From NCBI GenBank assembly GCA_913056455.1, contig CAJXMJ010000002.1:849665-913664 (forward strand): 64,000 bases of DNA. The letters run 5' to 3'. This stretch comes from an uncultured Fodinibius sp. Lineage in GTDB: Bacteria > Bacteroidota > Rhodothermia > Balneolales > Balneolaceae. Each line of letters opens with the position of its first letter. Position 1 is the stretch's first letter. This document shows, piece after piece, positions 1 through 64,000 of this stretch. Under the pieces are notes generated by a model. That model did no database searches and had not been told where the DNA came from. It saw nothing but the letters and a program-made list of their open reading frames with translations. Position numbers and translations under genes: made by a program.

Positions 1-450
1 CTTGAATTGCTAAAACAGCTTAATAATTCGTACCCCAAGCTGCCTGTTCTTGTTTTGAGCATCCATTCTGCAGAGCGATTTGCCATTCGTGCGCTAAAAG
101 CCGGGGCCTATGGATATTTGACGAAAACAAGCATTTCAGATGAATTGATCAAAGCTATTCGCAAGATTGTCACGGAAAAACGAAAGTATATCACTCCGGA
201 AGTAGCTGAACAGTTAGCTTCCCAAGTGGATACAAGTAAAGAGGGGGCCCTTCATGAGGATCTATCGGATCGAGAATTTGAAGTATTGTGCTTGATTGCT
301 TCGGGCAAGGATGTAAGTGACATTGCTGAAGAGCTATCGCTGAGTCCCCAGACTATTCATACTTACCGGACGCGAATAAAAGAGAAGATGAATATAAGCT
401 CGAATGTAGAAATGACCCGCTATGCTATTGAAAACGATCTCATTGAATGA
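1..450 (+). CDS. LuxR/NarL-family response regulator, C-terminal part (5' end outside window)
   Basis: This is the tail of a two-component DNA-binding response regulator. The open frame runs in from base 1, so the start and the phosphoacceptor aspartate lie outside the window. What is visible is the second half of the receiver domain, including the PVLVLSIHS strand and the conserved lysine of GYLTK. A LuxR-type helix-turn-helix follows: LSDREFEVLCLIASGKD, then the recognition helix in SPQTIHTYRTRIKEKM. Proteins of this family are phosphorylated by a sensor kinase and activate or repress transcription as dimers. The cognate kinase is not visible. The TTG at base 7 is an internal codon, not the start. 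Family assignment is firm; the target genes are unknown. Confidence 0.9.
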   Translation, partial: LELLKQLNNSYPKLPVLVLSIHSAERFAIRALKAGAYGYLTKTSISDELIKAIRKIVTEKRKYITPEVAEQLASQVDTSKEGALHEDLSDREFEVLCLIASGKDVSDIAEELSLSPQTIHTYRTRIKEKMNISSNVEMTRYAIENDLIE

Positions 451-952
451 GGTTGTTCTTATTTAAAAAACCATAGCTGATTTAAGGTTAAATCTTTGAT
501 GCAATTTTTCAGGAATAAGTATTAGGGTGTATGTAGCCCGGTAACTTTGCCCTTTTCATCCCCTCCCTTTCAAATAGCAGAGTTACAGCTAGTATATCTC
601 TGCTCATTTCTATCTGAAGTTTCCATTTAAAAAGGAGAAATCCGAATACCTATTGCTTTAGCAGGAATGGCTTGTAAGAATAATTAGTACAAAAAAGTAG
701 TATAAAATTTTAGCTGATTTATTTGCCGATATCAATAAACTATTCACAGAAAGTGAATTTCAGACCAAAGAAGTTATAAGAGAGAGCCAATGTTCGGGTA
801 ATCGAACATGAAGATGTGGGGTGTAAAAGCCTCACATCTTTTTTTCTCGTTATTTGAAAACTTGTAAGAATGAAGAATCAGGTACGGCCCAAAATATCAG
901 GAAACAGATAGGTTGAGACTTGGTGGTTTTTTAAATCACAAATCGAAGAAAT
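451..952. other. 502-base intergenic region with structured element
   Basis: No convincing protein-coding frame is present. The region holds a TAnnTTTG match (542-549, no good -33 partner), a 13-base direct repeat CTTGTAAGAATRA at 671 and 861, a short inverted repeat TGTTCG/CGAACA at 791-808, and a strong terminator hairpin at 811-846 that lies over 100 bases upstream of the next gene. A terminator placed in the middle of a gap suggests either that it ends an untranslated small RNA or that it is a late terminator for the response regulator transcript. Confidence 0.5.
791..846 (+). terminator. Tandem hairpins ending in a T-run (intrinsic terminator)
   Basis: A small hairpin TGTTCG-GGTAAT-CGAACA (791-808) is followed directly by an 11-bp stem AAGATGTGGGG / CCTCACATCTT (811-821 with 830-840, one G-T pair) and a run of T. 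This is the standard form of a rho-independent terminator on the plus strand. It lies 106 bases before the sigma-54 activator gene, so it should separate that gene from whatever is transcribed upstream. Confidence 0.75.
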
Positions 953-1951
953 ATGGAACAGAAAATATCTATTAAAAAGCCCGTATTGTTGACACAAAAT
1001 GATGTCATGATAGATTTGGTCAATAAAGTCAAACATATAGCTCAGAGAGGGTGTACGGCTTTATTAATTAATGGAGAGAACGGGACAGGTAAAGAAGTTA
1101 TTGCTCAGCTGTATCATTACTTTAGTTCCCGCCAAGCTAAACCTATGGTAGCTGTTAACTGTGGGGCTATTACTGCTGATCTTGTTGAAAGTGAGCTTTT
1201 CGGTCACGAAAAAGGAGCATTTACCGGAGCCCATGCCCAAAAGAAAGGATGTTTTGAGCTTGCCGATGGCGGTACTCTTTTTTTGGATGAAATTGGTGAG
1301 ATGCCTCATCCCATGCAGGTAAAATTACTGCGTGTTGTTGAGCTTGGTTCATTCCGCCGAGTGGGTGGAACTGAGGAGGTACATGTAGATATTTCCCTGA
1401 TTTCAGCAACAAATAAGGTACTAATCGAACAGGTAAAATCTGGGAGTTTTAGAGAAGATCTGTTCTACCGAATAAATGTTATTGAATTATTCATTCCTCC
1501 GTTGCGGTATCGCAAAGAAGATATTCCATTGTTGGTAAATTATTATAAAGAATACTATATGGAGTTGTATCATTTTAATAACATAGAATTTTCTGAAGAC
1601 TGTATGGAAGTTTTCATGAGGTATAACTGGCCGGGAAATGTTCGTGAGCTTAAGAATGTGGTAGAGCGATGCATGGTTTTGTGTGAAGGCGAGAAAATTG
1701 AGCTGGAGATGCTACCGCCCAGACTTCATAAGGCGAATGAGCTTTATCCGGTAGATTTAGACAATTCTTCAGATGAGATGATGCAAATCCCTCTAGGCAT
1801 CAGCCTGGGTAAAATTGAACAACATGTTATTGGACGTACCCTGCAATCTGTGGATAATAATAAGACCGAAGCAGCTAAAATACTTGGTTTTACGCGAAAA
1901 ACGCTTCATAACAAGCTCGAAAAGTATGAAGATCAAAGCCGCAAGGATTAA
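953..1951 (+). CDS. Sigma-54-dependent activator, PspF-like (AAA+ with Fis-type HTH)
   Basis: This is a bacterial enhancer-binding protein that uses ATP hydrolysis to open sigma-54 RNA polymerase promoters. The AAA+ core is complete: Walker A GENGTGKE (residues 41-48), the sigma-54 contact loop GAFTGA (88-93), Walker B GGTLFLDE (106-113), an arginine-finger region (REDLFYRINV) and the WPGNVREL sensor II motif. A Fis-type helix-turn-helix (NKTEAAKILGFTRKTLHNKL) ends the protein. Only about 20 residues precede the AAA+ domain, so no receiver, PAS or GAF domain is present. The closest known architecture is PspF, which is controlled by a partner protein. No sigma-54 (-24/-12) promoter was recognised nearby. 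The role is firm; the targets are unknown. Confidence 0.92.
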   Translation: MEQKISIKKPVLLTQNDVMIDLVNKVKHIAQRGCTALLINGENGTGKEVIAQLYHYFSSRQAKPMVAVNCGAITADLVESELFGHEKGAFTGAHAQKKGCFELADGGTLFLDEIGEMPHPMQVKLLRVVELGSFRRVGGTEEVHVDISLISATNKVLIEQVKSGSFREDLFYRINVIELFIPPLRYRKEDIPLLVNYYKEYYMELYHFNNIEFSEDCMEVFMRYNWPGNVRELKNVVERCMVLCEGEKIELEMLPPRLHKANELYPVDLDNSSDEMMQIPLGISLGKIEQHVIGRTLQSVDNNKTEAAKILGFTRKTLHNKLEKYEDQSRKD

Positions 1952-2020
1952 TACCGTTTTTGTGGGTGAGAGGTTCCTTCAGTAGTTATTGCCCTTCACC
2001 TTTTGTATCTTCATAGGGTT

Positions 2021-2785
2021 ATGAATACGGTTGATTTTTATGATTTAGGTCATGCCCCCTACCGCCCGGTATGGGATCTGCAAACGGCTATTCAGCAGCG
2101 CCTGGTTGATGAAAAACTTAGTCGACGGAAAAAGCAGAAACTCTACAAGCCGGGTGACGAAAGCAATGATGTGCTTCTCTTCGTAGAACATCCCCACGTA
2201 TATACTTTGGGCAAAAGCGGTGATAAAGAGCACTTGCTGAAGGGGATGGCCGAACTTTCAAATATCGATGCGGAATTTATCGAAATTGATCGAGGCGGAG
2301 ATATCACCTACCACGGGCCCGGACAAATTGTTGGTTACCCCATCTTGGATCTCGATCGCCATTTCACTGATATACACAAGTATTTGCGCTATCTTGAGGA
2401 AGTTATTATTAGAACGTGTTCCGAATATGATATAGAAGCGGGACGCCTTGATGGGTTAACTGGTGTTTGGGTTGGCGATCAAAAGATATGTGCGATGGGC
2501 ATTCGTTGCAGTCGATGGGTTACTATGCATGGCTTTGCTTTTAATATAAACGCTGATCTCAGTTATTTTAACCATATTGTGCCCTGTGGTATTACGGATA
2601 AGGAAGTGACGAGTCTCGAAGACTTGTTAGGGCATAAGATTGATGTATCTGAGGTTAAAGAACATCTTCTTGATCATTTTCGGGAGGTATTTGAGGTAAC
2701 CATAACAAAAGTGGATTCCCTGCCTGAACTGAACGATCAATTTTCGTATCTTAAAAAATCTGATAAAAAAGTAGCATCGCAATAA
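2021..2785 (+). CDS. lipB: Octanoyltransferase LipB
   Basis: LipB moves octanoate from acyl carrier protein to the lipoyl domains of 2-oxoacid dehydrogenases and the glycine cleavage H protein, the first step of endogenous lipoylation in the cytoplasm. The signature RGGDITYHGPGQ (from residue 91) is complete. The catalytic lysine (K155, in GDQKICAMGIR) and catalytic cysteine (C189, in HIVPCGI) are in place. I chose the ATG at 2021. A TTG six codons upstream would also extend the frame, but the homologous part begins after the ATG. lipA follows 18 bases downstream, so the two form a lipoate operon. Confidence 0.95.
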   Translation: MNTVDFYDLGHAPYRPVWDLQTAIQQRLVDEKLSRRKKQKLYKPGDESNDVLLFVEHPHVYTLGKSGDKEHLLKGMAELSNIDAEFIEIDRGGDITYHGPGQIVGYPILDLDRHFTDIHKYLRYLEEVIIRTCSEYDIEAGRLDGLTGVWVGDQKICAMGIRCSRWVTMHGFAFNINADLSYFNHIVPCGITDKEVTSLEDLLGHKIDVSEVKEHLLDHFREVFEVTITKVDSLPELNDQFSYLKKSDKKVASQ

Positions 2786-2803
2786 TCTTTTTGATTTAGT
2801 TTC

Positions 2804-3682
2804 ATGATTAAAGAACTCAACGTCGTAGATCGTAACGAAACCACCCAGCGTCGCCCGGATTGGCTGCGGGTAAAATTGCCATCCGGTGAAAAGTTTAAGG
2901 AGGTTTCGGAGACTGTCCGCAACAAATCACTCAATACCGTTTGCTCAGAGGCTCGTTGCCCGAATATGGGGGAATGCTGGGGCAATGGTACTGCTACCTT
3001 TATGATTCTGGGTGACGTTTGTACGCGTTCTTGCTCATTTTGTGCGGTTAAAACAGGCCGGCCGGTACAAGGATTAGACTGGGATGAGCCGCGGCGCGTT
3101 ACTGAGGCTGCCAAAGAGATGGATCTAAAACACGTAGTATTAACTTCTGTAAATCGTGATGAACGTGAGGACGGCGGTGCACCTATTTTTGCGGAGTGTC
3201 ATAAACAGCTTCGCGATGCGATTGACGGAGTAACCATTGAATCTCTTATTCCCGACTTTCGAGGCGTATGGGAGGCCCTGCAGATTGTTATTGATACGCC
3301 GCCCGACGTGTTGAGTCACAACTTGGAAACAGTACCTGATTTGTATCGCACCATTCGGCCACAGGCAAAATATGAGCGTTCGCTCGAATTGTTACAGCGT
3401 TGTAAAGATCAGGGCCTGCGCACCAAAACAGGCATCATGGTCGGCTTTGGCGAAAAGCGTGAGCAGGTAATTGAATTGATGAAAGACTGTGTGGATCATG
3501 AAGTTGATGTTCTGACCATCGGCCAGTATATGCAGCCTACAAAGATGCATCAACCGGTAGAGGAGTGGGTCCATCCTGATCAATTTGCAGAGTATAAAGA
3601 GATTGGAGAAGAACTTGGCATTGAGCATGTTGAAAGTGGTCCTCTGGTTCGTTCTTCCTATCACGCAGAGAAACACGTATAA
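2804..3682 (+). CDS. lipA: Lipoyl synthase LipA
   Basis: LipA is a radical SAM enzyme that inserts two sulfur atoms into protein-bound octanoyl groups, completing lipoate made by the upstream LipB. Both [4Fe-4S] clusters are readable. The auxiliary cluster is CSEARCPNMGEC (C47, C52, C58) and the radical SAM motif is CTRSCSFC (C73, C77, C80). The C-terminal RSSYHA (283-288) holds the serine that ligates the auxiliary cluster in characterised family members. The length of 292 residues is usual. It lies close behind lipB on the same strand and is probably co-transcribed. Confidence 0.97.
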   Translation: MIKELNVVDRNETTQRRPDWLRVKLPSGEKFKEVSETVRNKSLNTVCSEARCPNMGECWGNGTATFMILGDVCTRSCSFCAVKTGRPVQGLDWDEPRRVTEAAKEMDLKHVVLTSVNRDEREDGGAPIFAECHKQLRDAIDGVTIESLIPDFRGVWEALQIVIDTPPDVLSHNLETVPDLYRTIRPQAKYERSLELLQRCKDQGLRTKTGIMVGFGEKREQVIELMKDCVDHEVDVLTIGQYMQPTKMHQPVEEWVHPDQFAEYKEIGEELGIEHVESGPLVRSSYHAEKHV

Positions 3683-3767
3683 TTTTTATTCTCACGTAGT
3701 TGTCCTCAAGATTTTTTGTGATCTTTTATATTTCAACTGGTTAGCATTTCTCACTTAATAAAAAGGT

Positions 3768-4472
3768 ATGATTGCACTTGGAGTTGTTTTGCTGTTGAGT
3801 TATTTGGTGGGATCCATCCCTTCATCAATATGGGTTGGAAAAATTGTCAATGGAGTTGACATTCGTAATCACGGCAGTGGAAATGCCGGGGCTACTAATA
3901 CCTTTCGATTATTGGGATGGCAGCCGGGTGTTGCTGTATTAGCGATTGACTTTTTTAAAGGCTTTGCCAGTTCGTATTGGATTAGCCAGTTCGCTTATCA
4001 TATCGGGTCCGGCCCGGTGAGTATGTTCGAATTCTGGAGTTTAGATCCTTTTCTGAGTATAACATGCGGTATTGCTGCAGTTGTGGGACACATGTTTCCT
4101 CTCTATGCCAACTTCGAAGGTGGAAAGGGGATGGCCACAGCTGCCGGGATGCTTTGCGGAATTGAGCCTGTGTCTGTAGGAATAACAGCTGCAGTATTTT
4201 TAATAGTATTGCTTAGCAGTCGATTTGTGTCATTAGCATCGTTAGTTGCTGCTTTTGTTTATCCACTGGTACTTGTAGCTCTTCGGTACGGCTACAGCTG
4301 GGATATTGATGGGAGTATTCTGATTTTTGCCGCTATCATTGGCTTAGCTATTATTGTCAAACATAAAGGGAATATTAAGCGCTTGATAAATGGCACAGAA
4401 AATAAAATAAGTTCTTTTAGTCCGGCTGTAGGATGGCTTAACAAAGAAGAAAAACCCCAATCAGGTAGCTAA
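3768..4472 (+). CDS. plsY: Acyl-phosphate:glycerol-3-phosphate acyltransferase PlsY
   Basis: PlsY is an inner-membrane enzyme that transfers an acyl group from acyl-phosphate to glycerol-3-phosphate, giving lysophosphatidate in phospholipid synthesis. The protein is made of several hydrophobic segments and has the family motifs HGSGNAGATNTFR (from residue 35) and FEGGKGMATAAG, which form the phosphate and glycerol-3-phosphate binding loops. At 234 residues it is slightly longer than the typical 200, with a short polar C-terminal tail. gpsA, which makes its substrate, begins 5 bases after the stop, so the pairing is functional as well as positional. Confidence 0.95.
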   Translation: MIALGVVLLLSYLVGSIPSSIWVGKIVNGVDIRNHGSGNAGATNTFRLLGWQPGVAVLAIDFFKGFASSYWISQFAYHIGSGPVSMFEFWSLDPFLSITCGIAAVVGHMFPLYANFEGGKGMATAAGMLCGIEPVSVGITAAVFLIVLLSSRFVSLASLVAAFVYPLVLVALRYGYSWDIDGSILIFAAIIGLAIIVKHKGNIKRLINGTENKISSFSPAVGWLNKEEKPQSGS

Positions 4473-4477
4473 CTGTT

Positions 4478-5488
4478 GTGAAGAAAATAACCATTGTTGG
4501 TGCAGGTAGTTTTGGAACGGCATTATCAATTGTATTAGCACGGGCTGGAAATAAGGTACAGTTGTGGGCACGCGAAAAAGAGATTGCCTATTCTATTAAC
4601 AAAAGGCATCGCAATCCCGCCTATATTTCTGATGTAACTTTGCCGGATTCCATAGAGTGTTCGACCGATCTGGAAGAGTGTTTTGATGATCCGGAAATGG
4701 TTGTTTTCGCCACCCCATCCCATGCTATGCGCGAAGTGGCTGAAAATATAAAGCCACATCTTAATGGGGATGAGATGGTGGTAAGCGTTGCCAAGGGTAT
4801 CGAAAATGATACCTTTATGACGATGTCTCAAGTACTTAGCCAGGTGCTCGAAGGGACTATTGTAGATGACCATATCGGAGTGCTTTCGGGTCCCAGTCAT
4901 GCCGAGGAGGTAAGTAAATTTAAGCCCACTACAGTTGTAGCAAGTGCCAATTCCAAACGCACTACGCAGATTATACAGGAGACTTTTTTAACTCCCATGT
5001 TTCGGGTATATCTCAACTACGATATAATTGGCGTTGAGATCGGCGGAGCCGTAAAAAATATAATGGCTATTGCCGCCGGCATAGTTGATGGGGCTGAGCT
5101 TGGTGATAATGCTAAAGCAGCGCTCATAACGCGCGGGCTGCATGAAATGAAACGACTTGGTATGCAGTTGGGGGCTTCACAGGATACCTTTTCGGGCCTG
5201 GCGGGCATGGGAGATCTGATTGTAACTTGTACCAGTGAGCACAGCCGCAATCGCTTTGTAGGATATAATATCGGTCAAGGAAAGAGTCTGGATCAAGTTA
5301 TTTCAAAAATGAATATGGTAGCTGAGGGAGTAAAGACAACGCGCTCAGTTTTTGATTGGAGTAATAAGCTTAATATTGAAATGCCCATTACCGGAGCGGT
5401 TTATCGGGTTCTTTTTGAACGTGAAGATCCAAAAGATATGCTTTACGACCTGATGACACGGAATCCAAAAGAAGAAATTGTTATTTAA
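4478..5488 (+). CDS. gpsA: NAD(P)-dependent glycerol-3-phosphate dehydrogenase GpsA
   Basis: GpsA reduces dihydroxyacetone phosphate to sn-glycerol-3-phosphate, the backbone for phospholipids. The N-terminal Rossmann motif GAGSFGTA starts at residue 8. The segment GVEIGGAVKNIMAIAAG carries the conserved catalytic lysine, and GLAGMGDL follows in the all-helical C-terminal domain. Length (336) is normal. The start is a GTG five bases after plsY; no better ATG exists and the Rossmann strand begins at once. plsY and gpsA form a two-gene lipid-precursor operon. Confidence 0.96.
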   Translation: MKKITIVGAGSFGTALSIVLARAGNKVQLWAREKEIAYSINKRHRNPAYISDVTLPDSIECSTDLEECFDDPEMVVFATPSHAMREVAENIKPHLNGDEMVVSVAKGIENDTFMTMSQVLSQVLEGTIVDDHIGVLSGPSHAEEVSKFKPTTVVASANSKRTTQIIQETFLTPMFRVYLNYDIIGVEIGGAVKNIMAIAAGIVDGAELGDNAKAALITRGLHEMKRLGMQLGASQDTFSGLAGMGDLIVTCTSEHSRNRFVGYNIGQGKSLDQVISKMNMVAEGVKTTRSVFDWSNKLNIEMPITGAVYRVLFEREDPKDMLYDLMTRNPKEEIVI

Positions 5489-5521
5489 AGTGCTAAAAGG
5501 ATAGAATGCTGTAAGTTCGGG

Positions 5522-5537
5522 AAGTTCATTTGAACTT
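5522..5537. repeat. 16-base near-perfect palindrome upstream of the AlbA_2 gene
   Basis: AAGTTCA-TT-TGAACTT is symmetric except for its central two bases. It lies 34 bases after gpsA and 48 bases before the next gene. It could be an operator for the downstream gene or a weak hairpin ending the plsY-gpsA transcript; no T-run follows directly, which favours the former. Function is not established. Confidence 0.35.
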
Positions 5538-5584
5538 AATATTTTGTTCTTATCTTCGTTTGTACTAAAAAAGATTGAGTGGCT

Positions 5585-6268
5585 ATGTATTCTCAAAACC
5601 ATAGTGCGGCCTCGCTTTCTGAGATGGATTACCTCGATGTGAAGAATCTGGCTCAGACCGGTGAGGGGATGTACCTGGAATTTAAGCGCACGATTCCATC
5701 AGCTTACAAGATCGCCCGAGAAATTGCCGCTTTTGCAAATACCAAAGGAGGTACCTTGCTGATTGGGGTAGATGATGATAAGTCGCTCGTGGGGGTAATG
5801 GGATATCAGGAAGAAGAGTATTTGCTTGATAAGGCCGCCCAAAAGCTATGTGAACCTGCTGTGGATATTAAGATTGAGATCGTGCACTTTGGCGATCGAG
5901 ATCTTCTGGTTATAAAAGTGCCGGAAGTAGTGGATAAACCCGTTTATGTGAAAGGGGATGATGAACAGATTGTATTTATGCGGGAGGAGGATCAGAATAA
6001 AGTAGCCAGCAAGGAACTTATCGAAATTATAAAGAAACGAAATTCGGATGAAGGAGTGACCTTTGAGTATGGACCGGATGAGCAAAAATTATTTCGATAC
6101 TTGAATGAATATGGTGAAATAACCGTTAAAAAATTTGCACAGGTTGTGGATATATCCCGAGAAAAAGCTTCGACAACCTTGGTGAACCTGGTAGCAGCTG
6201 AAATATTAAATTTGACCCGAAAGGATAACACGGATTATTTTACGTATTCACAGAAAAGCGAACGTTAA
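5585..6268 (+). CDS. AlbA_2 (Schlafen-type) domain protein, putative regulator
   Basis: The N-terminal two thirds is an AlbA_2 / Schlafen AAA_4-like domain. It begins at GEGMYLEFKRTIPS, and the hallmark stretch FANTKGGTLLIGVDDD follows, as does VKGDDEQIVFMREEDQNKVAS. The C-terminal part (from about residue 160) reads as a winged helix-turn-helix (EYGEITVKKFAQVVDISREKASTTL is spread over two helices). Proteins of this kind are usually annotated as ATP-binding proteins or transcriptional regulators; no biochemical role is settled. I took the ATG at 5585; a GTG two codons earlier is equally open. It sits 18 bases before the Fe-S carrier gene and is probably co-transcribed with it. Confidence 0.75.
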   Translation: MYSQNHSAASLSEMDYLDVKNLAQTGEGMYLEFKRTIPSAYKIAREIAAFANTKGGTLLIGVDDDKSLVGVMGYQEEEYLLDKAAQKLCEPAVDIKIEIVHFGDRDLLVIKVPEVVDKPVYVKGDDEQIVFMREEDQNKVASKELIEIIKKRNSDEGVTFEYGPDEQKLFRYLNEYGEITVKKFAQVVDISREKASTTLVNLVAAEILNLTRKDNTDYFTYSQKSER

Positions 6269-6286
6269 TCTTTAAGTATCTCTACA

Positions 6287-6748
6287 ATGCCTGCAGAACC
6301 TGAAGACAATTTAGATAGTGTCATAGCTGATCTCGTTGATGATGACGATGATGAGAATATGGAACAGAATGGCTCTCCATTGGAAGAAATGCAGGCATCT
6401 GCTGAGGTGGAGTTCAGCGGTCCTGCCGTGCAGCTTACAGAACGTGGCGCTGATCAAGTACGGCATATTCGAGAGGATGAAGATCTGGATGAGGATCTTT
6501 GCTTGCGTGTAGCAGTTGAAGGCGGGGGTTGCTCGGGTTTAAGTTATAAACTTGGCTTCGATTATGAATCTGAAGAAGATGAAGTAATCATCAGTCAGGG
6601 GATAAAAATAATTGTGGATCCGAAACACATGATGTATCTAAAGGGTATTTCTGTGGATTATCCTGACGGACTCGATGCCCGTGGATTTACTTTTGACAAT
6701 CCCAATGCCAGCGAAACTTGCGGTTGCGGATCTTCTTTCGCAACCTGA
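6287..6748 (+). CDS. A-type iron-sulfur carrier (IscA/ErpA/HesB family) with acidic N-terminal extension
   Basis: A-type carriers accept Fe-S clusters from the scaffold and pass them to target enzymes. The three cluster ligands are present: C82 in GGGCSGL, and C145 and C147 in ETCGCGSSF near the C-terminus. The core family domain spans about residues 46-153. The first 45 residues are an added acidic segment (VDDDDDENMEQ) that is not part of the usual 105-125 residue family length. Clients could include LipA, HemW and other Fe-S proteins of this window, but that is inference. It follows the AlbA_2 gene closely and is convergent with the DmpA-type peptidase gene. Confidence 0.88.
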   Translation: MPAEPEDNLDSVIADLVDDDDDENMEQNGSPLEEMQASAEVEFSGPAVQLTERGADQVRHIREDEDLDEDLCLRVAVEGGGCSGLSYKLGFDYESEEDEVIISQGIKIIVDPKHMMYLKGISVDYPDGLDARGFTFDNPNASETCGCGSSFAT

Positions 6749-6809
6749 TTAATGTAATCCTTAACGTGTTTCGGGGTGGTTTTTGGTCATCCTGGATTTG
6801 GTTCAGGAT

Positions 6810-7949
6810 CTATTTCGCATCTCTACTATACTGTTCCACAATTTCTAATACCTTGCTCACCGGCAGTTCCTCAACGGTGTGTCCATCTGTGCCCGTCATT
6901 GTTTCAGCATGGAAAAGTGAGTTAATGATGGCTTCTTCGGTTGCTTCATTTACGGCCATAAAAAGAGGGGACATAGCACTATTGCGAAGAACGTTCTGGG
7001 ATTTGATACTTTGATCAGAATGATACGGAATGCGGACCGATTCGGCTGTAGAAAATGCAATGACATAATCTCCGCTTCCGTTAGATGCAATACCACCTGT
7101 TTTTGCCAAGCCAAGCATGGCGCGCTTAGCCAGTCGTTTTAAATTACGTGCATCAAGGGGAGCGTCGGTAGCAACAACAATCATGCATGAGCCGTCGGCC
7201 GTTTCGTTGAGTTCATCGCTGAGGTAATACTTTCCTAACTTTTTACCCACAGGTACGCCGGCAATCTGCAGTACGCCTCCAAAATTGGACTGTACTAAAA
7301 CACCCACTGAGTACCCTCCTAAATTTTCAGACAGTTTGCGAGAAGATGTGCCAATGCCTCCTTTGAATCCAAAGGCAATCGTTCCGGTTCCGGCTCCCAC
7401 ATTACCCTGCTCAGCTTTGGCTGAGTTCGCTTTTCCAATAGCAGTGAGGACATCCTTTTTGGTTACATGTCGGCCGCGGATGTCATTTAAGTATCCGTCA
7501 TTGGTTTCACCTACTACAGGATTTACAGAATGAACGTCATCATTTTCTGCAAAACGGAATGTATAATCAATAAGTGCGTCAGCGGCTGTTGGTACACTCA
7601 ATGTGTTGGTTAAAATGATGGGCGTCTCCAGGTTGCCAAGTTCTTCGATCTGAGTAGAGCCGGCCAGCTTTCCGAATCCATTGCCAACATATACAGCAGC
7701 CGGGACTTTCTGCTGAAAAATATTGCCATCGTGTGGCAGAATGGCAGTAACCCCGGTTCGGATATTATTTCCTTTAATGATGGTTTGGTGTCCGACTTTG
7801 ACTCCTTGCACGTCAGTGATCGTGTTTTGTGGACCCGGTTGCAAGACCCCAATTTCAATTCCATAATTACGAATATTTTGATCTTGAGCAGAAAGGGAAA
7901 GTGGAGCAACAAGGAGGAACAAAAGAAGCAGCTGTGGAAATTTGTTCAT
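6810..7949 (-). CDS. P1-family (DmpA-type) aminopeptidase, exported
   Basis: This is a member of the DmpA / peptidase family S58-P1 group, N-terminal nucleophile enzymes that cleave themselves into two chains and release N-terminal residues from small peptides. A signal peptide (MNKFPQLLLLFLLVAPLSLSAQ) implies export to the periplasm. The family start (NYGIEIGVLQPGPQNTITDV) is clear. The likely self-cleavage site and nucleophile is the serine of NGSGD (S292), by analogy with DmpA Gly249-Ser250. GAGTGTIAFGFKGGIG is also a conserved block. It stands alone on the minus strand. Its physiological substrate is unknown. Confidence 0.88.
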   Translation of the reverse strand: MNKFPQLLLLFLLVAPLSLSAQDQNIRNYGIEIGVLQPGPQNTITDVQGVKVGHQTIIKGNNIRTGVTAILPHDGNIFQQKVPAAVYVGNGFGKLAGSTQIEELGNLETPIILTNTLSVPTAADALIDYTFRFAENDDVHSVNPVVGETNDGYLNDIRGRHVTKKDVLTAIGKANSAKAEQGNVGAGTGTIAFGFKGGIGTSSRKLSENLGGYSVGVLVQSNFGGVLQIAGVPVGKKLGKYYLSDELNETADGSCMIVVATDAPLDARNLKRLAKRAMLGLAKTGGIASNGSGDYVIAFSTAESVRIPYHSDQSIKSQNVLRNSAMSPLFMAVNEATEEAIINSLFHAETMTGTDGHTVEELPVSKVLEIVEQYSRDAK

Positions 7950-8023
7950 AAGAGAAAATAAATTTGTTTACTGTAATACTTGAGTTGAAGATAAGAGTGT
8001 GTAGTTGGAAAAGGTAATTAACA

Positions 8024-8068
8024 CAAAAAAGCCCTGCTATACTTTTAGGATATAACAGGGCTTAAAAA
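8024..8068 (-). terminator. Intrinsic terminator after hslO (reads on minus strand)
   Basis: An 8-bp GC-rich stem (8029-8036 with 8056-8063, AAGCCCTG/CAGGGCTT), extended by a TATA/TATA pair, is followed on the minus strand by six T. It lies 40 bases beyond the hslO stop. A run of A after the right arm gives some T on the plus strand too, but no gene arrives from that side. Confidence 0.85.
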
Positions 8069-8107
8069 GTGAATTAGAAGTTAGAAAAATGTTAAGGAAT
8101 AAGTTTC

Positions 8108-9010
8108 TCAGTTCATTTTTGCTTTTGTTTCCATCAACAATTCTTCGATTTCGTCTTTTCTGATATTATAGTGCTCATTGCAGTAATGGCATACGAGTTC
8201 TTGTCCCTCGTCGCTAATTTCCTTCAGATCTTCGTAACCAAGCATTGCGAGGGCATCTTTGAAACGTTTGCGGGTACAGCGACAGAAAAAGTCTACTGGT
8301 TGACGATCAAGCTCTTTTACCTCAATAGGATCCATTGCTTTTTCCATGATGTCATCAATATAGAGATCATCGGCAAGCATTTGACTGATAGAGTCAAATT
8401 GAAGCATTTTTTCCTGGAGTTGCTCTATGACGCCTTCCGGCGCATCCGGCATGCGTTGGATCATCAAGCCACCTGCTTCAGTGATTTCGCCGTTTTCGTC
8501 GATTCCGACATCAAGCAAAATGGCCGAGGGTATCTGTTCTGATTGTACCATATAATAGGCCAGATCATCTGTAATATTACCGTTGATGAGCTCAATGCTG
8601 CTGTTCCGGGGTTCTGCTTCGTTGTACAGCGTTTTGCTTACAGTCATAACGCCTACTCCTAACCCTTCACCAATATTGGTATCGCCATCATAATTGATTT
8701 CTGCTTGGGGATTTTGAACATAGCCCCGAACTTCGCCTACACGATTAGCTTCGGCAACGAGTAGTTTTACAGGACCTTGTCCTTCTACTCGCATTTTAAT
8801 GCGTTCTTCGCCTTTTAATTCTGATGCCATGAGCATAGTACCGGTAAGGGCACGCCCGAGTAAAACAGTATTTAGCAAAGATAGCCCATGTTTTTTTCGG
8901 GCCGCTTTAACCACATCCGTAGTTTTGACTACCGATATTTTAAGGGTTCCGTCCTTTGCAATGCCTTTTATAAGGCGATCTTTCGTAACAAAATCTTCTT
9001 TTGAAATCAT
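8108..9010 (-). CDS. hslO: Redox-regulated chaperone Hsp33
   Basis: Hsp33 is a cytosolic holdase activated when its zinc-bound cysteines are oxidised to disulfides by peroxide, hypochlorite or heat. The four zinc ligands are present near the C-terminus as CxC (C243, C245 in FFCRCTRKRF) and CxxC (C274, C277 in LVCHYCNEHY). The length of 300 residues is typical. The N-terminal client-binding region is well conserved (HGLSLLNTVLLGRALTGTM). It is a single-gene transcript, bounded by a terminator downstream and the terminator of the dehydrogenase gene upstream. Confidence 0.95.
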   Translation of the reverse strand: MISKEDFVTKDRLIKGIAKDGTLKISVVKTTDVVKAARKKHGLSLLNTVLLGRALTGTMLMASELKGEERIKMRVEGQGPVKLLVAEANRVGEVRGYVQNPQAEINYDGDTNIGEGLGVGVMTVSKTLYNEAEPRNSSIELINGNITDDLAYYMVQSEQIPSAILLDVGIDENGEITEAGGLMIQRMPDAPEGVIEQLQEKMLQFDSISQMLADDLYIDDIMEKAMDPIEVKELDRQPVDFFCRCTRKRFKDALAMLGYEDLKEISDEGQELVCHYCNEHYNIRKDEIEELLMETKAKMN

Positions 9011-9047
9011 AACCGTCTAAATTTTTACCTGATTGATCAAGGTATAA

Positions 9048-9085
9048 CAAAAAAGGCGGCCCAAAGATTTGAGCCGCCTTAATAT
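9048..9085 (-). terminator. Intrinsic terminator after the leucine-type dehydrogenase gene
   Basis: Stem AAGGCGGC/GCCGCCTT (9053-9060 with 9073-9080) with a 12-base loop is followed by six T on the minus strand, 20 bases past the dehydrogenase stop. Confidence 0.87.
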
Positions 9086-9104
9086 AAGATTTTAAATATT
9101 GGTT

Positions 9105-10277
9105 CTACAGGTTGGCATGTTTGTAAAGATCGCCAATGTGACCTGTAAAACTACTCTGAGAAGTATATATATTGTGGATTTTGCCTACATTGCCCATACG
9201 CTGTTCGGCAAGAATATTTGAGGCTGTAAAGGTTGGGGTGTCATTTTCCTCCGAATAATTCAGGATATCCAGAATGGTATCATAAATTTTTTCTGCCTGA
9301 CCGTGAGCTCGTTCCTCGTTATATCCTTCAAGTTCGCTGGCAACGTTGATGAGTCCGCCGGCATTGATCACATAATCTGGAGCATACAAGATGCCTTTAT
9401 CCAACAACATTTGCCCGTGCTTATCTTCTTCATCAAGTACGTTATTTGCAGCACCGGCAATAATATCGCAATTGAACTGATCCATGGTATCGTCGTTGAT
9501 AATACCGCCAAGAGCACAGGGACTAAAGATGTCAACATCTAAGCCGTAAATATCATCCGGATCAACAACTTCAGCACCTACTTTATCGGCAAGAGCATTT
9601 ACTTTGTCTTCATAGATGTCGCAGATAAATAGTTCAGCTCCTTCTTTTTCCAGGAATTCAGCAAGGTAAGTGCTGACGTGACCGGCTCCCTGAATCGAAA
9701 TCCGTTTGCCTTCCAGCGAATCCGATCCGTAAGCTTTTTTGGCGCAGGCTTTCATTCCCTGATATACGCCATAAGCAGTCACGGGTGATGGGTCGCCGCT
9801 ACCGCCAATTGCTTTTGGTAAACCGGTTACATATTTGGTTTCCATGCGAACCCATTCCATTGCTTGAACATCCGTACCCACGTCTTCAGCGGTAATATAA
9901 CGTCCGCCAAGGCTGTCAACATAACGACCAAAAGCACGAAATAAGGCTTCACTTTTTTCTTTACGGGGATCACCAATAATTACGGCTTTGCCACCGCCAA
10001 GATTAAGTCCAGAAATGGCTGCTTTGTAGGTCATTCCGCGAGATAATCGAAGCACGTCGCGAATGGCTTCTTGTTCATTATTATAGGGCCACATACGTAC
10101 GCCACCCAATGCCGGTCCCAAGGTTGTGTCATGAACTGCTAAAATAGCTTTTAGTCCCATCGTGGGTTCCGAACAGACGACAATTTGTTCATGCTCGTAG
10201 TTTTGTAGCTTGTCGAACAGTGGAAAGTCCTCACTTAGGTCGGCAGCTGTGTTTTTTTCTAAAGTTGTTGATTCCAT
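9105..10277 (-). CDS. Leucine/valine-type amino acid dehydrogenase (Glu/Leu/Phe/Val family)
   Basis: This NAD-dependent oxidative deaminase most resembles leucine dehydrogenase, which converts branched-chain amino acids to 2-oxoacids and ammonia in the cytoplasm. The N-terminal domain has DTTLGPALGGVRMWPY, substrate lysine K85 and the catalytic GGGK segment (94-97). The C-terminal Rossmann fold shows IQGAGHVSTYLAEFLE. EDVGTDVQAMEW and INAGGLINVASE are further family blocks. The first 25 residues are an extra N-terminal segment compared with the usual 365-residue enzyme. Leucine versus valine or phenylalanine preference cannot be read from the sequence with confidence. It is a single-gene transcript ending at the terminator near 9053. 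Confidence 0.88.
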   Translation of the reverse strand: MESTTLEKNTAADLSEDFPLFDKLQNYEHEQIVVCSEPTMGLKAILAVHDTTLGPALGGVRMWPYNNEQEAIRDVLRLSRGMTYKAAISGLNLGGGKAVIIGDPRKEKSEALFRAFGRYVDSLGGRYITAEDVGTDVQAMEWVRMETKYVTGLPKAIGGSGDPSPVTAYGVYQGMKACAKKAYGSDSLEGKRISIQGAGHVSTYLAEFLEKEGAELFICDIYEDKVNALADKVGAEVVDPDDIYGLDVDIFSPCALGGIINDDTMDQFNCDIIAGAANNVLDEEDKHGQMLLDKGILYAPDYVINAGGLINVASELEGYNEERAHGQAEKIYDTILDILNYSEENDTPTFTASNILAEQRMGNVGKIHNIYTSQSSFTGHIGDLYKHANL

Positions 10278-10663
10278 GATTATATGGTTTAAATCATTAA
10301 AACTATTGTTCTAAAATCAGTTGTTTTGAAAACCCCAATAGCACAAATTTCTGGTTTCAGTATATTTCTCTTATTACGGCAGTGGATTGAATGTAAGCAT
10401 TGAAATCTGAATAGTCGGTTTAAACAAAGTATTGGAAGGTACAAAAAATGGTACAAATTTAGTAGTATTTTGAGGATGATTAGGGTATCTGGCAGTCAAT
10501 AATATGTTGTAATGTGCATAGTTTTCATGATGAATTTTACTTCGGATATTGTATTTTAATTAATAATCATTGAGAACCCCTTCGTTTTATGGAAGGGCAG
10601 TATGGCTATTCGGTTTGATCGCCGGTACGCTGTTTATGACAAAAAAGAAAAAAACAGATAACT
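10278..10663. other. 386-base intergenic region between divergent genes
   Basis: This AT-rich gap separates the dehydrogenase (minus) from recJ (plus) and must hold both promoters. I found only imperfect TAnnTTTG-like matches and no palindrome or structured RNA that I would defend. A short frame starting at 10570 overlaps recJ out of frame and is not supported. Confidence 0.5.
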
Positions 10664-12373
10664 ATGTCTTTTCGCTGGGTCTTTACTACGCCAGAGAACG
10701 AAGAAGCTGTATCAGAGTTACAAGATCAGCTGGGAGTTCCTCAAAAAATAGCCCGCCTCCTAGTATTGCGGGGAGTTGATACATATGATAAAGCAGAAGC
10801 TTTTTTCCGTTCTGATTTGAGTCAACTCCATGATCCTTTTTTAATGAAGGACATGGATAAGGCTACCACCCGATTAGCAGAAGCAATCCGTAACAGAGAG
10901 CGAATTCTTATCTATGGAGATTACGATGTAGACGGTACCACTTCTACAGCTATCTTATATATTTTTCTTAAAGAGTTTGGCGTTGATGTAGATTTCTATA
11001 TTCCTCATCGTTTTAAGGAGGGGTACGGAATCAATCAGGATGGTATACAGTATGCTATTGATAACAACGTTGAACTGATGGTTTCAGTGGATTGCGGAAT
11101 AACAGCTGTTGAAGAAACAGAGCAGGCCAAGGAGCAGGGTATCGATGTTATTATTTGTGATCATCACAATGTAGCTGATATTATTCCTGATGCGGTGGCA
11201 GTGCTCGATCCCAAGCGCAACGACTGTAACTACCCTTTTGATGGACTTTCAGGGGCTGGTGTTGGATTTAAGCTGATACAGGGTACGATAAAAAAACTTG
11301 GCTTGGCAGATCGCATTGCCTTTAAGTTATTGGATTTGGTAGCTATTTCTATCGCCTCGGATATTGTTCCTATTGAGGATGAAAATCGAATATTGATGCG
11401 CGAAGGACTTAAGCGTATTAACTCAGAGCCTCGCATAGGTATTAAGGCATTGCTGGATCTTATAAATTTAAGTGTCGGGTCAATTTCGACATCTAATATT
11501 GTATTTTCTATAGGTCCGAGAATAAATGCCGCCGGTCGCATGGGAGATGCGACTAAAGCGGTGCAACTTCTTATTTCTGATACCCCTGCGGAAGCCAAGT
11601 CGAGGGCTCATGAGTTGGAAAGCATTAATGTAGCTCGGCGGGACAAAGATTCAGAAACCATGGAAGAAGCCAAAGCCATGGTTGACAAAAATTATAACTT
11701 GGAGAAGATCTCATCAATGGTGTTACACCAGCCCGACTGGCACTTGGGGGTGATCGGAATTGTAGCATCTCGATTGGTGGATACTTATGGCCGTCCAGCG
11801 GTGATGTTGAGCACGGTGGATGGAAAAATTAAGGGCTCGGCGCGAAGTATCGATGGGTTTAATATTTACGAGGCGTTTAAGGAATGTGAAGATCTACTTG
11901 AACAGTTTGGCGGCCACGAATATGCTGCTGGATTGACAATTGCCAAGGAAAATCTCGAAGAGTTTCGCCAACGCATTAATGATATTGCCGCAGAACGACT
12001 TTCCGATGAGGATTTTAAACCCGAGCTAAAAATTGATTGTGAACTCGACCTCAGCAATGTGAATATGCGCTTTTGGAAGCTGTTAAGCCAGTTTGAGCCA
12101 TTTGGCCCTGGGAACTTGCGTCCCATTTTTGTCAGTCGCGATGTTGAAGTGGTAGGGGTGCCAACAATTGTGGGTAAGGGGCATCTTAAGATGAAGGTTA
12201 AGCAAAACGGTTCCGGTGCCTTTGATGTCATTGGATTTAACATGCACGAGTATCTGCCTGTAATTCGAAACGGAGATGACAACCAGCTGAATATTGCGTA
12301 CTCGCTGGAGGAAAATGAATGGAATGGTCGTCGTACATTACAAATACGTTTGCGGGATGTTGAAGTAGAGTAA
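10664..12373 (+). CDS. recJ: Single-stranded-DNA 5'-3' exonuclease RecJ
   Basis: RecJ degrades single-stranded DNA from the 5' end in recombination, mismatch repair and restart of stalled forks. The DHH-family motifs are in order: GDYDVDGTTS (86-91 for DYDVDG), SVDCGIT, DHHN (166-169), and GAGVGFKL. The DHHA1 nucleic-acid-binding part follows (GRMGDATKAV and SARSIDGFN), then FGGHEYAAG and a C-terminal OB-like region. The length of 569 residues is typical. The ATG at 10664 leaves a normal N-terminus. tRNA-Phe follows after 77 bases but has its own promoter. Confidence 0.96.
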   Translation: MSFRWVFTTPENEEAVSELQDQLGVPQKIARLLVLRGVDTYDKAEAFFRSDLSQLHDPFLMKDMDKATTRLAEAIRNRERILIYGDYDVDGTTSTAILYIFLKEFGVDVDFYIPHRFKEGYGINQDGIQYAIDNNVELMVSVDCGITAVEETEQAKEQGIDVIICDHHNVADIIPDAVAVLDPKRNDCNYPFDGLSGAGVGFKLIQGTIKKLGLADRIAFKLLDLVAISIASDIVPIEDENRILMREGLKRINSEPRIGIKALLDLINLSVGSISTSNIVFSIGPRINAAGRMGDATKAVQLLISDTPAEAKSRAHELESINVARRDKDSETMEEAKAMVDKNYNLEKISSMVLHQPDWHLGVIGIVASRLVDTYGRPAVMLSTVDGKIKGSARSIDGFNIYEAFKECEDLLEQFGGHEYAAGLTIAKENLEEFRQRINDIAAERLSDEDFKPELKIDCELDLSNVNMRFWKLLSQFEPFGPGNLRPIFVSRDVEVVGVPTIVGKGHLKMKVKQNGSGAFDVIGFNMHEYLPVIRNGDDNQLNIAYSLEENEWNGRRTLQIRLRDVEVE

Positions 12374-12401
12374 AAAATGGCAGAAAATCCCGGATATCCT
12401 C

Positions 12402-12432
12402 TTTGTATAAAGTTCAAAAGATTTTATATTTG
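12402..12432 (+). promoter_or_regulatory. Bacteroidota-type promoter for tRNA-Phe
   Basis: TTTG (12402-12405), exactly 19 bases, then TATATTTG (12425-12432). This is a full match to the -33 TTTG / -7 TAnnTTTG consensus known from Bacteroides and Flavobacterium primary sigma factors. The tRNA begins 18 bases after the -7 box. The position right before a stable RNA gene makes this the best-supported promoter in the window. Confidence 0.8.
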
Positions 12433-12450
12433 GCAACTCTTATTCGAGTT

Positions 12451-12523
12451 GGGACTGTAGCTCAGTAGGTAGAGCACGCGACTGAAAATCGCGGTGTCGG
12501 CGGTTCGATTCCGCCCGGTCCCA
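12451..12523 (+). tRNA. tRNA-Phe (anticodon GAA)
   Basis: The cloverleaf is complete in 73 nt. The acceptor stem is GGGACTG with CGGTCCC (one T-G pair), followed by the D-arm and an anticodon stem CGCGA/TCGCG with loop CTGAAAA, giving anticodon GAA at 34-36. The T-arm GGCGG-TTCGATT-CCGCC and discriminator A close the structure. The CCA end is not encoded (ACGC follows), so it must be added by the CCA-adding enzyme. It has its own promoter and terminator. Confidence 0.97.
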
Positions 12524-12526
12524 CGC

Positions 12527-12568
12527 AAAGCCCTGTATTCTTGGTTCAAGGATGCAGGGCTTTTTGTT
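12527..12568 (+). terminator. Strong intrinsic terminator after tRNA-Phe
   Basis: AAAGCCCTG pairs with CAGGGCTTT, and the stem continues with wobble pairs (TATTCTTG with CAAGGATG) around a GTT loop, about 17 bp in all. Five T follow. It lies 3 bases behind the tRNA. Confidence 0.92.
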
Positions 12569-12730
12569 TTTACCCCACCAAATAGTTGAAGACATATTAT
12601 ATTGGCAAAGCGAAGGGCTGATAAAAACCGTTAGAATAAATTTGGCATTTACTGCTTGTAAGATTAAAAAAAATTAATTAGCTTATATTAAAGAAATTTA
12701 ATATTCGTTAGAGCTTTTTTAAGTTATAAG

Positions 12731-12747
12731 GAGAAATTAGGAATTAG
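12731..12747. repeat. AT-rich GAATTAGGAATTA-type element before the CheY-like gene
   Basis: GAGAAATTAGGAATTAG ends just before the start codon at 12749. Related stretches occur at 19464-19474, at 19508-19518 (inverted) and around 21696-21720 (inverted), each in an intergenic region close to a start codon. This looks like a degenerate, dispersed intergenic repeat rather than a ribosome binding site; function unknown. Confidence 0.4.
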
Positions 12748-12748
12748 T

Positions 12749-13171
12749 ATGAAAGACGGTCAAAAGGGTAGAGTACTTATTGTGGAGGATGATATGTTGC
12801 TTTCAATGGTTGAAGAGCGACTTATCAAACGGTTGGGCTTTGAAGTGATTGGCAAAGTTACAAAGGGAGCTGATGCAATTGAAAAGGAGGAAGAGCTTAA
12901 TCCCGATATCATTGTGATGGATATTTCGCTGAAGGGAGATATGGATGGTATTGAGGCAATGGAAGCTATTCGTGAAAATTCAGATGTCCCTGTTATTTAT
13001 TTATCCGGCAGTGGGGATCGCTATTCGTTAGAACGGGCAAAGAAAACAGGATTTACCGATTTCTTAACAAAACCTGTTACTGGTGGTGATTTAAAAGAAC
13101 CGCTCTATGCTGCAATGAATAGTCATAAAGAACAGTCAGAAAATAACAGCCAGGTATTGAAGTCTGCTTAA
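12749..13171 (+). CDS. Single-domain response regulator (CheY-like receiver)
   Basis: The protein is a lone receiver domain of 140 residues with no output domain. It has the acidic pair D14/D15 (VEDD), the phosphoacceptor D58 (IIVMDIS), the switch serine S86 (YLSGSG) and the invariant K108 (FLTKPV). Such proteins work as phosphate relays, or bind and regulate a kinase or other partner. The partner is not adjacent. The gene overlaps the stop of the convergent acuI gene by 4 bases (shared TTAA), so no terminator lies between them. Confidence 0.9.
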   Translation: MKDGQKGRVLIVEDDMLLSMVEERLIKRLGFEVIGKVTKGADAIEKEEELNPDIIVMDISLKGDMDGIEAMEAIRENSDVPVIYLSGSGDRYSLERAKKTGFTDFLTKPVTGGDLKEPLYAAMNSHKEQSENNSQVLKSA

Positions 13172-14163
13172 TCAGTAAGATTGACAAGTATCCTGCCTAC
13201 TTGCTGACCTTTCAGAATCCGATCGATTTCATTGTCCAGTTCTTGTAAAGAACATTCTCTGCTTAATTGCTCTAAGTTTTCTGGTTTCCATTCTCCCGCT
13301 AATTTCTCCCATAATTTCCTTCGCAATTCCATTTCGCAATTTCCGCTGTCCATTCCTGCCAAATGAACTCCGCGTAAGATAAACGGATAAACATTGGTAT
13401 GAAGTTCATGCCCCAATACATTGCCGCAGCAGGCAACGGTGCCGTTGTGTTGGGTTTCACGTAACGTAGTGTCTAACATGATGCCGCCTACGGTATCGAT
13501 AGCTCCGGCCCACTTGCTGCTAAGCAGAGGGCGAGAGGTTTCATCCTGTACCTCATCTCGATGGATTACTTTTGAGGCCCCCATATCATGCAAAAAAGTT
13601 TTTTGATCCATTTTTCCAGTGGCGGCAGTAATCTTATATCCCAGTTTAGACAAAATGGCAATAGCCATGATGCCTACTCCACCGGTAGCGCCAGTTACCA
13701 AAATGTCGCCGCTGTCTGGATTAACATTATTGTGTTGCAGGTGATGTACGCCGATAGCAGCGGTAAAGCCGGCAGTGCCTATGATCATGCTTTCACGGAG
13801 CGATAACTGTTTTGGCAGGCGGACAATCCAGTCTGCGGGTACTCGAATATATTGACCGAATCCGCCCAACATATTTTGTCCCAGATCGTAGCCGGTGATA
13901 ATTACTTCATCACCGATTGAAAATTGAGAGTTACTACTTTCTGCAACTGTACCTGCTGCATCGATCCCGGGAATATGCGGATAGTTTTTCGTAACTCCTT
14001 TATTCCCTGTTGCAGAAAGTGCATCTTTGTAATTTAGGGATGAGTATTGAACTTCAACTAATACTTCGTGATCGGGTAGTTTCTCTGTGCTCCACTCCCT
14101 GACAGCGCGTTGAAATGAACCATCAGATTGTTCTTCAACGACCAACGCTTTAAATGTATTCAT
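13168..14163 (-). CDS. acuI: Acrylyl-CoA reductase / YhdH-type quinone oxidoreductase (MDR superfamily)
   Basis: This zinc-free medium-chain dehydrogenase/reductase uses NADPH. The YhdH/AcuI group reduces acrylyl-CoA to propionyl-CoA and detoxifies acrylate formed from DMSP or 3-hydroxypropionate. The family start FKALVVEEQSDG, the substrate-domain block SSLNYKDALSATGN, the cofactor loop VTGATGGVGIMAI and AIDTVGG are present. It is the last gene of a minus-strand operon: its ATG overlaps the aldehyde dehydrogenase stop (ATGA), which indicates translational coupling. The acrylyl-CoA assignment rests on family resemblance; a general enone or quinone reductase is the alternative. Confidence 0.85.
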   Translation of the reverse strand: MNTFKALVVEEQSDGSFQRAVREWSTEKLPDHEVLVEVQYSSLNYKDALSATGNKGVTKNYPHIPGIDAAGTVAESSNSQFSIGDEVIITGYDLGQNMLGGFGQYIRVPADWIVRLPKQLSLRESMIIGTAGFTAAIGVHHLQHNNVNPDSGDILVTGATGGVGIMAIAILSKLGYKITAATGKMDQKTFLHDMGASKVIHRDEVQDETSRPLLSSKWAGAIDTVGGIMLDTTLRETQHNGTVACCGNVLGHELHTNVYPFILRGVHLAGMDSGNCEMELRRKLWEKLAGEWKPENLEQLSRECSLQELDNEIDRILKGQQVGRILVNLTD

Positions 14164-15527
14164 AAGAATTTAGTAAGCTTTTTTAACCACTTTAGTTTTC
14201 CTTTATAGGGTGGGTATCGCAATGAAATATCCAGCCAGTTACCTTTCTTCATGATGCTTTTTGGATGAGTAAAAGTATCAAAACTTGTTTTTCCATGATA
14301 CACTCCAAAGCCGCTGTTGCCAATTCCACCGAAAGGAAGATTGATATTTCCAAGGTATGCAACAGTATCATTGATGCAGCCCCCGCCGAATTGGAGCTTG
14401 TTCATAACTTTCTTCTGATTGTTGGTATCAGTAGAGAAAAGATAAAGCGCCAGTGGCTTTGATTTTTTTTGCAGTAACGAAATGATTCCATCTAACTCAC
14501 TAAATGACAAAATAGGAAGAATGGGACCAAATATTTCTCCCCGCATTACAGCGTCATCCCAGTTAACCTCGGTCATTATAGTAGGTTCTATATATCGCCT
14601 CTTGGAGTTGGTATCGCCGCCGAAGAAAACTTTGTCATGGTCAATGAGATTAGTAAGTCTGTTAAAATGTTTGTCATTGATGATGCGTGCATAATCTTTG
14701 CTTTGACTGGGATCATCTCCATAAAAGGAGCGAATTTCTTGTTGGATGAGACGACAGAGTTGCTTGTGCTGAGAGGTGTGGACATATACATAATCGGGGC
14801 TCACACAGGTTTGGCCGGCATTGATAAATTTGCCCCAGGCAATGCGCTTGGCCGCGAGCGATAAATCAGCAGATTGGTCTACAATGGTGGGAGATTTCCC
14901 GCCCAGTTCAAGTGTAAGAGGCGTAAGTTGTTCAGCTGCTGATTTCATAATAATTTTCCCAACATGTGTACTCCCAGTAAAAAAGATATAATCCAATGGC
15001 TTGGAAAGGAGTGATTGCGTTGTTTCTGCATCACCTTCCTCCACATACAAGAAACCGGAATCAAAATTACGGTTGATTAATGTTGCAAGAAGTCCGGAGG
15101 TGTGCGGTGCGTGCTCGGATGGTTTAAGAATAACGGTATTACCGGCAGCAATAGCACCTATAGCTGGATTAAGCGCCAGCTGTACGGGGTAGTTCCAGGG
15201 AGCAATGACGAGCGTAACGCCATAGGGTTGGGGCTTTATATAGCTCCTTGAAGGAAAGTTGATAAGAGAACTTTGTGCCTTTTTTGTTTTGGCCCACCGA
15301 TCTATGTTTGCAAGCAGGTGGTCTATTTCTTGGTAGAGAACAAAAAGCTCCGTTGCATGGGATTCAAACGGTGGTTTTTGAAAATCTTCATCAAGGGCTT
15401 CATAAATTTCCTGCTCATGGTTTTGTAAGATATTCTTCAATTTCTGTAGCTGTTCCTTCCGGAAAGATATATCCAGCGTTTTTCCAGAATTGAAGAATTG
15501 ATGCTGCTTTTTTACAACCTGTTCCAT
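14160..15527 (-). CDS. Aldehyde dehydrogenase, ALDH3/fatty-aldehyde type
   Basis: It oxidises aldehydes to acids with NAD(P). The catalytic cysteine is C241 (NAGQTCVSPDYV) and the general base E207 (LELGGKSP). APWNYPVQLALNP and ILKPSEHAP are the usual cofactor-binding blocks. The length of 455 residues and the short N-terminus match class 3 ALDHs such as AlkH, YwdH or CALDH, which act on medium- and long-chain aldehydes and lack the N-terminal extension of tetrameric ALDHs. The basic, amphipathic C-terminus (KLKWLKKLTKFL) could bind membrane. It lies between an SDR and AcuI in one operon, with stop-start overlap downstream. Confidence 0.92.
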   Translation of the reverse strand: MEQVVKKQHQFFNSGKTLDISFRKEQLQKLKNILQNHEQEIYEALDEDFQKPPFESHATELFVLYQEIDHLLANIDRWAKTKKAQSSLINFPSRSYIKPQPYGVTLVIAPWNYPVQLALNPAIGAIAAGNTVILKPSEHAPHTSGLLATLINRNFDSGFLYVEEGDAETTQSLLSKPLDYIFFTGSTHVGKIIMKSAAEQLTPLTLELGGKSPTIVDQSADLSLAAKRIAWGKFINAGQTCVSPDYVYVHTSQHKQLCRLIQQEIRSFYGDDPSQSKDYARIINDKHFNRLTNLIDHDKVFFGGDTNSKRRYIEPTIMTEVNWDDAVMRGEIFGPILPILSFSELDGIISLLQKKSKPLALYLFSTDTNNQKKVMNKLQFGGGCINDTVAYLGNINLPFGGIGNSGFGVYHGKTSFDTFTHPKSIMKKGNWLDISLRYPPYKGKLKWLKKLTKFL

Positions 15528-15544
15528 TTTGATTAACGTTAAAT

Positions 15545-16354
15545 TTAAGTTCTTCCTTTAAACGTATCCATAGAGTGGTAAACCTGAAAAAGGCGGCCGG
15601 CTACAAAATCAAAAGCTCTGGTAGGTAATATCCCTTTTAGAAACGGTAAGATTTTGACCATAAATGGTTCCCGGAGGTGAATTTTATCCTTCTGTATAGC
15701 AGATATAATTTTTTTGGCGATATCTGCTGCATCTAACAATGGCGTAAGCAGAGGCGGACTCACGCCTTTAAAAAGACCAGTATTAATATAGCTGGGTTCT
15801 ACAGTAGTAACATTAATATTGGAATTAGATTCGAGTTCCAATCGCAGAGATTCTGACCATCCAATAACGCCCCATTTACTGCCGGCATAAACCGACATCT
15901 TGGGGTTGGCCATACGCCCGGCTGCAGAAGCAATATTAACAATATGGCCTTGGTTTTGATTAATCATGGCATCTATAAAAGCTTGAGTGGTATGCATGCT
16001 ACCCAAAAGATTTATCTTGATAAGGCGTTCGATATCACTACGACTGTGATCACTAAAATCACCTCCTACTACCGTGCCTGCGTTATTAATCAGGATATCA
16101 ATATGACGGTGTTCATCCAATATTTGTTCGGCAGTCTGATAAACTTGATCAGGGTCAGATATGTCAACGCGATAGGTAAAAACCTGTTCGGAATAATCTG
16201 AAAGTGCATTCAGGCTCTTCTCAATATTGTTTTCATCAATGTCCCAGATAATTAGTTTTTTGGCATTATGCTTTAAAGCTTCTTTGCCCATAAGAAAGCC
16301 AATGCCACCGGCCCCACCCGTTACTAAAATATGCTTGTTGTTAAAAGTACTCAT
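15545..16354 (-). CDS. Short-chain dehydrogenase/reductase (SDR), first gene of the SDR-ALDH-AcuI operon
   Basis: A classical SDR of 269 residues. It has the cofactor motif TGGAGGIG (12-19), NNAG at about 90-93, and the catalytic triad S143, Y156 and K160 (NIASAAG and YAGSK). The C-terminus (KILPFLKGILPTRAFDFV) is hydrophobic and resembles membrane-associated retinol/17-beta-hydroxysteroid-type SDRs. It probably interconverts an alcohol and an aldehyde or ketone. The ALDH starts 17 bases downstream, so the likely flow is alcohol to aldehyde to acid. The natural substrate is not visible. Confidence 0.88.
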   Translation of the reverse strand: MSTFNNKHILVTGGAGGIGFLMGKEALKHNAKKLIIWDIDENNIEKSLNALSDYSEQVFTYRVDISDPDQVYQTAEQILDEHRHIDILINNAGTVVGGDFSDHSRSDIERLIKINLLGSMHTTQAFIDAMINQNQGHIVNIASAAGRMANPKMSVYAGSKWGVIGWSESLRLELESNSNINVTTVEPSYINTGLFKGVSPPLLTPLLDAADIAKKIISAIQKDKIHLREPFMVKILPFLKGILPTRAFDFVAGRLFQVYHSMDTFKGRT

Positions 16355-16573
16355 AGACTAATCATGAAATATGTGTAGGGATCGTTTTAAATATTAACTA
16401 AGGATAACAGTTATTATCGCATATAATCTAAACTATTTGAAAAAATATTCTCATGGATAACTGAAATTCCAACATCAGATGTGTAATTAATGGTAGCTTA
16501 GCAATCATAAAAAAAAGTATTACTTTAAGGCCGATAAGTATTGGAAGTTATATTTAAATCAAACAGGCAAAAA

Positions 16574-18232
16574 ATGAAGAAATTATTGATTACAGCTTTT
16601 GTTTTAGGCGTATTTGTAGGTTGTATGGATTCTCCTATTGATCAGGTAGCTGAAACCATCACCGAGAAAAGTTTGATGACGCCTATTACAAAACTTTCTT
16701 CGGATGAGTTCATGGGACGGGCAACCGGGACGATAGGTGAATTAAAAACAGTTGATTACTTGGTTAGCCAGTTGGAGGAGTACGGCTTGCAGGGCGGAGC
16801 AGAAGATGGTGGATTCGTTCAGGAAGTTCCCCTTGTGGGGCAAAAGACAGGACAGAATACTAAGGTAAGCATCCGCAAAAATGGGAATGTTGTTCATCAG
16901 TTTGATTACTATTCTGACTTTGTGGCCTGGCCGTCTAACTTGGAAGAAGAGGTCTCTATCGATGATGCCGAAATGGTGTATGTCGGATACGGTATTCAGG
17001 CTGCTGAAGAAGATTGGGATGATTTTAAAGGTACTGACGTAAAGGGTAAGATACTGGTCGTAAAGAACAATGATCCCAGTGACGATCCCAATCTGTTTGG
17101 TGGAGAAACGCGATTGTATTATGGTCGTTACGACTATAAATATGAAAAGGCACGAGAGTTGGGTGCTGCTGGTGTACTGATTGTGCATACGACTCCCTCG
17201 GCCGGATATGGATGGGAGGTTGTTGCCAACAGCTGGAGTCGAGAGCGGTTTTATCTCCGTGATAATGAGGCCATGGAAAATTCTCCAACCAAATTTAACG
17301 GGTGGCTTACAAAAGAGGCCAGCACTAATTTGTTTGAAAGTGCAGGACTGAATCTTGAAAATCAGCTTGAAGCAGCTGAAAGCAAAGATTTTAAACCGGT
17401 ACCTTTGGAGGGATTGTCAATGAGTTTGGATCTGGAGGCCCAGTATCGTCAGCAGGATGCTAAAAATGTGCTTGGTGTTATTGAAGGAAGTAGCGAACGT
17501 TTGAAAGATGAATATTTAGTATTTACTGCTCATCACGATCACCTCGGTGTAACAAGTTCGGTGGAGGGCGACTCAATTAATAATGGGGCCCTTGACAACG
17601 CCGCGGGTGTGAGCGCCGTATTAAATATGGCCCGGGCATACAAGGAAATTCAGCCTCAGCTTAAGCGGAGTATATTATTTTTGTTTGTTGGGGCAGAGGA
17701 GGTAGGGCTGCTCGGATCACAGTACTGGGCTGAAAATCCTACCGTACATCCCGGAAAAGTGACGGCAAATATCAATCTTGATGGAATGAATGTATATGGT
17801 AAAACAAAGGATTTAGTGCTTATAGGCTACGATCGGAATAGCGTAAGCGATGTGATTGAAAAGGTCTCCGAAGAGCGGGGAAGAGTTGTGAAGCCTGATC
17901 CGCATCCGGACCGTGGCTACTTTTATCGATCGGATCACTTTTCACTGGCTAAAAAAGGAATACCGGCTATATTTCCAAACCGGGGAACCGAATTTGTTAA
18001 CAAACCGGAAGGATACTCTGCTATGGTTGACAGTTTGCAGGATGCCAATTACCATAATGTCAATGATGAAATAAATAAGCATTGGGATCTTTCAGGAATG
18101 AAAGCAGATGTCCGCCTGTTTTTTGATGTGGGATATCGCATTGCCAACGCTGAGGAAATGCAGACTTGGCGGCAGGGCAATGAATTCAAACAAACTCGAT
18201 TGGATATGATTGAAAAAGCAGCATCTAATTAA
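16574..18232 (+). CDS. M28-family zinc aminopeptidase, lipoprotein
   Basis: A secreted di-zinc peptidase with a protease-associated (PA) domain insertion. The start is taken at the ATG at 16574, where a lipoprotein signal begins (MKKLLITAFVLGVFVGC, lipid cysteine C17); the open frame extends 11 codons further upstream but that would spoil the signal. Zinc-binding blocks in order are TAHHDHLG, GALDNAAGVSA, FVGAEEVGLLGS, INLDGMN and YRSDHFSLAKKG. The PA domain is around GVLIVHTTPSAGYG. It probably trims peptides at the cell surface or in the periplasm. It stands alone, 53 bases upstream of the DsbA-like gene. Confidence 0.92.
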   Translation: MKKLLITAFVLGVFVGCMDSPIDQVAETITEKSLMTPITKLSSDEFMGRATGTIGELKTVDYLVSQLEEYGLQGGAEDGGFVQEVPLVGQKTGQNTKVSIRKNGNVVHQFDYYSDFVAWPSNLEEEVSIDDAEMVYVGYGIQAAEEDWDDFKGTDVKGKILVVKNNDPSDDPNLFGGETRLYYGRYDYKYEKARELGAAGVLIVHTTPSAGYGWEVVANSWSRERFYLRDNEAMENSPTKFNGWLTKEASTNLFESAGLNLENQLEAAESKDFKPVPLEGLSMSLDLEAQYRQQDAKNVLGVIEGSSERLKDEYLVFTAHHDHLGVTSSVEGDSINNGALDNAAGVSAVLNMARAYKEIQPQLKRSILFLFVGAEEVGLLGSQYWAENPTVHPGKVTANINLDGMNVYGKTKDLVLIGYDRNSVSDVIEKVSEERGRVVKPDPHPDRGYFYRSDHFSLAKKGIPAIFPNRGTEFVNKPEGYSAMVDSLQDANYHNVNDEINKHWDLSGMKADVRLFFDVGYRIANAEEMQTWRQGNEFKQTRLDMIEKAASN

Positions 18233-18285
18233 AGTATAGTTTGTCTTTTGTATTACTACAAGATTCAATTTGAAATAAATTTTAA

Positions 18286-18885
18286 ATGTATACCCCTATT
18301 CAGATGAAGAAAGTATCTATTACCTGTGTATTAATTGCCGGATTAATTTTTGGGATGGGAGCATGGTCTCATGCAACCGCACAAGAAAATTCGAGTGACC
18401 AGCCGATAACTATTGTTGAGTACAGTGATTATCAATGTCCGGCCTGCGCCTATTTTCATCCCATTGTTGAAAAATTAAAAGAAAAGTATGGTGATCAGCT
18501 CCAGGTTAAGATGAAATACTTTCCATTGAATTCCCACCAGTATGCGGCACTGGCGGCTCGAGCTGCGCAAGCGGCTAAAAATCAGGGTAAGTTTTATGAA
18601 ATGCACAGCTTGCTGTTTGAGAATCAGAAGCGATGGTCGGGTTCGGGAAGTCCCAGTTCCATTTTTGTGAACTACGCTCGAGATCTGGATTTAGATATAG
18701 ATAAGTTTAAAAACGATCTCAATGCTGCAGAAACCCAGAAAATTGTGATGGAGCAGCGACAAGAAGGGCGCAACGCTGGGGTTAATGCTACCCCTACCTT
18801 CTTCATTGAGGGGGCGAAGGTAGATCCGCTCCCGCGCAATTTTCAGGAATTCGATCAGCTGATACAGCAATATATTGAAGAATAA
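18286..18885 (+). CDS. DsbA-family thiol:disulfide oxidoreductase, exported
   Basis: A thioredoxin-fold protein with a signal peptide (from the internal methionine: MKKVSITCVLIAGLIFGMG). It has the active-site CPAC (C51-C54, in YSDYQCPACAYFHP) and the cis-proline loop GVNATPTFFI. The DsbA helical insertion lies between them. It should act in the periplasm, making or rearranging disulfides. The start may be the ATG at 18286 or the one at 18304, which gives a shorter n-region; I cannot decide. The gamma-carbonic anhydrase begins 19 bases downstream. Confidence 0.9.
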   Translation: MYTPIQMKKVSITCVLIAGLIFGMGAWSHATAQENSSDQPITIVEYSDYQCPACAYFHPIVEKLKEKYGDQLQVKMKYFPLNSHQYAALAARAAQAAKNQGKFYEMHSLLFENQKRWSGSGSPSSIFVNYARDLDLDIDKFKNDLNAAETQKIVMEQRQEGRNAGVNATPTFFIEGAKVDPLPRNFQEFDQLIQQYIEE

Positions 18886-18904
18886 AGGGTTATTTGCAGA
18901 TACT

Positions 18905-19453
18905 ATGATTTACGAATTTCTTAACAAAAAGCCGGATTATCCCGATTCGGTATTTGTGGCCCCCAGCGCTGATATTATCGGGGATGTTGCAGTTGGAGAA
19001 GAAAGCAGCATTTGGTTCAATGTTACTATCCGTGGAGACGTGAACTGGATCAAGATTGGTGAACGATCGAATATTCAGGACAATACGTGCATCCATGTGA
19101 GGAATCAGACCGGGCCCACCCAAATCGGAAACGAAGTAACGATCGGCCATAATGCTATGATTCACGGATGCACGGTAAATGACCGGGTGCTTGTTGGTAT
19201 TCATGCCACGGTACTTGATGACGTTGTTATAGAATCTGATGTGATTGTTGCCGCCGGAAGTTTGGTACCGCCGGGTAAACGACTGGAATCGGGATATTTG
19301 TATATGGGAAGCCCTGTTGAGAAAAAGCGTAAACTGTCAGATGAAGAGATCACATCAATTAAAGAGCACTCTGATAATTACGTAAAATACGCTCGTGCTT
19401 ATATGCAGAAAGATACCTATGAGAGTAATCCGTTTTACGATGTGAAGGAATGA
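18905..19453 (+). CDS. Gamma-class carbonic anhydrase-like hexapeptide protein
   Basis: A left-handed beta-helix protein of the YrdA/PaaY/CamH group built of hexapeptide repeats (APSADIIGDVAVGEESSIW and so on). The expected zinc histidines are present, in NTCIHV and in IGHNAMIHGC. Family members are trimeric metalloenzymes; some hydrate CO2, others have thioesterase activity or no known activity. The frame continues upstream to a TTG inside the DsbA-like gene, but the family N-terminus starts at the ATG at 18905. It probably shares a transcript with the DsbA-like gene. Confidence 0.9.
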   Translation: MIYEFLNKKPDYPDSVFVAPSADIIGDVAVGEESSIWFNVTIRGDVNWIKIGERSNIQDNTCIHVRNQTGPTQIGNEVTIGHNAMIHGCTVNDRVLVGIHATVLDDVVIESDVIVAAGSLVPPGKRLESGYLYMGSPVEKKRKLSDEEITSIKEHSDNYVKYARAYMQKDTYESNPFYDVKE

Positions 19454-19463
19454 TTAGCACGAG

Positions 19464-19518
19464 GAATTAGGAATAAATTTTATCTGTGTAATAATTTTTA
19501 ATTTGTAATTCCTAATTC
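19464..19518. repeat. Inverted repeat GAATTAGGAAT / ATTCCTAATTC before hemW
   Basis: Eleven bases (19464-19474) recur as a perfect reverse complement at 19508-19518 with a 33-base AT-rich spacer; the right arm ends 2 bases before the hemW ATG. The arms belong to the same AT-rich sequence family seen at 12731 and 21696. It might fold in mRNA and hide the hemW start, but no function is shown. Confidence 0.45.
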
Positions 19519-19520
19519 AG

Positions 19521-20645
19521 ATGTCCGGAATCTACCTCCATATCCCTTTTTGTAAGCAGGCCTGCTCTTACTGTGACTTCTATTTTGTGACGCGCACATC
19601 GGAGCGGGAGCATTTTGTTCAGCGATTGGTGGAGGATATAAAAAGTTATAGTGATACAAGGTTCGCTCGGGAAACGGTAGAGACGATCTATTTTGGAGGA
19701 GGAACGCCTTCGCTGTTGGAACCGGCGCAATTGGAGCAAATTATGGGAGCACTTTATGATGTGTTTGACATCAATGCTCGTGAGATTACGTTGGAGATGA
19801 ATCCTGATGATGTATCAGCTCAATTCTTGGCTGATTTAAAATCACTGGGTATAAGCCGAGCCAGCATGGGCGTACAAAGTTTTGAGCCTGAATTGTTGGA
19901 GTTTATGCACCGTGCTCATTCCAGTGAGGAAGCGTTACAATGTTTGGAACTGCTCAGTGCATCCGAATTTAATTCCTTTACCGTTGATCTAATTTACGGA
20001 AATCCCGGACAATCGGTAGAGCAACTCGAGCGGGATGTCAAGAAGCTTCTACAGTTCGATCCCCCGCATATTTCGGCTTACTCTCTAACCATTGAGCCGA
20101 GGACTCGTTTGGGAAAACAGGTTGAACTGGGACGTATCGCACCACCCGAAGATGACAAGGTGGCTGAACATTTCGATATTATTAATCGGATGTTTAGCAA
20201 TCAGGGGATAGAACGCTATGAAGTAAGTAATTATAGTCTGCCGGGGAAAGAGGCTGTTCACAATAGTCATTATTGGGAGCACAAAAATTATTTAGGTTTA
20301 GGTCCCGGGGCACATTCGTTTTGGTGGGCTGATACCGCTGAACGATGGGAAAACGAACAGGATCTACGTAAGTATTTGCGCGATAAGGATCATCCTGATA
20401 GAGAAGAACTTTCACTAAAACAGTTGGCAGAGGAACGATTAATGATGGGCCTGCGCACGAGAAAGGGAGTGGGTAAAGAAGAACTTTCTGAAGAGTATGA
20501 CTATATCTTAAGCAGCCGACAACTGGATTATCTGAAAAATCGTGAGGAGGAGGGTAAGGTTGAAGTTGATAAGAGAATTAACTTGACTGATGAAGGAATA
20601 AAAATTACTGATGCGATAATTTTGGATTTAGTAACGTTGCATTAG
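19521..20645 (+). CDS. hemW: Heme chaperone HemW (coproporphyrinogen oxidase-like radical SAM protein)
   Basis: HemW binds heme and a [4Fe-4S] cluster and hands heme to target proteins; it lacks true coproporphyrinogen oxidase activity. The radical SAM motif CKQACSYC (C11, C15, C18) is directly at the N-terminus in IYLHIPFC. GGGTPS and the family segment VDLIYGNPGQS follow. The residue after the third cysteine is D with no fourth cysteine, which fits HemW rather than HemN. The length of 374 residues is usual. The C-terminal winged-helix-like region (RLMMGLRTRKGV) is present. Confidence 0.93.
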   Translation: MSGIYLHIPFCKQACSYCDFYFVTRTSEREHFVQRLVEDIKSYSDTRFARETVETIYFGGGTPSLLEPAQLEQIMGALYDVFDINAREITLEMNPDDVSAQFLADLKSLGISRASMGVQSFEPELLEFMHRAHSSEEALQCLELLSASEFNSFTVDLIYGNPGQSVEQLERDVKKLLQFDPPHISAYSLTIEPRTRLGKQVELGRIAPPEDDKVAEHFDIINRMFSNQGIERYEVSNYSLPGKEAVHNSHYWEHKNYLGLGPGAHSFWWADTAERWENEQDLRKYLRDKDHPDREELSLKQLAEERLMMGLRTRKGVGKEELSEEYDYILSSRQLDYLKNREEEGKVEVDKRINLTDEGIKITDAIILDLVTLH

Positions 20646-20698
20646 ATTGCTTATCTATAGCAAGTGAAACAAATGATTACCAACCGAATATCAGGCTG

Positions 20699-21679
20699 AT
20701 GAAAGCAAGTTTTAAAGCATTTATGCGGGAGATTATTGACTATGCCGGGCTGTTTCCGCCGGCAGATCTTTCGCTTGATACCTCTCTTCACAAATATAAC
20801 AAGTATCGTAATAGTGATGATGCCTGGATGCTTTCTCGATATATCATTCCCGCTAGTCGATTAGTTGAACTAAAGCCCTACGACGAAGCGCTTTTTTCTG
20901 AGGAGGATCCTTTTGTTTTTTCTGTACTGGGAAAGAGAACGGAAACGATTTCGGATTACAAGGAACACCTGCAGGAGATTGCAACTGCCTTAGAGCAGTT
21001 CCATGAAAACCATAAGGGTGGTGTTCAAACGGATGTATTGGAAATTAAACTTCCGAAAGAAGCTGTATTTGCCAGTGATGCTGACCTCCTTGCTGATATT
21101 TATGAAGAAACGGCCCGTCATTTTGGAAATGTGACTGTGTTTCCCCGCGATATTTTCTTTGAAGGAGTTTTTGATAAAAACTGGGAGAAAGAGATTGGGG
21201 TAATTTTAGAATCCATGAACCATTATAACGGTGGCTCATCATCGGATAATACAATAAGAACTGGCTTCAAATTACGATGCGGTGGGATAGAGGCCTCGAT
21301 GTTTCCATCCATAGAGCAGGTTTCTTTTACATTAAGTAAGGTGCGAGAGCAGGATTTAGCATTAAAATGTACAGCAGGGTTACACCATCCTATTCGCCAT
21401 TATGATCATTCAGTTAATACGAAAATGCATGGATTTTTTAATGTATTCGGTGGTGCTATGCTTGGATATGCTCATGATTTTTCTAACGAGCAGATGCAGG
21501 AAGTTATTAAAGAAGAGGACAGCGATCACTTTTCCTTTACAGATACCGGTTTTCAATGGAGGGATTTTGAGGTAACAACAGAAGATATTGAAGAACTGCG
21601 AGAAGTGGCGCTTATTTCCTTTGGAAGCTGCAGCTTTGATGAACCACGCGAAGACTTACAAAAACTTGATTTGCTATAA
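20699..21679 (+). CDS. Conserved protein of unknown function next to fumarylacetoacetase
   Basis: I do not recognise a named family. The 326-residue protein has no signal peptide or membrane segment. It starts with a block DYAGLFPPADLSLD and later shows strand-helix alternation with GFKLRCGGIEASMFPS and LKCTAGLHHPIRHYD, which resembles the late strands of a TIM barrel with possible catalytic K, R, C and H residues. These motifs look under strong constraint. It lies 46 bases upstream of fahA on the same strand, so a role linked to aromatic (tyrosine/homogentisate) breakdown is possible but unproven. Confidence 0.7.
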   Translation: MKASFKAFMREIIDYAGLFPPADLSLDTSLHKYNKYRNSDDAWMLSRYIIPASRLVELKPYDEALFSEEDPFVFSVLGKRTETISDYKEHLQEIATALEQFHENHKGGVQTDVLEIKLPKEAVFASDADLLADIYEETARHFGNVTVFPRDIFFEGVFDKNWEKEIGVILESMNHYNGGSSSDNTIRTGFKLRCGGIEASMFPSIEQVSFTLSKVREQDLALKCTAGLHHPIRHYDHSVNTKMHGFFNVFGGAMLGYAHDFSNEQMQEVIKEEDSDHFSFTDTGFQWRDFEVTTEDIEELREVALISFGSCSFDEPREDLQKLDLL

Positions 21680-21725
21680 TTTATGTGAATTAACTAACTC
21701 CTAATTTTTAATTCTAAATTTCAGT

Positions 21726-23018
21726 ATGCATCCAACAAACGATCCCAACTTAGAATCATTTATCGAGGTAGATTCTGATTCGCATTTTCCCATCCAAAAT
21801 TTGCCATATGGAGTCGCTCGTTCAAAGGATGATGGAGAAGTATTTATTTGTACAGCTATCGGTGATTATGTTGTCAACCTCACCGAACTCGATGCTGCCG
21901 GTGTTTTTGACGGCCCGGAACTGGATGGTAAGCCCGTGTTTCGTGAACGGACTCTAAACAGTTTTATGGAACTTGGGAGGTCAGCTTGGGCTGAAGCGCG
22001 GTCATATATTAGCACATTATTGAGTGCGGATGAACCGGCGTTGCGTGATAATCAATCCCTTCGAGAGCGCGTGCTTACGCCCATGAATGAGGTTGAGATG
22101 CTGCTGCCTGTAGATATTGGGGATTACACCGACTTTTATTCTTCCGAGCAGCACGCCACAAATGTGGGAAGTATGTTTCGGGATCCCGAAAATGCACTTA
22201 AACCTAACTGGAAACATCTGCCGGTGGGATACCACGGACGAGCGAGCTCGGTGGTCATAAGCGGTACTGATTTGCATCGTCCAAAGGGACAGATTTTACC
22301 GCCTGACAGTGATGATACGCCTATTTTTAGCGAATGTAAGCTTTGTGATTTCGAACTTGAGATGGGTTTCCTCGTTGGCCCCGGAAATGAACTTGGGAAT
22401 CCTATTTCGATAACAGACGCTGAAGATCATATTTTTGGGCTGATGTTAGTGAACGACTGGAGCGCACGTGATATCCAGAAATGGGAATACCAACCACTTG
22501 GGCCATTTCTGGCAAAGAACTGGGCAACATCGGTTTCGCCCTGGATTGTTACGCTTGATGCGCTGGAGCCATTCCGCATAGAAGGACCTGACCAGGATCC
22601 TGAACCTCTCCCTTATTTGAAGTCAGAAGGCAATTGGACGTTTGATATTAATCTGGATGTATTTTTACAGAGCGATGAAATGGATAAGCCGCATAAAATT
22701 TGTGCATCCAATGCCAAAAACTTGTACTGGAATATCGCACAGCAGCTAGCTCATCAGACGATTACAGGTTGCAATGTGCGTCCCGGCGACTTGTATGCTT
22801 CAGGAACGATTAGCGGAAAAGAAAAATCCTCGTACGGAAGCATGCTGGAATTGAGTTGGAAAGGTACCGAGCCGATCGAACTGCCCAATGGGGAGACTCG
22901 AACATTTTTGGAAGATGGGGATGAGGTAACGATGACGGGTTATGCTGATACCGATAGTTATAGAATTGGATTCGGTGAAGTCACAGGCAAGATCTTGCCG
23001 GCTAAAGAGATAGGGTAG
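21726..23018 (+). CDS. fahA: Fumarylacetoacetase
   Basis: It hydrolyses fumarylacetoacetate to fumarate and acetoacetate, the last step of tyrosine/homogentisate degradation, in the cytoplasm. The N-terminal SH3-like domain (FPIQNLPYGVARSK) and the catalytic domain blocks are typical: DYTDFYSSEQHATNVG, YHGRASSVVISGT, FELEMGFLVG and NDWSARDIQKWEYQPLGP. These carry the metal-binding aspartate/glutamates and the catalytic histidine. The length of 430 residues matches the family. No other homogentisate genes are in the window. Its transcript ends at the hairpin at 23023-23074. Confidence 0.95.
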   Translation: MHPTNDPNLESFIEVDSDSHFPIQNLPYGVARSKDDGEVFICTAIGDYVVNLTELDAAGVFDGPELDGKPVFRERTLNSFMELGRSAWAEARSYISTLLSADEPALRDNQSLRERVLTPMNEVEMLLPVDIGDYTDFYSSEQHATNVGSMFRDPENALKPNWKHLPVGYHGRASSVVISGTDLHRPKGQILPPDSDDTPIFSECKLCDFELEMGFLVGPGNELGNPISITDAEDHIFGLMLVNDWSARDIQKWEYQPLGPFLAKNWATSVSPWIVTLDALEPFRIEGPDQDPEPLPYLKSEGNWTFDINLDVFLQSDEMDKPHKICASNAKNLYWNIAQQLAHQTITGCNVRPGDLYASGTISGKEKSSYGSMLELSWKGTEPIELPNGETRTFLEDGDEVTMTGYADTDSYRIGFGEVTGKILPAKEIG

Positions 23019-23020
23019 GC

Positions 23021-23078
23021 AAAAAGGAGAAGCAAGAAGAGATGAGATGTATTCTAACTTCTTGCTTCTCCTTTCTTA
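23021..23078. terminator. Bidirectional terminator between fahA and the T9SS peptidase gene
   Basis: A perfect 17-bp stem (23023-23039 with 23058-23074), starting AAAGGAGAAGC, is flanked by A on the left and T on the right, so it can work for both convergent genes. Its right arm ends one base before the minus-strand stop codon. Confidence 0.88.
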
Positions 23079-24812
23079 TTTAACAAGCGTCATTTTCTTT
23101 GTAGTAACTTCACCATCAAGGATGATGCGATAGAAATAAATACCCGAAGCATAATTCTGCCCGTTAAATGTTTCTTTATAAATGCCTTCAGTTTGGGATT
23201 CATCAACAAGCGTAGCGACTTTCCGTCCCAATACATCAAATATTTCAAGTTGTACCTCTTTCTGCTCAGGTATGCTGTAGCGGATGGTCGTTTGTTTATT
23301 GAATGGATTGGGATAATTCTGTTCTACCCGTACGATCTGTGGATCAATGGACTGTATTGCCAAGGCGTATCTTGTTCGCTGGTGATACGATCCATTCGTT
23401 GCGACAAGTCCAAGCTTTTCAATTTCATCCCATCTCCAGTTGGTTTCGGAAAAAACGGATTCTTGTTGGCCGCTATATATTATGAGGGGTTCAATACTCC
23501 CATCCTTAAAATAGGCCAGAACCCCTAATCCTGCTCTCGGGTTAAGCAGTTCTGAAAGGGAAAAAGCAATGCCTCCGGGGAAGGGAGACTGAACACTTTC
23601 GAAATATTTTGCTGATAGTATATTTAGAGTATCTGCAGGTTGCGTAACATCTCCTCTGTAGTTTTCACTGATGCTTGGGGTTGGATAAAATGAGCGTTCA
23701 TCAAAGCCAAAGCCCTGTGTGGCATTGTCACCGGAAGCATAGTGCCAAAGTTGTGATTCGATATAATTTCTGTTGAACGAATCAGTCCCACCCAGCTGAG
23801 TGGTAATGGCACCGACCATTGAAATGAATGGATTATTTTTGATGGTTCCCCAGACATCCACCCAGAACTGAGAGCCAAACTTTTCTTCAAAAAAAAGGGC
23901 CCAAGTGATATCAGAATACGAGCCGGGATAGAAACTGCTCGAGGGATTGTTGAAAATAGAGTTGTCGGAGGCAATATAGTTGTAGTAATCGTTGACGTTA
24001 TCGTATACAACTTCTTCCATGAGGGTGGCATCCATCTCCAGCCAGAGGCCCGTTTCGCCTTCCCATTCATTAGCTTCGTACTGTACGGCATGTTTGAATT
24101 CGTGGGCAATCGTTACTTTTATTGCACCAACTTGATCGCCCTCGGGATCATCATTCGGAGGAAAGCCCTCAGCGAAATCATTTTCAATCTGGATGTAGGT
24201 TTCACCTGTGCCGGGGGCTATGGTCTGTCCGTAGATGTTTTCCAGATTCCGGATCTCAATGTCATAGGTTTGGCCCTGGGGAATGGGGTCGGTATATCCA
24301 AGCTGATTTACTTCATGACGATAGGATGAGTCGGCTGCAGCGGCCACCTCTTCCACGTAATCAGGTACTCCATCGGTGTTACTATCTTCGGGTGGAACGG
24401 CGTGGTCTCCAGAAGTTTCGTAATGGATGGTAAAATATCCATCCGGAGATTGGTAGGTTTCGGAAGCCTGTAATGTGGGATGAGACAGGAATGATTCTAT
24501 TCGATTAACAGTCGATGAGGAAAGTTCTGATTTGTGTCGATGAAAGTCAGAGGTGGCAGGGGTACCACATTTAAGGGGGTGATCAAAATCTAAGGTCATA
24601 TTGTTGGGTAGATCACCCTTGGCTTTGGAAGGAAAAAACTTGTAGAGTACTTTTTGATCCAGAGTTATATCTCCTTGCTGGTATGCGCGATCTATTTTCT
24701 GGAATGGATCGGCCTTTTTAGGAGTAGGCTGCCCCTGAGATTGGGCAGTACTGATGCCGAGGCTGAATAATAATGAGCACAAAAAAAAGAGCTGAAGAGA
24801 ATACTTCATCAA
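23076..24812 (-). CDS. Secreted putative zinc metallopeptidase with type IX sorting domain
   Basis: A 578-residue exported protein. The N-terminal signal peptide (residues 1 to about 23) is followed by a peptidase-like domain with the zinc motif HEFKH (237-241) and a downstream acidic residue (WLEMD, E259). This pattern is that of the MXAN_6640-type putative metalloproteinases. DSNTDGVPDYVEE (about 143-155) is a calcium-binding-like DxNxDG loop. The last 80 residues are a type A T9SS sorting domain (NYPNPFN, IFDVLGRKVATL, GIYFYRI, TTKKMTLVK). It is therefore predicted to cross the outer membrane by type IX secretion. Catalytic activity is inferred, not shown. Confidence 0.85.
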   Translation of the reverse strand: MMKYSLQLFFLCSLLFSLGISTAQSQGQPTPKKADPFQKIDRAYQQGDITLDQKVLYKFFPSKAKGDLPNNMTLDFDHPLKCGTPATSDFHRHKSELSSSTVNRIESFLSHPTLQASETYQSPDGYFTIHYETSGDHAVPPEDSNTDGVPDYVEEVAAAADSSYRHEVNQLGYTDPIPQGQTYDIEIRNLENIYGQTIAPGTGETYIQIENDFAEGFPPNDDPEGDQVGAIKVTIAHEFKHAVQYEANEWEGETGLWLEMDATLMEEVVYDNVNDYYNYIASDNSIFNNPSSSFYPGSYSDITWALFFEEKFGSQFWVDVWGTIKNNPFISMVGAITTQLGGTDSFNRNYIESQLWHYASGDNATQGFGFDERSFYPTPSISENYRGDVTQPADTLNILSAKYFESVQSPFPGGIAFSLSELLNPRAGLGVLAYFKDGSIEPLIIYSGQQESVFSETNWRWDEIEKLGLVATNGSYHQRTRYALAIQSIDPQIVRVEQNYPNPFNKQTTIRYSIPEQKEVQLEIFDVLGRKVATLVDESQTEGIYKETFNGQNYASGIYFYRIILDGEVTTKKMTLVK

Positions 24813-24862
24813 CAGGACAATATTTTAAGACAAATGAGGTTCATTTCTTGGAAAATTACCCT

Positions 24863-24870
24863 TATTTTTG
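24863..24870 (+). promoter_or_regulatory. Probable -7 element for trhO
   Basis: TATTTTTG is a full TAnnTTTG match, 42 bases before the ATG at 24913. No clear -33 TTTG sits at the right distance. If it is the -7 box, transcription starts near 24877, which rules out the upstream TTG at 24868 as the start codon of trhO. Confidence 0.4.
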
Positions 24871-24912
24871 GCATCTGCAAATTATGAGAAAAGAAGAGCG
24901 ACAAAATTCATT

Positions 24913-25875
24913 ATGTACGAAGTAATTCTCTATTATAAATTCACCCCTATAGAAGAACCTGAAACGTTTTGTGAGGAGCACAAGCAATTCTGCAAGGATC
25001 TTGGAATTAAGGGACGTATCTACATCAACGAAGAAGGAATTAATGGAACTGTTGGAGGTACGCCCGAACAGGTATCGCAATACAAAGAGCATCTGACAAG
25101 CATTCCTGGTTTTGACGGTATTGATTTTAAGACTGATACCAGTGAGTATGTGCCTTTTCCGAAGCTAAAATGTAAAACCCGGGATGAGCTGGTGTCTATT
25201 CATAAAGAGGATGTTGATCCTGATGATGGGGGAAACTATCTGGAACCGCATGAATGGAAAGAAGTGCTCGAAAATGAAGACGACTACGTTCTGATTGATG
25301 TACGCAATGATTACGAATCAAAGATTGGCCATTTTGAAGGTGCGATAACGCCCGATGTGGAGAATTTTTATAACTTTCCTGATTGGCTTGAGCAGGTCGA
25401 AGACGAAATCAGCAAGGACAAAAAAGTATTAATGTACTGTACGGGGGGAATTCGATGCGAAAAATTCTCGGTACTGATGAAAGAGAAAGGTTGGGATGAT
25501 GTAAACCAGCTACACGGGGGGATTTTACGATATGCCAAAGAAGAAGGCGGTGAACACTATAAGGGTAAATGCTTTGTGTTTGATGACCGCTTGGTGGTTC
25601 CTGTAAATGAGGACAACTTGGAGCCCATCGCCCGTTGTGAGATTACAGGAAAACCGGCTGATACCTACATCAATTGTGCAAACATGGAGTGCAATAAGTT
25701 ATTTGTGTGCTCCGAAGAGGGGGCTCGCATGATGGAAGGGTGCTGCAGCGAAGAGTGTCGCCAGAGTGAATACAAGCGACCTTTCGATCCCGAAAATGCC
25801 TTTCGTCCATTCCGCAAGTGGTACAATTATTTTGACGAGGATTTTAAGGAGCGCCAGTTAGAAGAGGAGAAGTAG
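24913..25875 (+). CDS. trhO: tRNA uridine(34) hydroxylase TrhO (rhodanese-domain protein)
   Basis: TrhO (formerly YceA, UPF0176) hydroxylates uridine 34 of tRNA to ho5U in an oxygen-dependent reaction. The N-terminal UPF0176 domain (MYEVILYYKF and INEEGINGTVGGT) and a rhodanese domain are present. The active-site loop YCTGGIRCEK holds the catalytic cysteine C176. The C-terminus is rich in cysteines (CANMECNKLFVC, GCCSEEC), typical of the family. I start at the ATG at 24913 because the family N-terminus is MY-V-LYYKF; a TTG 15 codons upstream only adds unrelated sequence. Confidence 0.93.
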   Translation: MYEVILYYKFTPIEEPETFCEEHKQFCKDLGIKGRIYINEEGINGTVGGTPEQVSQYKEHLTSIPGFDGIDFKTDTSEYVPFPKLKCKTRDELVSIHKEDVDPDDGGNYLEPHEWKEVLENEDDYVLIDVRNDYESKIGHFEGAITPDVENFYNFPDWLEQVEDEISKDKKVLMYCTGGIRCEKFSVLMKEKGWDDVNQLHGGILRYAKEEGGEHYKGKCFVFDDRLVVPVNEDNLEPIARCEITGKPADTYINCANMECNKLFVCSEEGARMMEGCCSEECRQSEYKRPFDPENAFRPFRKWYNYFDEDFKERQLEEEK

Positions 25876-25896
25876 CGAACTTTGTGTGTCTTAGTG

Positions 25897-26697
25897 TCAT
25901 CCCTCAAAAAAGGCCTTTGCAATAGATGTAAAGTGAGAGGGGCGATCCAGGAATGCATAATGTCCTGCGTGATCTATAACTACCAGTTCTGCATGTTCTA
26001 TGCCTTCTTCCATTCGTTTGGCCTGATAAAGCGGCGCGGCTTCGTCATTTTCGCCCCATAGTAAAAGAACCTCATGCGGGATTTTGGGGAGGTAGGGCTC
26101 CAGGTATTCGGTCACGGTTTTAACAAACGTTTCGCGCATTGTGCCTTCGAGCTTGCTGTAGTCGCTGGAGCCCAGCGCTTTCCACAGAGAGGTGTTGCGC
26201 AACCAGCCGAGGGCTTTTCCCCGGAGGGAAGGGGGCAAGATCAGAAACGGAGCCTTAAGTAGTTTGGCCGTATATTTTCTTAGATAGTACTTCCATCCCC
26301 GCTTGGGTTTCATGCCCGCCCCACCGGTGATAAGAACTTTGTTAATATGTTGCTTGGCATTGGGGCGTGCACAAAGTTTGAGCGCAATGCGCCCCCCAAA
26401 AGAGTGGACAAGTAGATCGACAGAATCAAACTCTTGATTAGCTATAAATTCTTGGATCAGATCCGCATAATCGTCCACACTCCACGATTCATGAGGGATC
26501 GATGAGTTGCCGAATCCCGGCAAGTCAAAAACGTAGCAGTCTCGGATATCCGAAAGCTGTTTTGCCAGTGGCATCATTACTTGTTTACTGCTGCCCCAGC
26601 CGTGTAAGATAATCAGCGGCTTTTTATCCTGTACCCCCACCCGATTGTATGAGAGGGAAAGATTGTTGTAGTGGTATATTTTTGTTGATTCTATCAT
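25897..26697 (-). CDS. Alpha/beta hydrolase
   Basis: A 266-residue single-domain alpha/beta hydrolase. It has the oxyanion loop LHGWGSS, nucleophile elbow VHSFGGR (S99), acid residue in GENDEAAP, and catalytic histidine in DHAGHYAFLDRP. The cap region is short and basic (RGWKYYLRKYTAKLLK). No signal peptide is visible, so it is cytosolic. Families of this kind cover esterases, lactonases and C-C hydrolases; nothing in the context decides between them. It is convergent with trhO and starts 112 bases from the divergent ComEA-like gene. Confidence 0.85.
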   Translation of the reverse strand: MIESTKIYHYNNLSLSYNRVGVQDKKPLIILHGWGSSKQVMMPLAKQLSDIRDCYVFDLPGFGNSSIPHESWSVDDYADLIQEFIANQEFDSVDLLVHSFGGRIALKLCARPNAKQHINKVLITGGAGMKPKRGWKYYLRKYTAKLLKAPFLILPPSLRGKALGWLRNTSLWKALGSSDYSKLEGTMRETFVKTVTEYLEPYLPKIPHEVLLLWGENDEAAPLYQAKRMEEGIEHAELVVIDHAGHYAFLDRPSHFTSIAKAFFEG

Positions 26698-26809
26698 CAG
26701 AAGCCAAACATCGAATTAATTTTGACTTCAAACAAGAGCGATTTTTGTAAGGATTGTTTGATTGAAGGGTCTTACTTGTAGGGGAACAATCAAATAAAGA
26801 AGAAAGATC

Positions 26810-27364
26810 ATGAAGAGAGGATTATTTTTCTGGCTAGAAAAATTGAAAATCGCACCCGGTGAGAGAAAGGCTATATCTGGATTGCTGGTACTGCTTGTTT
26901 TACTGGGCGGATTCAATCTGGCGTTATCGCCGTCGGTTCCGTTTGAAGATGGGGAGTATCTCGAACTTGAGCAACAGTTTGCCGAACGCACAGCCATGCT
27001 CAAAGCAGAGGAAGAAAAACTAATGGAGCAGTATTATCCTCCTTCCAAAAAACAAATTGCCGAGACTCGGATTGATACGGTATCAGACGATTCGACTTCT
27101 AATAAAGAAGCAGGTGATACTGTTGAAGAGGTACGGGAAGCCGATCAGAATACAAATAAAGAGCGAATAAACGTTAATAAGGCCAATAAGGAAAGATTGG
27201 AAACCTTACCGGGCATCGGTCCTACTTATGCAAAACGGATTGTCACTTACCGCAATGAAAACGGAGCATTCAAGTCGTTCGAGGAGCTTAAAAATATTAA
27301 GGGCATTGCTCAAAAACGATTGGATAAATTGATGCCATTTATCAAACTTAAGGATTCAGAATAA
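26810..27364 (+). CDS. Membrane-anchored helix-hairpin-helix protein, ComEA-like
   Basis: A 184-residue protein with one N-terminal membrane segment (about residues 22-40: ISGLLVLLVLLGGFNLAL), a charged coiled stalk, and a C-terminal tandem HhH domain (INVNKANKERLETLPGIGP, then IKGIAQKRLDKLMPFI). The HhH binds double-stranded DNA non-specifically. The layout matches ComEA, the periplasmic DNA receptor of transformation, and similar HhH proteins of Bacteroidota. No other competence genes are in the window, so DNA uptake is possible but not proven. porX starts 15 bases downstream and is probably in the same operon. Confidence 0.82.
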   Translation: MKRGLFFWLEKLKIAPGERKAISGLLVLLVLLGGFNLALSPSVPFEDGEYLELEQQFAERTAMLKAEEEKLMEQYYPPSKKQIAETRIDTVSDDSTSNKEAGDTVEEVREADQNTNKERINVNKANKERLETLPGIGPTYAKRIVTYRNENGAFKSFEELKNIKGIAQKRLDKLMPFIKLKDSE

Positions 27365-27379
27365 TGCAATTGAATCCTG

Positions 27380-28933
27380 ATGGCTACACGTATTTTATGG
27401 GCGGATGATGAGATCGATCAGTTAAAGCCGCACATTATTTTTTTAGAGAATAAAGATTATGAGGTTACGCCCGTAACCAACGGCAAGGATGCTATTACCT
27501 TAATCCAGGAACAGTCTTTTGATATTGTTTTTCTGGATGAGCAGATGCCGGGCATGGATGGGCTGGCCACGCTCAATCGAATCAAATCTATTCAGGCGGG
27601 TTTGCCGGTGGTGATGATTACAAAGAGTGAGGAGGAGTCGATTATGGAGGATGCGATTGGCGGCAAAATTTCGGACTACCTGATTAAGCCGGTGAATCCG
27701 AGCCAAATTGTACTGACTGTCAAGCGTATTCTGGAGCGCCATCGTATTCGCAGTGAAAAGTTTGCCCAGTCATATCTGCGAAATTTCAATGAAATATCCG
27801 GGCGCATACATGAAGAGACCGGCTGGGAAGAATGGATTGAAATATATAAACAGCTTACCCAGTGGGATATCGATTTAGAGTCGGGCGATGAATCATTGCG
27901 ACAGGTGTTGGCCGATCAATATCAGGAAGCCAATAAAATGTTTGGTCGATTTGTTGCGAGGAATTACAAGTCATGGCTCAATCAATCAACACCGCAACGA
28001 CCGGCTCTTTCCACGGATATTGTTCGTGAATATGTTTTACCGCATGTTAAAAATGGGCAAACTACTCTTTTTTTAGTAATCGATTGCATGCGGTATGATC
28101 AATGGTTGTTGTTCCAACGCCTTTTGAATGAGGATTATGCTATTGACACTGATTTCTATTATTCCATCTTGCCAACGGCAACTCCGTATTCCCGGAATGC
28201 TATTTTCTCTGGTTTATTCCCACTCGAAATTGAAGATATCTATCCTCGGCTGTGGAGTCAGGGCGAAGATGAGAGTTCGTTGAATCAGTTTGAGGAGGAG
28301 TTGCTTAAAAAGCAGTTGAGCCGAAAAGGCATAGATAAAAAAGTGAAATATGAGAAGGTTTTACGAACAGATGAGGGGAGAAATGTTGCTGATAATATCC
28401 ACAATTATCTGCAGGTTCCGTTGAGCACTTTCGTATATAATTTTGTGGATACATTGGTGCACTCAAGGTCCGATTCTGATATTCTTAAAGAGATAGCACC
28501 CGATGTGCCGGCTTTCCGCTCCTTGACTAAAACCTGGTTTCAGCACTCTACATTGTATGAAATCTTTAAGCTGTTGGCTGAGGAAGAGGTAGTCATTGTG
28601 GTTACCAGTGACCACGGCGCAGTGCGTGCACTTCGTGATACGAAGGTATACGGTGATCGGGAGACATCAACGAGTTTACGGTACAAATACGGCCGAAACT
28701 TATCGGCCAATGATGACGCAGCACTGATCATTGAAGATCCAGCTGAATATAAATTGCCCACTCCAGGGCATTCCAATAACTATATTATTGCCAAAGAAGA
28801 CTATTATTTTGTGTATCCCACCAACTATCATCGTTATCAAAACAGGTATCGGGATACCTTTTTGCACGGTGGAACCAGCATGGAAGAGATGATTCTTCCA
28901 ATTTCTACATTGCGACCCAAGTCAATGTTGTAA
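27380..28933 (+). CDS. porX: T9SS response regulator PorX (receiver + PglZ phosphatase-like domain)
   Basis: PorX is the response regulator of the PorX-PorY system that controls type IX secretion in Bacteroidota. The receiver domain has acidic residues D9/D10 (WADDE), phosphoacceptor D53 (VFLDEQMPG), T81 and K103 (YLIKPVNP). A three-helix linker leads into a PglZ/alkaline-phosphatase-like domain with metal-binding blocks [22 protein letters not shown] and [10 protein letters not shown]. The length of 517 residues matches characterised PorX. Its presence agrees with the type A sorting tail on the peptidase at 23.1-24.8 kb. It sits between a ComEA-like gene and tsaE. Confidence 0.93.
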
Positions 28934-28989
28934 TAGACTTCTCACCCAAGAGCTTGTATCTTCTTATTCTTTTTGATTAATAGGTATCT

Positions 28990-29418
28990 ATGGAAAAAGA
29001 ATTTACAACTACATCCCCTGATGAAACTATTACCAGAGGGGAGGGATTTGTTTCCTCTCTACAGGCTGGGGATATTGTTTGCCTTCAGGGTGGTTTGGGG
29101 GCAGGGAAAACACATTTTGTAAAGGGAATGGCGGAAGGGCTGGGTATTGAGAGCAGTGAAGTTAGTTCGCCCACTTTTACACTTATCAATGAGTATGATG
29201 GTGATAAATTACTCTATCATTTTGATTGCTATCGAATGGAATCGCCTCGCGAAGCCCTTGAGATAGGAGCTGAAGAATATTTTTACGGTGATGGGATTAC
29301 GGTAATCGAATGGGCGGAGCGTATTGAGTCACTTATTCCGCCGGAGGCTATCTGGATTTTTATTGAAGCACCTGACAAGAATACCCGAAAATTTGTCATT
29401 AGAAAAAGGGAGTCGTAA
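28990..29418 (+). CDS. tsaE: tRNA threonylcarbamoyladenosine biosynthesis ATPase TsaE
   Basis: TsaE is the ATPase that works with TsaB and TsaD to place the t6A modification on A37 of tRNAs reading ANN codons. Walker A is GGLGAGKT (34-41). The family blocks SSPTFTLINEY and HFDCYRM follow, and VIEWAERI marks the C-terminal part. The length of 142 residues is normal. It lies 56 bases after porX, a neighbourhood I recall from other Bacteroidota genomes. Confidence 0.95.
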   Translation: MEKEFTTTSPDETITRGEGFVSSLQAGDIVCLQGGLGAGKTHFVKGMAEGLGIESSEVSSPTFTLINEYDGDKLLYHFDCYRMESPREALEIGAEEYFYGDGITVIEWAERIESLIPPEAIWIFIEAPDKNTRKFVIRKRES

Positions 29419-29437
29419 TCCCGTATATTATGCGACC

Positions 29438-29719
29438 ATGGCAACGAAAAAAAGACTTCCATATCGCTTAGATCGACTGCCGGTTATATATCCGTATAAC
29501 CGACGAGCGGATAATAATATTCAGCTTGGAGATCTGGTTTATTACGGACCTTGCCCCGAGTATTACGGGATCGGTGAGGTGGTTCGTTCCTTTGATGATT
29601 ATTGTATTGTTGATTTTCGCCGAACCGGAGAGCTTAATATTGAGAAAGATGCCATGGCTATGAAGTACTTGATTCCTATCCACAAATTGAATTTAGGACA
29701 CATCTTAAAAAGTACTTAA
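29438..29719 (+). CDS. Small protein of unknown function, possible SH3/Tudor-like barrel
   Basis: A 93-residue protein that starts at the ATG at 29438, 19 bases after tsaE; a longer frame upstream overlaps tsaE and is not supported. It is rich in tyrosine and basic at the N-terminus (ATKKRLPYRLDRLPVIYPY). The middle (LGDLVYYGPCPEYYGIGEV, then CIVDFRRTGELNIEKDAM) has the strand spacing of CarD- or UvrD-C-type Tudor/SH3 barrels, which bind RNA polymerase or nucleic acid. This similarity is by eye only. It could be a regulator co-expressed with porX-tsaE. Confidence 0.6.
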   Translation: MATKKRLPYRLDRLPVIYPYNRRADNNIQLGDLVYYGPCPEYYGIGEVVRSFDDYCIVDFRRTGELNIEKDAMAMKYLIPIHKLNLGHILKST

Positions 29720-29773
29720 TGCTTTTATAAGACTGATTCTCCATCATTGCTGTTGAATCAGATCAATTCAGCT

Positions 29774-31216
29774 TTATTCCAGCATCTTATCTTTTGCAAA
29801 ATCTGTATCTTCCAGAATATCCCCATCTTCTTTCTTGCCGAATATCCAAAGTATAATACTTGCGGTTAGTCCTGGATAAAATGGCTCGATTCCCAGATAG
29901 GTATAATTGTACATGCCCTCGCTGGTGATAGTACCAAGAATAAGCCAAAGTAATGACACGCCAATACTGCCAATCATGGTGGGAAGCACCCATTCTTTTT
30001 TGAGTGTAAAAAATCGTAGGTAGACCCCCATTACGGGAATGAGCAGGCCTGGAATCATCACTGAGCCAATCACATACCACAAGTCTATTACACTGGGATA
30101 GATGATGATCAATAAAATTCCTAACAGTGCGGCAGCTAACGTGCTGATCCGAGTGAGGGTGTTGTTTTTTGTATTGGGAAAGATCTTTACCAGCAGATCA
30201 CGACCCAGTGTTTGGCCAGATAGAAATAGATAACTGTCGAGGGTTGACATAATGGTAGCTAATAGTGCGACAAAGAACAGACCTTTTAACCCGATGGGCA
30301 AAATCTCGTTGGCCAGGTAGGGATAAACCATGATAGGTTCGGCTAAGGAATCACCGAGTATAGCAAAGCCGTACATACCACTGAAAACAGTTAGGAAATC
30401 AAAAACTGACCATAATAATATTGAGATGAAGATCCCTTTTTTAGCAGTTTTAGGTGATTCTGCAGCCGCGGCACGCTGGTGAAAACTGGGATCTACAAAC
30501 GTCCACAGCGCAATAAAAAACCAAACAAGAATATATTGGAGGTCTTGTCCGCCGGTAATATCTCTGAAGTCGGAAGGTACAAAAGCCCATAGCTCCCCAA
30601 AGCCACCGAACTCTATACCGGCAAAAATCATCAAGACGGTGAATCCACCGAACATAAGCACAATTTGCAGCATATCGGTATGGACGACAGCATTGAATCC
30701 TCCAAAAATTACGTAGGCAACGGAAAATAGTGCTACGGCACTGGCGTACCACAAAAAGTGGCCGGCGCCACCGGTTAGATACTGAAAAATTAGTCCGAGC
30801 ATCAGAATATAGGGGGCCGGACTCACGAGTATAAAAATGGGGATGGCAGAAAAGCGCCCGGCCGTATCCCCATAAAAATTACCAACAGCTTCGGGTAGTG
30901 ACAGTGCTTTATTCATGCGTATTTTTCCGGCTAATAGCCAGGCAAAAAGGGCTGAAAATACGTAGAAAGGGAATCCTAAAATAAGCCAGGTAGAAATTCC
31001 ATTTTGATAGCTGTATTCCCCAATACCAAGAATGCCGCCATACCAGGTGGATACAAGGGTAGCCACAAAAGCAGCCAGACTCATTTTGCGTCCTGATAGC
31101 AAAAACGACTCCTCATCCGTTTCTTCCCAGTCGCGTTGCCAGGTGAGGTAAACCAGTAGCGCAAAATAACATAGAATGAGTCCCCAGTCGAACAGCGTAA
31201 ATTGTAGTTCAGTCAA
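29774..31216 (-). CDS. Sodium:solute symporter (SSS family), possible thiamine transporter
   Basis: A 480-residue inner-membrane protein with about 13 hydrophobic segments and the SSS-family pattern: FLLSGRKMS after the first helix, STWYGGILGIGEYSYQNG, the sodium-site helix FGGFNAVVHTDMLQ and STLDSYLFLSGQTLGRDL. It imports a solute with Na+. The substrate cannot be read from the sequence. It lies 54 bases behind thiamine pyrophosphokinase on the same strand, so thiamine or a precursor is a reasonable guess. No TPP riboswitch was seen upstream. Confidence 0.88.
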   Translation of the reverse strand: MTELQFTLFDWGLILCYFALLVYLTWQRDWEETDEESFLLSGRKMSLAAFVATLVSTWYGGILGIGEYSYQNGISTWLILGFPFYVFSALFAWLLAGKIRMNKALSLPEAVGNFYGDTAGRFSAIPIFILVSPAPYILMLGLIFQYLTGGAGHFLWYASAVALFSVAYVIFGGFNAVVHTDMLQIVLMFGGFTVLMIFAGIEFGGFGELWAFVPSDFRDITGGQDLQYILVWFFIALWTFVDPSFHQRAAAAESPKTAKKGIFISILLWSVFDFLTVFSGMYGFAILGDSLAEPIMVYPYLANEILPIGLKGLFFVALLATIMSTLDSYLFLSGQTLGRDLLVKIFPNTKNNTLTRISTLAAALLGILLIIIYPSVIDLWYVIGSVMIPGLLIPVMGVYLRFFTLKKEWVLPTMIGSIGVSLLWLILGTITSEGMYNYTYLGIEPFYPGLTASIILWIFGKKEDGDILEDTDFAKDKMLE

Positions 31217-31270
31217 CGGTCAATGATTGTTTTAAAAATGGGTGAAAGATATTTGAATAAGGATAGGGGG

Positions 31271-31897
31271 TCAATCATTATTATGCTTTACAAACATCAA
31301 TAGATCGCCCTGTTTATGAGTGATTTGAACCGGATTATCGATTACTTCGTTAGATGATCCGTCTCGCACACCATTTTTCAGGAACTCATTATTGAGCGGG
31401 TATTTTAATCCTTTGGTAGTAATGCCGGTTACTTTTCCCGAAAGGGGAAATAGCGAGAGTTGTGTTCCAATGGTAAAATCATCTGAAAAGGTAGGAGGCA
31501 GTAATCTCGTTTCACCAAAATTATCAGCTATTCGTATTTGGTCGAAGTTTGGAGAAAATTGCTTGAGGACAGAGAGATTTTTTAGCGTTTGATCCAGTCG
31601 GTGTCCGGTAGCACCCAAAATGTAAATATGTGTCCCCATCTCTTTTTGGGCATGTTGAAGGGCTTTTTCCAGGTCGTTGAGTTCTTGGCTTGGTTGAAAA
31701 ATAATTTCGGCTGATTCTTTATCGGATCCTTCATAGCTGTCGAGATCACCAATAATTACATCGGGGATAGTGCCCAGCTTTAGCGCTATATTGGCCCCTC
31801 CATCAGCGGCAATAAGGTGGTCTGTTTTCGCTCGATATTTGTTGAATAATTGTTCTGATGGCGGACTGCCGTTACAGAGAATTAAAATCGAATTCAT
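31271..31897 (-). CDS. thiN: Thiamine diphosphokinase
   Basis: It transfers pyrophosphate from ATP to thiamine to make thiamine diphosphate. The N-terminal catalytic domain shows AADGGANIALKLG, PDVIIGDLDS and LGATGHRLDQTL, the family motifs for nucleotide and metal binding. The C-terminal beta-sandwich has SLFPLSGKVTGITTKGLKYPL and GSSNEV, where thiamine binds. The length of 208 residues is normal. It is the first gene of a two-gene unit with the sodium symporter downstream, suggesting uptake and salvage of thiamine. Confidence 0.92.
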   Translation of the reverse strand: MNSILILCNGSPPSEQLFNKYRAKTDHLIAADGGANIALKLGTIPDVIIGDLDSYEGSDKESAEIIFQPSQELNDLEKALQHAQKEMGTHIYILGATGHRLDQTLKNLSVLKQFSPNFDQIRIADNFGETRLLPPTFSDDFTIGTQLSLFPLSGKVTGITTKGLKYPLNNEFLKNGVRDGSSNEVIDNPVQITHKQGDLLMFVKHNND

Positions 31898-32044
31898 AAA
31901 AAGCCCTTTTAAATGATTTTAACGCTGTTTTGTTTGTAATAATACAGTAAAAAGAAGTAAGATTTTACTGATAAAAAAATATTGCTTTCTTCAAAGCTAT
32001 ATACCATTTTATTAAGCTTATTTTTCGCGCTATAAACAGCCATT

Positions 32045-33028
32045 ATGTTTGAAGAACTCATCCAAAAACTGCAAGAATTTGACACCGTGGGTGTTTTTTC
32101 GCATATCCGTCCCGACGGTGATTGCATTGGTGCCCAAGTGGCGGCCTGTCTCTGGTTGGAAAAGAATGGAGTAAATGCTATTGGATTTAATGATGATGAC
32201 GTTCCACTAAATTTACAATGGCTTGCCGATTTCTATCCTATCCAAAAGCCGGATGAGAAATCCTTGAACAAATGCGATGCGTTCTTGGTGTTGGATGGCA
32301 ATTCCCCAAAGCGTTTTGGCAGCTATTCTGATTATATCCAGGATTATCCCAAACCGTCATTTATGGTTGATCATCATCCTGATCCCCATGATGGTTTCGA
32401 TTTAAGTATCTCGGTTGAGGAGGCCTCATCAACGTGTGAGCTTATCTTTCATCTCTTTTTACAAAATGACATATCTCAAGTAGATGAGAAAGTGGCGAAA
32501 GCCCTTTATACCGGTATTTTAACGGACACCGGGTCGTTGCAATACGACAGTGTTACCCCCGAGACCATGAATATTGCCTCGGAATTATTACGGCTTGGTG
32601 AGTTTCGTCCCAACGAGGTGGCCGAAAAGGTGTTTTCGACGAAAAGTCTCAACCAGCTGCATTTGCTTAGCAAGGCGATGAGTACGATTGAGCTATTTGA
32701 GGACAATCAGATAGCCATTATGTACGTTACTAAAGAAATGCTGGAAGAAACCAATACTACTAATGACGATTGCGAAGGTTTTGTTGCCTATCCACTGAGT
32801 GTTGCTGGCATAAAAGCCGCAATATTATTTAAGGCCTTGGGCGATGGCGTTAAAATGAGTCTTCGCTCCAAAAGTAATGATGTTGATGTCAACAAATGGG
32901 CACGCAAGGTAGGAGGCGGAGGCCATAAAAAGGCATCCGGTGCATGGCATCCGGGACCGCTCGAAAAAGCGATTGAAGATTTGGTAGAGATTGGAGCCGA
33001 ACAGCTTGTTAGCGTAGATAAGTCGTAA
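32045..33028 (+). CDS. nrnA: Bifunctional oligoribonuclease / pAp phosphatase NrnA (DHH-DHHA1)
   Basis: NrnA degrades short oligoribonucleotides to mononucleotides and removes the 3' phosphate from pAp, a by-product of sulfate assimilation. The DHH motifs are clear: HIRPDGDCIGAQ, LDGNSPKRFG, VDHHPDPHDGF, and GILTDTGSLQYDSV. The DHHA1 motif GGGGHKKASG is near the C-terminus. The length of 327 residues is typical. Oligoribonuclease Orn is not seen here, so NrnA probably fills that role. The pAp activity would suit the cysH gene 2 kb downstream. The HtrA gene starts 19 bases after the stop. Confidence 0.93.
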   Translation: MFEELIQKLQEFDTVGVFSHIRPDGDCIGAQVAACLWLEKNGVNAIGFNDDDVPLNLQWLADFYPIQKPDEKSLNKCDAFLVLDGNSPKRFGSYSDYIQDYPKPSFMVDHHPDPHDGFDLSISVEEASSTCELIFHLFLQNDISQVDEKVAKALYTGILTDTGSLQYDSVTPETMNIASELLRLGEFRPNEVAEKVFSTKSLNQLHLLSKAMSTIELFEDNQIAIMYVTKEMLEETNTTNDDCEGFVAYPLSVAGIKAAILFKALGDGVKMSLRSKSNDVDVNKWARKVGGGGHKKASGAWHPGPLEKAIEDLVEIGAEQLVSVDKS

Positions 33029-33047
33029 TAAATTTGGTTCATTTTTG

Positions 33048-34307
33048 ATGATTAAGCAATCCGTTTTAAGTATAGCGGTAGTTCTGTCTGTTTTAGTGGC
33101 AGGATGTTTAGATAAGCAAAGCCATTCACAGTCCGAAAACAACGCTCAAACGACAGAAGCTCTAGGAGCGAGCATGTCTACGATTATCGATGATTCTGTG
33201 GCTTCTTCTGGTACTACTACTCCTGTTCGGGATGAAAGTGGATATCAGGAACCTATAGAAAATAAGCAAAGCTCCGACGATCAAATAAGTACGAGTCGCC
33301 AAACAGCCATAACAAGAGCAGTTAAGAAAGTAAGTCCGGCTGTGGTGAGTATTACGGTTACGGAAATGGTGCAGGGCGGACGTCGGCTCGAGTTTAGCGA
33401 ATACTACAATCGTTTTGTTCCGGTACCTATCGAGCGGGAGGTGAGTAGTATGGGGTCCGGGTTTATAATCAGTTCGGATGGCTTGGTAGTTACGAATCAG
33501 CACGTAGCTAATCGACAGGCTAAGCGAGTCGTTGTTTCTCTCCCGAATGGCTCGCAATATGAAGCTAAAGTGCTTGGAGAGGATGAGCTTGCCGACTTAG
33601 CACTGTTAAAGATTCAGGCCGATAAAACTTTTCCCACCGTAGAGTTTGGCGATTCTGACAGCGTGTTAGTAGGTGAATGGTCGCTGGCAGTGGGCAATCC
33701 GTTTGGGTTATTTGAGTCAGCCAAACCATCAGTAACGGTGGGCGTGGTTAGCGCGATAAATCGTGATTTTCGTCCGAACCCCAATGAGCCGCGTGTGTAC
33801 ATGGATATGATACAGACTGATGCTGCGATTAATCGTGGTAATTCAGGTGGGCCATTGGTAGACAGCGAAGGAAAAGTTATCGGGGTAAATACCTTTATTT
33901 TTACAGGCGGTACAAGCGGCGGCAATGTGGGGCTTGGCTTTGCTATTCCCAGTAACAGGGTACAAAAGATTATAAAACAGCTTTCTACCGCAGGAGAAGT
34001 TACTTTGTCATACGATCCCGGTTTTAGCACTATAGAAATGACGCGCCAATTGGTGTTGAAATATAATCTGCCGGCAACACGGGGATTGCTTGTTAATAGC
34101 GTGAATAAAGATGGTCCGGCATTTGAGGCAGGAATAGTGCCGGGTGATATTATTTTAAAAATCGGGGAAGAACGCATTCAAAGTAAGATGCATGCGCAGG
34201 CTCTTTTCCGGGAATATCAGGAAGGAGATTCGATGCGGGTAGAACTGTATCGCAAGGGGGATCGCTATGAAACCAAAATGTACTTGCGCAAGAAGGTGAA
34301 AGAATAG
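33048..34307 (+). CDS. HtrA/DegP-type serine protease, lipoprotein, with PDZ domain
   Basis: A trypsin-like S1C protease for envelope protein quality control. The start is taken at the ATG at 33048 (a TTG precedes it). The N-terminus is a lipoprotein signal with lipobox LVAGC (lipid cysteine C20), followed by about 65 residues of polar linker. The catalytic triad is H152 (TNQHVANR), D183 (DLALLKI) and S266 (GNSGGPLVD). One PDZ domain lies near the C-terminus (RGLLVNSVNKDGPAFEAGI). Membrane anchoring and a single PDZ make it closer to DegS/DegQ-like forms than to DegP. It probably shares a transcript with nrnA. Confidence 0.92.
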   Translation: MIKQSVLSIAVVLSVLVAGCLDKQSHSQSENNAQTTEALGASMSTIIDDSVASSGTTTPVRDESGYQEPIENKQSSDDQISTSRQTAITRAVKKVSPAVVSITVTEMVQGGRRLEFSEYYNRFVPVPIEREVSSMGSGFIISSDGLVVTNQHVANRQAKRVVVSLPNGSQYEAKVLGEDELADLALLKIQADKTFPTVEFGDSDSVLVGEWSLAVGNPFGLFESAKPSVTVGVVSAINRDFRPNPNEPRVYMDMIQTDAAINRGNSGGPLVDSEGKVIGVNTFIFTGGTSGGNVGLGFAIPSNRVQKIIKQLSTAGEVTLSYDPGFSTIEMTRQLVLKYNLPATRGLLVNSVNKDGPAFEAGIVPGDIILKIGEERIQSKMHAQALFREYQEGDSMRVELYRKGDRYETKMYLRKKVKE

Positions 34308-34321
34308 CGTTCTATAAAAGG

Positions 34322-35077
34322 CTATTTCCGATTTAAAAACTTTTCTACACGCTCTTCATGAAGGTCACTTTCCCAGAACTGAGCAAATGAATCGAGTTCA
34401 GCTTCGATAGCCTCCCATCGTGCGTGAGTGATACGCATGGCGCCCTCTTTGAGGTTTTTTATAAATGAGCGATCATTTTTTATAAGGTTTTGAGCCCGCT
34501 CCCAGATCTCATCTGTCCAATTGCTACTTCCTGTTATGTCGTCGATGAGATTATGTCGCTGAGCTGTTTGGGTATCTATTATTTTTGCCTCTGCCAGCCA
34601 GAGCAGGGCGGTAGAACGTCCTACTTTTTCCACAAGTCTTGTAAGTCCTCCCCAGCCCGGAGGTAAATAGAATTTACCTTGTGTAAAGCCAAATGTAGCG
34701 TGAGGGGCCGCCATTCGAAAATCGAAAGCGAGCATCATTTCACAGCCACCTCCATAGGCGGCCCCATTAATGGCTGCAATTGTCCAGCAGGGCAGTTGTT
34801 CAATACGTTTTAAAATGGCGAGCATGCGCCGGGCCATTGGCTTTGCTTCTTCTGCTGTTTTGATAGTGTGAAACTCCCGTAGGTCGCCACCCGAAATGAA
34901 GGTTTTTTGGCCCGATCCCGATAGAATAAAACAGCGAATGGCGGAATCTTGCTCGATCTTATCAAGCAGGGTTTCAAGTTCATCCATCACCGCAAAGTTG
35001 ATGGCATTGTGTGATTCGGGCCGATTTATGATTGCCCGGCAAACATGATTTTTTTGTTCGATTTTTACAATGCTCAC
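34322..35077 (-). CDS. Enoyl-CoA hydratase/isomerase (crotonase) family protein
   Basis: A 251-residue crotonase-fold protein that acts on acyl-CoA thioesters. The oxyanion-hole blocks SGGDLREF and NGAAYGGGCEM are present. The first catalytic glutamate (in GGGCE) is kept, but the position of the second one, normally in a PE motif before the PGxGG loop, reads as glutamine (GFTQGKF ahead of LPPGWGGLTRL). That suggests it is not a standard hydratase and may be an isomerase, a decarboxylase of the ECHDC1 kind, or another crotonase. It is convergent with htrA and divergent from cysH (47-base gap). Confidence 0.85.
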   Translation of the reverse strand: MSIVKIEQKNHVCRAIINRPESHNAINFAVMDELETLLDKIEQDSAIRCFILSGSGQKTFISGGDLREFHTIKTAEEAKPMARRMLAILKRIEQLPCWTIAAINGAAYGGGCEMMLAFDFRMAAPHATFGFTQGKFYLPPGWGGLTRLVEKVGRSTALLWLAEAKIIDTQTAQRHNLIDDITGSSNWTDEIWERAQNLIKNDRSFIKNLKEGAMRITHARWEAIEAELDSFAQFWESDLHEERVEKFLNRK

Positions 35078-35124
35078 TGTTAGATTAAGGCTTGTTTAAA
35101 ATTAGATACCAAAACGAAATCTAT

Positions 35125-35781
35125 ATGTATCTTGTCAATAAAGAAAAGATAAATCGGTCGCTTTCGGCAAAAATCGTTGATGCACGCGTGGCCCAGGTAT
35201 TTAATACGTTTAAAGATGTACTTTTCACATCCTCTTTTGGTACCACTTCGGCTGTGTTGTTGCATCTGGTAAGTAGAATTAAGCCCGGTTGCCCGATTTA
35301 CTTTATTGATACCGGATACCATTTTGAAGAGACTATAGCTTATAAGGAACGCTTAACGCGCCTGCTCGATTTAAATGTGATTGATTTGCGTCCCGATCCG
35401 GCCCAACATGCTCATACATTTAAAGAGGAGCTTTGGGAAGAAGACCCCGATAAGTGTTGTGATATTAACAAGGTTGAACCTTTAGATCGGATTAAGGGGG
35501 ATTACAAGGTTTGGATGTCTGGACTTATTGGTTTTCAAAACAGACATCGCAATAGTTTGCCTATTATGGATGATGATAATGAACTCATAAAGTTCTATCC
35601 GCTTATTGACTGGAACTCATCCCTGGTAGAAGAATATATTGAAAGCCATGGTTTGCCCGAGCATCCGCTGAAAGAAAAAGGATTTCATTCAGTAGGATGT
35701 ACGCACTGTACTTCTAAGGGAGAGGGACGTGAAGGGCGTTGGAGTGATCTCTCAAAAACCGAATGTGGGTTGCATCGCTGA
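35125..35781 (+). CDS. cysH: Phosphoadenylyl/adenylyl-sulfate reductase CysH
   Basis: CysH reduces activated sulfate to sulfite for cysteine synthesis. The iron-sulfur pattern of the APS-type enzymes is present: the CC pair at 111-112 (DKCCDINKVEPL) and C192-x-x-C195 (VGCTHCTSKGEGREGRW). The catalytic cysteine is C214 in KTECGLH. The nucleotide-binding part has TSSFGTTSAV and IDTGYHFEET. The [4Fe-4S] cysteines suggest APS as substrate, although some such enzymes use both APS and PAPS. I start at the ATG at 35125; the frame extends 11 codons upstream to a TTG without homology. No other sulfate genes are adjacent. Confidence 0.92.
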   Translation: MYLVNKEKINRSLSAKIVDARVAQVFNTFKDVLFTSSFGTTSAVLLHLVSRIKPGCPIYFIDTGYHFEETIAYKERLTRLLDLNVIDLRPDPAQHAHTFKEELWEEDPDKCCDINKVEPLDRIKGDYKVWMSGLIGFQNRHRNSLPIMDDDNELIKFYPLIDWNSSLVEEYIESHGLPEHPLKEKGFHSVGCTHCTSKGEGREGRWSDLSKTECGLHR

Positions 35782-35797
35782 TGGATTAGAGATCTGA

Positions 35798-36157
35798 TTA
35801 GACGTCTTCTACTTCATAATCTATTTCCTGTTTTTGGGAGTTTTTGAGTAGCCATTTTTGGTACTCTTTATTCCCTTCCTGCTCGGAAAGCTGTAACGAA
35901 ATAATGCAGGGGCACTCATAGCTGTGCAGATCTTTGACGCGCTTGGTAAGATCTCTGACATTGTGATATGGAGTCTTTGCAATCAGTATAGCTTCGGTAT
36001 CTTCAACAATCTCCCCTTCCCAGCGATAGATAGTTTCCATGCCATCAATAATATTGACACAAGCTGCAAGGTTTTCTTTTACAAGCTTTTTACCGATTGA
36101 TTTAGCCTCTTGTTTATCTTTTGTAGTAATGTAAACCAAGCGAAGGTTATAAAACAT
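35798..36157 (-). CDS. cutA: CutA-type divalent-cation tolerance protein
   Basis: CutA is a small, very stable trimeric protein of ferredoxin-like fold, linked to copper tolerance in E. coli but of uncertain function elsewhere. The family pattern LVYITTKDKQEAKSIGKKLV, then LAACVNI, TIYRWEGEIVED and KTPYHNVRDLTKRV, and CPCII is complete. I start at the ATG at 36157, which gives 119 residues; an in-frame start 12 codons upstream gives an unrelated extension. It is convergent with cysH. Confidence 0.92.
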   Translation of the reverse strand: MFYNLRLVYITTKDKQEAKSIGKKLVKENLAACVNIIDGMETIYRWEGEIVEDTEAILIAKTPYHNVRDLTKRVKDLHSYECPCIISLQLSEQEGNKEYQKWLLKNSQKQEIDYEVEDV

Positions 36158-36342
36158 GGTTCGTGTCGTCAGGATTGGTGTTTGGGTGTACAATTGAAAA
36201 GTACAAAATTGAGACTATGACTCATAGCCCCATTACTAAAAAATTGAGTATTATTAGTGTTGATATCAGAGAAAAAAAGCCATATTTTTCGAGACTCTCA
36301 AAATCTGGCAAATGTAAATATTTGCTGGTTTATTGAGCATTT
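36158..36342. other. Intergenic region upstream of tRNA-Leu
   Basis: Together with the tRNA and the 55 bases after it, this makes a 324-base gap without a protein gene. AATATTTG at 36317-36324 is a one-mismatch -7 box placed 18 bases before the tRNA, the same distance as for tRNA-Phe; no good -33 box is seen. The remainder is AT-rich and otherwise featureless to me. Confidence 0.35.
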
Positions 36343-36426
36343 GCGAGAGTGGCGGAATTGGTAGACGCGCTAGATTTAGGATCTAGTGCCTTTTAAGGCG
36401 TGGGGGTTCGAGTCCCCCCTCTCGTA
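36343..36426 (+). tRNA. tRNA-Leu (anticodon TAG)
   Basis: An 84-nt class II tRNA with a long variable arm (TGCCTTTTAAGGCGT). The acceptor stem GCGAGAG pairs with CTCTCGT (one G-T pair). The D-arm TGGCGGAATTGGTAGACGC is typical of leucine tRNAs. The anticodon arm CTAGA-TTTAGGA-TCTAG gives anticodon TAG. The T-arm is GGGGG-TTCGAGT-CCCCC and the discriminator is A. CCA is not encoded. Confidence 0.97.
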
Positions 36427-36481
36427 CATACATTTTTATATCACTTTACCGTTCTAATAAAATACTATTTGGAGTAGTCCT

Positions 36482-37765
36482 GTGGAAATAACAGTCAATG
36501 ATATCACCTCGGTAGATAAAGAGTTAATTATTTCGGCCGATCGCGAAGATTTGGAGCCGAAGTTCAAAGAGGCTTATAAAAAATATAAAGGGCAGATTAA
36601 TATGCCGGGATTTCGTCCTGGAAAGGTGCCTACAAAGATTATTCGCAAACGTTTTGGAGACGAAATAGAGCAAGAAGAGGTCAGTAAATATGTTCAGGAG
36701 GTTTTTGAGAATGAGGTAGTCCCTGAATACGACCCTGTTGGCGAAAGCCAGATGTTAGAGCTGAACTGGGAAAATGATGAGCTTGAGGCAAAGTTTAAGA
36801 TAGGAGCTCGTCCTGAATTTGAACTGACTGATCTCAGTGAAATTGAAGTGGATCGTTTGGTCCACGACGTTACTGATGAAGAAGTAAAAGAAGAGCTCGA
36901 TCGCCAGTTGAAGCAACAAGGTAACTGGGAAGAAGTAGAAGAGGAAATTACTGAAGACAATCGCGTTACCGTTGATGCTATTCCATTGGAAGATGGAGAG
37001 CCCGACGAAGAGAATAAAACCGAAGAGACTATTGACTTGACCAAAGAGGAATCAGAGCAGTTTCGCGATGATCTCCTTGGCCATGAAGTGGGAGATGAGG
37101 TTGATGTTGAGATCGGACATGATGACCATACGCACAGTTTTAAACTGATTGTCAAAAAGGTTGAAAAGCTCCACAAGGCTGATTTGACTGATGAGTTTGC
37201 CAAGCAGGCCTCTGATGGAGAAGCCAAGAATGTGGATGAGTTTAGGAGCCTGATTAAAAGCAAGATTCAGAACTATTACGATCAGTCAGCCGACGATCTG
37301 TTTAAGAACGATATTATTGACTCGCTTGTTGATAAACATGACTTTGACGTTCCGGAAGTGTTTAAGAAACAGGTGCAAAATCAATACGTTGAGCGTGTAA
37401 AGCAGCAGTCTCAGGGACAGTTACCTCCTGATTTTGATGAAGATGAGTATAAGGAGAATATGGAAGATCGTGCGATCCGCGATGCTAAGTGGTTTTTCCT
37501 TAATGAGAAGCTGCAAGAAAAATTTGACGATATCGAGATAAAACCCGAAGATATAGACCAGCACTTAGAGGCTGAGGCTTCGCGTTATGGTATTGAGGTT
37601 GATCAGATGCGGAATATGTTTGCACAGAATCCGCAGCAGCTTGAGAGTTTGAGAAACAGTATTCGCGAAGACAAAGTGTTTGACAGGTTAAAAGATGAGG
37701 TTGAAATCAAAGAGATTGATAAAGAAACCTATCAAGAAAAACACGACGAAGATATTGAGGCATAG
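36482..37765 (+). CDS. tig: Trigger factor
   Basis: Trigger factor binds the ribosome at the exit tunnel and shelters new chains. The ribosome-binding signature GFRPGKVP is at 43-50. A divergent, acidic FKBP-like domain (about 150-245) and the helical substrate-binding C-domain follow. The length of 427 residues is normal, and the protein is very acidic, as in halophilic relatives. The start is a GTG at 36482, fitting the family N-terminus MEITV. clpP and clpX follow, the common tig-clpP-clpX order. Confidence 0.94.
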   Translation: MEITVNDITSVDKELIISADREDLEPKFKEAYKKYKGQINMPGFRPGKVPTKIIRKRFGDEIEQEEVSKYVQEVFENEVVPEYDPVGESQMLELNWENDELEAKFKIGARPEFELTDLSEIEVDRLVHDVTDEEVKEELDRQLKQQGNWEEVEEEITEDNRVTVDAIPLEDGEPDEENKTEETIDLTKEESEQFRDDLLGHEVGDEVDVEIGHDDHTHSFKLIVKKVEKLHKADLTDEFAKQASDGEAKNVDEFRSLIKSKIQNYYDQSADDLFKNDIIDSLVDKHDFDVPEVFKKQVQNQYVERVKQQSQGQLPPDFDEDEYKENMEDRAIRDAKWFFLNEKLQEKFDDIEIKPEDIDQHLEAEASRYGIEVDQMRNMFAQNPQQLESLRNSIREDKVFDRLKDEVEIKEIDKETYQEKHDEDIEA

Positions 37766-37813
37766 TGCCTAAAACACTAGTAATTGAACTAAACTATTAT
37801 TTCTGATTCACTT

Positions 37814-38470
37814 ATGGAAAAGCAACCATTATACGAAATGCCAAGCGATGCAGGGAACACAGATCGAATCCAGAATAACAATCTGGTGCCGATGGTCGTC
37901 GAAAAGACGGAACGCGGGGAGCGGGCTTTTGATATCTATTCACGCCTGCTTAAAGATCGTATTATCTTCTTGGGTACACCCGTAAATGATACAGTGGCAA
38001 GTTCTATTGTCGCACAAATGTTATTTCTTGAGTCAGAAGATCCCGAAAAGGATATCAATTTGTATATTAACAGTCCGGGAGGCGTTGTATCATCAGGTTT
38101 TGCCATCTATGATACTATGCAGTATGTTAAATGTGATGTTTCTACTACCTGTGTAGGCATGGCAGCATCCATGGGTGCTCTGCTGTTAGCAGGTGGAGCA
38201 GCAGGTAAGCGTAACCTATTACCGAATTCCCGTGTTATGATTCACCAGCCGTTAGGCGGGGTGCGGGGTCAAGCCAGTGATATCGAGATTGAGGCACAGG
38301 AGATTTTGCGTATCAAAAAACTGATCAGTGAAGTTCTTGCTGAACACAGTGGTAAATCAGTGGATCAGGTTATGGAAGATACTGACCGTAATAAATGGAT
38401 GGCCGCTGAAGAAGCAAAAGAGTACGGTTTGATTGATAACATTATGAAGCGAAACAAAAAAGAAGAGTAA
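37814..38470 (+). CDS. clpP: ATP-dependent Clp protease proteolytic subunit ClpP
   Basis: ClpP forms the tetradecameric proteolytic chamber used by ClpX. The catalytic serine is S119 ([11 protein letters not shown]) and the histidine H144 (VMIHQPLGG); the aspartate is in the EDTDRNKWM segment. A short N-terminal propeptide-like stretch of about 20 residues precedes the mature fold. Length (218) is typical. It lies 48 bases after tig and 25 bases before clpX. Confidence 0.96.
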
Positions 38471-38495
38471 GTTTAAAGAATTCAGTTAGAGGACA

Positions 38496-39758
38496 ATGAG
38501 CGACCAAGAAAATAACAACGAAAAAACAATTCACTGTTCGTTTTGTGGACGATCAAGCCATGAGGTAAACAGCATGGTCGCCGGCCCTAACGATGTATAC
38601 ATCTGTGATCGGTGTGTGGCGGATGCCTCCGGAATTGTTAAAAGTGATCTGGCTTCCATGTCGGAAAAGCGGGAAAAGAACTATAAGCCGCTGTTAAAGC
38701 CAGCCGAGATAAAATCCCGACTTGATGAGTATGTCATCGGGCAGGAAGAAGCAAAAAAAACACTTTCGGTAGCAGTCTATAATCACTATAAGCGTATCAG
38801 TTCGGAATTAGGTGATGATTTTGATGATACCGAAGTAGAAAAAAGCAATATTATGCTACTCGGCCCCACCGGTTGTGGGAAGACCCTATTAGCACGCACC
38901 ATGGCCGATATTATCGATGTGCCCTTTACTATTGCTGATGCAACGGTACTTACCGAAGCGGGTTATGTGGGAGAAGATGTGGAAAGCATCCTATCAAGCC
39001 TGTTGCAGGCCTCTGATTATGACGTAGAGCAAGCTAAACGTGGTATTGTTTATATTGATGAAGTCGACAAGGTGGCCCGCAAAAGTGATAACCCATCGAT
39101 AACGCGCGATGTTTCAGGTGAAGGAGTGCAACAGGCACTCCTTAAGATCTTAGAAGGAACAGTAGCAAATATTCCCCCCAAAGGTGGACGTAAGCATCCA
39201 GAGCAGAGTTTTATACAGGTTGATACTTCGAATATCTTGTTTATTTGCGGTGGTGCTTTTAGTGGACTGGAAGAGATTATAGCTAAGCGACTGTCGGTAA
39301 GTTCTCTTGGATTCCATTCTGAAGATCAGGTAACATTTGATAAGGATGATCCCGATATTTTTACCCATGTTGAAGCGCAAGATCTACAGCGTTATGGTTT
39401 GATCCCGGAGTTGATAGGTCGTTTGCCTGTAATTTCAGGGTTACACCAGCTGGATGAAGACGCGATGATTAAAATTCTGGTACAGCCCAAAAATGCACTC
39501 GTAAAGCAATATAAAAAGCTTTTCCAGATGGAAGGTGTTGAGCTCGTATTCGAAGAGGAAGCACTTGAAATTATTGTTGAAAAAGCTCTTGAACGCGGTA
39601 CCGGTGCACGTGGGCTACGATCCATTATGGAGAAGTCCATGCTGGATATCATGTATACCCTGCCATCTATGGATAATATTGAACGATGTGTTATTACACG
39701 CGAGACGGTTTTGGATGAGGCACCGCCAGTTTATGAAAAGCGAAAAGCTTCTGCTTAG
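38496..39758 (+). CDS. clpX: ATP-dependent Clp protease ATP-binding subunit ClpX
   Basis: ClpX unfolds substrates and feeds them to ClpP. The N-terminal zinc domain has C14, C17 (CSFCGR) and C37, C40 (CDRC). The AAA+ core has Walker A GPTGCGKT and Walker B VYIDEVDK. The pore loop (GYVGEDV) and the sensor II end ([10 protein letters not shown]) are in place. It is the last gene of the tig-clpP-clpX run; a strong terminator follows. Confidence 0.97.
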
Positions 39759-39780
39759 AAAATAGATAAAAAAGTTTCTG

Positions 39781-39812
39781 AAGGCATCATCGATTCGGTG
39801 ATGCCTTTTTTA
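39781..39812 (+). terminator. Intrinsic terminator after clpX
   Basis: Stem AAGGCATCA/TGATGCCTT (39781-39789 with 39799-39807) is followed by a run of T, 22 bases past the clpX stop. Confidence 0.9.
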
Positions 39813-39869
39813 TTTTGTAAAATATACCTGTATGTATTTTATGAGGTTATATATTCTATCTTTATTGGT

Positions 39870-41195
39870 ATGAGAATCCAACTTACATCCAACAGAATAA
39901 ATATTGTTTTAGTGGGATTTCTTATTCTGCTAGGAATTGGTTCATTTGCTTATAATCAATATTTGGTCAATAGAATTCTTACCCAAGAGCGCTCAGGGAT
40001 TGAGTTATGGGCAAAAGCTATAGAATATACTGGGAATCCCACCCAAGAAGAGATTAGTCAGAATCTATTGGCTGCTTCCAATTATCTTAGGACCAATGCG
40101 AGTGCTGCAGTCCCAGATAGTGTGATACAGATGATTGAAGAGGCTGAAGCCGATCGTACCTCCCAAACATTCGTTACGCAAGAAATTGTATTAAGTGAGG
40201 CGCGTTTTCAGGTTCCCCGTATTATTGTTGATGAACGGGGAGAGATTATTTTTGCCAACCATGTTGATGAACCCTTAAATCAGGATCTTATTGATCGATT
40301 TGCCGAGATTAATGATCCCATCGAAATTAAATTAGGTAATGATGAGTATTCTCAGACCCAGTATGTGTATTATGGCGAAAGTCCGACCGTGCGGTATCTT
40401 CGATACTTTCCGTATATACAACTTAGTTTATTAGCGGTATTGCTCGGTATTGGCTATGTCAGTTATCGTGCGATTGCACGGTCGGAACAATCAAACCTAT
40501 GGGTGGGAATGACTAAGGAGGCTGCTCATCAATTGGGGACGCCTCTGTCCAGTTTATATGGATGGGTGGAGTTGCTCCGCGAAGAAAAGGATGATGATTT
40601 TACACAGCGAATATGTGGTGAGCTTGAAAATGACATCAGTCGATTACGGGGGGTAGCTGAACGATTTAATAAAATTGGCTCGGAGCCAGAGTTAAATACT
40701 GAAAAGCTGAATCCAATTTTGGAAGAAGTTGTCAATTATATGGAGCAGCGGCTACCCCAATTGGGTAAAAATGTTGATGTAGTTCGCCATCTGGATTCCA
40801 GTGTTCGTGCTAAGGTTAATCCGGACCTCTTCCAATGGGCGCTTGAAAACCTGATTAAAAATGCGATGGATGCTATCAAAACGAATACTACAAAGTCGTA
40901 TGTCTCAGTGAAGCTGGAGCGGGTAGAAAATGAGGTGTTTATTGATATTACTGACTCGGGGGTAGGTATTGAAAAGAAATACCAAGGGGAGGTTTTCAAA
41001 CCGGGATATAGCACTAAAAAACGGGGTTGGGGATTAGGACTAAGTCTGACAAAACGAATTATTGAGGAATATCACAACGGGAAACTGATTATCCATAAGT
41101 CAGAGTTGGGAGAGGGAACTACGATGCGTATTATATTAAAGGCAGTTGAAAAGCCGGTATCGTCAGAAGATGACGAAAAAGTGGCGAGAGCATAG
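39870..41195 (+). CDS. Membrane sensor histidine kinase
   Basis: A 441-residue sensor kinase. Two membrane segments (about 11-30 and 181-201) enclose an extracytoplasmic sensor of some 150 residues with no family I recognise. No HAMP domain is present. The H-box AAHQLGTPLSSLYGW holds the phosphorylated H220, and the ATPase domain shows NLIKNAMDAI, DSGVGI and GWGLGLSL. The HQLGTP form of the H-box is usual in Bacteroidota. I chose the ATG at 39870 because earlier starts would lie in the clpX terminator. No response regulator is adjacent, so this is an orphan kinase; PorX or the CheY-like protein at 12.7 kb could be partners, but that is a guess. Confidence 0.9.
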   Translation: MRIQLTSNRINIVLVGFLILLGIGSFAYNQYLVNRILTQERSGIELWAKAIEYTGNPTQEEISQNLLAASNYLRTNASAAVPDSVIQMIEEAEADRTSQTFVTQEIVLSEARFQVPRIIVDERGEIIFANHVDEPLNQDLIDRFAEINDPIEIKLGNDEYSQTQYVYYGESPTVRYLRYFPYIQLSLLAVLLGIGYVSYRAIARSEQSNLWVGMTKEAAHQLGTPLSSLYGWVELLREEKDDDFTQRICGELENDISRLRGVAERFNKIGSEPELNTEKLNPILEEVVNYMEQRLPQLGKNVDVVRHLDSSVRAKVNPDLFQWALENLIKNAMDAIKTNTTKSYVSVKLERVENEVFIDITDSGVGIEKKYQGEVFKPGYSTKKRGWGLGLSLTKRIIEEYHNGKLIIHKSELGEGTTMRIILKAVEKPVSSEDDEKVARA

Positions 41196-41208
41196 CGGAT
41201 AAATGGTA

Positions 41209-41784
41209 TTAGTCCTCTTTATAGCCCCGTTTTTCGGCGTATTCCTTGAGTTGAGCCTTCAGAAGGTTTCGTCCGCGGTGTAGACGTGATCGGATGGTAC
41301 CGATCGGGACATCCAGCATATTGGCAATTTCTTCGTACGTAAAGCCTTCCACATCACAAAGTAATACTACAGTTCGAAAATCTTCCGGCAGTTCCTCCAG
41401 TGCCTGAGAAATATCATCGTCAACGAGTTCACGAAACATTTTATCCTCAAGATCAGAGGTGTCTGTGCGGTCGGCCCGGATTGTTTCGTAAAACTCCGAA
41501 ACTTCGTCATAATCAACCTGGTTGGGCTGCTTCGACTGTTTTCGGTAATTGTTTATATAGGAGTTTTTGAGGATACGGAATAACCATGCCTTGGCATTCG
41601 TACCTTTTTCGTAACTGCTAAAAAAGCGGAACGCTTTTACAATAGTATCTTGTACAAGATCCTCAGCATCACTTGGGTCAGAAGTGAGGCGAAGGGCAAA
41701 GTTATACATAGCATCCAAATGAGGAACAATTTCTTCCTCAAAATCCTCCTGTTTTTGGATCTCCTCTTTTGTAAGTTCGGCCAT
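41209..41784 (-). CDS. ECF-type RNA polymerase sigma factor
   Basis: A group 4 sigma-70 factor of 191 residues. Region 2 (SDAEDLVQDTIVKAFRFF, AWLFRILKNSYINNYRK) and region 4 (ALEELPEDFRTVVLL, YEEIANMLDVPIGTIRSRL) are complete. No anti-sigma gene is adjacent, so its control must come from elsewhere. The upstream leader (41793-41862) has several overlapping inverted and direct repeats that could be its own control site. It is convergent with the histidine kinase gene (13-base gap). Confidence 0.93.
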   Translation of the reverse strand: MAELTKEEIQKQEDFEEEIVPHLDAMYNFALRLTSDPSDAEDLVQDTIVKAFRFFSSYEKGTNAKAWLFRILKNSYINNYRKQSKQPNQVDYDEVSEFYETIRADRTDTSDLEDKMFRELVDDDISQALEELPEDFRTVVLLCDVEGFTYEEIANMLDVPIGTIRSRLHRGRNLLKAQLKEYAEKRGYKED

Positions 41785-41792
41785 CCCGATAG

Positions 41793-41862
41793 CTTAACTG
41801 TTGATGGTTAAGTCAGTATTATTCAAATAATGTAACAAGTCAGTGTTACTTAAGAGTAACAC
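41793..41862. promoter_or_regulatory. Cluster of inverted and direct repeats upstream of the ECF sigma gene
   Basis: Within 70 bases ahead of the sigma start codon lie CTTAAC/GTTAAG (41793-41812), a direct repeat AGTCAGTRTTA at 41811 and 41838 (27 bases apart), and a perfect 8-bp inverted repeat GTGTTACT-TAAG-AGTAACAC (41843-41862) that also pairs with TGTAACA at 41831. The alternating GTAAC arms could form competing hairpins in the leader RNA or bind a dimeric regulator. Which of these occurs is unknown. Confidence 0.45.
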
Positions 41863-42044
41863 ACTCAAATTAATAGCACTTTCCTCTAAATTGAAATATA
41901 ACAAATCTTATGATATCAATTATGGTTTTAAAACGTTAATTGTTTTAGCTGATATACCTTATAGATAGTTTGTATAAATGTTCTTATGGTCTATCAGTTA
42001 AACACAGATGTTTTTCACTTTTAGTTTCTTACGAAATAAAGTTA

Positions 42045-42773
42045 CTAATAGACGATAACCATTAGATCATAGATGGCATGTGTCCATGCTGCCATGCCAA
42101 ACCCACGCCATAGATAGATAGCGTTTAACGCCAGTCCAAACAAGAAACGAAATAAAAATGAACCCAATGTAAAGGGATCACCGAAAGCGCCCACATAGTG
42201 AACTAAACTGAAAATTACGGCGGCTAAAAGTATTGCAGAGGCAAAAGCAACGGATTGTTTGGAAAAAATTTTATTAAAAATAAAAAGCAGGATTGATACT
42301 AATATGACCCGAAAAAATAATTCTTCGTATAAACCTGCTCCCAGTGAGAGAGCTAACTGTTGTAACATAGTTAATTTCTCGATGGGAGATGATTGAACTA
42401 TTTGCAACAATCCACTTACCGTAGTATTAATTAAAAGAGCCAGAAAAAAAGCGTAAAAAGAGGCTTCGATAAGCATGGTGAAGAAGTAGCCCATCTTCAA
42501 CGAAGATAACTTCTTCCGTTCGCGATAGAGGACAAAAATACCAGCGAGTGCTACTAGAATAAGGGTAATTGAGAGTACGTCTTGACCAATGTATGAGAAC
42601 AGTGTTTTTATCCATACATCAACAGAGATACGAACGACTTGCTCTGAATCAGGTTGTGCTAAAAAGATGAGCACTTCGTACAGTAGAAGCAATGGAAGGC
42701 TGATTAAATAGCTGTACAGAAGCGTATTTGTGGATGAAAAGTAATGTTTGATTGACTGTCGTATGTTGCTCAT
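42045..42773 (-). CDS. CPBP-family intramembrane glutamic endopeptidase
   Basis: A 242-residue integral membrane protein with about seven helices and the CPBP (CAAX prenyl protease 2 / Abi) motifs: EELFFR, then SLVHYVG, then the third histidine in AAWTHAIYDL. These residues form the metal-free glutamate/histidine active site inside the membrane. Bacterial members act in bacteriocin immunity, signal cleavage or unknown tasks. It is the last gene of a minus-strand unit; its ATG overlaps the stop of the LysM gene (ATGA). Confidence 0.9.
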   Translation of the reverse strand: MSNIRQSIKHYFSSTNTLLYSYLISLPLLLLYEVLIFLAQPDSEQVVRISVDVWIKTLFSYIGQDVLSITLILVALAGIFVLYRERKKLSSLKMGYFFTMLIEASFYAFFLALLINTTVSGLLQIVQSSPIEKLTMLQQLALSLGAGLYEELFFRVILVSILLFIFNKIFSKQSVAFASAILLAAVIFSLVHYVGAFGDPFTLGSFLFRFLFGLALNAIYLWRGFGMAAWTHAIYDLMVIVY

Positions 42774-43882
42774 TGATTTTGATAAATAGTGACGGTAGGT
42801 AGATTGCTACTAAAGTTCAGCGTTCTCCAGGCTGCAGATGATAACTTGAGGCCATTCCCCGAATGTCGGTCATTAATACGAACATACGCGCCTCGATTAT
42901 TGTCGTTATTTTCAATATAAATAATTGATCCGAGCGAAATATTTGAATGTGCTGCTGTTAAATCATTTGGGTTGTAAAGCTCTCCATTCGTAGTAGGATT
43001 ACCACGCTCACTTTTACCGTATTGGGATACCGGTGTAGATCCCAAATCCTGCATACTTGAACTTTTCAAGTATGGGTTTTTGTATGTTCTGGTTGGAGGA
43101 GCTAAAACGGTGACCTCATTTCCTTCTTCGAAACGGTTTTTTTCAACCGAGGGGTTTAATGCTCGAAATTCCTGTTCATCCATACGGAATTTGTTGAGTA
43201 AGTCTTGCAGTGACTTTGTATTTCCGCTTACGGTATGAACCATGAATTTACCCTGCGGGGATGATTCAATGTCATTGTCAGCAACAGAGGGTGGTGGCGC
43301 TGGTTTGCTACGAACGGTTAGTTGTTGTCCCACCCGGATGGTATTGGATGTCAGATTATTAAGAGACTTAAGTCCTTCAACAGTCATATCATGCTGTTTG
43401 GCAATCTTATAGAGGGAATCACCGCTTTTAACGGTATAATAGCTGTTGCGCTGCGCTTCCTTTTTTACGACCAGTGACTGTTGTTCTTGGTTGTTAGATT
43501 CAGACGGGTAGATCGTTAATTCCTGTCCCACCTGAAGGTTATTATTTGAAAGGTTGTTCCAACTTTTGATTTCGGCAATACTTACATTGTACTGCTTGGA
43601 TATGGAAAAAAGGGTTTCTTGTCGCTGTACAGTATGAGTGATGGCAGAATCAGATGAAGGGGTGCTAACAAGCAGTGTTTGCCCGACTGATAGCTCATTA
43701 CCGCGCAGATTATTCCATTCCCTGATTTGCTCTACTTCAATATCGTATTGTTGAGCAATACTGAATAGTGTTTCGCCTTGCTTTACAGTATGTGTTTGAC
43801 TTTGAGCAACGGTGAGTGTTGTAAGCCCAACCAATAAAATAAAAAGGAGTACTAATATTTTATACGGTTTTATCATCCTCAT
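42770..43882 (-). CDS. Exported LysM protein with RlpA-like double-psi barrel
   Basis: A cell-wall protein with a signal peptide (about residues 1-26) and three LysM domains (HTVKQGETLFSIAQQYD, HTVQRQETLFSISKQYN, YTVKSGDSLYKIAKQHD), then a weaker fourth LysM-like segment. The C-terminus is a double-psi beta-barrel of RlpA type, with NGELYNPNDLTAAHSN, VRINDR and LKLSSAAW. RlpA is a lytic transglycosylase on stripped glycan strands; the conserved histidine and aspartate are present. The TTSNTI-type Asn-rich stretches are ordinary linkers. It overlaps its neighbours on both sides by 1 to 4 bases, so it is translationally coupled to the TPR and CPBP genes. Confidence 0.9.
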   Translation of the reverse strand: MRMIKPYKILVLLFILLVGLTTLTVAQSQTHTVKQGETLFSIAQQYDIEVEQIREWNNLRGNELSVGQTLLVSTPSSDSAITHTVQRQETLFSISKQYNVSIAEIKSWNNLSNNNLQVGQELTIYPSESNNQEQQSLVVKKEAQRNSYYTVKSGDSLYKIAKQHDMTVEGLKSLNNLTSNTIRVGQQLTVRSKPAPPPSVADNDIESSPQGKFMVHTVSGNTKSLQDLLNKFRMDEQEFRALNPSVEKNRFEEGNEVTVLAPPTRTYKNPYLKSSSMQDLGSTPVSQYGKSERGNPTTNGELYNPNDLTAAHSNISLGSIIYIENNDNNRGAYVRINDRHSGNGLKLSSAAWRTLNFSSNLPTVTIYQNQ

Positions 43883-44229
43883 CAGCTCGATTGTTCTTCT
43901 ATTTCTATTTCAAGTTGTTGCAGTGCTTCTCGCAATTCTTTTTTTGTGCGTTGTTCATCCTGTTCATCAGCAATTATTATTCCTTTTTGATACAGGTTTT
44001 GGGCATCATCTAGTCGATCCAGAGATTCATATAATTTGCCCAGATGATAATAAACACCAACATAGTCGGGATCGCTCGACAGAATATCTTCGAATAAGAT
44101 ACGTGCCTTTTTAAACTCTCCCTCTTTGCGGAACTCCAGTGCTAGGGCGAACTTTGAAAAAGAGTCACCGGGATTATTTTTTATCTGCCGGGCCAGCTGT
44201 TTAATTTTTGACTGTTGGTTAGAACTCAT
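43882..44229 (-). CDS. Small TPR protein
   Basis: A 115-residue soluble protein made of about two tetratricopeptide repeats (FSKFALALEFRKEGEFKKAR, then VYYHLGKLYESLDRLDDAQ), with an acidic coiled C-terminus. It has no signal peptide. TPR repeats bind other proteins. The stop codon shares one base with the LysM gene start (TGATG), pointing to coupled translation and a possible joint role in envelope biology. Confidence 0.82.
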   Translation of the reverse strand: MSSNQQSKIKQLARQIKNNPGDSFSKFALALEFRKEGEFKKARILFEDILSSDPDYVGVYYHLGKLYESLDRLDDAQNLYQKGIIIADEQDEQRTKKELREALQQLEIEIEEQSS

Positions 44230-44338
44230 AACGTATTACGCTAACGTTAAAGTTGTACGAGGTATTTTATGTTCCGGTAAAAAGATACAGAAATTGGGAG
44301 AAGATCTGTTACTCAACATATAGGTTCTCCACTAATAT

Positions 44339-45526
44339 TTATTGATTATGTTTCTGATATTGTTCTTCGATTTCCTCAATCGAATCGCCACCGAACTTTC
44401 TTAAAAATGCATTTGCAAGTACAGGGGCAATCACGCTTTCCATTACTACAATAGCACGTGGGAGAGCACATACATCTGAGCGTTCGTAGCGAGTATCTTT
44501 CTTTTCTTTTGATTGTATATCAACGGTGTCGATGGGTGTAAGCATCGTAGGGATGGGTTTCATTACACCACGAATGATTAACGGCATACCTGTGGTGACC
44601 CCACCCTCGAGTCCGCCCATACGGTTGCTCTTTCGTTTATAAGAATCATCTTCATAGATAATTTCGTCGTGCACAACCTGACCATGTCGTCGTCCGGATT
44701 CAAACCCTTGGCCAATTTCTACTCCTTTCATTGCTTGTGTTCCCATAACGGCTTGTGCAATCTGACCACCAAGCTTGCGATCCCAGTGTACAAAACTGCC
44801 AAGTCCTTCTGGTAGACCAGTAACAACTACTTCCCAGTGTCCGCCAAGCGAGCTTCCTTCTTTGCGACGCTTGATAATAAGATCGCGCATCTGTTGCGTT
44901 AGTTCTTCGTCAAGGCATCGAACGGGGGATTCATCCGACTCTTCAAAAATTGTTTCCGCTCCTTGTTCGATAAGGGGATCAACGATATTGCGTACGTCTT
45001 CCCAAGAGTTTTCATAACCTACACTGCCTATGCGAGTTACATGTCCGCCAATTTCAATGCCAAAATGCTTAAGAAGTTTTCGAGCAATAGAACTGCAAGC
45101 CACGCGCATAGCGGTTTCACGGGCACTGGATCGTTCAATAGCGGGACGTATATCGTCATATCTATACTTTTGCACGCCTGTTAAATCGGCATGGCCGGGC
45201 CGGGGAACGGTAATTTTTTCAACATCATCGCCGTCGCCTTCTTTTGCTAACACTTTGGGCCAATTAGAGTCGTCTTTTTCATGGGCTCGGTTAGGCATTT
45301 GCAGTGCGATGGGTGCGCCTGTTGTTTTACCGAATCGTACGCCTGATGAAATTTCGGCACGATCCTTTTCAAATGCCATGCGTCCGCCTCGGCCATATCC
45401 TTTCTGGCGCCGTGCCAAGTGCAGTGCAATTTCGTCTTCGGTGATAGGAAGTCCGGCAGGTACGCCTTCGACAATGCCTGTTAATTGTGGACCATGCGAT
45501 TCTCCGGCCGTTAAATATCGTATCAT
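44339..45526 (-). CDS. aroC: Chorismate synthase
   Basis: AroC converts 5-enolpyruvylshikimate-3-phosphate to chorismate with reduced FMN, the last step of the shikimate pathway. The N-terminus RYLTAGESHGPQL, RRQKGYGRGGRM, and the block ARETAMRVACSSIA are diagnostic, as are GGLEGGVTTGMP and AVVMESVIAPVLA-like segments near the end. Length (395) is normal. It overlaps the K+ channel stop by 4 bases (ATGA), an unusual partner; other aro genes are not in the window. Confidence 0.96.
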   Translation of the reverse strand: MIRYLTAGESHGPQLTGIVEGVPAGLPITEDEIALHLARRQKGYGRGGRMAFEKDRAEISSGVRFGKTTGAPIALQMPNRAHEKDDSNWPKVLAKEGDGDDVEKITVPRPGHADLTGVQKYRYDDIRPAIERSSARETAMRVACSSIARKLLKHFGIEIGGHVTRIGSVGYENSWEDVRNIVDPLIEQGAETIFEESDESPVRCLDEELTQQMRDLIIKRRKEGSSLGGHWEVVVTGLPEGLGSFVHWDRKLGGQIAQAVMGTQAMKGVEIGQGFESGRRHGQVVHDEIIYEDDSYKRKSNRMGGLEGGVTTGMPLIIRGVMKPIPTMLTPIDTVDIQSKEKKDTRYERSDVCALPRAIVVMESVIAPVLANAFLRKFGGDSIEEIEEQYQKHNQ

Positions 45527-46629
45527 GCAGATTGAGTATTGTTTTTAGATGGATTCATATTCTGAATGAAATCGTAATTGGAAACTCTTTCTTCAAGCGT
45601 TCGAAAATCTTCGCATCCTTCTTCGCGAAGGTGCTTGATACGTTCAATATCGCCGAGAACGATGAGCGAGTCTCCGACTGATATTTTATCATCGCTACCG
45701 GGATTGAAGCGGATATTTTGTTTGTCCTCGGGGATAATGGCAATTATAACTACAAAATACTTTTGGCGAATTTGTGCTTCGGCCAGGGTTTTGTTGGCAA
45801 GCTCGGAGCCTTCGAAAATCTTCACTTCATCAAATACGTGATCTTGTGTGGTGCCTCCCAATATTTGATCCATAAATTGATCAACGTTAGGGCGTAGGAT
45901 AACATTCGCCATTCGGTCGGCCCCGATTTCGTAGGGAGAGATAACTTTATCGGCCCCGGCGCGCTTAATCTTTTTTGTATTATGATGATGATTTGTTCGC
46001 ACAAGAATAAAGAGTTCAGGATTTAATTCTCGAGCTATGAGGGTTGTAAATACGTTATCCTGATCGCGGGAAAGCGTGCAGACTAGCCCCTTTGCTCTTT
46101 CAATGCCGGCTTCTTTTAATATCTCTTCATCCTGAGCATCACCGTCAACGTATAATAGTTTGTCATCTTTAATTCGTTCAATACTACTTTCCCTGTTGTC
46201 AATTACTACTATGGAGATATTAGCATCTTGAAGTACCTCTGCTATGCGATGACCTATGCGCCCATAGCCGGCAATAATATAATGCTGATCCATTTTTTGC
46301 AGTTGCTTTTTCATAGCACGTAACCTAAAAATTTCGCTTTCAAAAATAAGTTGTGTCGTTTGAGAGGCAATATATGAGATGACCCCAATACCCATTACAA
46401 AAAGAGCCATTGTTAAAATACGCCCACCTTGTGAGAGGTTTGTTAGTTCTGCAAATCCGATAGTGGTTATTGTGATAAAGGTCATATAAAAACCATCAAA
46501 GAATTGCATGCCCTCAATAAAGTGGTAGCCAAACGAACCAATTATAAATACAACCACCAGAATGCTAATAGCTATAGCTATTCGAACCACTATAATATTG
46601 TCAATAATATCGTTGTAAAAACGGAACAT
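45523..46629 (-). CDS. Two-helix potassium channel with RCK (TrkA-N/TrkA-C) domains
   Basis: A 368-residue MthK-like channel. Two membrane helices (about 14-35 and 72-95) flank a pore helix and a selectivity filter TTIGFAE (55-61). A cytosolic RCK-N domain begins at HYIIAGYGRIGHRIAE (GYGRIG, Rossmann fold) and an RCK-C domain follows (FDEVKIFEGSELANKTL). The filter is not the standard TVGYGD: the last glycine is replaced by alanine. Ion selectivity therefore cannot be assumed. It is the first gene of a five-gene minus-strand unit with aroC. Confidence 0.88.
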   Translation of the reverse strand: MFRFYNDIIDNIIVVRIAIAISILVVVFIIGSFGYHFIEGMQFFDGFYMTFITITTIGFAELTNLSQGGRILTMALFVMGIGVISYIASQTTQLIFESEIFRLRAMKKQLQKMDQHYIIAGYGRIGHRIAEVLQDANISIVVIDNRESSIERIKDDKLLYVDGDAQDEEILKEAGIERAKGLVCTLSRDQDNVFTTLIARELNPELFILVRTNHHHNTKKIKRAGADKVISPYEIGADRMANVILRPNVDQFMDQILGGTTQDHVFDEVKIFEGSELANKTLAEAQIRQKYFVVIIAIIPEDKQNIRFNPGSDDKISVGDSLIVLGDIERIKHLREEGCEDFRTLEERVSNYDFIQNMNPSKNNTQSA

Positions 46630-46751
46630 ATAATGGTTCTTGTTGTGATTGATTTATAGTAGGTTAATATAGTTGAAAAATTAAAGCGTATGAAATGACA
46701 ACGACGTATAAATTTAATAGTTTCCAGCGTTCTTTTAGCACAACTTGATTT

Positions 46752-47489
46752 ATGGAAGCATTAGAAAAATTAGGAAAATATAGCCTGCTGTTATACAGGT
46801 CGCTGCGCTCGTTATACGAGGTGGATACATATAAGAAAAACCTTGTTAATGAGCTGTTAAAAATTGGTTACGAATCGGTACCTATCGTATTACTGACGGG
46901 AGTTTTTACCGGTGCAGTAATGACTATCCAAACAGCATACCAGCTCGAAATTGCCTTTATTCCTATTTCGGTTATTGGGGCCATTACGTCTGAATCTCTG
47001 CTTATTGAGCTTGCAGCCGTGATAACGAGTTTGGTATTAGCCGGAAAGGTGGGGGCCCGTATTGCGACAGAGTTGGGAACCATGCGCGTGAGCGAACAGA
47101 TTGATGCTCTGGAATCCATGGGGTTTAATTCAGTGTCATTTTTGGTGCTACCCCGTGTTCTGGCAGGACTCATTATGTTCCCCATGTTGTATATTTTTGC
47201 CAGTATTTCGGGAATAGTCGGGGGAATCGTAGCAGGAGCTATGTCGGGAGCAATTCCGCCTGCCGAGTTTATACAGGGCGCACGAGAATTTTTCTATCCA
47301 TGGGATGTTACCTTCGGTATTCTTAAGGCTTTTGTGTTTGGCTATGTGATTACTTCCGTTTCATGTTTTAAAGGATATTATGCCTCCGGAGGAGCTGAAG
47401 GGGTGGGAACTAGTACGACACAGGCTACAGTTTTAAGTTGTATTTACGTATTATTAGCCGATTTCGTACTAGCCGCAGTATTTTTATAA
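46752..47489 (+). CDS. mlaE: MlaE-type ABC transporter permease
   Basis: The inner-membrane permease of an Mla-type lipid transporter that keeps outer-membrane asymmetry. It has 245 residues with about five to six helices. Family blocks are LLTGVFTGAVMTIQTAYQ, ELAAVITSLVLAGKVGARIA, TELGTMRVSEQIDALESMG and the C-terminal GYYASGGAEGVG. It is the first gene of mlaE-mlaF-mlaD, with gaps of 16 and 11 bases. It is divergent from the K+ channel. Confidence 0.93.
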   Translation: MEALEKLGKYSLLLYRSLRSLYEVDTYKKNLVNELLKIGYESVPIVLLTGVFTGAVMTIQTAYQLEIAFIPISVIGAITSESLLIELAAVITSLVLAGKVGARIATELGTMRVSEQIDALESMGFNSVSFLVLPRVLAGLIMFPMLYIFASISGIVGGIVAGAMSGAIPPAEFIQGAREFFYPWDVTFGILKAFVFGYVITSVSCFKGYYASGGAEGVGTSTTQATVLSCIYVLLADFVLAAVFL

Positions 47490-47505
47490 GTTTCGAAAAA
47501 GTAAG

Positions 47506-48246
47506 ATGATAGAGATACGCAATCTTAAAAAAAGTTTTGGCTCCAACCTGGTTTGGGAGGATGTTTCGTTTGATATTGACGATGGGGAAACAGTGGCTAT
47601 CATTGGTCGATCGGGCTGCGGCAAATCAGTGCTCGTCAAGCATTTAAATGCGTTAATCTATCCTGATTCCGGAGAAGTGATTATTGACGGGGAAAATGTG
47701 TTTGAGCTGGAGTATGTTGCTTTGCGAAAAATGCGCCAGCGATTTGGGGTGTTATTTCAGGGGTCAGCGCTTTTTGATTCGCTCAACACTTTTGAAAATA
47801 TTGCATTTCCGTTGCGTTACTTTACAGATTTTTCTGAAGGAGAGATTAGGAATAAAGTAGAGAAAGCGCTTAGTCTGGTAAATCTTGAGGGAACCGGAGA
47901 AAAATCACCGGCAGAATTGTCTGGAGGTATGCAGAGGCGTGTTGCTCTGGCCAGAGCAACTATTTTGGAACCTGACTTTCTAATATATGATGAACCAACA
48001 TCCGGACTTGACCCCCAAACATCTTCTGAGATTAATAAGCTTATAATATCGATGGCCGAAAACTTAAATATTACATCTATTGTTGTTACTCACGATATTC
48101 ACAGCGTACTCGAAATTGCCGAAAAGGTAGTATTTCTTGAAAATCAAGGGTTATGCTGGTACGGAACAGTCGATGAAATGCGTAGAAGTGACAATGAAGA
48201 ACTTATGGACTTTATTACAGCAAGCGAGTATCAAATAAGAAATTAA
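47506..48246 (+). CDS. mlaF: MlaF-type ABC transporter ATPase
   Basis: The ATPase of the lipid transporter. It has Walker A GRSGCGKS, the Q-loop in VLFQGSALFDSLN, signature LSGGMQRRVALARA, Walker B FLIYDEPTSGLDP and the switch histidine in VVTHDI. The length of 246 residues is usual. The SALFDSLNTFEN segment is characteristic of the MlaF/Ttg2A branch rather than other ABC importers. Confidence 0.94.
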   Translation: MIEIRNLKKSFGSNLVWEDVSFDIDDGETVAIIGRSGCGKSVLVKHLNALIYPDSGEVIIDGENVFELEYVALRKMRQRFGVLFQGSALFDSLNTFENIAFPLRYFTDFSEGEIRNKVEKALSLVNLEGTGEKSPAELSGGMQRRVALARATILEPDFLIYDEPTSGLDPQTSSEINKLIISMAENLNITSIVVTHDIHSVLEIAEKVVFLENQGLCWYGTVDEMRRSDNEELMDFITASEYQIRN

Positions 48247-48257
48247 CAGGAGTTATT

Positions 48258-49187
48258 TTGAAGATTAGCAACGAATTAAAAGTAGCAATAACAATTTTAG
48301 CAGCCATTGTATTGGGCTTCATCGGATATCGTATGATGAGTGATTTGCCCATATTTCGGCAGTCTCAGGTTATCCACTCTACCTTTGAGCGCACCGATGG
48401 ACTGTCTCCCGGCAACTATATATACATTAATGGTGTAAAGGTAGGGTCTGTTAAAAAAATGGAACTGACCGAAGATGACAGCGTAGCTGTAACGTTTAGT
48501 TTTGAGCTTGGAGTGGATATCCCTCGTAATTCGGTAGCATATCTGCAATCATCGGGATTGTTGGATGAGAAAGCTATCGTTGTAGAGCGAGGTGACTCAC
48601 CCGAGATGCTTGAATATGGAGATACAATTAAGGGAAAATACCGCGAAGGTATGATGGAAACCCTAAAAGGAGAAGGACAAGAGCTCAGCGAAGATGTATC
48701 GGAGTCATTCGAAAAATTAAATCGTTTTCTTGCCCGGCTCAATGAAGTACTTGATGAGGATACGAAAGGGCGCATAGACAGTGTTTTCCAAAACCTCAAT
48801 AAAACGTCTGATGACATTGCTACTATTTTTGATAACAAGCGCACCGAGATAGAATCAAGCATCAGACATGCTGAGCGATTTTTGGCCAATGTGGATACGA
48901 TAAGTTCCAATAATAAATCAAAGGTTGATTCAGTGCTAACAGGCTTGGATAAATCGTTGAAAGAGCTTGAGCTTCTTAGTAAAGATCTGAATAAAACGAA
49001 TAGCGAGCTGCAGGAAATTCTAACCAAAATTAATAATGGAGAAGGAAGTCTTGGGAAGATGGTCAACGATCCGGCGCTGTATGATAACTTGGAAAGTATG
49101 ACCCGTGAGATGGACTCCTTAATTAAAAATATAAACGAGAATCCCCGGGAATACCTTAAGCACATGCGGCTTATCGAGGTATTTTAA
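48258..49187 (+). CDS. mlaD: MlaD-type MCE-domain lipid-binding protein
   Basis: An inner-membrane-anchored periplasmic protein. One N-terminal helix (about 8-25) is followed by an MCE domain (about 37-116: RTDGLSPGNYIYINGVKVG, then GLLDEKAIVV). After it comes a long helical region rich in D, E, K, S and N that should form a coiled coil. MCE rings pass lipids between the permease and the outer membrane. The start is a TTG preceded by CAGGAG, one of the few Shine-Dalgarno-like sequences in the window. No mlaC or mlaA is seen here. Confidence 0.92.
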   Translation: MKISNELKVAITILAAIVLGFIGYRMMSDLPIFRQSQVIHSTFERTDGLSPGNYIYINGVKVGSVKKMELTEDDSVAVTFSFELGVDIPRNSVAYLQSSGLLDEKAIVVERGDSPEMLEYGDTIKGKYREGMMETLKGEGQELSEDVSESFEKLNRFLARLNEVLDEDTKGRIDSVFQNLNKTSDDIATIFDNKRTEIESSIRHAERFLANVDTISSNNKSKVDSVLTGLDKSLKELELLSKDLNKTNSELQEILTKINNGEGSLGKMVNDPALYDNLESMTREMDSLIKNINENPREYLKHMRLIEVF

Positions 49188-49257
49188 TATTTCTGATCGG
49201 TGCTAAGCAGTAATCTTTCCTATCCAAACTGTTTCTAATAATTTCTGGGTTTGTCAG

Positions 49258-49289
49258 ATTGCTCTTAGTACTGCCTTCTTGTATATTTG
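49258..49289 (+). promoter_or_regulatory. Promoter for the PpiD-like gene
   Basis: TATATTTG (49282-49289) is a full -7 match, with ATTG (49258-49261) 20 bases upstream as a near -33 box. It lies 65 bases before the ATG at 49355 and separates this gene from the mla operon. Confidence 0.55.
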
Positions 49290-49354
49290 GAAGCTTGTGA
49301 ACAGCATAAAGAATGTCATTTTTGAACCAATTAAGACGTAGATAAGAGGATTTT

Positions 49355-51130
49355 ATGGGAGTAATGGACAAAATGAGAAAAAGTACCGGGGCAATTCTCT
49401 GGATACTTATTTTCTCATTCGGAGTGTTATGGATGCTCGCTGATACGAACATGTTTGATGTTATTCAGCAGGGACCGCGTACACTTGGATCGGTAAATGG
49501 TGAATCAATTTCGTTGGAAGAATACAATAATCGTCTGCAGTATTATACCCAGCAGTACTCTCAGCAAACGGGTAATTCGATGACCCCTGAAGTTCGAGCG
49601 CAATATGAGCAACAGGCATGGAACGACTTGGTAAATAGCAGGTTGTTGCAAGATAAGATGGATGATTTGGGTATCCATGTAACGGATCAGGAAGTAGTAA
49701 ATATGATTACTGGTCCCAATCCCGATCCGCTTATCAGGCAGAATTTTTCTAAAGAAGATGGAACTATTGATCGTGTAGCCCTGCAATCCTGGGCAGAAGC
49801 TCCCGAGAATAAACAGTTGCTTATTTCTATTGAGCAGCAGATGCGTCAAAAGCGACAGCAGCAGAAAATGAGTAATTATCTGCAGTCATCAATGGATGTA
49901 AGTGATTATGAGATTGAACAGTATTACATCCGCAATAATACATATGCCGATGTGTCTTTTGTGCGGTTCCCTTATGCTGATGTCGGTGACAGTGAGATTT
50001 CTGTATCCGAAGATGAATTGCGTGAGTATTACAATAATAATCAGGATAATTATAAGCGTAAAGAATCCTACCGCATAAACTATGTGAGTTTCGATAAAAC
50101 TCCTACCAAACAGGATACGGCTCGAACCTTTGAAGAAATGAATCGATTGCAGTCTGATTTTGCAACTGCGGAAAATGATTCGCTCTTTTTTAATCGCTAT
50201 CAGTCATCTACGCAATACAGTGTAGAAACGATTGCAAAAGATGAAATCCGCGATCTTTATCAGCCGGTACTGGATGTAGAAGAGGGAGAAGTCACGGATG
50301 TAATACAGGATGGCGGACGACTATTTTTGCTTAAGAAGCTGGATGCAACGTCCAATGATGTTACGTTTACGGTCTTTAGTCGTGATATTACCGCTGATCC
50401 GATTGCAACGATTGATGCCCGTGCCGAAACGGCTGATGACTTTAGCTTTTATGCACAGGAAGATGGTTTTGAGGCAGAAGCTGAGCGGCGCGATCTTGAA
50501 ATCAGGGAAGGATTTGCCACCAAGGGCAATAACTTTGTATCAGGTATTGGTCAAAGCCGGCAGATTATGCGCTTTTTGGAAACAGCACATGAAGGCCAAA
50601 TATCTGATCCTTTAGAGCTCAATGAACAATTTGTGGTTATTAAGGTAAGCGAAATTACGGAGGCCGGAACGGAACCTTTTGAAGAAGTTAAAGGTCAAAT
50701 AGAAACGGTTGTAACAAATAATAAGCGTAAACAGCAGGTTGTCTCTAATGTTGAAGATCTTATCGGTCAAAATAACGATCTGCAAGGTATTGCAGAGGCA
50801 GCAGGCAAAGAGGTAATGACTGTTGAATCTTTGGCTAAAAGTGCAGCTACTATTGAGGGGGCCGGAAGAGAACCTAAAGTTGTGGGAGCTATTTTTGGTT
50901 TGGATGATGGCGAACAATCTTCTGCCATTGAAGGGACTTCAGCAGCTTTTGTTGTTCGGTTGGATGAACTGTATGAGGCGGATTTAGATGGTCTTACATC
51001 TGATGTGCGTCAGCGGATTCGTCAGCAATTGCGTCAACAAAAAAATCAGGCTTTTATGAATACCTGGATCGATCAGCTTAAGGAAGAAGCAGATATTGAT
51101 GATAACCGAGCCCAATTGCTGCGCGGCTAA
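49355..51130 (+). CDS. PpiD-like periplasmic chaperone/peptidyl-prolyl isomerase
   Basis: A 591-residue protein with one N-terminal membrane anchor (about 11-30, GAILWILIFSFGVLWMLA), then a SurA/PpiD N-terminal chaperone domain (VNGESISLEEYNNRLQYY, VTDQEVVNMI) and a weakly conserved parvulin-like middle region (EVTDVIQDGGRLFLLKKLD). It helps outer-membrane proteins fold in the periplasm. The classical parvulin catalytic residues are not obvious, so isomerase activity is doubtful. The gene ends at a strong terminator. Confidence 0.85.
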   Translation: MGVMDKMRKSTGAILWILIFSFGVLWMLADTNMFDVIQQGPRTLGSVNGESISLEEYNNRLQYYTQQYSQQTGNSMTPEVRAQYEQQAWNDLVNSRLLQDKMDDLGIHVTDQEVVNMITGPNPDPLIRQNFSKEDGTIDRVALQSWAEAPENKQLLISIEQQMRQKRQQQKMSNYLQSSMDVSDYEIEQYYIRNNTYADVSFVRFPYADVGDSEISVSEDELREYYNNNQDNYKRKESYRINYVSFDKTPTKQDTARTFEEMNRLQSDFATAENDSLFFNRYQSSTQYSVETIAKDEIRDLYQPVLDVEEGEVTDVIQDGGRLFLLKKLDATSNDVTFTVFSRDITADPIATIDARAETADDFSFYAQEDGFEAEAERRDLEIREGFATKGNNFVSGIGQSRQIMRFLETAHEGQISDPLELNEQFVVIKVSEITEAGTEPFEEVKGQIETVVTNNKRKQQVVSNVEDLIGQNNDLQGIAEAAGKEVMTVESLAKSAATIEGAGREPKVVGAIFGLDDGEQSSAIEGTSAAFVVRLDELYEADLDGLTSDVRQRIRQQLRQQKNQAFMNTWIDQLKEEADIDDNRAQLLRG

Positions 51131-51156
51131 GTAGCAAAAATATAAGTTATACTTTT

Positions 51157-51189
51157 AGGGCAAGGAGGAACGCTTCTTGCCCTTTTTTG
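51157..51189 (+). terminator. Intrinsic terminator after the PpiD-like gene
   Basis: Stem AGGGCAAGGAG / CTTCTTGCCCT (51157-51167 with 51173-51183, one G-T pair) with a 5-base loop is followed by six T. It lies 26 bases past the stop and before ribD. Confidence 0.9.
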
Positions 51190-51236
51190 TTTTGAGGATA
51201 TCTGGCGATTGCAGCAATTTGATTAGTGATCATATT

Positions 51237-52352
51237 ATGAGCAAATCGGATAAAAAATGGATGAAGCTGGCGCTCGAGATTGCCGAGCGTGGGGCGGGCT
51301 ATGTATCACCTAATCCCATGGTGGGATGCGTGATTGTATCTGTTGATGGCAAAAAGATTGGTCAGGGATATCACGAGCGATACGGTCAGCCGCATGCCGA
51401 AAAAAATGCGGTTGATTCCATTAACAATCCTGATTTGCTTAAAGATGCTACCGTGTATGTTACACTTGAGCCGTGTGCCCATCACGGGAATACACCGCCT
51501 TGTTGTGAGCTGCTTGCCGACCTGCCGATCAGCAGAGTAGTGGTAGCGATGGAAGATCCTACTCCCAAAGTAGCTGGTAAAGGTATTCAGCACTTACGCG
51601 ACCATGATATTAAGGTTGATGTGGGTGTGATGGAGGAAGAGGCAGAGCAATTGAATGAGTTTTTTCTGCACTATCAAACCCATAATCGTCCGTTTATAAC
51701 GCTCAAAATTGCACAGACACTTGATGGATATATTGCTGCTCCAGATGGCGATTCGGAATGGATAAGCGGTCCTGAATCTCGTGCCTTCGTTCATAAGTGG
51801 CGCAGCCAATACGATGCCGTAATGGTGGGGCGAAACACGGCTTTACTTGATAATCCCCGGCTTACGGTGCGTCATGTTGAGGGCCGGCAACCCAAGCGTA
51901 TTGTTATTGATGGTCCGTTGGACTTGCCGCGCGATTTAAATTTGTTTACGGATCAATATGAAGAAAAGACTATTGTGTTGACTCATAACAAAGAGAAGTT
52001 CGAAAACGAAGTCGATCCGATGTTGAATATGCTGCAGTCGGATTATTTTCGTGGGCAGACATTACTGGTGGATGAAAAAGACGGCCATACTGATCTGGAT
52101 GAAGCAATGCGTGAATTGGCGCATGTGCCGGTGACTTCTATTTTGGTTGAAGCCGGACAGAACTTAGCTTCTGCGTTATTACGTCAGCGGCTGGTTGACA
52201 AAGTGGAGTGCTTTATTGCTCCCAAAATGTTAGGCGGTGGCACAAAATCGGTGATGGGAGTTGGGATCAACAGGATGTCGGAAATTATGGAGTTCCGTGA
52301 TGTGCAATGGCGACAAGTAGGCCAAGACTTGCTCTTTACGGGTTATCTTTAA
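51237..52352 (+). CDS. ribD: Bifunctional riboflavin biosynthesis protein RibD
   Basis: RibD deaminates and then reduces the pyrimidine intermediate of riboflavin synthesis. The deaminase domain has the zinc site HAEKNA (H53, E55) and TLEPCAHHGNTPPC (C80, C89). The reductase domain starts near residue 145 (RPFITLKIAQTLDGYIA) with DAVMVGRNTALLDNP. I start at the ATG at 51237; the open frame upstream runs into the terminator. No FMN riboswitch was recognised in the short leader. ribE follows 24 bases downstream. Confidence 0.95.
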   Translation: MSKSDKKWMKLALEIAERGAGYVSPNPMVGCVIVSVDGKKIGQGYHERYGQPHAEKNAVDSINNPDLLKDATVYVTLEPCAHHGNTPPCCELLADLPISRVVVAMEDPTPKVAGKGIQHLRDHDIKVDVGVMEEEAEQLNEFFLHYQTHNRPFITLKIAQTLDGYIAAPDGDSEWISGPESRAFVHKWRSQYDAVMVGRNTALLDNPRLTVRHVEGRQPKRIVIDGPLDLPRDLNLFTDQYEEKTIVLTHNKEKFENEVDPMLNMLQSDYFRGQTLLVDEKDGHTDLDEAMRELAHVPVTSILVEAGQNLASALLRQRLVDKVECFIAPKMLGGGTKSVMGVGINRMSEIMEFRDVQWRQVGQDLLFTGYL

Positions 52353-52376
52353 CTATAATCATGAAAGGTTGGAAAC

Positions 52377-52970
52377 GTGTTTACAGGAATTATAAAATCT
52401 GTTGGTACCATTGCAAATATTACTTCCTTAGATGACGGTAAAGAAATCAGCATTGCCAGTGATTTTGCGGATGAAGTAAATATCGATCAAAGTATAAGCA
52501 TTAATGGCGTTTGCCATACCGTTACGGCGTGTGATGTTAATACCTTTACAGTGCAAAGTGTTGCAGAGACGCTTCGGAAAACAAATATCGGTGATTTGCA
52601 AAAGAATGATCTGGTTAATCTGGAGCGTTCACTTCGTCCGGATCAATTGCTTGACGGACATATCGTGCAGGGCCATGTAGATGCTACAGGATATATCAAA
52701 AAGATAGAACAAGAGGGTACTGATTGGTTGTTTACAGTTGAATATCCCAGAGAGTACAGCAATTTAATTGTTGGACGTGGAAGTATTGCCATTGATGGTA
52801 TTAGCCTTACGGTGGCCAATGAACAGGATAATACCTTTACAGTGGCTATTATTCCCTATACGTATGAGCACACCAATCTCAATGCAAAAGAAGTGGGGGA
52901 TACTGTGAACCTAGAGTTTGATGTGCTGGGGAAATATGTGGTAAAGTATTTGGAAAATCGAGAGAAGTAG
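52377..52970 (+). CDS. ribE: Riboflavin synthase alpha subunit
   Basis: It joins two 6,7-dimethyl-8-ribityllumazines to give riboflavin. The two lumazine-binding repeats are readable: MFTGIIKSVGTI at the start and HIVQGHVDATGYIKKI at the second barrel, each followed by the SINGVCHTVT / AIDGISLTVA block. The length of 197 residues is normal. The start is a GTG that gives the invariant MFTG N-terminus. It forms a two-gene unit with ribD; ribBA and ribH are not in the window. Confidence 0.95.
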   Translation: MFTGIIKSVGTIANITSLDDGKEISIASDFADEVNIDQSISINGVCHTVTACDVNTFTVQSVAETLRKTNIGDLQKNDLVNLERSLRPDQLLDGHIVQGHVDATGYIKKIEQEGTDWLFTVEYPREYSNLIVGRGSIAIDGISLTVANEQDNTFTVAIIPYTYEHTNLNAKEVGDTVNLEFDVLGKYVVKYLENREK

Positions 52971-53216
52971 AGTCCTTATACTTCTATACACTAATGGCTT
53001 GGTGTCTTTAGGCGTGGATTTATGTCGTATCGAAAACTTCGCAGATGGACCCTTCTGAAGAAGTGTTGGCCATTAGTTGTTAATATAATTAAGTAACAAA
53101 TCCTATTTCAGGAGTTATGCCTTGCCCTTTTTTTGATAAGGACATTATTATGTTAATAATTTTTCCAGTCATTCAGGGGATCGTATTCATCAAGAGTTAA
53201 GAATGAGCTCACAAAA
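52971..53216. other. Intergenic region after ribE (upstream part of a 350-base gap)
   Basis: I see no gene or clear hairpin terminator here. The promoter-proximal part of the gap (53217-53283) holds the tandem Fnr-like boxes described separately. Confidence 0.4.
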
Positions 53217-53283
53217 TTGACATATATCAAGAGTATTTCCTGTCATATGTCAATGGAAGATAAGGTTGCGAGCAGTATGTTAA
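53217..53283 (+). promoter_or_regulatory. Tandem Fnr-like boxes and -7-like element before yceI (copy A)
   Basis: TTGACATATATCAA (53217-53230) differs by one base from the Fnr consensus TTGAT-N4-ATCAA. A second, half-conserved site CTGTCATATGTCAA lies 23 bases further (53240-53253). A -7-like TATGTTAA begins at 53276, 59 bases after the first box begins. Copy B at 54968 has the same spacing throughout. If the -7 box begins at -12, the second site is centred near -41.5, the classical activating position for Fnr/Crp. The regulator gene lies 0.7 kb downstream. Confidence 0.75.
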
Positions 53284-53320
53284 GCATGAACAAACTGTTT
53301 AACATCAAAGTAATAATACA

Positions 53321-53860
53321 ATGACTACTGCAACGAAAACCTTATGGATGATTGATCCGACACATTCGGAAGTACAATTTAAAGTAAAGCACTTGGTAAT
53401 TTCTACTGTTACCGGAAGTTTTGGCTCTTACGATGGAAAAATTGAAGCTGATAGCGACGATTTTGAAAATGCCAAAGCAACGTTTACGGCTGATATCGAC
53501 AGCATTTCAACCAACAACGAGGATCGTGACCAGCATTTGAAGTCTGATGACTTTTTTAATGCGGAAGAGTATCCGCAACTGAAATTTGAATCCACAAACT
53601 TTGAGAAAGTTGGGGACGGAGAATACAAAGTCACCGGGGATTTAACTATCCGCGACGTCACCAAAAAAATTGAACTGGATGTCGTACACGGTGGTACTGT
53701 TACCGACCAATATGGTCAGACTAAAGCCGGATTTGAAGTTGAAGGAAAGATTAACCGAAAAGAATTTGACCTAACATGGAGTGCCGTAACTGAAGCCGGA
53801 AACGTAGTTGTGGGTGATGAAATTAAACTGCAGCTAAATGTACAGTTTATTAAAAATTGA
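53321..53860 (+). CDS. YceI-family protein, cytosolic form
   Basis: A lipocalin-like beta-barrel of the YceI family, whose members bind polyisoprenoid lipids or quinone-like molecules. It has 179 residues. The family pattern IDPTHSEVQFKVKHLVIS at the N-terminus and HLKSDDFFNAEEYPQLKFES and ITKKIELDV-like TIRDVTKKIELDV are present. No signal peptide precedes it, unlike the second YceI at 56.6 kb. It stands in its own unit, with Fnr-like boxes in front and a terminator behind. Confidence 0.9.
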   Translation: MTTATKTLWMIDPTHSEVQFKVKHLVISTVTGSFGSYDGKIEADSDDFENAKATFTADIDSISTNNEDRDQHLKSDDFFNAEEYPQLKFESTNFEKVGDGEYKVTGDLTIRDVTKKIELDVVHGGTVTDQYGQTKAGFEVEGKINRKEFDLTWSAVTEAGNVVVGDEIKLQLNVQFIKN

Positions 53861-53889
53861 TTTTGACAGCTAACGTCCCATATACCTAT

Positions 53890-53925
53890 AGCGGGTATTC
53901 TCTTCCGGAGGATATCCGCTTTTTT
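53890..53925 (+). terminator. Intrinsic terminator after the first yceI gene
   Basis: Stem AGCGGGTATTC / GGATATCCGCT (53890-53900 with 53910-53920, two G-T pairs) is followed by a run of T. It makes the first yceI a single-gene transcript. Confidence 0.8.
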
Positions 53926-54015
53926 ATTTGCTGATAATTCCCTGTACATTTTTAGATATCTTAGATTAGCAAATTTGCATAAAAAAACGGCGGCAACTGC
54001 TAAAGCCGACAACGA

Positions 54016-54591
54016 ATGTATAAGGTCCTAAAAGAAAGTTTTGAGGAGCATGTTTCGTTCTCCGACGAGGAATGGGAGATGTGCAAAAATAACTTCCGTC
54101 CCAAGCGAATGCTCAAACGCCAATTTCTGCTTCAAGAAGGCGATGTATGCCGTGAATTAGCTTTTGTAGAGAAGGGTGCGCTCTATTCTTATACGGTAGA
54201 TTCAAAAGGCAACCAGCATGTGATACGTTTCGCCTTTGACGGCTGGTGGATTGCAGATCTACAAAGTTTTTTTACGCATAATCCGTCTACATTTAATATC
54301 GAAGTGCTGGAGGACAGTGAGCTGTTAATGCTTGACCGCAAGAATCACGAAAAGCTTTTGGAAGAGATTCCGGGCTATGAACGCTACCACCGCATCATTG
54401 TGCAAAATGCCTATGTAGCTCTCAAACGACGGGTGGAAAACGGGTTAGGTCTTACGGCTGAAGAAAAATATGCCCGGCTAATAGAGCAAAATCCACAATT
54501 CATGAATCGGGTGCCATTGAACCTTGTGGCTTCTTACCTGGGGATGAGTCCCGAAACATTGAGCCGAGTCCGCAGTAATTTCAGCGGTTAA
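54016..54591 (+). CDS. Crp/Fnr-family transcriptional regulator
   Basis: A 191-residue Crp/Fnr regulator. The N-terminal cyclic-nucleotide-binding-like barrel (about 20-115) is followed by the dimerisation helix and a winged HTH. Its recognition helix reads MSPETLSRVRSNF, with E180, S183 and R184 in the E-x-x-S-R arrangement that in Fnr contacts TTGAT. Only two cysteines (C23, C45) are present, so there is no Fnr-type [4Fe-4S] cluster; it may sense another ligand. The cAMP-binding residues of Crp are not obvious. It lies between two promoters that carry Fnr-like boxes, and its stop overlaps the convergent GNAT gene by 4 bases. Confidence 0.92.
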   Translation: MYKVLKESFEEHVSFSDEEWEMCKNNFRPKRMLKRQFLLQEGDVCRELAFVEKGALYSYTVDSKGNQHVIRFAFDGWWIADLQSFFTHNPSTFNIEVLEDSELLMLDRKNHEKLLEEIPGYERYHRIIVQNAYVALKRRVENGLGLTAEEKYARLIEQNPQFMNRVPLNLVASYLGMSPETLSRVRSNFSG

Positions 54592-54869
54592 TTCAATACA
54601 TCTTGGAGCGACTCATTCCGTTCAATAACTGATTTGGCAAACGGACAAAGTGGAATTACTGTCAATTCATTTTTACGAGCATAATTCACCGCATGCTCGA
54701 CTAAGGCTTTACCTACTCCCTCACCGCGCAATGAATCCGAGACTTCGGTGTGATCGATAATAATTTTGGTGTTCCCTGCTTTTGAATAGGTGATTTCTGC
54801 TTTTACTTTTCCATTTTTTTCTACGAAAAAGGATCCCTTGTTGTCTTCATCTTTGTGCTGAATATCCAT
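54588..54869 (-). CDS. GNAT-like N-acetyltransferase, YjdJ type
   Basis: A small acetyltransferase-fold protein of 93 residues from the ATG at 54869 (further in-frame starts upstream are less like the family). The family blocks GKVKAEITYSKAGNTKIIID, HTEVSDSLRGEGVGKALVEH and VIPLCPFAKSVIERN are clear. The RGEGVG loop binds acetyl-CoA. Substrates of this compact subgroup are unknown. It is convergent with the Crp/Fnr gene, and its start faces the Fnr-like boxes at 54968, so it may share that control. Confidence 0.85.
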   Translation of the reverse strand: MDIQHKDEDNKGSFFVEKNGKVKAEITYSKAGNTKIIIDHTEVSDSLRGEGVGKALVEHAVNYARKNELTVIPLCPFAKSVIERNESLQDVLN

Positions 54870-54967
54870 ATTGATGTATAAAGTTGATAGCATAGTGCTA
54901 ATTTGCACCACAATACTACGTAAACCTTATCATAATTAACAATAGTAACTTTCCTGAAAAGCTTTTT

Positions 54968-55034
54968 TTGATATATATCAAGAGAATTTCTTAGCACATA
55001 TCAATGAGAAGGGTTTGGTGGCGAGTTATGTTTG
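54968..55034 (+). promoter_or_regulatory. Tandem Fnr-like boxes and -7 element before the NADP-reductase operon (copy B)
   Basis: TTGATATATATCAA (54968-54981) is a perfect TTGAT-N4-ATCAA palindrome. A second partial site TTAGCACATATCAA (54991-55004) and a full -7 match TATGTTTG (55027-55034) follow. The distances box 1 to box 2 (23) and box 1 to -7 (59) equal those of copy A. The two copies also share flanking bases (CAAGAG-ATTTC, CAATG, GCGAG). The promoter is divergent to the GNAT gene. Confidence 0.78.
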
Positions 55035-55070
55035 CTGTAACAAATTGAAACTGTAAACAGAATAAGCTTT

Positions 55071-55679
55071 ATGGGTGTTACCAAGCAAACAATCGCAATC
55101 ATCGGGGCCGCTGGTAATTTGGGTTCTGCAATTGCAAAAAGTATAGCGGACGGTAACTACCGACTCCTGCTTTTTGACAGAACCAGCGAAAGGTTGGACT
55201 GGCTAATGGATGATATTCAAGCGAACTATCCGGATGCAGAGCTTAGATCTATGGATTGTGCCTATGACTGCAGCTGGGAAGCAGATATAATTATTTTTGC
55301 AGTCCCTCATAGAGCCGAAAAAGAAATTGCTGACAAGATACGGGAAGTAGCTACCCAAAAAATTGTGATTAGCACTGCCAATCCCGTAGATCAAGATTTG
55401 AGCAAATTGAATGGAGAACAGCCCCCGAGTGCAGCCGAAAAGTTACAGCACTCGTTACCGAATTCAAAAGTCGTTAAAGCGTTCAATACTACCTTTGCCG
55501 ATGACTTTGAAAACCTGATCATTGCCGGCAAGCGGTTGGACGCTTTTATTGCAGGAGATGATGATGAAGCTCTTCAAACCGTCTCGGAACTTGTGAAAAC
55601 AGCTGGATTCAACCCCATTATAGCCGGGGATCTGACGGTTAGCAGCACATTGGAACGAATGCAGCTGCTGTTTAGATAG
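55071..55679 (+). CDS. NADPH-dependent F420-reductase-type oxidoreductase
   Basis: A 202-residue Rossmann protein of the NADP oxidoreductase / F420-dependent family. The cofactor loop is IIGAAGNLGSAIAKSI at the N-terminus. IIIFAVPH and VVKAFNTTFAD are family blocks, and the latter is typical of the F420-type group. No F420 genes are visible, so the partner may be another flavin or quinone. It is the first gene of a run of six plus-strand genes up to 59.0 kb, placed directly behind the Fnr-like boxes. Confidence 0.85.
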   Translation: MGVTKQTIAIIGAAGNLGSAIAKSIADGNYRLLLFDRTSERLDWLMDDIQANYPDAELRSMDCAYDCSWEADIIIFAVPHRAEKEIADKIREVATQKIVISTANPVDQDLSKLNGEQPPSAAEKLQHSLPNSKVVKAFNTTFADDFENLIIAGKRLDAFIAGDDDEALQTVSELVKTAGFNPIIAGDLTVSSTLERMQLLFR

Positions 55680-55739
55680 CTCGACGGTTCGGCTAAAAAA
55701 TGGAATTAACTCAACCTTTAAACTCTAATAATCAACATT

Positions 55740-56597
55740 ATGATACTTATCACAGGAGCAAACGGACACTTAGGATCGCAAACCATTGATTTTCTATTGA
55801 CGAATAATTCCGATGCGGATGTTGCCGGGCTTGTCCGGAGTGCAGAAAAGGGCGCTGAGCTGAAAGAAAAAGGCGTTAAAATTAGAATTGGAGACTACAC
55901 CGACTATCCATCGATCGAAAAAGCAGTTCAGGGCATTGATACCTTGTTATTGATTTCCTCGAGCACGTTAAAAGGACGAACTGATCAACACAATAATGTG
56001 ATTCAAGCTGCTAAAGAGGCCGGCATCAACCATATTTTTTACACCAGTATTGTTGAAGCTGATAAAGAGTTAAGCCTACTTTCGCGGGATCATGCTGCTA
56101 CGGAGAAGCTTATTAAAAATTCCGGCATCTCCTATACTATTTACCGAAATGCATTTTATATGGAGTTTCTACCGCTCTTCTTGGGCGATGCATTAGAAAC
56201 GGGTCATTGGGCCTTTCCATCCGATGGTAATGCGATCAATCTGGCACTACGCTTGGAAATGGCCGAAGTCTTGGCAAACGGACTTGCGAATGCCGAAGAA
56301 CACAAGAATAGCATCTATGAAATAACTTCAGCTCAGGCCTATTCGCTCGAAGAAATTGCTGATATGCTGAGTGAAGCCTCTGGAAAAGAGATCAGCTACA
56401 GCGATATCTCTGTTTCTGAGTTTGAGCAGGCGTTGACCGAAGCCGGGCTTCCCGAAGAGCAGATTGCCATAAGTGTGATGACCGCTACAACTTTCGTTAA
56501 TGGCGCGCTTGACTTTACCTATGATGATATGCAGAAGCTGCTCGGTCGCAAGCCTACCGGACTGGAAACCTATATATCAGAATTTGCAAATCAATAA
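55740..56597 (+). CDS. NmrA/QorB-type NAD(P)H-binding oxidoreductase
   Basis: An atypical SDR of 285 residues. The N-terminal ILITGANGHLGSQTIDFLL loop binds NAD(P), and GVKIRIGDYTDYPS, YRNAFYMEFLP and the C-terminal SDISVSEFEQALTEAG domain match the QorB/NmrA group. QorB reduces quinones; NmrA-type relatives sense the redox state. It follows the F420-type reductase by 60 bases and precedes the exported YceI by 46. A role in quinone reduction is inferred from family and context. Confidence 0.87.
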   Translation: MILITGANGHLGSQTIDFLLTNNSDADVAGLVRSAEKGAELKEKGVKIRIGDYTDYPSIEKAVQGIDTLLLISSSTLKGRTDQHNNVIQAAKEAGINHIFYTSIVEADKELSLLSRDHAATEKLIKNSGISYTIYRNAFYMEFLPLFLGDALETGHWAFPSDGNAINLALRLEMAEVLANGLANAEEHKNSIYEITSAQAYSLEEIADMLSEASGKEISYSDISVSEFEQALTEAGLPEEQIAISVMTATTFVNGALDFTYDDMQKLLGRKPTGLETYISEFANQ

Positions 56598-56643
56598 TTA
56601 TTCACTACTACTTAATCTAACCAACCATAAATCAATAAAACCA

Positions 56644-57222
56644 ATGAAAAAACTAATCTTTATTCTATCACTCTTCATTCTTCCCGCCAGCGTCTTTGCA
56701 CAAGATACCTGGGTAGAAGATCCGGCGCATTCCAAGCTCGGATTTACCGTTACTCACTTGGGCATCGCTGACGTGCCCGGATATTTCGGAGACTATGATG
56801 TCACCATTGAAGCATCAGAAGAGGATTTCAGCGACGCAAAAGTCGAGCTGACCGTTCAGACGGCTTCTATTGATACGCGCGTTGAAAAGCGAAATAATCA
56901 TCTTAAAAGCCCCGACTTCTTTAACGTAGAAAAGTATCCGACGATGACTTTCGAAAGTACGGGTATCAAGGAAATGGGCGATGGCAAGTATGAACTTACA
57001 GGTGACCTGACGCTTCATGGTATTACGAAGCCAGTGACCGTTACCATGTTGTATCGTGGAAATATCCAAAACGAAATGACTCAGGGTAACCTTAAGGCTG
57101 GTATTCAAATTACCGGTATGATTGACCGCTCTAAGTTTGATCTCGGTGGTAATTTCCCACCGCCCATGATCAGCAATGATGTACGTATCAAGGCTGATGG
57201 TGAGTTTATACTACAAAAGTAA
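56644..57222 (+). CDS. YceI-family protein, exported form
   Basis: The second YceI protein of the island, 192 residues. The start is the ATG at 56644, which opens a clear signal peptide (MKKLIFILSLFILPASVFAQ). The mature part has WVEDPAHSKLGFTVTHLGI, HLKSPDFFNVEKYPTMTFES and LTLHGITKPVTVTM. A periplasmic YceI could bind a polyprenyl lipid or quinone. The paired cytosolic YceI at 53.3 kb shares the NHLKSPDFFN-type core, so the two are paralogues split between compartments. Confidence 0.92.
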   Translation: MKKLIFILSLFILPASVFAQDTWVEDPAHSKLGFTVTHLGIADVPGYFGDYDVTIEASEEDFSDAKVELTVQTASIDTRVEKRNNHLKSPDFFNVEKYPTMTFESTGIKEMGDGKYELTGDLTLHGITKPVTVTMLYRGNIQNEMTQGNLKAGIQITGMIDRSKFDLGGNFPPPMISNDVRIKADGEFILQK

Positions 57223-57314
57223 CACGTCTTTCATGGCGATGTATGAGGCCCGATTATTGCTCGGGGTCTTGTAGATCTCCACCAAAGAAATCTTAAAACG
57301 AATAACTGATTATT

Positions 57315-57806
57315 ATGGAAACCAATTATACGACGCCGCCGGAAACCCAGATCGGACACGTGCATTTAAAAGTGTCTGATCTGGATCAGGCCCTTGAGTT
57401 TTACCGTGACCTGCTCGGTTTTGAGCTAACCACCATGTATGGTGAGAATGCGGCCTTTTTGTCAGCCGGCGGCTATCACCATCACATTGGGCTCAATACC
57501 TGGCATAGCAAAGGAGGTCCGCCTGCGCCCCGCAATAGCGCCGGGCTCTACCACACCGCCTTTCTATATCCCACGCGAAAAGACTTGGCTAAAATCCTTC
57601 AACGACTTATTGATGAGGGATATCCCATTGATGGAGCCAGCGATCATGGTGTCTCAGAGGCGATCTACCTAAAAGATCCTGACGGCAATGGTGTGGAGCT
57701 GTACCGCGATCGTCCTCGTGAGGAATGGGAATACACCGAGGACGGCTCGGTTAAGATGGTTACTCAACCGCTTGATGTGCAGGATTTACTGAAAGAGTTG
57801 AATTAA
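57315..57806 (+). CDS. VOC-family dioxygenase/glyoxalase-like protein (CatE-like)
   Basis: A single-domain vicinal oxygen chelate protein of 163 residues. Expected metal ligands are H15 (IGHVHLKVSD), a histidine in LYHTAFLYP and the glutamate in NGVELYRDRP. The LEFYRDLLGFEL segment and SDHGVSEAIYLKDPDG are typical of extradiol catechol dioxygenases such as B. subtilis CatE. That enzyme is longer (two domains), so an open-ring dioxygenase or another VOC function remains possible. A DoxX gene follows at once, as catD accompanies catE in Bacillus. Confidence 0.85.
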   Translation: METNYTTPPETQIGHVHLKVSDLDQALEFYRDLLGFELTTMYGENAAFLSAGGYHHHIGLNTWHSKGGPPAPRNSAGLYHTAFLYPTRKDLAKILQRLIDEGYPIDGASDHGVSEAIYLKDPDGNGVELYRDRPREEWEYTEDGSVKMVTQPLDVQDLLKELN

Positions 57807-57875
57807 AAAACACTTTGAATATGAACTCAACAAAAACTAATCATAATAGAAATATTTTTTATCACAACGAATAAA

Positions 57876-58271
57876 TTGAAAATAACATACTGGATTACTA
57901 CTGGGATTTTCAGTGCTATGATGCTATTTAGTGCCACGATGTACTTCATAAGTCCCGACATGGCCCAGACTTTTGAGCATTTAGGATTCCCAGATTACTT
58001 CCGAATAGAACTGGGCATAGCCAAAATAATAGGGGTGCTATTATTGCTTGCTCCTTTTACAGGACGTCTTAAAGAATGGGTTTATGCCGGCTTTACCATC
58101 AATATGATTTCAGGCAGTATTGCTCACGAAGCAGCGGGCGATCCCATATTTGCTGTTCTTACTCCCCTTGTATTGTTGGGAGTTTTAGCGGTCTCCTACG
58201 TAACGCTCCAAAAGTTGGACGAAGAGATCGAGCCTGCTTTTGTAACGCAGCTTATTGGTTCAACTTCGTAG
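57876..58271 (+). CDS. DoxX-family membrane protein (CatD-like)
   Basis: A 131-residue membrane protein with four predicted helices (ITTGIFSAMMLFSATMYF near the N-terminus, and IIGVLLLLAPF, FTINMISGSIAHEAAG, LVLLGVLAVSYV). The pattern matches the DoxX/DUF family; the B. subtilis relative CatD takes part in quinone/catechol resistance. The start is a TTG at 57876, since no ATG is in frame before the first helix. It lies 69 bases behind the VOC gene and 13 bases before the pirin gene. Confidence 0.8.
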   Translation: MKITYWITTGIFSAMMLFSATMYFISPDMAQTFEHLGFPDYFRIELGIAKIIGVLLLLAPFTGRLKEWVYAGFTINMISGSIAHEAAGDPIFAVLTPLVLLGVLAVSYVTLQKLDEEIEPAFVTQLIGSTS

Positions 58272-58284
58272 ACAAAAAATACTA

Positions 58285-59025
58285 ATGATACACATCGTCA
58301 GGTCAAACAAACGACACAAGGTAAGCCGGGAACCTTGTACTTCTCGGTTTCTTCTCTTGGGCCGAACCATATCGGACGCCAGTGATCATGGTATTGCTCA
58401 AATCGGGCGGTTGGAACACGCCACACTCGAAGGCGGGGCACTGGTACCGATGCACCTGCATCAGAACGAGGAGATTCTCTCCTACCTGCGCAAAGGCACC
58501 ATGCATCACAAGGATAGTGACGGCAATGACATACCCATTCACAATAAAAATCTGATGCTGATGAATGCAGGGAGTGGTATGCGGCATGAAGAGGATGTCC
58601 GCGAGGGTGATGAAACCATGGAGATGCTGCAGATTTTTATCCGTCCCAAAGTGGACGGGCTAAAGCCGAAGGTACAATTCTATGAGTTGGATAAAATAGA
58701 AAGCCTGAATCAATGGCGACTGCTTGCCGGACACGAGCGATCCGAAGCCCCGATGCTATTTAGAAGCGAGGTGCTGTTTTATGATTTATATCTGGAAAAT
58801 AAAAACTCCATACAGATCCCCAACCTGCATGGGCTTACCGGCTTTATGTACCTGTTCAGCGGAAGTGTGACTATTGAGGGTCACACCGAAGTGGCTGGGG
58901 AAGGTGATCAAGTAGTTATCAAAGATGAACAGTTGACTCTCAAAGCCAATGAGGATTCGGATCTGGTCTTTTTTGTGTTGGATGAATCTGCATCCTATAG
59001 CCGGAATGGGCTTTATGCAAAGTGA
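58285..59025 (+). CDS. Pirin-family protein
   Basis: An iron-binding bicupin of 246 residues, from the ATG at 58285 (the frame reaches further back into the DoxX gene). The metal-site blocks are MHLHQNEEILSYLRKG and SGMRHEEDVREGDE. The second cupin is around FLFSGSVTIEGH-like MYLFSGSVTIEG. Pirins such as YhhW have quercetin dioxygenase activity or act as redox-dependent regulators. It is the last gene of the island. No terminator was seen in the 174 bases behind it, which carry only a weak inverted repeat near 59043. Confidence 0.9.
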   Translation: MIHIVRSNKRHKVSREPCTSRFLLLGRTISDASDHGIAQIGRLEHATLEGGALVPMHLHQNEEILSYLRKGTMHHKDSDGNDIPIHNKNLMLMNAGSGMRHEEDVREGDETMEMLQIFIRPKVDGLKPKVQFYELDKIESLNQWRLLAGHERSEAPMLFRSEVLFYDLYLENKNSIQIPNLHGLTGFMYLFSGSVTIEGHTEVAGEGDQVVIKDEQLTLKANEDSDLVFFVLDESASYSRNGLYAK

Positions 59026-59199
59026 GTGGGCAACACTTTAAGCGGTTAGACTGTATGTCTAAGAACCGAGAAATGTCCTCTGTGTCATCCAGGATGAACT
59101 ACACCTTAGCTCGTGAAAGCCTATTCCATTTTAGTATTAATAAATGTAGAGGCCCTAATACCCTTTGTTCCTCTGTTATAGACTTAATTCATCCAATAA

Positions 59200-61923
59200 T
59201 TAAAATCCACGTGGTCGCCGTCCGCTGTTGCTGGAGGACCGTTCTAAGTTGTTAAGCCCGGGCAGTTTTTGGAAAATACTTTGCAGCTGTCCCGCATTCA
59301 CACGCAAGGAAAAGAAGTAGTATTGGTTATCCCCAAAGGGATTCATCGTAAAGGACAGATCCCAGCAGTGTAGGTTGCGGTTCAGTGAAAACTGGGAAGG
59401 AGTAAGCTCTTTTGCGACAAGATCATAACCGATCTGGGTCCGAAAATCCCATTTAGGAGTGAGTTTTAAGTTGATGTTACGTGCGTTGATCGTGGCTGAT
59501 TTATTATTATCAGTATTCGGGGCCGGACTTAAGTTCCAGCGATAGCTGAAATCAATAGAAAAAGAGAGTGGAGAATTAAAGTCCCGTACCGGTTGTCTGT
59601 TGAAATGCGGATCAACCGGGTGAAAAATACTCTGGTTTAATGGATTATACTGCTGCGGATAATGTGGTTTGTTATTCGCTTGTAAGCCGCCTTCGCCCCA
59701 CTCCACGGAATAGCTGGTACTGGTGGAAAAGGAGGTGAGTTCAAAGGGTTTATTGTCTGTTTGAATCAAAAAATCGTCAATGCGAGTGCCTTGTTTATCA
59801 CGGTCATAAAAGTTGAAGTTGGCGTTGGCGCGAATACTTAACCCCGGCAAAATTTTTGCTCTTAAGCTGGTATTTAAATTACTGAGTTTAAGACTGTCTG
59901 CAGCAAAGTTATAGCCCGAACTTAGACTTAGTTGCTCAATTAGATTTATGATTCTCTCCTTTTTTTCACCAGTGGAATCACGCTCTACTTTTTTGGCTTC
60001 AAAGGTATTACTAAGGCTAAAATTGATTGAGCGTTGTTCTCTGCCGGTCGGGCCACGAAAGACTTCATTTTCAAATATAGAATATTGTTGGGTAGGAATA
60101 GATCCATCCGCACGTGCTGAATCAGTCTGTACCGTACGATAGTATCCCCAAAAGTCGCTTTGGAAATTAGGGCTATAGTTCAAAGAGATAGAAGGAGTAA
60201 GAACATGGCGGACACTCTGGAAGTTGCCGATGTTCAGGTTCATTAATCCGTAAAGCTTGGTACTGAAATTCAGATTTGCACTAAATTCTCGGGCTGAGGT
60301 AAATCCGCGGACTTGCTCTTCTTCAACGCGAACCGAATCGGGATTGAATGTTTTTCGAGTTGAAGTGGGATACCAATATTCGGTGAAGTCGCCCCCGAGA
60401 CTAACATTAAGATATTGACTGGGAATAAGTTGATTCATTCGCATATCAACCTGCTGACGAAATCCATAATTGTAATGGTCATCATTGCCAGTGGCTTCCC
60501 GGTATTTGGCAGGATCAAGGAGTGCCTCAAACCAATCGACGTTGGCAGAGTCACCAGCTGTTGGTTGAAACTCGAAGTCGGAGCTGAAGCTATTCCGATA
60601 ATTTACCGTAAGGCTTTCATACCATTTTGACTCCCTTCCGCCAGTTTGCTGATCTCCCGCAAAAGGGGTAAATCGTTTGGGATTAAAGGTGATTTCAGGT
60701 CCCGAAAGGGTGGTTACATTGGTGGCGAAATTCTGGTTATGCCGGATGGATGCGTTAAAATTGTAGTCCCCTTCGGGATGTCGATATCGATAATTAAGAT
60801 TAGAGCGGGTGCTTGTTTCGGCACGTTCATCTGGATCGTACGAGTTGCGTTGATAGTAATCTTGTGTACGCAGGTTAATATTAGCATCGAGATTGGCGTA
60901 GGGAGAAAAGTCCTGACTGTGATTAATGCTCAAGGATTTTTGGACATTCGTACTAAAGTCAGGATCAGTAGGTTCGAGTCCGCTATTCTCTTTTGAATAC
61001 CCAATTTCGATACCACCATTTAATTTGTTGCGGATACGGTAGTTGGACTGTGCATTAAAGTAATAGGAGCCGGAGGTAAAAATATCGACAGATGCCTGTC
61101 CTGTAATGTAATCATTAAAATACTGGAACCATCCGAAGTTTTGCAGCCCTATGCCCCGACTCTGCCGCTGCTGATAAGCATAGGTGGGTTCCAGCAGTCC
61201 CGATTGTTTTTGATCAATTTTGCCGGGCAGGTAACCGAATGGGAAAATAAGCGGATAAGGTATGTCCAGAATGTATAGTCGAGCCCGTTCAAAGAAAATT
61301 TCTTCTTCGTCCACTACCTTCATTTTAGCGGCTTGTATGTAATAGTGCGGATGATCGAGTTGACAGGTAGAATAGATGGCATCCTCGAGATAAACCACGT
61401 GCGGACTTTCATTTTTTACCTTTGTACCGATCAGGTTACCATCTTGTACGTTAACACGGGCAACTTCGAAACGTCCTTTCTCCGTTTTGTAGTTAAAGTC
61501 TATCCTGTTGCTGCGCACGCGGTCGCCGTCACGGATCAGAACGGGTTGTGAGAGCGTATCCTGTGGTGTTTGGGTGTTTGCACTTACCAGGTTGCTATCG
61601 AGGTTCATAGCTACTTTTCCGGCTTTTAATTCTCCCGAGCTGTGGACAACATTGGCCGAACCAAATAGGGTGGCAATACGTTGCTTTTCAAAATCGAAAG
61701 TCAGCGAATCGCTGGCTTGGAAATTAACTTGTCCCTCTTGTTTGGGCTGGCTTGCCGATTGCTGACCTTGTTGGGCGCCCGGCCGTCCTTCCGGAATCAT
61801 TTGCTCTTGCAGGGTGTCCTGAACGGCCGTAGTATCTTGTCCCCAAACGGTTTGGGGTATCCCCAAGAATAGAAGCAGCATCAATCCCCAATATCCGCAA
61901 AAATATTTGAACGATGTATTCAT
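59200..61923 (-). CDS. lptD: LPS-assembly outer-membrane protein LptD
   Basis: LptD is the outer-membrane barrel that inserts lipopolysaccharide on the cell surface. The 907-residue precursor has a signal peptide (about 1-28), a Q/E-rich linker, an OstA/LptA-like beta-jellyroll (about 75-200: SDSLTFDFEKQRIATLFGSA, LKAGKVAMNLDSN), and a long barrel of amphipathic strands rich in aromatic residues and asparagine. The LptD block YILDIPYPLIFPFGYLPG marks the junction. The 109-base gap to the FtsB-like gene upstream suggests a shared transcript. The LptE partner is not visible. Confidence 0.88.
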   Translation of the reverse strand: MNTSFKYFCGYWGLMLLLFLGIPQTVWGQDTTAVQDTLQEQMIPEGRPGAQQGQQSASQPKQEGQVNFQASDSLTFDFEKQRIATLFGSANVVHSSGELKAGKVAMNLDSNLVSANTQTPQDTLSQPVLIRDGDRVRSNRIDFNYKTEKGRFEVARVNVQDGNLIGTKVKNESPHVVYLEDAIYSTCQLDHPHYYIQAAKMKVVDEEEIFFERARLYILDIPYPLIFPFGYLPGKIDQKQSGLLEPTYAYQQRQSRGIGLQNFGWFQYFNDYITGQASVDIFTSGSYYFNAQSNYRIRNKLNGGIEIGYSKENSGLEPTDPDFSTNVQKSLSINHSQDFSPYANLDANINLRTQDYYQRNSYDPDERAETSTRSNLNYRYRHPEGDYNFNASIRHNQNFATNVTTLSGPEITFNPKRFTPFAGDQQTGGRESKWYESLTVNYRNSFSSDFEFQPTAGDSANVDWFEALLDPAKYREATGNDDHYNYGFRQQVDMRMNQLIPSQYLNVSLGGDFTEYWYPTSTRKTFNPDSVRVEEEQVRGFTSAREFSANLNFSTKLYGLMNLNIGNFQSVRHVLTPSISLNYSPNFQSDFWGYYRTVQTDSARADGSIPTQQYSIFENEVFRGPTGREQRSINFSLSNTFEAKKVERDSTGEKKERIINLIEQLSLSSGYNFAADSLKLSNLNTSLRAKILPGLSIRANANFNFYDRDKQGTRIDDFLIQTDNKPFELTSFSTSTSYSVEWGEGGLQANNKPHYPQQYNPLNQSIFHPVDPHFNRQPVRDFNSPLSFSIDFSYRWNLSPAPNTDNNKSATINARNINLKLTPKWDFRTQIGYDLVAKELTPSQFSLNRNLHCWDLSFTMNPFGDNQYYFFSLRVNAGQLQSIFQKLPGLNNLERSSSNSGRRPRGF

Positions 61924-62032
61924 GCGATTGATGCCGGTCGTGCGTTAAGCAATGTTAGGATGTTAAGAAGAATGTAAGCTTATATAGTATAAGGCAGAAG
62001 TGAAAAGAAACGAAGTTTTACAAGAGGCCTGG

Positions 62033-62338
62033 TTATTCAAATTCTTTGATTTTATAAACTGTTTCTCCTTCTTTTTTCATGCCATATTCTTCACGGGCGA
62101 TGCGTTCCAGCAGAAAAGGGTCAGTTTCAAGGTTTTCAATTTTCTGTTTAAGAACCTGTGTTTCCTTTTTTAGCTGTTCCTTCTTTTCTTTGAGCTCGGT
62201 TTTGCGCTGGATGAGTTCGACGCGTGCCCAAATGCTATAGGTATCGATAAAGGTAAACCATACCACAATAATGCCTCCCAGGATAAGGGCCAGAAAAGAT
62301 TTGCGCCACCGCAAGGGATTTAATAGTTGGTAATTCAT
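62033..62338 (-). CDS. FtsB/DivIC-type septum formation initiator
   Basis: A 101-residue bitopic membrane protein of the FtsB/DivIC family. A short cytosolic N-terminus is followed by one membrane helix (about 14-34, FLALILGGIIVVWFTFID) and a coiled coil (ELIQRKTELKEKKEQLKKET). The last part has the family end ERIAREEYGMKKEGETVYKI. It helps to assemble the divisome with FtsL and FtsQ. It is the first gene of a minus-strand unit with lptD and is divergent from the phospholipase D gene. Confidence 0.88.
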   Translation of the reverse strand: MNYQLLNPLRWRKSFLALILGGIIVVWFTFIDTYSIWARVELIQRKTELKEKKEQLKKETQVLKQKIENLETDPFLLERIAREEYGMKKEGETVYKIKEFE

Positions 62339-62417
62339 CAGCTTGGTTGCTTTAGGCAGTAGTAATAGCGAACATTAGGGTCGAAAATACCACAATTTAC
62401 AGATCAAACACAACCAA

Positions 62418-64000
62418 ATGAAGGGCAGGCTTTTTCTATTATATGGATTCTTACTTTTGTTGCCGTATTATCTGCAGGCAAAAGGGGGCGTTCAGGATAC
62501 GAGTTCGACAGAATGGATAAAGGTATATTTTAATCAGCCTGCCGATCATTCGGTTGCATTGCCCGGGAATATGAGTAAAAGTAACGCCGATCTGATAGGT
62601 ACGCTCGAATCGCTTATCGAAGAGGCGAACTGCAGTGTAGATTTAGCTATTTACGACCTGGAGCACCCGCGAATTGGTAGAGCACTGGCGGAAGCGGCGA
62701 AGCGGGATGTAAGGGTAAGAGTGGTGACCGATAATTATAACCGAACTGATGCCGGGAAAATTGATTCTGCCATGTGGGCCATGCTCCGGGGAGCTGGTAT
62801 AATTTCTATTGATGATGACGGTGATGTATATGAGCCTGACGGTAATATCGCTGACAACGATTTGGTTAATGCAGGGGCCGATATGCATCACAAGTTTGCA
62901 GTTATTGATGGTTTAAGTTCCACCCCTAATGATGACAAGGTTTGGACGGGATCGACCAACCTGACTTATACCGGAGCTTATAATACTAACAACACCATCA
63001 TTATTAAGGACAGTGAGATTGCTTCGGCTTATCTTCATGAGTTTGAGCAGATGTGGGGAGATGATGACGAAACACCGAATCCGGCAGCATCAAGGTATCA
63101 TAAAGATAAATCGTATGTGGGTGAGAACGTGTATTTTGTGGGTGATACGAAGGTGGAGGTCTATTTTTCGCCTATCAACAGGTCGGGTAGTAAACCCAGC
63201 GTTATGAATCGATTGGTAGAGGTGATTCGTGCAGAAGCTCAGCATGATTTGGGATTTCAGGCGTTTGCGATTACGCCGAGTATTCCGCTCAGCAGAACGA
63301 TTTGGCAGATGTCGGCCACCGGGGATATCGAACTTAATGGAGTTATTGACCCGATGTTTTATTATCGGTATAAGAATAACGGTGATATTTGGGCAACGCC
63401 GGAAGCAAATGTACGTAACCGGATGATTTTACCGGCGAATGAAATGCGAAAGCTGCACCATAAGGTTATGCTGGTGGATGCCAAACATCCGGACCCATCT
63501 GACCAAGGAGTGACCATTGCCGGTTCATATAACTTCTCAAAAAATGCTGAAGTAAATAATGATGAGAATCTGCTGATTATTTATTCCGACCGCATTACCA
63601 ATCAGTTTTATCAGGATTTTCGTGGAGTGGTTCGGCGTGCACAGCGAGATGCTGATGTACCCGCCCCTATTATCGATCCAGATCGATGGTATTCAGTTGA
63701 GGAGGTTTCAGATGGCAGCCAATTTGCCATAGAGGTGCTTCCGGGTTTTGAGTATGGGGTAGAGTTCTTAGGGGTAAATGTGCCACGAATTTATGCGGGG
63801 CAGGACTCTTCAGACTATTACGCTAATGAAGCTGCGGAGTATCTTAGAAACCTGATATTAGTCGGTGAGGTAAAGTTGCAGGGCGCATCGGGAGATCGAC
63901 CGGATGCGGGCTATGGAGCATTCCAGGCATATGTGATGCTGAAAACGGAGAAGGAGCAAGTGATAGCCCTAAACAAGCACTTGCTACAACAGGGTTTTGG
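62418..64000 (+). CDS. Secreted phospholipase D-type protein with C-terminal SNase-like domain (3' end outside window)
   Basis: An open frame of at least 527 codons from the ATG at 62418 to the window edge. A signal peptide (MKGRLFLLYGFLLLLPYYLQA) opens it. Two intact HKD active sites follow, HHKFAVID with GSTNLT and HHKVMLVD with GSYNFS, which in this superfamily give nuclease or phospholipase D activity. From about residue 435 the sequence FAIEVLPGFEYGVEFLGVNV, NEAAEYLRNLIL and GYGAFQAYVML follows the staphylococcal nuclease OB-fold. The SNase catalytic arginine/aspartate/glutamate positions read as E, N, R and A, so that domain is probably inactive. It could be an extracellular nuclease whose second domain only binds. 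Confidence 0.85.
   Translation, partial: MKGRLFLLYGFLLLLPYYLQAKGGVQDTSSTEWIKVYFNQPADHSVALPGNMSKSNADLIGTLESLIEEANCSVDLAIYDLEHPRIGRALAEAAKRDVRVRVVTDNYNRTDAGKIDSAMWAMLRGAGIISIDDDGDVYEPDGNIADNDLVNAGADMHHKFAVIDGLSSTPNDDKVWTGSTNLTYTGAYNTNNTIIIKDSEIASAYLHEFEQMWGDDDETPNPAASRYHKDKSYVGENVYFVGDTKVEVYFSPINRSGSKPSVMNRLVEVIRAEAQHDLGFQAFAITPSIPLSRTIWQMSATGDIELNGVIDPMFYYRYKNNGDIWATPEANVRNRMILPANEMRKLHHKVMLVDAKHPDPSDQGVTIAGSYNFSKNAEVNNDENLLIIYSDRITNQFYQDFRGVVRRAQRDADVPAPIIDPDRWYSVEEVSDGSQFAIEVLPGFEYGVEFLGVNVPRIYAGQDSSDYYANEAAEYLRNLILVGEVKLQGASGDRPDAGYGAFQAYVMLKTEKEQVIALNKHLLQQGF

Follow-up and report, generated by a model that had tools for sequence, protein, structure and literature searches.

Tandem Fnr-like boxes and a Crp/Fnr-family regulator predicted to activate yceI and an oxidoreductase operon in Fodinibius and other Bacteroidota

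Results

Organization of the locus and of the two promoters

In the window analysed here, a stretch of 64,000 nucleotides from an uncultured Fodinibius sp., a Crp/Fnr-family regulator is encoded between two promoter copies, A and B, and the best overall explanation, which we consider very probable, is that it binds both and activates yceI and the operon behind promoter B. This reading is supported by genome comparison, namely by conserved boxes, fixed promoter geometry, coupling of boxes and regulator, and covariation of the recognition helix with the box. The features of the locus are listed in Table 1.

Table 1. Predicted regulatory sites and genes at the locus (positions in the window).
Feature	Sequence	Position	Strand	Remarks
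Distal regulator site A1 (predicted)	TTGACATATATCAA	53217..53230	+	Predicted centre -64.5
Proximal regulator site A2 (predicted)	CTGTCATATGTCAA	53240..53253	+	Predicted centre -41.5; conserved TG directly after
-7 element, promoter A	TATGTTAA	53276..53283	+	Consensus TAnnTTTG; predicted transcription start about 53288
yceI, first copy		53321..53860	+	PF04264; predicted target of promoter A; box precedes the ortholog in regulator-bearing genomes
Terminator-like hairpin followed by T run		53890..53920	+	Between yceI and regulator gene; z -3.27
Crp/Fnr-family regulator, 191 aa		54016..54591	+	PF00027, fold, ortholog alignment; helix PETLSR; without the Fnr cysteine cluster
GNAT gene		54588..54911	-	Divergent from box B; not indicated as target
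Distal regulator site B1 (predicted)	TTGATATATATCAA	54968..54981	+	Predicted centre -64.5
Proximal regulator site B2 (predicted)	TTAGCACATATCAA	54991..55004	+	Predicted centre -41.5; conserved TG directly after
-7 element, promoter B	TATGTTTG	55027..55034	+	Predicted transcription start about 55039
NpdG/F420-reductase-like NAD(P)-binding oxidoreductase		55071..55679	+	Operon B, gene 1; relatives behind box across Bacteroidota
NmrA-like NAD(P)-binding reductase		55740..56597	+	Operon B
yceI, second copy		56644..57222	+	Start MKKLIF inferred inside longer listed ORF 56500-57222
VOC/glyoxalase-fold protein, resembles extradiol dioxygenases		57315..57806	+	Operon B
DoxX_2 membrane protein		57876..58271	+	Operon B
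Pirin-like cupin		58255..59025	+	Listed ORF; the actual start may lie inside it

Direct reading of the sequence bore out the preliminary description in that the two sites of each copy are 23 bp apart from start to start, the -7 element begins 59 bases after the start of the first site in both copies, and B1 is a perfect FNR box, TTGAT-n4-ATCAA. The tandem boxes had also been called identical; this holds for the spacing and the -7 offset but overstates the rest, since A1 reads TTGAC-n4-ATCAA and the left half-site is degenerate in both A2 and B2. The CRP box TGTGA-N6-TCACA was not found at these promoters, where the box reads TTGAT-N4-ATCAA. The 9-nt linker between the sites is gagtatttc in A (53231-53239) and gagaatttc in B (54982-54990). 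Its 3' end, TTTC, is kept throughout the family and in many outgroups, and neither dimer site should require the linker.

The regulator gene lies downstream of yceI on the same strand, and because a strong hairpin with a T run stands between the two genes, it probably has its own promoter, separate from that of yceI. Behind promoter B, genes for NpdG-like, NmrA-like, second YceI, VOC, DoxX and pirin proteins form the operon. The regulon first proposed comprised the first yceI, the operon at 55.0-59.0 kb and perhaps the GNAT gene; the former two stand as predicted targets, while the GNAT gene was rejected, the reverse side of box B showing, across 7 genomes, no -7 element whose distance stays constant.

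Geometry of the promoters

Promoter geometry was determined from 35 family copies chosen on positions 0-38 alone, without consideration of the -7 element. TA was present at position 59 in 34 of these copies and at every other offset from 45 to 69 in at most 14, and positions 40-58 were barely conserved. Mapping in Flavobacterium psychrophilum put the TAnnTTTG box at -12 to -5 (PMC9723704). With the -7 box placed accordingly, the centres of site 2 and site 1 fall at -41.5 and -64.5, respectively, from the predicted start. The class II activator position of FNR and CRP is -41.5, and the proximal sites of promoters A and B, centred near it, are predicted to be class II sites. The conserved TG right after site 2 is 20 bp before the -7 element and appears to sit where a poor -33 element (AATG, not TTTG) would be.

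Features of the regulator protein

The N-terminal part of the regulator is a cNMP-binding-like beta-barrel (PF00027 at 50.6 bits, cut-off 27.5). The structural model (pLDDT 93.7) has a Crp/Fnr fold with a long helix at 119-145 and further C-terminal helices; CRP and FNR structures match it over 170-200 columns, and FNR is among the top structural matches. With the beta-barrel and, in the model, the dimerisation helix and C-terminal helix-turn-helix, the protein is assigned to the Crp/Fnr superfamily. NCBIfam has no model for it, and the region of the cAMP phosphate-binding cassette reads WWIADLQSFFTHNPST, which by eye differs from the CRP cassette.

The preliminary description had attributed to this protein the E-x-x-S-R recognition motif without the Fnr cysteine cluster, and both points were confirmed. 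The helix PETLSR and the box TTGATATATATCAA form an FNR-like combination of E-x-x-S-R helix and TTGAT box. The four [4Fe-4S]-binding Fnr cysteines are absent; only Cys23 and Cys45 occur, and in the alignment of 48 orthologs Cys45 alone is nearly invariant. Six PF00027 proteins, including the regulator, are encoded in the same genome. Apart from the regulator, a clear C-terminal recognition helix was found in two of them (L156 and L158), and one paralog (L158) shares E-x-x-S-R.

Coupling of box and regulator in the family

A search of the 3.28-Mb genome with the 23-mer pattern, allowing at most three mismatches, matched A and B only, and the backward control gave no match. A looser 39-mer matched A and B without mismatch, nothing at one mismatch and, from two mismatches, only background-like sequences; no further target with the composite pattern rose above background in this genome.

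Among 92 genomes of the family, the composite motif (at most three mismatches) was found in 19, with no match of the backward control in any genome listed, and an ortholog of the regulator (at least 62% identity) in 21. All 19 motif-bearing genomes encode the ortholog, and the motif is absent from all 71 genomes of the family that do not. The remaining two ortholog-bearing genomes (G009 and G044) have diverged but clear boxes according to the weight matrix, and the weight-matrix scores of the boxes are far above those of shuffled sequences. Gene order is conserved as well, the boxes preceding yceI and the oxidoreductase operon by about 104 and 103 bp, respectively. Where yceI is at least 82% identical and adjoins the regulator gene, 14 of 15 loci have the box, the exception being G063 (L195); of the YceI paralogs elsewhere (64-76% identical), none of the 15 loci examined has it. 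Since boxes and regulator are mostly neighbours, joint inheritance could explain part of their co-occurrence, which is why geometry and covariation are given more weight.

A composite site with one mismatch (L081:1501) scored above shuffles in a genome whose regulator is on another contig and may be an unlinked target. L082 was dismissed as a box, its score of 7.2 being that of a chance match.

Distribution across Bacteroidota

Elsewhere in the phylum, in Flavobacterium, Cnuella and further families, orthologs sharing 41-54% identity have the same layout next to them, with the -7 element at 59 or 60, mostly before an NpdG-like gene or yceI. In G095 the box is about 6 kb away from the regulator gene yet still before the NpdG-like gene. 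The scan of related genomes proposed at the outset thus found boxes, spacing and -7 element conserved with the regulator through family and phylum. In G182 (L104:657), of the same order, the distal site before yceI has been lost and the proximal site remains together with a -7-like element; that the proximal site alone is retained fits its being the essential one. No full box was found near the regulator gene at the Chryseobacterium locus L048 or in G136 (L153). At L110:1473 (minus strand) and also at L147, three tandem sites in 23-bp register stand before one promoter.

Judged from sequence, we regard this as a real regulon that extends across the phylum; its regulator belongs to a known superfamily, and its promoter geometry is unusually strict. 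No description of a Bacteroidetes regulon combining YceI and a Crp/Fnr regulator was found in the open-licence literature, which is weak evidence of absence.

Covariation of recognition helix and box

Orthologs with the helix PETLSR are accompanied by TTGA-type boxes; the diverged copies L105/L137, L110/L147 and similar ones differ but still start with TTG. The orthologs with PQSLSR (11 aligned) form one clade with support of 100/93, and 9 of the 11 have TTAAC/TTACC/TTATC-type boxes at the standard spacing. Of the other PQSLSR loci, L154 has TTA-type boxes at spacing 22, and L150 (= L115) was not called by the scan, yet its proximal site TTACCCTATGTGAA is present. The scan scored only complementarity at half-site positions 3-5, never base identity there. 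In L152, the nearest sister row of the Q clade, the helix has E and the genome has a TTGA box.

The helix change from Glu to Gln (with Thr to Ser) thus accompanies the change from TTGAT to TTAAC/TTACC, with spacing and -7 distance unchanged. In E. coli FNR, the residues Glu209, Ser212 and Arg213 read the box (PMC4505428); aligned on E-x-x-S-R, the position that changes from E to Q would correspond to FNR Glu209. The helix changed once in evolution, and the covariation therefore amounts to one correlated switch inherited by many descendants; even so, it is the strongest link between the regulator and these boxes, and a direct one.

Predicted targets

Further genes behind boxes in the family encode Dps and aldehyde dehydrogenase, and by eye a GMC oxidoreductase and short-chain dehydrogenases were named from sequence. 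The box at the Dps gene (L091:1571, minus strand) is diverged and has the same layout; it suggests a link to oxidative stress. A second copy of the regulator occurs in F. sediminis, where boxes stand in front of yceI and in front of an ortholog of MhqO (L093:4247 and L093:5788). This ortholog matches B. subtilis MhqO (3oaj) at E 2.8e-69 and is followed by an MhqD-like esterase gene. The VOC protein of the window is related to catechol dioxygenases only distantly.

In Firmicutes, MhqO/CatE dioxygenases, MhqD and quinone reductases are targets of quinone regulators (PMC6798810). As the predicted targets suggest a role in detoxifying quinones, catechols or related electrophiles, the regulator probably senses such compounds or a redox change caused by them; for quinone/electrophile detoxification as the main signal of the regulon, gene content gives somewhat less than an even chance.

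Comparison with known systems

The regulator shares with E. coli FNR the Crp/Fnr fold, the E-x-x-S-R helix, the TTGAT-n4-ATCAA box and, counted from the predicted start, the class II site at -41.5. It differs in lacking the Fe-S cysteine ligands, in having about 20% identity to the solved FNR of A. fischeri, in its tandem sites at rigid 23-bp spacing and in its predicted stress/detoxification targets. The closest solved sequence (E 4.9e-34), also the top structural match, is the uncharacterised cyclic-nucleotide-binding-like protein 3dn7 of Cytophaga hutchinsonii, whose record title gives no function; its helix reads PEYLSEIR against PETLSRVR in the regulator. HcpR of Porphyromonas gingivalis (9day), of the same superfamily and phylum and with a reported role in nitrosative stress, is a weak structural match (TMq 0.58, 16% identity).

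Target types are shared with MhqR and YodB/QsrR of Firmicutes, namely ring-cleavage dioxygenases (MhqO/CatE), the MhqD esterase and NAD(P)H reductases, and the MhqR-type pair of MhqO/CatE dioxygenase and MhqD esterase is present in F. sediminis (L093). YceI and pirin are additional here. MhqR and YodB/QsrR are MarR/DUF24 repressors, whereas the protein described here is a Crp/Fnr protein with activator geometry.

Discussion

The proposed mechanism is that the regulator binds each promoter copy as a pair of adjacent dimers. The proximal one, at about -41.5, would take the place of a good -33 element and contact RNA polymerase (class II activation), and the distal one, 23 bp further upstream at -64.5, would assist, presumably by cooperation between the dimers. 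In this way yceI would be activated from promoter A and the oxidoreductase-NmrA-YceI-VOC-DoxX-pirin operon from promoter B. Cys45, as the only widely conserved cysteine, is a candidate sensor residue for a signal that may be electrophilic. The shared, position-dependent activator of the preliminary description gains support from the conserved boxes, the fixed spacing and -7 offset, and the covariation of helix and box.

On site position alone, we infer activation rather than repression. A fixed site at -41.5 with a rigid second site upstream is typical of activation, while repressor sites usually shift around the promoter, and it is because the -41.5 position is fixed that activation is preferred. 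A repressor whose proximal dimer covers the -33 position and, until released by a ligand, keeps polymerase out would fit the overlap of the proximal site with that position, but the rigid second site 23 bp upstream and the poor -33 element (AATG against TTTG) speak against it, the latter because such a promoter should be weak without help. Repression of both promoters is therefore unlikely, even though repression is the mode of action of known quinone regulators such as MhqR (PMC6798810). The perfect FNR box at B1 (consensus in PMC4505428) would also suit an oxygen- or nitric-oxide-responsive regulon of the Fnr/Dnr type in place of detoxification; with a single nearly invariant cysteine instead of a cluster, and with respiratory, denitrification and haem genes all missing from the identified targets, we consider this quite improbable.

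ETLSR-like helices are common to many Bacteroidota Crp/Fnr proteins, and one other Crp/Fnr protein of this genome has the helix AREVISR, so the boxes might be read by a paralog, such as the E-x-x-S-R protein near G000:C2:967213, or by another factor, with the regulator as a passenger. The lack of the motif in every family genome without the regulator ortholog argues against this, as does the box sequence, which tracks the helix of the ortholog of 54016 (E versus Q), and the chance that it applies is slight. That short, AT-rich inverted repeats are equally spaced by accident or as a simple repeat is refuted by the comparative data, given the empty backward-pattern controls, the weight-matrix scores and the near-constant TA at +59, and its probability is negligible. 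Activation by the Crp/Fnr regulator encoded between the promoters is the reading retained.

Binding sites are known for few regulators of Bacteroidota, and here a predicted site is available with a precise geometry, a target list, a candidate signal open to testing and a phylum-wide spread. The joint change of helix and box within a fixed promoter layout offers a natural experiment in Crp/Fnr recognition. More tentatively, and with considerable doubt, a Bacteroidota regulon spanning the phylum may be envisaged in which quinones or other electrophiles are the signal for a Crp/Fnr activator, with Cys45 perhaps as the sensing residue. If so, it would be the counterpart of MhqR/YodB in Firmicutes, built from a different protein family and with the opposite logic of activation, and the helix change from E to Q would represent a natural switch of box specificity within an otherwise unchanged promoter.
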